DNA of 23,504 nt from the IMG/VR virus record IMGVR_UViG_3300030060_003790, positions 1-23,504 of that record; one strand, 5' to 3'. The translations under genes and the position numbers were made by a program. The DNA comes from a virus. Within the stretch, counting starts at the first letter, position 1. Each line of letters opens with the position of its first letter. Positions 1-23,504 of this stretch are shown in pieces. The notes below the pieces were generated by a model. It was not told the origin of the DNA and did not search any database. It saw nothing but the letters and a program-made list of their open reading frames with translations.

Positions 1-183
1 GACAAAGGCGAACAAGCATTAAACGAAGTCAACGCCCATGAGCGAGAGTGTGCCTTGCGCTACCAGCGTATCGAAGAACGCCTTGCAGAAGGCTCTGCCA
101 AGTTTAAGCACCTAGAGCATCTTATTTACGGACTGTACGCATTGATTGCAGCGGCGGCTTTGCCGCAGTTTTTCATGGGGTGA
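1..183 (+). CDS. C-terminal part of a coiled-coil, membrane-anchored phage protein (5' end outside window)
   Basis: The first reading frame is open from base 1 to a TGA at 181-183 and gives about 60 residues. The visible part is a charged, probably coiled-coil helix rich in Glu, Arg and Lys, followed by a hydrophobic Ala/Leu segment (YGLYALIAAAALPQFF) close to the C-terminus that can span a membrane. This helix-plus-C-terminal-TM plan resembles XhlA-like holin-associated proteins of phages, and the gene directly precedes a lysis-type cassette. The family assignment is inference, because the N-terminal half is missing. A lysis accessory role is the favoured guess; a small tail or virion membrane protein is an alternative. 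Confidence 0.6.
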   Translation, partial: DKGEQALNEVNAHERECALRYQRIEERLAEGSAKFKHLEHLIYGLYALIAAAALPQFFMG

Positions 184-189
184 CCCCCA
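176..189 (+). promoter_or_regulatory. Small hairpin over a stop codon and the next gene's ribosome-binding region
   Basis: TGGGG (176-180) pairs perfectly with CCCCA (185-189) around the loop TGAC, which contains the stop codon of the upstream gene. The next ATG starts at 190. The only G-rich Shine-Dalgarno-like bases sit inside the stem, so a ribosome finishing the upstream gene could open it. This would be translational coupling; the structure is seen, the role is inferred. Confidence 0.35.
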
Positions 190-654
190 ATGGTAATTGA
201 AAGCATTGCAGCGGCTACAGCCACCTTATCTGCCATTAACGGGTTAATCGCTCAATGCAACGAAACAGGTCAGGGTGTCCATCAGGTAATGGGCATGATC
301 TCGGATTTCGGAGAAGGGATCACCGAGTTTGAGGCGCAACGCCGACAAAGCACCTTCAAGCCGCTCACGCAGAATGAAATCTTGAAGCTCCAGATGATAA
401 AGCGTCAATATGACCGGCATTGGCAGAGCGTACACGATTTACTCCTGGTTGCAGACCCGAAGCTCCTTGATGATTTCAAGGCAGCAAAGGCTCAGCAGGA
501 GCGTGATCGACAAGATCACTTGAGGATGATTGCTCGCAAGAAGAAGGCGCGACAACATCTGATCAACCAGATCCTTGTTGGAGGCACCACCCTAATTGTG
601 GGCGGAACAATAATCGCTGGAGGTTTTGCAATTATATTGAGGCTTTACGGATGA
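190..654 (+). CDS. C-terminally membrane-anchored conserved phage protein (lysis/late region)
   Basis: 154 residues. A mostly helical N-terminal half is followed by a charged Lys/Arg/Gln-rich helix (about 95-125, likely coiled coil) and one hydrophobic segment near the C-terminus (about 128-151, rich in Gly, Ile and Val), ending RLYG. I recall proteins with this plan near lysis or late genes of marine podovirus-like phages, but know no demonstrated function. It starts 6 bases after the previous stop, and its own stop overlaps the ATG of the next gene (ATGA). It does not look like a classical i-spanin, which has an N-terminal anchor. A membrane or lysis role is inferred from location and topology. 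Confidence 0.75.
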   Translation: MVIESIAAATATLSAINGLIAQCNETGQGVHQVMGMISDFGEGITEFEAQRRQSTFKPLTQNEILKLQMIKRQYDRHWQSVHDLLLVADPKLLDDFKAAKAQQERDRQDHLRMIARKKKARQHLINQILVGGTTLIVGGTIIAGGFAIILRLYG

Positions 655-866
655 TTATGGCGTTTTTGCTGGTGGTGATTGTTGAGGGGGAGCCGATTGC
701 CGATCAGTTCTATTTTCGCAACATCCAGCGATGCAATCAGTTTGCACAATGGGTCGAGTCGGGCAAGGTAGATCTGGTCAAAGATCGCAGAGTACAGCGA
801 CAAACCAATATCAGCGCGTACTGCATACCTAAGCGCATAAACCAAAACACAAAGACATACGACTGA
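651..866 (+). CDS. Small exported or membrane-associated protein with a cysteine pair
   Basis: 71 residues starting with a hydrophobic segment (MIMAFLLVVIVEG) that could be a short signal peptide or N-terminal anchor. A polar domain follows with two cysteines, in RCNQF and AYCIP, which could form a disulphide in the periplasm. The start is fixed by the ATGA overlap with the upstream gene, and the stop overlaps the next ATG (TGATG). It resembles small proteins I recall beside the preceding family in marine phages. It lacks a clear lipobox, so an o-spanin (Rz1-like) role is not supported. Function unknown. Confidence 0.7.
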   Translation: MIMAFLLVVIVEGEPIADQFYFRNIQRCNQFAQWVESGKVDLVKDRRVQRQTNISAYCIPKRINQNTKTYD

Positions 867-1201
867 TGGCAGCAAAGAAGTTACAAGAAGGCTCTGAATA
901 CGCCGAATACGATACAGATGGCGATGGCGTTGTGTCGGACTCTGAGCTTGAAACCAGCCGTCAACTCAAAGAGTTAAAGTTGTCGAGTGAGAAGGCAGAC
1001 GCACAAAGAGCAATGGCTTGGTTCGCGTTATTAGGAATGCTTCTTTACCCTTCGTTGGTTGTTATCAGTAGTTGGATAGGATTGGAACAGGCGGCAAACC
1101 TGCTAGGTAACATGGCCCCCACATACTATGTGAGTACTGCCGCCTTGGTCGCATCGTATTATGGCGCATCAGCTTGGCAGAATCGAGGGAACGGAAAATG
1201 A
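866..1201 (+). CDS. EF-hand membrane protein
   Basis: 111 residues. The N-terminus carries a canonical EF-hand calcium loop at 16-27 (DTDGDGVVSDSE), with acidic ligands at loop positions 1, 3, 5 and 12 and Gly at position 6. A charged helix follows, then two hydrophobic stretches at about 49-70 and 85-104 that can span the membrane. The protein would place a single calcium-binding loop next to the inner membrane. The gene overlaps the holin gene start (ATGA) and sits in the lysis cassette, so a role in lysis or in sensing divalent cations is possible but unproven. The EF-hand reading is strong; the biological role is open. Confidence 0.8.
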   Translation: MAAKKLQEGSEYAEYDTDGDGVVSDSELETSRQLKELKLSSEKADAQRAMAWFALLGMLLYPSLVVISSWIGLEQAANLLGNMAPTYYVSTAALVASYYGASAWQNRGNGK

Positions 1202-1575
1202 GTTTAGTCGGACAGCTAATTGGCCCAGTCACAGGTTTGCTAGATAAGTTCATTCCTGACGCTGACACTAAGAACAAGCTGGCCCACGAAATTGCCACCA
1301 TGTCAGAAAAGCATGGTCAGCAGATAGCGTTAGAACAGATCGAAGTTTTGAAGCTCGATGCCAAGGGCAACTGGTTTCAATCAAGTTGGCGCCCTCTAGC
1401 CGGTTACACATGTGTGCTAGGGCTTATGGTTAATTTTTTGGTGGCCCCTATCGCAGCCGGTTTTGGTGTGGTGATACCTCAAGCGGACGCTGGTGTGATG
1501 ATGCCCCTACTTTTGGGCATGTTGGGTCTCGGCGGTGCCAGATCCTACGAAAGAGTCAAAGGTGTTGGTAAGTAA
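1198..1575 (+). CDS. Holin of the three-TM type (GTA_holin_3TM-like)
   Basis: 125 residues from the ATG at 1198. I chose this over an in-frame ATG at 1174 because it gives the ATGA overlap with the upstream stop and has GAGGGAACGGAAA just upstream. An amphipathic N-terminal region is followed by GNWFQSSWRPLAGY and hydrophobic segments at about 67-92 and 98-114, ending LLGMLGLGGARSYERVKG. The NWFQSSWRPLAG and LLGMLGLGGxRxYE signatures match the 3-TM holin family named for gene transfer agent release. The expected role is timed permeabilisation of the inner membrane so the endolysin can reach the cell wall. The endolysin follows immediately (TAATG overlap). Confidence 0.85.
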   Translation: MSLVGQLIGPVTGLLDKFIPDADTKNKLAHEIATMSEKHGQQIALEQIEVLKLDAKGNWFQSSWRPLAGYTCVLGLMVNFLVAPIAAGFGVVIPQADAGVMMPLLLGMLGLGGARSYERVKGVGK

Positions 1576-1994
1576 TGAGCAAGCTAGTCGAAATGATAAA
1601 GCGCCATGAAGGCGTTAAATCTAAGGTCTACAAATGTACACAGGGTTTTGAAACCATAGGTGTAGGCAGAAATATCTCAGAGTCTGGACTTGGGCTATCT
1701 GACGATGAGATCGAATACTTGTTGTCGAATGACATAGCGCGAGTAAAAAGCGAGCTTGCAGACACATACTTTTGGTTCAACGGCATCAACGAAGCGCGTC
1801 AAGATGCAATGATCGACATGTGCTTCAACCTTGGCTTGACCCGTCTACGGGGATTTGTGAAGGCGCTAGAGGCGATGTCACGCGAGCAGTTTGATATAGC
1901 TGCTGACGAATTTATGGATAGCAAGTGGGCGCAGCAAGTTGGTACAAGAGCTATCCGTGTTACTGAAATGATTAGATCTGGAGAATACATATAA
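1575..1994 (+). CDS. Endolysin, GH24 lysozyme (T4 lysozyme-like)
   Basis: 139 residues, the size of a single-domain GH24 muramidase with no signal peptide or wall-binding domain. The catalytic N-terminal signature is present: E12 in RHEG, then VYKCTQGFETIGVGRN with T27. By alignment to T4 lysozyme (E11, D20, T26), the aspartate position is cysteine (C21) here, giving an E-C-T triad. The C-terminal half keeps the family pattern, with DMCFNLG and the WAQQVGTRAIRVTEMI helix. It should cleave peptidoglycan between N-acetylmuramic acid and N-acetylglucosamine. Without a signal peptide it depends on the holin encoded just upstream. It is linked to its neighbours by TAATG at both ends. Confidence 0.9.
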   Translation: MSKLVEMIKRHEGVKSKVYKCTQGFETIGVGRNISESGLGLSDDEIEYLLSNDIARVKSELADTYFWFNGINEARQDAMIDMCFNLGLTRLRGFVKALEAMSREQFDIAADEFMDSKWAQQVGTRAIRVTEMIRSGEYI

Positions 1995-2935
1995 TGGCTA
2001 AGAGCACTCCGGGCACTAGCGCATCTAAAGGTTCTGCTCAGACTGTCCCAAACAAAAGGTTCCGTCCTCTACCTGTATTTAACCCGCAGCCTAGACCTCC
2101 GATGAATCAGTTTTATGGATCTGGCGCTTCTAATTTTTATCGCCGCCCAGGCTACAGTTACGGAGTTCCTACAGGGCTAGGAGCTTTGCTTTCAGGGCAG
2201 CAATCCCCTTTCGGTAGGATGGTTGATCCAGCAACAGGATTCCCTCAAAGATCATTCCCAAGATCAGTAGAGGCTGAAGCTGACGCAAGAGAAACCGCAA
2301 GACAGAAAGAGGAAGAAAGAAAAAGATATCAGCCTGGTGGTTCTATGAGCAGAACGCGCCCAGCAGACGAAAAAACAACGTACCAGCAGATGCTCGAGGG
2401 CACATATCAGCCAGATGATCGAGCCAAAAGCCTTGGCTACACAAGTTCTTCTGGTAAGGGCGGCTCTAAAGGTGGGGCAAGGACTGTCAATCCAGGCTCG
2501 CAAGCTGTGGTAGATGAATATAATAGGAATCCAGACCCGACCCTTGGGGAATCTCTATCGCCACCCACATATGGCACGGTTACTGGACTGCCATCGGGAT
2601 TAACGCCTGAACAAGCAAGGCTTCGTCAAGAGGAACTGGCATCAAGGAGAGGTGGTGGGTTTTCAAGACTAGCACCAGGTAATGTTCAAGTATCTGACTT
2701 ATTTAGGGGCGCTGTGGGAAGAGTCCCGATGTTTGGCAACAATCCACCGCAAACCTCTGTCCGACAATACACGGGATCGCCTCCCCTAACAGTACAAGAA
2801 AGGACAGGGTTTAGCGGTGCTATGGAGCAAGCTGGTGTGAGGCCAAACATCAGACCAACAATGAATGTTGGAAAGGCGACGGGCGGCCCTGTAGGTATAC
2901 ATTCAGGTATCGCATCACTGGTGGGTAGACGCTAA
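1994..2935 (+). CDS. Pro/Gly/Ser-rich, largely disordered phage protein of unknown function
   Basis: 313 residues with a composition dominated by Pro, Gly, Ser, Arg and Gln. It has no TM segment and no recognisable catalytic motif. Short Lys/Arg/Glu-rich segments (around residues 90-115) alternate with low-complexity stretches, and the C-terminus is Gly/Val/Arg-rich. It lies between the endolysin and the propeller-like structural gene in one continuous translationally coupled run. A virion-associated or assembly role is therefore plausible. I do not recognise a family. The start is fixed by TAATG with the endolysin; the stop directly abuts the next ATG. Confidence 0.75.
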   Translation: MAKSTPGTSASKGSAQTVPNKRFRPLPVFNPQPRPPMNQFYGSGASNFYRRPGYSYGVPTGLGALLSGQQSPFGRMVDPATGFPQRSFPRSVEAEADARETARQKEEERKRYQPGGSMSRTRPADEKTTYQQMLEGTYQPDDRAKSLGYTSSSGKGGSKGGARTVNPGSQAVVDEYNRNPDPTLGESLSPPTYGTVTGLPSGLTPEQARLRQEELASRRGGGFSRLAPGNVQVSDLFRGAVGRVPMFGNNPPQTSVRQYTGSPPLTVQERTGFSGAMEQAGVRPNIRPTMNVGKATGGPVGIHSGIASLVGRR

Positions 2936-4792
2936 ATGACGCTGGCGAAGGTACAGTTCGCCCCTGGCGTTAACAAAGAGGGAACCGAGTATACAGCAGA
3001 CGCTGGCTGGTTCGACTCTGACAAGATTCGATTCCGTAAAGGTCGAGTAGAAAAGATCGGTGGCTGGACAAAGTACAGCGACTCTAGCTTTCTTGGCGTG
3101 TGTCGATCACTGCATAACTGGTCATCACTAGAATCTATCAACTACATTGGGATTGGCACCAACCTAAAGTTCTATGTGGCAGAAGGTTCTGGGTATAACG
3201 ATGTCACACCGATCAGGCTGACATCAGGTGCTGGCGATGCCACCTTTGCCGCAACCAACGGGTCATCCACCATCACTGTGACTGAGAATGCACACGGCGC
3301 AGTGGTCAACGATTTTGTGACGTTCAGTGATGCGGCAACGCTTGGTGGCAACATTACGGCGACCGTTCTCAATCAGGAATATCAGATCGCGTCTGTGCCC
3401 ACGACGAACACCTTCACTATTGAAGCCAAGGACACAAGCGGTGCTGCTGTCACGGCTAACTCTAGTGACACAGGTAATGGTGGTAGCTCGACGGTTGCGA
3501 CATATCAGATCAATACAGGTCTGAACACATTTGTGCAGGGCACAGGTTGGGGTGCAGGCACATGGGGTTCTGGCACTTGGGGTAGTTCCAGCAGTGTTGC
3601 TGCTGCCGGTCAGCTACGACTATTCAGTCAGGACAACTTTGGCGAGGATCTTATATTCAACGTCCGAGGTGGTGGCATCTTCTATTGGGATGAGTCATCG
3701 GGTACAGGAACGAGAGCCATCAACGCTACCGCATTGGCTGGCGCTTCTAATGTGCCAACTGTGGCTTTGCAGGTTCTAGTATCTGACATAGATCAGCACG
3801 TCATTGCGTTTGGTGTGAATCCGATAGGCTCATCAAACATAGACCCGCTGCTTGTAAGATTTTCTGATCAAGAGAATGCGGCTGACTGGACACCTACAGC
3901 CACTAATACAGCCGGTGGTGTACGAATCAACTCAGGCTCTCAGATCGTTGGTGCGGTGCAAACACGACAAGAGATACTGATCTTTACCGACGTGAGCCTG
4001 CATTCTATGCGCTTCACGGGTGCGCCTTTTACATTTCAGTTTGCAACGCTCAGCACCGATGTATCCATGATCTCGCCTAACGCAGCGGTCAACGCCAGAG
4101 GTGCGGTGTACTTCATGGACTCTGGTGGATTCTATGTCTACAACGGTTCGGTGCAGCCACTGCCATGCAGCGTCAAAGAGCATGTGTTTTCTAACCTTAA
4201 CAAAGGCCAAGCGTTCAAGGTGTTTGCCGCTGAGAACAATGACTTTTCAGAGGTAATCTGGTTCTATCCTGTAGGCACCGACAACACAGAGATCACGAAC
4301 TATGTGTCTTACAACTATGCAGAAAATCTTTGGGCTGTTGGCACACTGGATCGGGGTGCTTGGATTGGATACTCACAAAACTCCAATCCGATAGCGTCAT
4401 CTGTTAACACGGGTGTGACGGACGCAAACTTTTTGTACAACCACGAAACAGGTTTCGATGACGATGGTTCGGCGATGACTGCGTTTGTGGAGTCAGGAGA
4501 TCTGGAGATCGGGGAGGGCGATAGGTTTATGATGATAAGCCGCATTGTTCCTGACTTTAAGTTTAGCGGATTGACCTCCGATGCGTCTGTGGACTTCACG
4601 ATCAAAGGCAGTAACTTCCCGCTAGAGACGCCGACAACACAGGCCACAGCAACAGTTACATCAAGCACCACACAGTCCAACATCAGGACTCGCGCACGAC
4701 ACGCAGTGGTGCGTATCGAAAGTTCTGGCGCTGGTTACGGTTGGCGATTAGGTGACTTGCGATTCGACATGCGACAGGACGGTAGGCGGTAA
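2936..4792 (+). CDS. Propeller-like tail/DNA-stabilisation protein (P22 gp10-like)
   Basis: 618 residues, beta-rich. It opens with VQFAPGVNKEGTEY and GWFDSDKIRFRKGRVEKIGGW, and contains repeated small-residue/Trp turns (WGAGTWGSGTWGSSS). The central section has QTRQEILIFTDVSLHSMRF and a MDSGGFYVYNG stretch. The C-terminus is WRLGDLRFDMRQDGRR. I recall this architecture from a widespread structural protein of marine podovirus-like phages that resembles P22 gp10-type tail accessory or DNA-stabilisation proteins. Those sit between the portal and tail needle and keep packaged DNA inside the capsid. The exact assignment is moderately certain. It is followed by a TAATG overlap with a small conserved gene that I recall accompanying it. 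Confidence 0.65.
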   Translation: MTLAKVQFAPGVNKEGTEYTADAGWFDSDKIRFRKGRVEKIGGWTKYSDSSFLGVCRSLHNWSSLESINYIGIGTNLKFYVAEGSGYNDVTPIRLTSGAGDATFAATNGSSTITVTENAHGAVVNDFVTFSDAATLGGNITATVLNQEYQIASVPTTNTFTIEAKDTSGAAVTANSSDTGNGGSSTVATYQINTGLNTFVQGTGWGAGTWGSGTWGSSSSVAAAGQLRLFSQDNFGEDLIFNVRGGGIFYWDESSGTGTRAINATALAGASNVPTVALQVLVSDIDQHVIAFGVNPIGSSNIDPLLVRFSDQENAADWTPTATNTAGGVRINSGSQIVGAVQTRQEILIFTDVSLHSMRFTGAPFTFQFATLSTDVSMISPNAAVNARGAVYFMDSGGFYVYNGSVQPLPCSVKEHVFSNLNKGQAFKVFAAENNDFSEVIWFYPVGTDNTEITNYVSYNYAENLWAVGTLDRGAWIGYSQNSNPIASSVNTGVTDANFLYNHETGFDDDGSAMTAFVESGDLEIGEGDRFMMISRIVPDFKFSGLTSDASVDFTIKGSNFPLETPTTQATATVTSSTTQSNIRTRARHAVVRIESSGAGYGWRLGDLRFDMRQDGRR

Positions 4793-4986
4793 TGGCAACA
4801 AGACAGAATCCACTGCCAGTTCCTGCGCCAGAGTATGATGTAGCTAACGAGGCAATCACTCGACGTACTCTGGAGCAGGCGTTAGATCAGATAGAAAACG
4901 ATGTAGAGCTAGCTAAGACTCAGGGCGATAAGCCAGGGTCTCTTGCTATGCGCCGGTTCCAGTTTTTACTGATGGGTGCATCGTGA
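4792..4986 (+). CDS. Small conserved phage protein, charged helical
   Basis: 64 residues. It has a Pro-rich start (NPLPVPAPEYD), then a helix with ITRRTLEQALDQIENDVELAK, and ends RRFQFLLMGAS. I recall close relatives directly downstream of the propeller-like structural gene in marine phages. The fixed position suggests a small virion or assembly partner, but no function is known to me. Both ends overlap neighbours: TAATG upstream and GTGA downstream. Confidence 0.75.
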   Translation: MATRQNPLPVPAPEYDVANEAITRRTLEQALDQIENDVELAKTQGDKPGSLAMRRFQFLLMGAS

Positions 4987-5312
4987 CAGATGTCATCAAG
5001 GTTTTGGGTCAGGTTGATGTTAGCGCAACCACTACAACGACTTTGTATACGGCACCAGATCTTACACAAACAACAGTCAGTTCCTTGGTGATCTGCAACA
5101 GAAGCGGATCAGCCATTACCTTTCGTGTCAGTATTCATGTTGGCGGTGCGTCAGCAGATGATAAGCAGTTTATATTTTTCGATGAAGACTTGGCAGCAAC
5201 CACCAGTAGAACGGTGGTCATTGGCATATGCCTGTCGCAAACGGATGTAGTCAAGGTTTACGCAAGCGCAGCCAACGTGAGCTTCAACCTCTTTGGAGTG
5301 GAGACGAGCTAA
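4983..5312 (+). CDS. Small beta-sandwich-like phage structural protein of unknown role
   Basis: 109 residues from a GTG at 4983 that overlaps the upstream stop (GTGA). The sequence is a series of Thr/Val/Ser-rich beta strands with a conserved-looking middle (VSSLVICNRSGSAITFRVS) and end (DVVKVYASAANVSFNLFGVE). I recall this type as frequent in cyanophage and other marine phage structural modules. The all-beta composition fits a decoration, fibre-base or tail component. The precise role is unknown. It is followed by TAATG. Confidence 0.75.
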   Translation: MTDVIKVLGQVDVSATTTTTLYTAPDLTQTTVSSLVICNRSGSAITFRVSIHVGGASADDKQFIFFDEDLAATTSRTVVIGICLSQTDVVKVYASAANVSFNLFGVETS

Positions 5313-7207
5313 TGATGTATCAAAACCCAATGCCTCAACCGCCTATGCAGGCCATGGCTGACCAGATGGCCCAGCAAGGCCGATACGGCGACAGCATGAT
5401 GGTTCACATGAATCCAATAGAAGTGGCTGGTATCGCCTCTCTGTCGCCCACAGGGCAGCTTACAACTAACCCGATGACGGGACAGCCTGAAGCTTTCTTA
5501 CCCTTTCTAGCTCCACTGCTGGGGAGCGTGTTTGGAAGCACTGCTCTTGGCGCTCTTGGTGCAGCTTTACCAGGGGCGTTAGGGACAGGAGTTACTGCTC
5601 TTGCAGCCAACGCTCCTTTAGCTAGTGCTATTGGCTCTGGTCTAGCGACCACAGCGGTGACGGGTGATCTAAAAGAAGGCTTGGTTTCTGGATTGACGGG
5701 TTTTGGATTAGGAAAAGCTTTCGAGGCTGGAGCAAAAGCTATTGCTGGAACAGAACAATTAGCTAAAGAAGCAGCCACTGCCGCAAAAACAGCCGAGTCT
5801 GCAAAAGCGGCAGCATTAGCAGCAGATCCAACATTAACCACCGAGGCGCTAAGTAAGTTGCCATCTGTTGCTGAAGCTGGAGTTGCTGATCAAGCTGTTA
5901 AGGATTCTTTGATGGCAGCCAGAGAAATGGCTCCAACTCAAGTTATTAGCAGAGGTGGTCTCGGCGAAGCTGCAAAAGGTCTTCTAAACCCGATGGCGGC
6001 AGCACCTATCGCTATAGGCGAAGGCCAACGTGCTGCGATGGCTGCTCAAGACGAGCGTGATCGTATGTTCGGCAGAAGAGCTGCTGAGAGAGAAGAAGAT
6101 CTAAGACGGTCAAGAGATATACTAACCACTGCAACGGGACAGGTGGCATCTGACTATGGCTTGAACTACGGCGCACAGTATGCGGCACAAGGAGGCATCA
6201 CATCCGTTGACCCTTCTGACTTCCAGCGCCGATACAACGAGTTGCAGATGATGGGCAGAGAGTCTGCTCAAATGTATAACGGCGGAGAGGTAAGAGATAT
6301 CAATGTTAATCGTGCTCTACGACCAGAACAGATTATTGCAAGACAAGCTAGTTTGCGCGGCCCAGTAAAAAAGCCTAGCGAGTTGCCTGCGAATTATAGA
6401 CCGGGCTTCGATCCAGAAATCAGTTACTTCAAGAGTCCCTTTGTGACATCAGATCAGACAGGTGTGCCAAGACCCGGAACTCCTTCTCCGGGCACAACAC
6501 CACAAATAGATTCTGCTTTGATGCAAGGAATCGGCAGCGTCGGTAAAGCTGGTGGTATGGGTGGCGCAAGGTCTGTGCCTCCTAGAGTTGAAGAAGCCAT
6601 GGGGATTCTTAACAGAAAATCTGTTTCTACAAGAAAGCGCAAATCCGCTCAAAAAGTGATTGATGCGTATGAGGCAGAGCAAGAAAGAGATCAGGACTAT
6701 TTCGATGACATCATGGATGCTACCTACGGTTCTCAATACGCCACAAGGATGCAGGGAGGTGGCGGAACGGAGATGAATCAACAAGCAGCAATGCGCTTGA
6801 TAGAGCAGGTCTCTATGGCGCTGCTTGGTCGATTGTCTGAAGAAGAGTCAGAGGCCGTCATCAATCGATTCATAGATGAGTTCGGGTCTGAGGCTTTCCA
6901 GATGCTACGATCACAGGTACTAGAATCTGTGGTGCCCAACTCTCAGAAAGAGGGCATGATCGAAGGTGCAGGCAAAGGTATGGACGATCAAGTGCAAGGT
7001 ATGATCGGTGACTCTCAACCAGTTGCTGTATCTCCAGGTGAGTTTATCGTGCCTGCTGATGTTGTGTCCGGCATCGGAGACGGTGACACCAACGCTGGTG
7101 TGCAAGAGCTTGAGGGTATGATGGATCGGGTGCGACAAGAGCGCACTGGCACCACTAAACAACCCGCACCTCTTGGTGCTATGGCAGGAGGAGCTTTGCC
7201 TGCATGA
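5312..7207 (+). CDS. Large Ala/Gly-rich virion-associated protein with membrane-active-looking segment
   Basis: 631 residues. I chose the ATG at 5312 over an upstream in-frame ATG at 5228, because 5312 overlaps the previous stop (TAATG) and has GGAG upstream. A Met/Pro/Gln-rich N-terminus is followed at about 55-140 by a long hydrophobic Ala/Gly/Leu stretch typical of ejected, membrane-penetrating phage proteins, and then Ala/Lys/Glu helices. The C-terminal part carries VAVSPGEFIVPADVVSGIGD, a stretch I recall in virion proteins of other phages. The most likely role is an internal virion or tail-associated protein. It is encoded ahead of three further large proteins, and its stop overlaps the next ATG (ATGA). 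Confidence 0.7.
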   Translation: MMYQNPMPQPPMQAMADQMAQQGRYGDSMMVHMNPIEVAGIASLSPTGQLTTNPMTGQPEAFLPFLAPLLGSVFGSTALGALGAALPGALGTGVTALAANAPLASAIGSGLATTAVTGDLKEGLVSGLTGFGLGKAFEAGAKAIAGTEQLAKEAATAAKTAESAKAAALAADPTLTTEALSKLPSVAEAGVADQAVKDSLMAAREMAPTQVISRGGLGEAAKGLLNPMAAAPIAIGEGQRAAMAAQDERDRMFGRRAAEREEDLRRSRDILTTATGQVASDYGLNYGAQYAAQGGITSVDPSDFQRRYNELQMMGRESAQMYNGGEVRDINVNRALRPEQIIARQASLRGPVKKPSELPANYRPGFDPEISYFKSPFVTSDQTGVPRPGTPSPGTTPQIDSALMQGIGSVGKAGGMGGARSVPPRVEEAMGILNRKSVSTRKRKSAQKVIDAYEAEQERDQDYFDDIMDATYGSQYATRMQGGGGTEMNQQAAMRLIEQVSMALLGRLSEEESEAVINRFIDEFGSEAFQMLRSQVLESVVPNSQKEGMIEGAGKGMDDQVQGMIGDSQPVAVSPGEFIVPADVVSGIGDGDTNAGVQELEGMMDRVRQERTGTTKQPAPLGAMAGGALPA

Positions 7208-7710
7208 ACAGTCTCTTAGAGTTTGATGAAAGCAAGATCAAAGATCTATCCAGAGAGCCAAAGGTTTGCCGCAAGGATGCGCCTAGAGAGATCACACACA
7301 CGATAACGATGGTGCCCCCCAACTATCTGAACAGCTTGTGGCCTGATGTCAGAGAGCAGCTTGCTAGAGCGATTAAGCGTTCACACGGCAGATGGAATAT
7401 GGAGTTCTTGTACGCATCAATACTTAACGGTAATCAACAGCTTTGGCTTGCTTTCGATGCCGAAAACAACATCGATGGTGTCGGCACTACAGAGATATTG
7501 CAGTATCCAGAGAAGCGCATGATCGCGGTTCAGTTTTTAGGTGGTGATCGTTTTAACGATTGGGTCTGGGATATGTTAGAGAAGTTTAAGGATTTCGGTA
7601 GAGACAACGACTGCACAGGCATAGAGGCCACTGCCCGTATGGGATTTTGGAAGTGGCTGGAGCAAGATGACTTCAGCAGATCGTATGTCGTATACGAGAG
7701 GAGTTTGTAA
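7204..7710 (+). CDS. GNAT-fold acetyltransferase-like phage protein
   Basis: 168 residues. The middle has paired beta strands (LWLAFDAENNIDGVGTTEI, then MIAVQFLGGDRF). A helix (DWVWDMLEKFKDFGRD) follows, and then a C-terminal block CTGIEATARMGFWKWLEQ-DDF. This order is what one sees in GNAT-fold proteins, where an ARxGxxKxLxxxGF-like end follows the acetyl-CoA site. I do not see a textbook Q/RxxGxG/A loop, so catalytic activity is uncertain. Comparable GNAT-like genes lie in the internal-virion/tail region of short-tailed phages; I recall T7 gp13 being discussed this way. It could modify a virion or host protein, or serve only structurally. It starts with an ATGA overlap. Confidence 0.6.
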   Translation: MNSLLEFDESKIKDLSREPKVCRKDAPREITHTITMVPPNYLNSLWPDVREQLARAIKRSHGRWNMEFLYASILNGNQQLWLAFDAENNIDGVGTTEILQYPEKRMIAVQFLGGDRFNDWVWDMLEKFKDFGRDNDCTGIEATARMGFWKWLEQDDFSRSYVVYERSL

Positions 7711-9501
7711 ATGGGTAAGAGTAGTGGCGGCGGCGGCGTACAAGAGAGCGTCGTAACACAAACAAATCTACCAGAATACGCTGAACCATTTTATGAAGAG
7801 CTTCTGGGTAGAACGGTATATGAAACGACAAGACCCTACGAAACTTTTCCAGGTCAGCGCCTAGCAGAGTTCTCGCCATTCGAGCAGGCGGGTATGCAGG
7901 GTATGGCTGAGATAGCACAAGCTGGCACACCACAACAGATCAGGGCTGCATCAGATATAGCCACAGGTGTGGGATTCCAAGGCGTTGGTTCTGGGATGGA
8001 CGTTGCTAGCGGATTCAGACCTCCCATGCAGTTTTCTGGTTATCGCGCTGGAGACATAGATGCAGGTTATGACGCTGGATTTTTAGGCCAGGGATTCCAA
8101 GCAGGACAGCGTGATGCTGGATATCAGGCGGGTGCTTTTGACCCAATGTATCAAGCCCGTGAGCGCCAGTCTGGGTTTGATGTTGGCCCCCTAGAATCAG
8201 GATACGAAGCTGGTCGTTTTGACCCTCTGTATCAAGCAAGAGATATCCAGTCTCAATACACAGGGCAAGTAGATTTAGGGCCGGGATTTCAAGCAGGCAC
8301 TATTGCTGATCCTGCAACGCTAGAGTCTTACATGAATCCGTACCAGCAGTTGGTGACGGACATAGAAAAGCGAGAAGTACAGCGTCAGTCTGATATACAG
8401 GCTGCTGATATATCTCAGCAAGCAGCACAGGCTGGCGGTCTTGGTGGTTATCGTGAAGCTATCATGCAGTCTGAACGAGAACGCAACTTAGGTCAGCAGC
8501 TTGCTGATATACAAACTCGCGGTGGTCAGGCTGCGTTTGAGCAAGCACAACAAGCATTCGAGGCTGATCGAGCCGCTAGACTGCAAGAAGCTCAGTTCGG
8601 TCTGACTGCATCAGAGCAGCAAGAGCGAGCAGCACAACAAGCAGAGCAGTTCAGGCAGCAAGCGTTCCAGACTGGCGAGCAAGCTAGGCAAAGAGCGGCT
8701 GAAATGGGTATGACAGCCCAACAGCAAGAAGATGCAGCGCGTCAAGCGCAAGAGCAGTTCAGACAAGCTGCATTTGGTCAGACTGCCGACGTTGCAGCGC
8801 AAAGAGAGCAGTTCCAACAACAAGCTTTTCAAGCAGGAGAGCAGGCACGTCAACGTGCAGCCGAGATGGGCATGACTGCTCAGCAGCAAGAGGATGCCGC
8901 AAGACAAGCGCAAGAAAGATTCCAGCAAGAGTCTTTTGCTCAGAACGAGCAGCTTCGACTGGCTCAACAGCAAGAAAGCCGTGCTGTATTTCAAGCTCAA
9001 GAAGCTGCAAGACAAGAAGCTGCGCGGCTTGGACTCAGCGCACAAGAGATGCAGGAGCGCATCAATCAAGCAGAGAACGAAGCTCGTATGCGAGCCAGAG
9101 CAGAAAACGCTCAGTTGCAAGAAACAAGAGCAAGGCTCGGTCTTGCCGGTCTGGAGTCAGATCGTGCTACCAGAGGGCAGCAGCTTGACGCAGCAAGACT
9201 TCTTGGACAGCTTGGCACCGACGAGCAGCGCATGGCGTTTGATCGCCTGCGTAACTTACAGGCAGCGGGACAGATACAGCGGGAGCTACAGCAACGTGGT
9301 CTTGATCTTGGCTATCAAGACTTCCTGCGTCAGCAAGCGTTCCCAAGAGAGCAACTCGGATTCTTCAGCCAGTTACTACAAGGACTGCCCGTCACGCCGG
9401 GAACAACCACTGCGACATTCGGTGGGCCTAGTGAAACCCAACAGCTACTGGGTGCAGGCATCGGCGGCGTAGGTCTGTATAACGCATTGCGAGGCGGTTA
9501 A
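7711..9501 (+). CDS. Gln/Ala-rich repeat-containing coiled-coil protein, probable internal virion/ejection protein
   Basis: 596 residues in three parts. The N-terminus starts MGKSSGGGGVQESVV and contains TRPYETFPGQRLAEFSPFEQ. A central section (about 105-200) has degenerate short repeats of the form G-Y/F-x-A-G-x-F/D-D-P-x-Y-Q-A-R. A long Gln/Ala/Arg/Glu helical section (about 215-480) contains two nearly identical 54-residue units (311-364 and 365-418) and weaker copies on both sides. The C-terminus is Gly-rich. I recall Gln-rich coiled coils like this in internal virion proteins of marine phages, where they are thought to travel with DNA on ejection; that role is inference. It follows the GNAT gene directly (TAAATG). 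Confidence 0.65.
   Translation: MGKSSGGGGVQESVVTQTNLPEYAEPFYEELLGRTVYETTRPYETFPGQRLAEFSPFEQAGMQGMAEIAQAGTPQQIRAASDIATGVGFQGVGSGMDVASGFRPPMQFSGYRAGDIDAGYDAGFLGQGFQAGQRDAGYQAGAFDPMYQARERQSGFDVGPLESGYEAGRFDPLYQARDIQSQYTGQVDLGPGFQAGTIADPATLESYMNPYQQLVTDIEKREVQRQSDIQAADISQQAAQAGGLGGYREAIMQSERERNLGQQLADIQTRGGQAAFEQAQQAFEADRAARLQEAQFGLTASEQQERAAQQAEQFRQQAFQTGEQARQRAAEMGMTAQQQEDAARQAQEQFRQAAFGQTADVAAQREQFQQQAFQAGEQARQRAAEMGMTAQQQEDAARQAQERFQQESFAQNEQLRLAQQQESRAVFQAQEAARQEAARLGLSAQEMQERINQAENEARMRARAENAQLQETRARLGLAGLESDRATRGQQLDAARLLGQLGTDEQRMAFDRLRNLQAAGQIQRELQQRGLDLGYQDFLRQQAFPREQLGFFSQLLQGLPVTPGTTTATFGGPSETQQLLGAGIGGVGLYNALRGG
8641..8964 (+). repeat. Two tandem 54-residue (162-bp) protein repeats with scrambled synonymous codons
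   Basis: The units encode residues 311-364 and 365-418 of the 596-aa protein. In the core (322-348 against 376-402), all 27 amino acids are identical, yet I count 17 of 27 codons that differ synonymously. More degenerate copies of the same helix pattern (such as QFGLTASEQQERAAQQAEQF and ARLGLSAQEMQERINQAE) flank the pair. The amino-acid repeat is read directly from the DNA. The preservation at protein but not DNA level implies selection on the helix. Confidence 0.85.
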
Positions 9502-12155
9502 TGAACATCTTAGAAATCGAAGACATGATCAAAGGCTTGCCTGATCAAGCCTTACAGCGAGAGGCGCAGATGCCATCAGGTCAGGTGCCTCAGTTCCTAG
9601 TTGTATCTGAGATACAGCGACGGGGTGATATGCGTAAACGATTTCAGGAAAGACAGCCGCAAGGGACTATAAAAGATCAGGTGATACAGGAAGGCATTGC
9701 CGCGATGGCACCACCAGAGCCGCAAATGCAGTCAGCTATGATGGGTATGCAGCAATCCATGCCCCAAGCGATGCCTCCTCAAATGCAAATGCAGCAGCCA
9801 CAAATGGTTCCTCCAATGCAGATGGCTGAAGGTCGCGCTATTCCTTTTCCTGATGATCCAAGACTTTCAGATTTAAGAGCGCAAGGCTTGACTGATGAGC
9901 AGATCGCGCAAGAGATTCGTAGGCTAGGGCTTAATGAGGAGCGTATGGCCCAACTTGGCTTGCCGACAATAGGCACTATGGAAGCAACGATGCAGCCTGA
10001 TGCTTACAGTCAAGATGCATATGCTGACATTTTCGCAAGACAGCAAGGGAACATCCCAGCAGGAATGGAGTTTATTGAGCCAAGAACAACGGATGATCTG
10101 TTGTCTCCTCAAGTAGGCTTCACGACAAGAGAGATGGCGCAATCCCAGACACTACCAAACGTGCCTGTGGAGAGACCTGCGCCCTCACAAAGAGGGATAG
10201 GTAGTGCCCCAGAGGGAACGGCGGATGCCTTGCAAGCTCAGATACAAGCTCTAAGATCTACCCCAGCAAGCCCTGCTGCTCAAGCAGACTTTGCCATGCC
10301 CGACTTTGCTATGCCTGACTTTGCTTCTTACAGGCAGGCAATCAACACTGCCCTTGCATCACCTCCCGGCACAGGCCGACGTGACGTGGGCAACTTTCTA
10401 GGTTCTGACATGCCAGCGTTATCAAGCGTTGATGGGTCTGCTCCAGTTAGTGCCCCGCCAGCGGTTGACACTCCTGATCTAGCAGCACAACTCATTGCCG
10501 AATCTCAAGCACGGCGTGGGACTGAGCCGAGTGCAGCAGTCGGAACTTTCGATGCGCCAGCGCCACAAGATAATGCGTTGATAGAACAGTTGATCGCCGG
10601 ATCTGAGGCTAGGCGTGGCAGAGAACCAAGTCCTGCTGTAGGCACATTCAATGCGCCATTGCCAGAAAATACTGCATTAATTCAAGAGCTTATTGCTGGA
10701 TCTGAAGCTAGGCGTAATCAAGAACCGAGTCCTGCCATAGGGACATTCGACACGCCAGCACCAGAGAATAATGCTCTGATACAAGAACTTATTGCCGGAT
10801 CTGAGGCTAGGCGTGGTAGAGAACCCAGCTCTGCCGTTGGAGATTTTAGTCAGTCAATAAACGACAGCCCCAGAAGACAAGCTATGCTTGCATCGATGGA
10901 AAGAATTCGTGAAGCACAAGAAAACGCACCGTTACTACCCTTCATTCCTGAAGGCACAAAGTCGCAAATTATTGCAAGAGGACGTGAAAACCCAATTCTC
11001 TCTCAAATCGAGGAGGGAGCGGCTGCTGATGATTTAGCGCGCAACCGAGAAAGAATGCTCGCTTCATTAGAAGGAACTCCTTTAGAGGGCATTTATGATT
11101 CACCGTTAAGTCAATCTCCTCGCGTCAACGTCATGGACTTGATTAAGATAGCTGAAAATCAGTCTGGTGCAGTGCAAACTGATGGCGGAAGAGGGTTTTT
11201 AACAGGCTCCGCGACCGATCCAGAGGTTGTTGAAACTGCCCTTGCTGGAGATACATCCTCAAGCCTTTCAAACAGATCTGCCACGGTAGACGAAAAGGAC
11301 ACCAATAGAACGGGTACTGGTGGAGGAAAAGCGGTACAAGGCACTGGGTCTGCTGAAGGTAGATTGGCTGGTCGCGTTGGAGAAGGCTCTGAAGCTAGAG
11401 AACGCTTAGGGGCTGGGGCTATTAGAAGAGCGGGAGAGCTTCAAGGCAGAATGAGCTTAGCTCAAATGATTGAAAACCAAGAAAGGCCAACTCTTTCTTA
11501 TCAAGGTTTGATTTCTGATTTTGAAAAACAAATGGAGTCTCAACTCGCTGACATAAAGCGTGAGAAAGGATCTCAAGCTTTGATAGCTTTGGGTGCAGGT
11601 ATTGCAAGGGGTGACTTAGGCGCTGGGCTGTCTGACGCGGGTAAGGCTGCTGCCGCAAGCAACGCACAGAAACGGGCGCTAGAAGCAAGACAGCAAGCAA
11701 TGCAGATGGGACTCAGGAAATCAGAGATCGATGCAGCGTTCCAAAGCGAGGTTCAAAAGCAAGCTAATAAACTTGAAGCACAAAAGACTAGGATTAGTGC
11801 TCTAGAAAGTTATGGAGCGAAGCAAGACGCCGCAGAGCAAGCTGTTCTAAATTTTGAAAATGGCATTGACACGACCCTTGCAAACATCGGCGTCAAGCGA
11901 GACTACTATGATCAACTTAGTGAGCAGCAAAAAGAGACCAGTAGAAGAGCGATTCTAAACTATGTTGAGGGCATCATTAGTCGGCAAAACATGGCTGGGC
12001 AGGATAAGCAAGCACAGGACGCCATGAGGCAGCAGCTTTTGCGAGAGGCAGCAAACATTCTGAATGTGCCTGTCGGTGAAATTTCTGGTTCCACAAACAA
12101 AGGTGAAGGTGAAGATCAAGTAATAGAGTTTGATGATCAAGGTAAAAGAATCTAA
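9501..12155 (+). CDS. Large repeat-containing virion protein, probable ejection protein
   Basis: 884 residues. The N-terminus (MNILEIEDMIKGLPDQALQR, then PQFLVVSEIQRR) is a motif I recall at the start of large phage virion proteins. It is followed by a Met/Gln/Pro-rich low-complexity stretch (about 75-110). Disordered linkers lead to 3.6 copies of a 33-residue repeat (331-449) with core LIAGSEARRGREPSPAVGTF. The C-terminal third is helical, with a short Ala/Gly segment (ALIALGAGIARGDLGAGL) that looks membrane-active, then coiled coil, ending in an acidic Glu/Asp tail. There is no enzyme motif. The position between two other probable ejection proteins suggests an internal core or ejectosome component. 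The start and stop are coupled by TAATG. Confidence 0.65.
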   Translation: MNILEIEDMIKGLPDQALQREAQMPSGQVPQFLVVSEIQRRGDMRKRFQERQPQGTIKDQVIQEGIAAMAPPEPQMQSAMMGMQQSMPQAMPPQMQMQQPQMVPPMQMAEGRAIPFPDDPRLSDLRAQGLTDEQIAQEIRRLGLNEERMAQLGLPTIGTMEATMQPDAYSQDAYADIFARQQGNIPAGMEFIEPRTTDDLLSPQVGFTTREMAQSQTLPNVPVERPAPSQRGIGSAPEGTADALQAQIQALRSTPASPAAQADFAMPDFAMPDFASYRQAINTALASPPGTGRRDVGNFLGSDMPALSSVDGSAPVSAPPAVDTPDLAAQLIAESQARRGTEPSAAVGTFDAPAPQDNALIEQLIAGSEARRGREPSPAVGTFNAPLPENTALIQELIAGSEARRNQEPSPAIGTFDTPAPENNALIQELIAGSEARRGREPSSAVGDFSQSINDSPRRQAMLASMERIREAQENAPLLPFIPEGTKSQIIARGRENPILSQIEEGAAADDLARNRERMLASLEGTPLEGIYDSPLSQSPRVNVMDLIKIAENQSGAVQTDGGRGFLTGSATDPEVVETALAGDTSSSLSNRSATVDEKDTNRTGTGGGKAVQGTGSAEGRLAGRVGEGSEARERLGAGAIRRAGELQGRMSLAQMIENQERPTLSYQGLISDFEKQMESQLADIKREKGSQALIALGAGIARGDLGAGLSDAGKAAAASNAQKRALEARQQAMQMGLRKSEIDAAFQSEVQKQANKLEAQKTRISALESYGAKQDAAEQAVLNFENGIDTTLANIGVKRDYYDQLSEQQKETSRRAILNYVEGIISRQNMAGQDKQAQDAMRQQLLREAANILNVPVGEISGSTNKGEGEDQVIEFDDQGKRI
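10288..10326 (+). repeat. Short triplet repeat encoding DFAMP
   Basis: Near-identical 15-bp blocks of the form GACTTTGCYATGCC(Y) encode DFAMPDFAMPDFAS inside the 884-aa protein. This is a minor low-complexity feature; slippage is its likely origin. Confidence 0.6.
10491..10847 (+). repeat. 3.6 tandem copies of a 99-bp/33-residue repeat
   Basis: Units start at 10491, 10590, 10689 and 10788, exactly 99 bp apart. They encode LIAxSxARRxxEPSxAxGTF followed by an Ala/Pro/Glu/Asn linker, and the last copy breaks after 20 residues. The copies differ at several third positions and at a few residues (for example GRE against NQE), so they are not recent duplications. They lie in the disordered middle of the 884-aa protein. 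Confidence 0.9.
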
Positions 12156-15100
12156 TGATCAGAGCAAAGCTTCCTGATGGGCGAATCTTGCAATTCCCTG
12201 ACGGAACAGACGATGCCGTCATTCAGGGTGCTGTAAATGAAGTTCTAGGCGTCGGTCTTGAAGATCCGTTTGCTGATGAGCGGACTGGGCTTGGTCAAGC
12301 GGGAGAAACACTCAAAGCCATACCTCGAGGATTTGCAAACACCTTCTTGTCTGCTGGCGAGGGTCTAGCAGAGCTTGCTGACGCAGCTACAAACGTTGTT
12401 GGTCTGGAAGATGTCATTGATAGTGGTGATGACAATGCTCTCGTCGCTGCATCACGCGAGGGTAGAAAGGCAATCGATGAGTACATGGGTGCTGATCAAG
12501 CCTATCAAGATACCTGGCTAACAAAGTTCGGAGAAGGTGTAGGTTCTTTAGCTTCATTCTTTACGCCCGCCGGAGCGTTGAGACTTGCTGGTTTGGCAGG
12601 CAAACCTGTTGCCGCGCTAGGTGGTATGGGGGCGGCAGAAGCCGTGGCTGGTGGCACCTTAGCCGCTGGTGCTGGCGCTGGTGATCAGGCTCAACGTATA
12701 CAGGCCGCAAGAGATGCCGGTATAGATGTCAGTGAAAACCAAGAAGATCTCTCGATTGTTAGTGGTGGCTTCGTCGGTTTGTCCGAGTTGGCACTGCCAG
12801 CAACACTGCTCAAGCGTCTGAACCCAGATGCGCTAGAAAAACTCCCTGTTGGTGCTACGGAACTACTCAAGTCTGCCTTGAGAAGCGGATCACTAGAGGC
12901 TATCCAAGAAGTTAGCGCAACTATCGCCCAGAATGCCATTGAGAAGGGTGTTTACAACGAGCAGTTGGAGTTGCTAGGTGGCAACCTGTACGACGATTTA
13001 ACCATCGGCGGTGCAGTGGGTGCTGGCGCAGACTTGGTAGTAAATGCTATAGCAGGACGCAGAAACAAAGCGTCTTTCGATGCTCAGCTAGAGAAAGAAA
13101 AAGCCAAGCGAGAGCAAAACGAAAAGAACATACAAGCAAGATCAGAGGCTCTGTCAGCAGATCTTGAGCTAGATCAAGCATTCCAAGAGACGTTGAGACA
13201 AGAGCGCGAAAATGCGCCCACGGCTGAGGAAGAAAGGTTTCGTGTTGTAAGAGAGCGTATAGGCCAGTTGCCTATAGGCGAGCAAGCGCCTGTTGATGAA
13301 ACTGCCTCAGGCATCAAGCAGTTAATGGGTATTTATTTCCCATCAGCTAACTCGTCTTTCAGTGTTCGATCTGAGCCTGTCGGGCAAGACGGAATCAAGC
13401 GTTATCAAGTAATTGATTCTGAAGGTTACACATACGCAGCGCCGTCAGAAACCCAAGGTCGGGCAGCGGCGTTAGCGTCTGCTCTAAATAAGCAAGTGGA
13501 AGTTGACTCCGTCTACAACGGTGGTGACGCAGTCATTCAGTCATCACCAGAAATGTATTCTGATGACCAAAAGAAAACCCTGCAACGCTATAACTTTGCG
13601 GCAAATGACCCTGATGCACAAACCTTCACATCCGCTGCCATAGACAGTGCCGCAGAAACCACACTTGATAGAGGGTTCTATGAAGGCGAAAAGCTAGAAG
13701 ACGTTATCCGAGATGTTCGTGCTGGTGTGCGTCAAGAAGCAAGAATGACGGCGTCACAGAAGATCAACCGTCAAAGACTTCAAGACGGCAAAACCGCATC
13801 GAACAACTTCACGTTACAAGAAGCCAAAGATGTTCTAGGCGACAAGCTAGTTAACCTGACAGACACTCGCGTCAATGGTTTGCCAGAGACAGAAAGCTAT
13901 CGTGTGGAAGACAGGCGTAAGCGCAATGCTACAGTGCCCAACTATGTTGTGGTCAGCAGCGCAGGCGAAGTTGTTCGAGGCAGAAAACTAAACCCTCAAG
14001 AAAAACAAGCCTACCTAGAAACCGGCAGACCAAAGAAAAACATGCCTCGCATCGTGCCATTTGGCAGGAATGCAGGCGAAGCTCAAGCATTTGCCGACAA
14101 AGCCAACGCAAACACTGGCATCGGTCGTGTAGATGAATCTGTCTACAGAGATAAGTTTGTCTCTAGGCAGTTCTTGCAAAACATTCTAGACGCGAAAAAC
14201 ATTACATCGCCAATAGACTCTCCAGAGTTGAAGTATCTCGCTGAGCGTTTTGCTGGAGTCGCTCCAAACACAAACCTAAGCCAGATGACTGAGGGTGAGT
14301 TCAAGCTATTTGCACAGAAGTTGCGATCTTTGCCTAAATTCTATGATCCAACAAGACTGCCTGTTTTTAAGTTCAAACCATATACCGGCTATCAGTTCAA
14401 AAAAGCTGTAGAGACTCTTCAGAGAAACCCTAATGCAAGCACACTAACAATAGCTGAAGAGTCAGGTATAGCTGATTTAGATTTAGCAAATCAGGTTATC
14501 GCAGACGCTCAAGCACAAGGTGTCACTGAGCAGACGGCACCAGTCGCACTACTGCCTTCGCCTGCCCCTGTAGATGAGGCTGCATTAGATCGGTTTCGAG
14601 CAGCTATGGAGCGCGAGATGAAGGGCTTGGGCCTTTCGGATGTTCCTGTAAACGTGGACTACGCTCTCCGATCATCATCAAGAGATGCTGATGGTAATGT
14701 TGTTTATGGCATCAGGCCGCGACAGCCAGGTGAAGAGGTTGCGCGAGAAGATGTTGTTGGTGGTGAGTTAGGGTCTCGCACGTTTGTTCGCCTAGAGGAG
14801 GCCGATCCAGAGGGCAAAGCCGCTGGCCTAGATAGCCAAGGATACTTTTCGCCAGATCTCAACAGGATCTTTTTATCTGTTGACGCGGTGAAAACAGATC
14901 CGTCAATGACTGAAGAGCAAGTCGAGGCGGCGCTCATCAGTACGCTGAACCATGAAAGCGTTCACGCCATGAGGATGATGGATCTCTTCAAGGTGAAAGA
15001 ATGGAATCTACTTAGCAAGAAAGCGAAGGAACTCAAGAAGTCTGGCAATCAAACCTATTTAGATTGGGCTAGAGCAACCTACAAGGAACTAAACCCTGTT

Positions 15101-18100
15101 CAACAGAATGAAGAGGCTGTTGCTGAACTTGTAAGAGATCAAAGGGCTAACCCAAAGATTGTCGCCGGAAAGCCAAGAGCACTACTAAACAGAATCAGAC
15201 AGTTCATGGTGAAACTAAAGAGCGCCTTGGACGGCTCTGGCTTTACATCATTCGATTCTATTATTCAGGACATCGGCACCGGCAGAATAGGTGCCAGATC
15301 ACGCGATGTCAGGACGGAACAACTAACGGAGCGTAAGGCCGGTAAGGCTTCTTATGCTCCTATTGGCACCGTTAGAACACCCACCTTGACAACGACAGGA
15401 GCAGAGGAAGAGGGACGTTTGGGTCAGCCTCGCATGGCAGACTTCAGCAGGAGGGCTGCTGTTGCGCCAGAGCCTGTTGAGATGGGTGTCAATGTTAGAA
15501 CTGATGGCGATACAAACTATGCTGATTTAATCGTTAGCGGTCAGAAGAAATACGAGAGCCGCGATAAAGACTCGCTTCGACCTTATGTTGGCAAGCGTGT
15601 TGGCATCATAGAAACAGGTTCTGGCCCAGCGAAATTGGTCGGGTATGCCACTGTTGGCGAACCTATCGAAGTTGGGGAAACAGAGTTTAATGACTCAAGA
15701 GATCAGCACCTTGTACCAGAAGGTAGCAAGTTTGACATAAAGCCAGGGCAGTCAAAGTTTCTTTACGAAATGATTGGCCCTGAAAAGTTAGCAGAACCAG
15801 TTGATGTATCTAGTACGAAAGGCATTGTTGCTAGAAACATCTCCCAAATCAATCAAGAAGAAGTCTCAAGGGTTATCGAAGAAGTCCCAGAAACGCCTTT
15901 TGCAAGAACGGCCCCACTCAGTCCTTTAGGTCAAGCTGCCTCCATTGGGATGACTAACACGAATCTGTTACCGACTCAGGAAGAGTTGAAGCAGATGAAA
16001 GACAACACCTACAAACCGCAGCAGAAGAGAACGCTTGTTGAGGCTGCACAGTTCTTACAAGACCGCTGGCAGAACGCTACAGGCCGCACAGAGCCGTTTG
16101 AGTACACCCCAGAGAATATCGACATATTGTCAGATATGCTCGCTACAGAGGCTCTGGTGGCCCTAGAGAACGACGCGAATGCGATTGGCTGGTATGACAG
16201 CAAAATAAAATCAGCAAAGGCTGTCATGCAACTTGTCGAACCGCAAATTATGCAGTCGCCTGATACAGAGGCGGTGTTCGATTTTGGTCTTGCCGTCACG
16301 TCAAACGGACAGGCGGTTGTGGATAACTTCGAGATGGCGACAGATATCTTTAGATATCACATGAAGAACGGTCGCTTTCCAGAAACTACGAAGGAATTCA
16401 ACAAAGGTGGTGAGCGCAATGCCGCCATGTTGGAAGCGTTTAAGTTCCACAATGAGTTCAGCAAGAGCGGTCAGAACCAAGCCATCAGGGACTTCCTAGA
16501 TGAGGACTTCACAGTTAGGGAGCTTTCTGCTTTCGCTGATGAATTCAATGCTGAAGTTGGATTTGATGCTATCAAGGTGCCTAGCGCAGAAGGTGCTGAT
16601 GTAGTTGTCAAAGGCAGCTACATCCTTGGGCCAAAGATAGGCCAAGGCTTTTATCAGAACATCCGAGGCAACTACGATCCGTTGACTATGGATATCTGGT
16701 GGATGCGTATGTGGAATAGAGCCATCGGTAGGCCGTTCACAGATGGCTTGGGCGATGAGGCAAGGGTAGAGAGGCGAAATGAACTAAAGACTCTGGTAAA
16801 GAAGACTGGTGGGCTGCCTCGCAAGCTGATTAATGAAGTTCTCAAGGGCAACGATCAAACACGCACTGAGGTTTATCAAGACCCCCAGCTATTCGATGAG
16901 TTTATACGGGATGTCGAGCGCCGATACCAAAGGTTCTACAAGGAATACAAAGCTGAAAAGGGCGTAAATCACGTCAAGCCAGAGATCTTCAAGAAGACTG
17001 GAACCTATGTAAAGAACATGGCACCGCAGCTTCAGGCAACGCCAAAGGGCGTTGTAGAGAGAGCTTACATGCGTGAGGTTGTGGATGCGGCGAAGGAAAG
17101 ACTGAGGCAGAGAAACTACAACATAAGCACCGCCGACTTTCAGGCACTGATGTGGTATCCTGAGAAGCAGTTGTTCAGGGCGCTGGGTGTTCAACCCGGT
17201 CGAGGTTCTGATAACGACTATCTTGACGCAGCAGAGATCCTTGCTGAAAAAGAAGGAGTACCCCGTGGAAAGGTTGAAAAAGCACTCAGGGACGCAGACA
17301 GAAAGCGAGCCGACGATGATCAGCCAAGTGCCAGAAGGCAAGATGGAGTTATTCGTCCAGAGACTCCAACAGTTGACCGCCAAGAAGAAGGCCCAGCGTT
17401 TAGCAGAGCAGCGCCGAGGCTAGAATCTAAACGTATTCCAGAAGGCAAGGTCAAAGAGGTAGTAGAGCAAAACATATCTACTGCCGAGAACGCACCAACC
17501 GGCTTTGTCCCTAAGTTCAATCCATCAGCAGACCCATACGCTCAAGCTGTAGCCGCTGACCCAGAAAGAGGTGCAGTGCTGCCGCCGGAAGAAAGAGCGA
17601 TGTTCTCTCGAGCAAATGCGCCAGAGCGTCCAGAGTATGTGCAGTCTGCTATGGATAACATGCTCATCGCTAACCCAAAGGATGAGACTCCGGGCGATAC
17701 CTATCTCAACGCTTTAGATCAAGGGCCGATAGATCAACTCCTGACCAGAGCAAAGCAGGGCGCTATCTTTCAGTACGCACAGATAGAGGCGTATGAGAAT
17801 AAGTTTGATAGAGACGTGCTGGCTAGTTCGGCGGCGATACCCGCGCTCATGGCAGCGGATAGATCGAACGCAATAGCTGCACAAGCCATCGCAAACGGTG
17901 TCCCTGTATACGAAAATGGTCTGACCAAAGTTGTAGATTTCGAGCACACGTTTACTGAGAACTCTGACAGAGCGGGTGAGACCGTGAAGTTCGGTGGCTT
18001 GATAGATGTCATGGGCATGTTGTTCACCAAGGAACATGGCTCTCTTGAGGAAGACGCACAGGCGTATGCGATAGCTAAAAGAGCGCAAGGCTTGAGTGCC

Positions 18101-20269
18101 AGAGGCATTGACTCGCCAGGCACACCAGAGCAGCACAGATTAGTGATCGAGAATGCAGAGCAGTATCTTGATGAAAACGGAAACTCAATCATCAAGGACT
18201 GGTATGACGCTTGGCAGTCCTACAATAGAAACACGATTAAGTTTTTGCGGGATACTGGTGTTTTAACAGAAGAAATGGCTGAGATCTGGGCCGCTAAGTC
18301 AGACTATGTTCCGTTCTACAGACAGGCTATGGGTGAGGATTTAACGAGCATACCGAATATGTTCAACAACCTCACATCTGTATCTACCTTCAAGCCGATA
18401 ACAGGCAGCGAAAAACAACTTAACGTACCGTTGCTTAATGCAGTTGTTATGAATTTAAATGCCGCGATTGATATGGGCATGAAGAACGTTGCCCAGCAGC
18501 GTGTTGTTAGAAACATGGTTCGTTACGGTATGAGTAGCGAGATACCCCAAGGGGAAGCTGTAGACGGTAGACCTACGGTGAGCTTCAGGGTAAACGGAAA
18601 AGATCGTAAATTTACGATAGAAGACCCACTTGTCTATCAATCATTGCAGCCACTCGCCGGAGGCAACGGTTTCGACATACTGGAGACTGTTCTTGGAGCA
18701 CCGGCAAACCTATTAAGGGAGATGGTCACAAGAGATCCTGGGTTTATGCTAGCCAACATGATGCGAGATACGTTATCTGCCTATGTAACGTCTGGCGCTA
18801 ACTTCGTGCCAGTGGCAAGCACCTTAAAAGGTTTCACTGAGGACATGACGGATCTAGAAAGAACCGGCGTTGTCGGTGGCTATGACTACTCCAAAGATCC
18901 AAAAGACATCGGCAAGTATCTTAATAATCTTCTTAAAGAGCGCGGTTTCGTACAAGACACCACACTTGGGGTTGCCAAACCTTTTATCGGGTTGTGGAAC
19001 TTTATGGGTGACGTAACCACCAGATCAGACTTCGCAACTAGAAAGGCGGTGTATGACGATGTGCTCGCTCGCACAGGTGATGAAGCTGAAGCCGTTTTCC
19101 AAGCGAAAGAGGTAATGAACTTCGGTCGCCGTGGAAGTCACCCTGTGATGCGTCTGTTAACAACAGCCATACCTTTCTTGAATGCTAGGCTTCAGGGTTT
19201 GGACTTGCTGTTGAATGCCGCTCGAGGCAAGAGAAACGCCAACAAGAATCTAGATCGCGGTCAGGCGGCACGCTCTTTTATTATGCGCGGCTCCACGATA
19301 GCCGCAGTGACTGCCATGTACTACATGATGGTCAGCGATGATGAGCAGTACAAAGAACAAACAGAAGAGATCAAAGATAATTTCTGGATTGTCCCTGGCC
19401 CTGACGGTGTTGCGTTCAGATACCCAATACCGTTTGAGGTTGGCCTGTTATTCAAAACTATTCCTGAAAGAATACTGAGATACGCGACAGATGACGCGAC
19501 AGCAAGAGAGACCGCTGCTTCTCTAGGCAGAGGGATAGTAAGCACCTTAGAGATCAACCCGTTCGGGGTGCAGGCGGTGGCTCCTGCTATAGAGGTGCTC
19601 GCAAACTACAGTGCATATAGAGGCAGACCTATAACGCCTGTATTTATTGATCAGGGAGACGCACAAGAGTTTCAAGAAACTATCGGCACCAGTGAGTTAG
19701 CAAAGCTCATAGGCCAGACCCTAGGCGTGAGTCCAATCAAGACGGACTATTTGATTCGAGGATACACCGGCACGATAGGCTCTTATCTGTTAGATACCAG
19801 CGATTTGGTTTTGAGAAGTAAGGGACTGCAAGGCGACAATCAAGCAGTGATGCCTGCGATGAGGATCAGAGAATATCCTGTTATCAAAAGGTTCTTCACA
19901 AACGAGTTCGGTGGTGCAGAGAAAGAACGCTTCTACGAAATGAGTAACTACATAAACCGTTTCTACAATAGTTACAATGACCTAGCCAACGCTGGCAGAC
20001 TAGAAGAACTGGAGCGATTTACTGCTGGTAGAGAGAATCTTCTTAGTATGAAGCGTGACGTAGACCGTGTGCGTAGAGATCTGTCTGCTCTCAGAAAAGA
20101 GAGAGAGGCAATCATGCGACAAGACAGAACGCCAGAAGAGAAACAACGCTTAGTTCGTGAGATTAATCTGCGAGAGCGTTATGTATTGGAAGTTGTGCCA
20201 GAGCTATACAAATTAGCTGATCTTCCCACAATCGATGTCGGATCAAGGCTGAGAGCGATAGCCAACTAA
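12155..20269 (+). CDS. Giant polyvalent virion protein (zincin-like HEXXH, ASCH-like and LPD38-like domains)
   Basis: 2704 residues (roughly 300 kDa), one intact frame coupled to the previous gene by TAATG. In order: a short N-terminal LPDGRILQFPDGT module; an Ala/Gly-rich membrane-active-looking segment (about 127-185); two small modules of the form YxVVxSxG...AxAxAxxxN (around 410-450 and 595-650). A zincin-like domain follows, with H933-E-S-V-H937 and a downstream NEEAVAE (985-991) that can supply the third zinc ligand. Then come an ASCH-like domain (about 1105-1225, with DLIVSGQKKYESRD and LRPYVGKRVGIIETG), a conserved helical block (about 1370-1525, with GNYDPLTMDIWWMRMWNR), an LPD38-like region (about 2190-2430, starting TRDPGFMLANMMRDTLSAYV) and a charged C-terminus. 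In polyvalent phage proteins such domains are packaged and injected with the DNA. Here they probably act in ejection and early host takeover; that role is inference. Confidence 0.8.
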   Translation: MIRAKLPDGRILQFPDGTDDAVIQGAVNEVLGVGLEDPFADERTGLGQAGETLKAIPRGFANTFLSAGEGLAELADAATNVVGLEDVIDSGDDNALVAASREGRKAIDEYMGADQAYQDTWLTKFGEGVGSLASFFTPAGALRLAGLAGKPVAALGGMGAAEAVAGGTLAAGAGAGDQAQRIQAARDAGIDVSENQEDLSIVSGGFVGLSELALPATLLKRLNPDALEKLPVGATELLKSALRSGSLEAIQEVSATIAQNAIEKGVYNEQLELLGGNLYDDLTIGGAVGAGADLVVNAIAGRRNKASFDAQLEKEKAKREQNEKNIQARSEALSADLELDQAFQETLRQERENAPTAEEERFRVVRERIGQLPIGEQAPVDETASGIKQLMGIYFPSANSSFSVRSEPVGQDGIKRYQVIDSEGYTYAAPSETQGRAAALASALNKQVEVDSVYNGGDAVIQSSPEMYSDDQKKTLQRYNFAANDPDAQTFTSAAIDSAAETTLDRGFYEGEKLEDVIRDVRAGVRQEARMTASQKINRQRLQDGKTASNNFTLQEAKDVLGDKLVNLTDTRVNGLPETESYRVEDRRKRNATVPNYVVVSSAGEVVRGRKLNPQEKQAYLETGRPKKNMPRIVPFGRNAGEAQAFADKANANTGIGRVDESVYRDKFVSRQFLQNILDAKNITSPIDSPELKYLAERFAGVAPNTNLSQMTEGEFKLFAQKLRSLPKFYDPTRLPVFKFKPYTGYQFKKAVETLQRNPNASTLTIAEESGIADLDLANQVIADAQAQGVTEQTAPVALLPSPAPVDEAALDRFRAAMEREMKGLGLSDVPVNVDYALRSSSRDADGNVVYGIRPRQPGEEVAREDVVGGELGSRTFVRLEEADPEGKAAGLDSQGYFSPDLNRIFLSVDAVKTDPSMTEEQVEAALISTLNHESVHAMRMMDLFKVKEWNLLSKKAKELKKSGNQTYLDWARATYKELNPVQQNEEAVAELVRDQRANPKIVAGKPRALLNRIRQFMVKLKSALDGSGFTSFDSIIQDIGTGRIGARSRDVRTEQLTERKAGKASYAPIGTVRTPTLTTTGAEEEGRLGQPRMADFSRRAAVAPEPVEMGVNVRTDGDTNYADLIVSGQKKYESRDKDSLRPYVGKRVGIIETGSGPAKLVGYATVGEPIEVGETEFNDSRDQHLVPEGSKFDIKPGQSKFLYEMIGPEKLAEPVDVSSTKGIVARNISQINQEEVSRVIEEVPETPFARTAPLSPLGQAASIGMTNTNLLPTQEELKQMKDNTYKPQQKRTLVEAAQFLQDRWQNATGRTEPFEYTPENIDILSDMLATEALVALENDANAIGWYDSKIKSAKAVMQLVEPQIMQSPDTEAVFDFGLAVTSNGQAVVDNFEMATDIFRYHMKNGRFPETTKEFNKGGERNAAMLEAFKFHNEFSKSGQNQAIRDFLDEDFTVRELSAFADEFNAEVGFDAIKVPSAEGADVVVKGSYILGPKIGQGFYQNIRGNYDPLTMDIWWMRMWNRAIGRPFTDGLGDEARVERRNELKTLVKKTGGLPRKLINEVLKGNDQTRTEVYQDPQLFDEFIRDVERRYQRFYKEYKAEKGVNHVKPEIFKKTGTYVKNMAPQLQATPKGVVERAYMREVVDAAKERLRQRNYNISTADFQALMWYPEKQLFRALGVQPGRGSDNDYLDAAEILAEKEGVPRGKVEKALRDADRKRADDDQPSARRQDGVIRPETPTVDRQEEGPAFSRAAPRLESKRIPEGKVKEVVEQNISTAENAPTGFVPKFNPSADPYAQAVAADPERGAVLPPEERAMFSRANAPERPEYVQSAMDNMLIANPKDETPGDTYLNALDQGPIDQLLTRAKQGAIFQYAQIEAYENKFDRDVLASSAAIPALMAADRSNAIAAQAIANGVPVYENGLTKVVDFEHTFTENSDRAGETVKFGGLIDVMGMLFTKEHGSLEEDAQAYAIAKRAQGLSARGIDSPGTPEQHRLVIENAEQYLDENGNSIIKDWYDAWQSYNRNTIKFLRDTGVLTEEMAEIWAAKSDYVPFYRQAMGEDLTSIPNMFNNLTSVSTFKPITGSEKQLNVPLLNAVVMNLNAAIDMGMKNVAQQRVVRNMVRYGMSSEIPQGEAVDGRPTVSFRVNGKDRKFTIEDPLVYQSLQPLAGGNGFDILETVLGAPANLLREMVTRDPGFMLANMMRDTLSAYVTSGANFVPVASTLKGFTEDMTDLERTGVVGGYDYSKDPKDIGKYLNNLLKERGFVQDTTLGVAKPFIGLWNFMGDVTTRSDFATRKAVYDDVLARTGDEAEAVFQAKEVMNFGRRGSHPVMRLLTTAIPFLNARLQGLDLLLNAARGKRNANKNLDRGQAARSFIMRGSTIAAVTAMYYMMVSDDEQYKEQTEEIKDNFWIVPGPDGVAFRYPIPFEVGLLFKTIPERILRYATDDATARETAASLGRGIVSTLEINPFGVQAVAPAIEVLANYSAYRGRPITPVFIDQGDAQEFQETIGTSELAKLIGQTLGVSPIKTDYLIRGYTGTIGSYLLDTSDLVLRSKGLQGDNQAVMPAMRIREYPVIKRFFTNEFGGAEKERFYEMSNYINRFYNSYNDLANAGRLEELERFTAGRENLLSMKRDVDRVRRDLSALRKEREAIMRQDRTPEEKQRLVREINLRERYVLEVVPELYKLADLPTIDVGSRLRAIAN

Positions 20270-20276
20270 TCGTTGG
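20262..20276. other. Inverted repeat at the tail-to-tail gene junction
   Basis: CCAAC (20262-20266) and GTTGG (20272-20276) flank a 5-base loop that contains both stop codons: TAA at 20267-20269 on +, and TAG on - at 20268-20266. The stem is only 5 bp and no T-run follows on either strand. It could be a weak bidirectional termination element or chance. Confidence 0.25.
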
Positions 20277-20451
20277 GATTCCAGCAGCCGACTGTCTCTA
20301 TCCTGTACTCAAGCCCAGTGTAGTCGCATAACCAAGAGCACACGGTGTCGCCATCTTCGTTGGTGTACTGGTCAACCAAACGCCACTGATGGACGTGCGA
20401 GTGCGCCAGCACTGTTGCCACTAATAGAATAATCCACGTCACGATTCGCAT
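20266..20451 (-). CDS. Small secreted cysteine-containing protein
   Basis: 61 residues. It has a short basic start (MRIVTW) and a hydrophobic core (IILLVATV), with a plausible signal peptidase site after VLA at about residue 16. The mature part has three cysteines (C38, C42, C56) in DTVCSWLCDYTG and VGCWNPND. A GAGG lies 7 bases before the ATG. The gene ends the - strand operon and converges on the giant late gene, with the stop codons sharing bases. It resembles small exported Cys proteins I recall from marine phages. A periplasmic or envelope role is likely; the activity is unknown. Confidence 0.65.
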   Translation of the reverse strand: MRIVTWIILLVATVLAHSHVHQWRLVDQYTNEDGDTVCSWLCDYTGLEYRIETVGCWNPND

Positions 20452-20594
20452 TTCTTATCCTCTCGCTCCTTTTTTCTAAACCTCAGATCTGTAATCAGCA
20501 GTGACTCAGAGCCGCATGACGGACACTTCTTCGGGAAATCTTGAAGATAACCTTTACGATTGCAGTCCAAGCATTTCAGGTGCCAGTTATCCAT
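20439..20594 (-). CDS. 51-residue zinc-ribbon protein
   Basis: The frame starts at an ATG complementary to 20592-20594 and stops with TGA at 20439. It has two CxxC knuckles, C8-LD-C11 and C24-PS-C27 (KCPSCGSES), spaced as in a small zinc ribbon, followed by a basic C-terminal tail rich in Lys, Arg and Glu. It overlaps the upstream gene by 8 bases (ATGGATAA) and the downstream gene by 13, matching the compact style of this operon. Phages often encode such mini-ribbons, which may bind nucleic acid or host proteins. No strong Shine-Dalgarno sequence is visible, so translation is probably coupled. Confidence 0.7.
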   Translation of the reverse strand: MDNWHLKCLDCNRKGYLQDFPKKCPSCGSESLLITDLRFRKKEREDKKCES

Positions 20595-20955
20595 TTTCAA
20601 AGTAACTCGGTGTTAGTTCTGGTAGCTCTGTCGCCGGTCGATCTGCGCTCTTGAGTTCTCGCGTTCTGAAAAACCCATCATGCTTTGGATACATCCTCAT
20701 GAAACGACGGGCGTAGAAAGCACGGTAGTTGTTGTTCAGCTTGAACTGACTAATCCCATCGCCGCCTTGATCTTTCTCCCATCGGATACGCTCGAAGATA
20801 GCGTTGACGCTATAGTTCGGGTAACCCTTGCGGATCATCGTAAAGGTGAAATGCACGAACAGTTTCCACACCTCTGGGTGTGCGTTGTGAAACGCCTGGC
20901 ACTGCTCGCGCATCTCATCGTGCCGACTGTCTTGATGGCTAGAAGGGGATATCAT
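20587..20955 (-). CDS. Conserved phage protein of unknown function (early module)
   Basis: 122 residues with the start at 20955 (MISPSSHQDS). Alternative in-frame ATGs at 20967 and 20913 cannot be excluded, because none has a strong Shine-Dalgarno sequence. The core reads MREQCQAFHNAHPEVWKLF, then a hydrophobic helix, YSVNAIFERIRWEKD, FKLNNNYRAFYARRFMRMYP and GFFRTRE. I recall this signature in many phage proteins located near replication and recombination genes, with no experimentally known role. The basic, aromatic-rich helical block could bind nucleic acid; that is a guess. It overlaps the SSB-like gene by 17 bases. Confidence 0.75.
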   Translation of the reverse strand: MISPSSHQDSRHDEMREQCQAFHNAHPEVWKLFVHFTFTMIRKGYPNYSVNAIFERIRWEKDQGGDGISQFKLNNNYRAFYARRFMRMYPKHDGFFRTRELKSADRPATELPELTPSYFENG

Positions 20956-21271
20956 CTTCAAAGTCATCAAAGCCTGTGGGCGCTGGAGGTGGTGGAGGGG
21001 GCGGCGGTGGAGGCGTGGGTGCTGCCTGCTTATCTCTTGGCTTCTCCACTTCCAACTGTAGACCGATATAATCGCCGTTCTCGTTTTGATTCTTCCATCC
21101 GGCAAGCCTGACTTCTACGGTCTCGGCACCAGCTTTGAAGTGCTCCACCAAAAGTCTGCCTTGCGCCGCCGTAATGGTCATTGGCCCCCTCCAGTACGGA
21201 TGCCTAGGGGTTTCCCTTTTGTTGTTGATGAACAAGCCTCCCTTGCTCTTTTCGCTTCCATAATCCGCCAT
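20939..21271 (-). CDS. SSB-like single-stranded DNA-binding protein with DDIPF tail
   Basis: 110 residues from the ATG at 21271, which overlaps the upstream stop (TGATG) and has AAGGAG 7 bases before it. A longer frame reaching 21388 is therefore not the start. Residues 1-80 are small and beta-rich with PYWRGPMTITAAQGRLLVEHF and WKNQNENGDYIGLQLEVEK, compatible with an OB fold. A linker of ten consecutive prolines (87-96) follows. The C-terminus DDFEDDIPF closely matches the acidic tip of bacterial SSB, which recruits host repair and replication proteins. It likely covers ssDNA produced during recombination or replication, next to the annealing protein. The OB fold is inferred; the tail is plain. 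Confidence 0.7.
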   Translation of the reverse strand: MADYGSEKSKGGLFINNKRETPRHPYWRGPMTITAAQGRLLVEHFKAGAETVEVRLAGWKNQNENGDYIGLQLEVEKPRDKQAAPTPPPPPPPPPPAPTGFDDFEDDIPF

Positions 21272-21948
21272 CAATTTGCTCCTTCTTCTATGGCTTTTCT
21301 TTTGGCGGTAAACGCCGCCTTCAGTTCTTCGTACATTTCGGGATAGTGTGATTGCACTGTGGTTATTTCTGCTTGGAAACTGTGCCAATGGCTCTTCAAG
21401 CCATCGATAGTTGTATTGTCCCGCAGATTTTTTATGCAGGTCTTGCAGAAAAACTTCGCTTGTTGCTCAGTCCAATCCAAACTTTCAATCTTTTCTGGCG
21501 CAGGTTCTGATGCTACTGGTTCTGGCTTGCTTTCTGGTTGAGCGTTTACATGAGCAGGTCTAGTTTCTTTGAACTCGTCTGCTTCATCCTCGCTGTACAC
21601 ATCACCGTGCAGTCCGACTAATTTTAGGATCACGCGATCCTTGGCTCGCTTCTCTGCCATCGCAAATGGATAGCTGTTCTTGTTGTTGTAAGGCGCTGCC
21701 TCACCGATGCTCCATTCGGACAGCTCACCCATACGCCCTGTCACCAGCACCACCACCTCTTTCGCTGAGACGTTTGCAGTCAGTATTTGCGGCGCATCGA
21801 ACACTACCTTTCGGTGTGCAGCCACCTTCTCCAGAGCTTTGTGCAACAGGACATAGGTGCCGTGACAATCCCACCCCGCTTGTTGTGGGGTCAGCCCTAT
21901 CTCCTTGAGTACTTCAATCACCTTTTCAGGTACGTTGTTTTTCGCCAT
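21271..21948 (-). CDS. Rad52/Erf-like single-strand annealing protein (recombinase)
   Basis: 225 residues from the ATG at 21948. An in-frame GTG at 21957 overlaps the AGGAG Shine-Dalgarno itself, so the ATG 8 bases downstream is preferred. Residues 1-125 have the plan of Erf/Sak-type annealing proteins: N-terminal helices, strands (VVFDAPQILTANV, EVVVLVTGRMGE) and the hallmark block SYPFAMAEKRAKDRVILKLVG (92-112), followed by an acidic stretch. An Ala/Pro/Glu linker leads to a helical C-terminal region with C168-x-x-C171. It should anneal complementary strands exposed by the exonuclease encoded nearby. The exact superfamily (Erf or Rad52/Sak) needs profile comparison. Confidence 0.7.
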   Translation of the reverse strand: MAKNNVPEKVIEVLKEIGLTPQQAGWDCHGTYVLLHKALEKVAAHRKVVFDAPQILTANVSAKEVVVLVTGRMGELSEWSIGEAAPYNNKNSYPFAMAEKRAKDRVILKLVGLHGDVYSEDEADEFKETRPAHVNAQPESKPEPVASEPAPEKIESLDWTEQQAKFFCKTCIKNLRDNTTIDGLKSHWHSFQAEITTVQSHYPEMYEELKAAFTAKRKAIEEGAN

Positions 21949-21949
21949 G

Positions 21950-22237
21950 TTAGCCACTCCTTTGGCTTGAAAACGGATGCACTAGATAGCCAGACAGGTC
22001 ACACCTAAACTGCTTGGTATTTATCCCATGCTCCTTTTCTATCTGTGATTCTATGAATGTCACTAGCTCTAAAGGTTCCAAAGAATCAAACATCTGGAAC
22101 TCAATCTCCACTATCGGGCCTTTCGCCCAAGTGAATTTCACCTTGCCTGCATGAGGCACCATTTTTAGTTGAGGTATTTGGGTGATACTCCAAATCCCCA
22201 CCATCTTCTCGAAGACAGTTTTGTCGGTTTCGATCAT
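21950..22237 (-). CDS. Small unknown protein between exonuclease and annealing protein
   Basis: 95 residues from the ATG at 22237, which forms ATGA with the exonuclease stop and has AGGAG 5 bases upstream; the frame is open further upstream to 22252, but that start lacks support. The sequence alternates short strands and helices (VKFTWAKGPIVEIEFQMF, LELVTFIESQIEKEHGI) with one cysteine and no TM segment. I do not recognise a family. Its tight placement between the nuclease and the annealing protein suggests an accessory of the recombination module. Confidence 0.65.
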   Translation of the reverse strand: MIETDKTVFEKMVGIWSITQIPQLKMVPHAGKVKFTWAKGPIVEIEFQMFDSLEPLELVTFIESQIEKEHGINTKQFRCDLSGYLVHPFSSQRSG

Positions 22238-23094
22238 TGTTGCTCCTGCCACTGGTCACAAAACTCTGCCACTCGACACCAGTTACCGGCACACCTTGTG
22301 TATTCACCCAGTCTGTGTTCGATATGGTGCTTGTCATCCAGTTCGTTTTGTTCGATGTAAGACTGTGCTTCATCTTGTGAATCGAATACCCGTAACGCAC
22401 GTTTGTTCGTACCCTTCTTGACCGCGTAGGTTGATGGCTTTGTCCATCGCTCCTCGTCGGTGCAATCAGGGAGCCGTTCATCCACAAGGTTGCGGAACTC
22501 AGCATCTTTGTGCAGTCCTATCCTGTGATCCATGAAAGCGTCTTGCTCCTCATCGCTCCACATAGGTATGTCTAATGTGGCGATGGGTGCCTGGGGATAG
22601 TCATTACTTGATTCCGCCTGCCGCCGGTTCCAATCTCTCATTACCGCAATGATGCTTAGCTTCTTGGAACGAACACCCTTGGCATGCCTCATCAGCCATG
22701 CGTAGGCGTTGAGTTGATACTCCCATTCGACCTTTTCGTGGATCACTGCCCACACCGAGGTACATTTGTAATCACTAGGGCCATCTGCATCTTGCAGATC
22801 TATTGCCCCTGAGATCACCCAACCATCGACCTCGACAAACAGCCGCTCTTCACTGACTACATCCTCGCCGGAGTGATCTTCAAAGACCTTATGCACCGCA
22901 GTACCAAGTACACTCCAGAGCTTTTCACTGATGTCTTCTTCCAAAGAATCCCAGTGTCTTTCTCTGAGTATGCGTACTCGAGGCGAGTCAATCAGTTGAG
23001 TTACGGATCTGTGGCTATTCCCACGGGTGTAGTCATCACGGCTCAAAGCCTTGACTATCGGTGCAGCCAGATTGTGGTGGTTCGTTATCTTCAC
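22234..23094 (-). CDS. PD-(D/E)XK exonuclease with probable Fe-S cysteines (Cas4/RecB-like)
   Basis: 286 residues from a GTG at 23094 (MKITNHHNLAAP, the usual beginning of this phage family), overlapping the previous gene. The nuclease core shows H68 in GTAVHKVFE, D99 in GAIDL, D108-Y-K110 as the (D/E)XK element and Q127-L-N-A-Y131. Four cysteines (C211, C268, C273, C279, the last three in CAGNWCRVAEFC) are arranged like the Fe-S cluster ligands of Cas4/AddB nucleases. It probably resects dsDNA ends to give ssDNA for the annealing protein, as lambda Exo does for Beta. Its neighbours support this. Confidence 0.8.
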   Translation of the reverse strand: MKITNHHNLAAPIVKALSRDDYTRGNSHRSVTQLIDSPRVRILRERHWDSLEEDISEKLWSVLGTAVHKVFEDHSGEDVVSEERLFVEVDGWVISGAIDLQDADGPSDYKCTSVWAVIHEKVEWEYQLNAYAWLMRHAKGVRSKKLSIIAVMRDWNRRQAESSNDYPQAPIATLDIPMWSDEEQDAFMDHRIGLHKDAEFRNLVDERLPDCTDEERWTKPSTYAVKKGTNKRALRVFDSQDEAQSYIEQNELDDKHHIEHRLGEYTRCAGNWCRVAEFCDQWQEQQ

Positions 23095-23368
23095 GCATCG
23101 GGCCTTTTTTGCAATATACGCGCACGACCAATTCGTGATCGACGTATTGCTTGCCGATAAAGAACTCTCTTTGCGGCGGATTCTCCGCCTTTACTAGATA
23201 TCGTTTGTAGGCTGATCGGATTGCGTCGGACTTCCGTTTTAAAGAGTCCTCGGTTACGGGGATGTCGTATGCGTCTTTGTAAAACATTTGATCCCACGGT
23301 ATGGTTGGGATTGACTCCCTTGGTTCTCGCAGTTGCATGTCCACGTTCTTTTTGATTTCCAAAGTCAT
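23036..23368 (-). CDS. DUF7303-like conserved phage protein
   Basis: 110 residues from the ATG at 23368 (MTLEIKKNVDM). AGGAG lies only 2 bases upstream. An upstream in-frame ATG at 23386 has no ribosome site. The N-terminal MTLEIKKNV and the following PTIPWDQMF match what I recall of the small DUF7303-type phage family, which is positioned near early genes. A Lys/Arg-rich helix (SLKRKSDAIRSAYKRYLVK) and a strand (HELVVRVYCKKG) complete the fold. The last 59 bases overlap the exonuclease gene. Function unknown; a small nucleic-acid-binding role is conceivable. Confidence 0.6.
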   Translation of the reverse strand: MTLEIKKNVDMQLREPRESIPTIPWDQMFYKDAYDIPVTEDSLKRKSDAIRSAYKRYLVKAENPPQREFFIGKQYVDHELVVRVYCKKGPMREDNEPPQSGCTDSQGFEP

Positions 23369-23444
23369 AGCTCCTATCTCTCTCATTATAGACCGCGAAA
23401 CCGCGATCCTCTTGATCGATCACAAAATCTCCTATCTTGCTCAT
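23091..23444 (-). CDS. Leader-position ORF (MSKIGDFVIDQ...), extent uncertain
   Basis: The ATG at 23444 has a strong AGGAG 6 bases upstream and lies just after a promoter-like sequence, so translation very likely begins here. The first ~30 residues (MSKIGDFVIDQEDRGFAVYN) look like a genuine small early phage protein. The same frame then stays open to 117 residues, but from 23368 on it runs antiphase through the DUF7303-like gene and becomes Arg-rich, as shadow frames do. Either a short gene lost its stop through a sequence change, or two genes truly overlap by almost 280 bases. I am confident in the start, not in the C-terminal part. Confidence 0.45.
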   Translation of the reverse strand: MSKIGDFVIDQEDRGFAVYNERDRSYDFGNQKERGHATARTKGVNPNHTVGSNVLQRRIRHPRNRGLFKTEVRRNPISLQTISSKGGESAAKRVLYRQAIRRSRIGRARILQKRPDA

Positions 23445-23467
23445 CGTTTTCTCCTGTTGGCTTGCGA

Positions 23468-23496
23468 AGTATAACGACCAGCGATACCATGCACAA
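23468..23496 (-). promoter_or_regulatory. Sigma70-like promoter for the recombination operon
   Basis: On the - strand TTGTGC (-35, complementary to 23491-23496) is separated by exactly 17 bases from TATACT (-10, complementary to 23468-23473). The start site would fall near 23460, a few bases upstream of the AGGAG and ATG of the first gene. The -10 matches consensus at 5 of 6 positions and the -35 only at its first three. No operator-like palindrome is obvious. Confidence 0.45.
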
Positions 23497-23504
23497 CATC
23501 TTTC

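Follow-up and report, generated by a model that had tools for sequence, protein, structure and literature searches.

Among the closest described systems are class II holins such as the phage 21 pinholin, small proteins with two transmembrane (TM) segments, both termini in the cytoplasm and a basic C-terminal tail, the gene for which adjoins that of an endolysin. To our knowledge, no Ca2+ loop is present in the class II holins described so far, and for most phages there is still little understanding of what sets the time of holin triggering. The protein family described here, which is carried by many ocean phages, is a candidate for a calcium-responsive part of the phage lysis machinery, as judged from sequence. 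It resembles the class II holins in its small size and basic C tail, by prediction in two TM segments and an N-in/C-in layout and, in part of the family only, in the position of its gene next to that of an endolysin; unlike them, it has a predicted Ca2+ loop. This loop resembles the single DxDxDG calcium loops of dockerins in that a loop and an exiting helix are combined with little or no entering helix but, unlike those, it is fused to a membrane hairpin and is not duplicated. A membrane hairpin is also seen in GTA_holin_3TM (PF11351), the gene for which is adjacent to and overlaps that of the family member in our window; the two proteins differ in that no homology between them is detectable.

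The window, i.e. the whole stretch of DNA analysed, is an IMG/VR record of 23,504 bases, and “EF gene” and “EF protein” are used here for the reading frame 866..1201 (+), its product and their relatives (Table 1). Five genes of the window, from that of the 154-aa protein to that of the lysozyme, are packed tightly with overlaps of 1–4 bases: the stop codon of the 71-aa gene shares base 866 with the EF start, and that of the holin gene shares base 1575 with the lysozyme start. A sequence-only reading of this DNA had placed the EF gene directly ahead of a holin gene with overlapping codons, and this was borne out by the ATGA and by the PF11351 match (the profile scan used the ORF from 1201; the ATG start is at 1198). 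For the product of the 5'-cut gene at 1..183, a relative was searched and gave no PHROG match. The 71-aa protein, which precedes the EF gene in window-type phages, has two conserved cysteines and no family match above cut-off; its homology to an 87-aa protein of PhoH-type loci was rejected (4%).

Table 1. Coordinates of the EF gene, its parts and its immediate neighbours in the window.
Feature	Position	Strand	Basis or remark
60-aa (5' cut) protein, C-terminal TM, XhlA-like by architecture only	1..183	+	ORF, TM scan
154-aa protein, C-terminal TM, cluster 4	190..654	+	recurrent EF-gene neighbour; distant member matches phrog_32327
71-aa protein, N-terminal hydrophobic segment, two Cys, overlaps EF start	651..866	+	weak sub-cut-off family matches
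EF-hand-loop membrane protein, 111 aa	866..1201	+	ORF ATG to TGA, translation, sequence-based homologue search
Predicted EF-hand-type Ca2+ loop, EF protein residues 16–27, DTDGDGVVSDSE	911..946	+	invariant D16, G21, E27
TM1, about residues 49–70, continuous with exiting helix	1010..1075	+	hydropathy; AlphaFold2 helix 25–71
TM2, residues 84–106, weakly hydrophobic in window EF protein	1115..1183	+	AlphaFold2 helix 84–106
ATGA overlap, holin start inside EF-gene stop	1198..1201	+	sequence
Holin, GTA_holin_3TM family (PF11351; phrog_3427)	1198..1575	+	profile match E 6e-15
Endolysin, phage lysozyme (PF00959)	1575..1994	+	profile match

A complete EF-hand loop had been claimed for residues 16–27, and the claim stands: the EF-hand-type loop is real on sequence grounds and is a predicted Ca2+ site. 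A PROSITE-like EF-hand pattern occurred in just 59 of 200,000 shuffles of the EF protein and in a single one of 180 window ORFs, which is the EF protein itself. The strict form of this pattern is matched by 53 of 60 homologue types and not by the other 7, and the core loop residues D1, [DN]3, [DN]5, G6, [ILV]8 and E12 are kept in all 60; a loss of loop ligands in homologues, named beforehand as an observation that would speak against the idea, was not seen. These types were drawn from the 129 proteins of at least 95 aa among 138 distinct ones, the nine shorter proteins (L088, which has no loop, and eight truncated ones, six of them at the 5' end and two at the 3' end) being given no type. Relatives are 28–79% identical to the window EF protein and, in the 60-sequence alignment with its mean column identity of 32%, no column is invariant other than D16, G21 and E27, which are loop positions 1, 6 and 12. 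The loop is found in 131 of the 138 distinct relatives (127 match the loop expression, and 4 have S at position 4). Six of the remaining 7 lack it because their contig starts inside or after the loop, and the seventh, the short relative L088, is without it. Loop ligands persist in the freshwater Limnohabitans phage DC31 and in Sinorhizobium phages. As the loop is conserved in 60 aligned sequences, its occurrence is not due to chance.

The description of the motif as a full canonical EF-hand loop holds, and an exiting helix is predicted; the entering helix appears to be short or, in some members, absent. In the AlphaFold2 model of the window EF protein the entering helix covers residues 11–15 only, and the exiting helix is predicted; in the CRP-1 and CRP-345 members the loop starts at residue 6, so that the five residues before it leave no room for an entering helix. 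As modelled, the EF protein has a loop and an exiting helix but falls short of a complete helix-loop-helix. The Pfam profile EF-hand_5 gives 17.0 bits with the window EF protein, below the cut-off of 25.9 bits; 35 of the 60 members match it at E<=0.01, every match seen individually being below cut-off. Compared with the PDB, the 60-sequence profile finds calmodulins and further EF-hand proteins at E-values from 7e-11, and the best stretch often corresponds to profile positions 15–58. When the PDB was searched by fold with the EF protein model, nothing was found at E<=0.001, and three EF-hand/calmodulin chains appeared at E about 9.

The model, computed from an alignment of 52 sequences (mean pLDDT 77.7, pTM 0.45), has helices at residues 11–15, 25–71, 74–82 and 84–106, and the second of these implies that the exiting helix of the loop would run unbroken into TM1. 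The two TM segments read from the sequence are found by hydropathy scan in 56 of 60 types (4 have one), but in the window EF protein only TM1 exceeds the threshold, the TM2 stretch being weaker. In the 12 residues ahead of TM1, Lys+Arg averages 3.0, compared with 0.7 between the two TM segments and 3.1 in the C tail. The C tail carries a net positive charge in 54 of 55 sequences and the segment linking the TMs a net negative one in 46 of 55; the charge counts leave out five of the 60 sequences, in which the TM1 marker motif was not found. By the positive-inside rule, this suggests that both ends of the EF protein, and hence the Ca2+ loop, are cytoplasmic. For the N-terminus this placement is uncertain, given the net negative charge of the stretch preceding TM1 in 45 of 55 sequences. 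The proposal that the loop serves calcium-dependent envelope contact in seawater is disfavoured, because Lys+Arg places both ends in the cytoplasm by prediction and because the freshwater phage DC31 and the Sinorhizobium phages from soil keep the ligands.

A sequence search identified 78 EF-gene loci, and at least 598 IMG/VR stretches encode a relative of the EF protein. Each of the 26 records searched for copy number has one EF gene, and the copies found in isolate phages are labelled hypothetical. In the libraries searched, the EF protein has no match above cut-off to a family with a known function, and in NCBIfam nothing came near the cut-off. PHROG 27150, to which no function is assigned, is matched by 13 of 60 members at E<=0.001 (best 1.2e-95); the window EF protein reaches E 0.002 across loop and hairpin, the window branch being weakly covered. 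Phage_holin_3_6 (PF07332) has matches at E<=0.01 among 19 of 60 members, the best of them at 5.4e-5. Of 10 members scanned individually, which do not include the best one, 5 match with 16.5–21.9 bits, below the cut-off of 28.4 bits; the window EF protein has no match. PF11351 is not among the matches listed for the window EF protein or for the 60 members, and common ancestry of the EF protein with the adjacent PF11351 holin was rejected (hhalign probability 0.4%). Common ancestry with the two-TM neighbour phrog_2524 was likewise not accepted (15.5%). A viral fold search returned one 84-aa protein without a name (E 1.6e-5, 44% identity), and a protein named holin ranked fourth at a non-significant E of 1.8. 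The T4 holin profile PF11031 matched in none of 10 phage records, which is uninformative as the control likewise had no match anywhere. Among the literature titles listed, which for EF-hands and phage holins are mostly on lysins, phage genomes or reviews, none is on this EF membrane protein family, on a holin of HTVC008M or on EF-hand calcium binding in marine phages; passages of one article (PMC5795418) mention a predicted EF-hand protein in phage phiAC-1.

Gene neighbourhoods were compared over five genes on either side, with loci pooled by most similar type and with overlapping categories; each distinct protein of at least 60 aa was pooled in this way, seven of them at a score under 0.8. 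As genes were called as greedy longest ORFs, some calls are spurious; in the window, the 71-aa gene lost out to an ORF on the minus strand. The EF family is larger than one lysis cassette. Placement in such a cassette, as claimed for the window, recurs in several types with endolysins that are unrelated to one another (PF00959; Peptidase_M15_3 and GH108, both above cut-off; GH19, below it; phrog_465). Altogether, 21 of 60 types have an endolysin within five genes, in 15 cases on the same strand and within 2 kb; in the others it is on the opposite strand (a GH19-like one 32 bases away, SleB-like ones at 0.3–4 kb) or 3.3 kb away. The tally of spanin/XhlA neighbours is 14 types, 8 of which rest only on small proteins with a C-terminal TM and no family match, and the tally of types with any lysis gene drops from 24 to 23 if L173, with a protein of that kind, is left out.

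The EF gene does not always lie beside a holin, as a PF11351 holin is within five genes in only 6 of 60 types; PF11351 was found anywhere in 3 of the 27 records searched, many of them fragments. A T4-like baseplate-hub operon adjoins the EF gene in 25 of 60 types, the window not being among them. Neither an endolysin nor a spanin is within five genes in 21 of these 25, and in 17 the next gene belongs to a cluster whose representative matches a tape-measure PHROG, a label that derives from this one representative. The large genes that follow the EF gene in 5 of the 25 hub types (clusters 29 and 36) have no PHROG match. Other neighbourhoods are characterised by the two-TM protein phrog_2524 (5 of 60 types), by PhoH/exonuclease genes (9 of 60) or by a large terminase (2 of 60), and 7 of 60 fall into none of the listed categories. 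The cluster-4 protein, a possible functional partner of the EF protein, is encoded no more than five genes away in 14 of 60 types. Its family (about 155 aa, with a C-terminal TM) is found in contexts unrelated to one another and, in T4-like loci, is sometimes encoded on the opposite strand.

Some individual loci are informative. In two of them (L114 and L116) the M15 endolysin gene comes first, followed by a pair of Rz-like spanin genes and then the EF gene; one of the L116 spanins itself matches phrog_812, and the cluster of the other matches phrog_739 through its L175 member. In both loci and in phage DC31, the EF product is the only two-TM product among the called neighbours (at least 45 aa, within five genes). 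In CRP-1 and CRP-9 the EF gene is immediately before the endolysin gene, which is followed by a spanin-like gene; the CRP-9 endolysin is phrog_465 and has no Pfam match at E<=0.001. The spanin-like neighbour in CRP-1, CRP-9 and CRP-345 also has two hydrophobic segments. In HTVC008M, Melnitz and phiN3, the EF gene lies between a gp51-like gene and a large gene, annotated in HTVC008M as putative tape measure, and no annotated lysis gene occurs within 4 kb.

Of several possible explanations, we tentatively favour one in which the EF protein is an inner-membrane component of the lysis module, either a holin or a holin partner, with a class-II-like shape and a predicted Ca2+ loop before TM1, and we assign it a probability of roughly 0.4. 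Conservation of the loop, the charge pattern, the holin and lysozyme genes of the window, the endolysin and spanin neighbourhoods elsewhere and the weak similarity to Phage_holin_3_6 argue for it. Arguing against it are the presence of a canonical holin in the window to which the EF protein has no detectable homology, the sub-cut-off scores of the five individually scanned Phage_holin_3_6 matches together with the lack of such a match in the window EF protein, the net negative N flank, the two hydrophobic segments in the spanin-like neighbour of CRP-1, CRP-9 and CRP-345 and, as the strongest evidence, the T4-like hub context in types without lysis genes. The lysis and hub contexts could be reconciled if the late hub operon were where the holin gene of T4-like marine phages is located. 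The EF gene and PF11351 occur together in the window and in CRP-810, and one is thus not a simple replacement of the other. In the window, the EF protein might tune the adjacent PF11351 holin, while in CRP-1, CRP-9, CRP-345, DC31 and L114/L116, where no other holin was recognised beside the endolysin, it may itself be the holin.

Free cytoplasmic Ca2+ is kept very low. The EF protein would insert late in infection with its loop facing the cytoplasm, and binding of Ca2+ would stiffen the exiting helix that runs into TM1, so altering TM1 packing or oligomerisation. Should early leaks admit Ca2+, loaded loops could render triggering all-or-none; alternatively, the Ca2+-free EF protein may restrain the holin. 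Calcium control of lysis by the EF protein, as put forward in the sequence-only reading, is in our opinion plausible but unproven. Its most far-reaching version is a calcium-gated lysis switch shared by unrelated marine, freshwater and soil phages, in which the EF-type loop of a membrane hairpin, lying in the cytoplasm, would detect the Ca2+ that leaks in at the earliest lesions of the membrane and set off fast, cooperative formation of holes. The switch would also supply the missing holin of pelagimyophage-type T4-like phages; this version we consider quite doubtful. If the Ca2+ site on a lysis-module membrane protein is true, an ion-sensing trigger becomes directly testable.

The hub context makes a tail- or ejection-associated membrane protein a serious rival, in which the EF protein joins the tail hub or tape measure during assembly, or is delivered by it, and aids passage of DNA across the inner membrane, with Ca2+ as a structural cofactor and proximity to lysis genes reflecting no more than a late operon. 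The hub types with gp26/gp51-like genes, most of them followed by the tape-measure-type cluster, are consistent with such a role, as is the gene order kept in HTVC008M, Melnitz and the Sinorhizobium phages. Other loci, however, put the EF gene with endolysin, spanins or terminase, and a small membrane hairpin is unlike any hub protein known to us; we regard this explanation as unlikely. The variety of unrelated contexts (hub, PhoH/exonuclease/glycosyltransferase, terminase, lysis) would also be accommodated by an envelope protein of late infection that acts outside lysis, e.g. in superinfection exclusion or membrane remodelling, and moves between late operons. Its partner would then be the cluster-4 protein rather than a holin, and some loci with this neighbour do lack an endolysin. 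That the endolysin neighbourhoods span unrelated families and that the EF product is the only two-TM called neighbour in L114, L116 and DC31 are points against this explanation, which is somewhat unlikely in our judgement.

It could also be that the loop is a purely structural, Ca2+-filled cap without sensing and the EF protein an ordinary membrane anchor, as there is a single loop with no paired EF-hand, and the entering helix is short or missing in many members. Conservation in all 60 types, with Glu at position 12, and a helix continuing into TM1 exceed the needs of a spacer, although a structural site would be conserved as well; we consider this explanation improbable.

Under the favoured lysis-module reading, the EF protein could serve Melnitz and HTVC008M as a lysis protein of the inner membrane. 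In the Melnitz paper a curli pore was put forward as the analogue of a pinholin, and in the passages of that paper drawn on here the word holin is absent except as pinholin (PMC9004378). The EF gene Melnitz3EXVC039M_108, annotated as hypothetical, provides an alternative candidate to the curli pore.

A few annotations deserve comment. The HTVC008M gene at 143486–143998 of KC465899.1 (L181:43486–43998) is annotated as hypothetical, and its product scores above the Glyco_hydro_108 cut-off (E 2e-31) and shares 58% identity with the GH108 endolysin of CRP-810; it is likely to be an overlooked endolysin of this pelagiphage. Gp73 of Roseobacter phage CRP-207 (L079:3292–3873) is labelled “putative lysozyme”, but by eye it combines an N-terminal TM with an extended helical stretch, and lysozyme families are absent from its Pfam matches at E<=0.05, so that the label is probably a misannotation. 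In one locus (L064), a class 3 lipase gene at 4237–5001 (PF01764, E 1e-20) is directly upstream of the EF gene. Finally, about one third of the window record is taken up by a single ORF of 2,704 aa (12155–20269).
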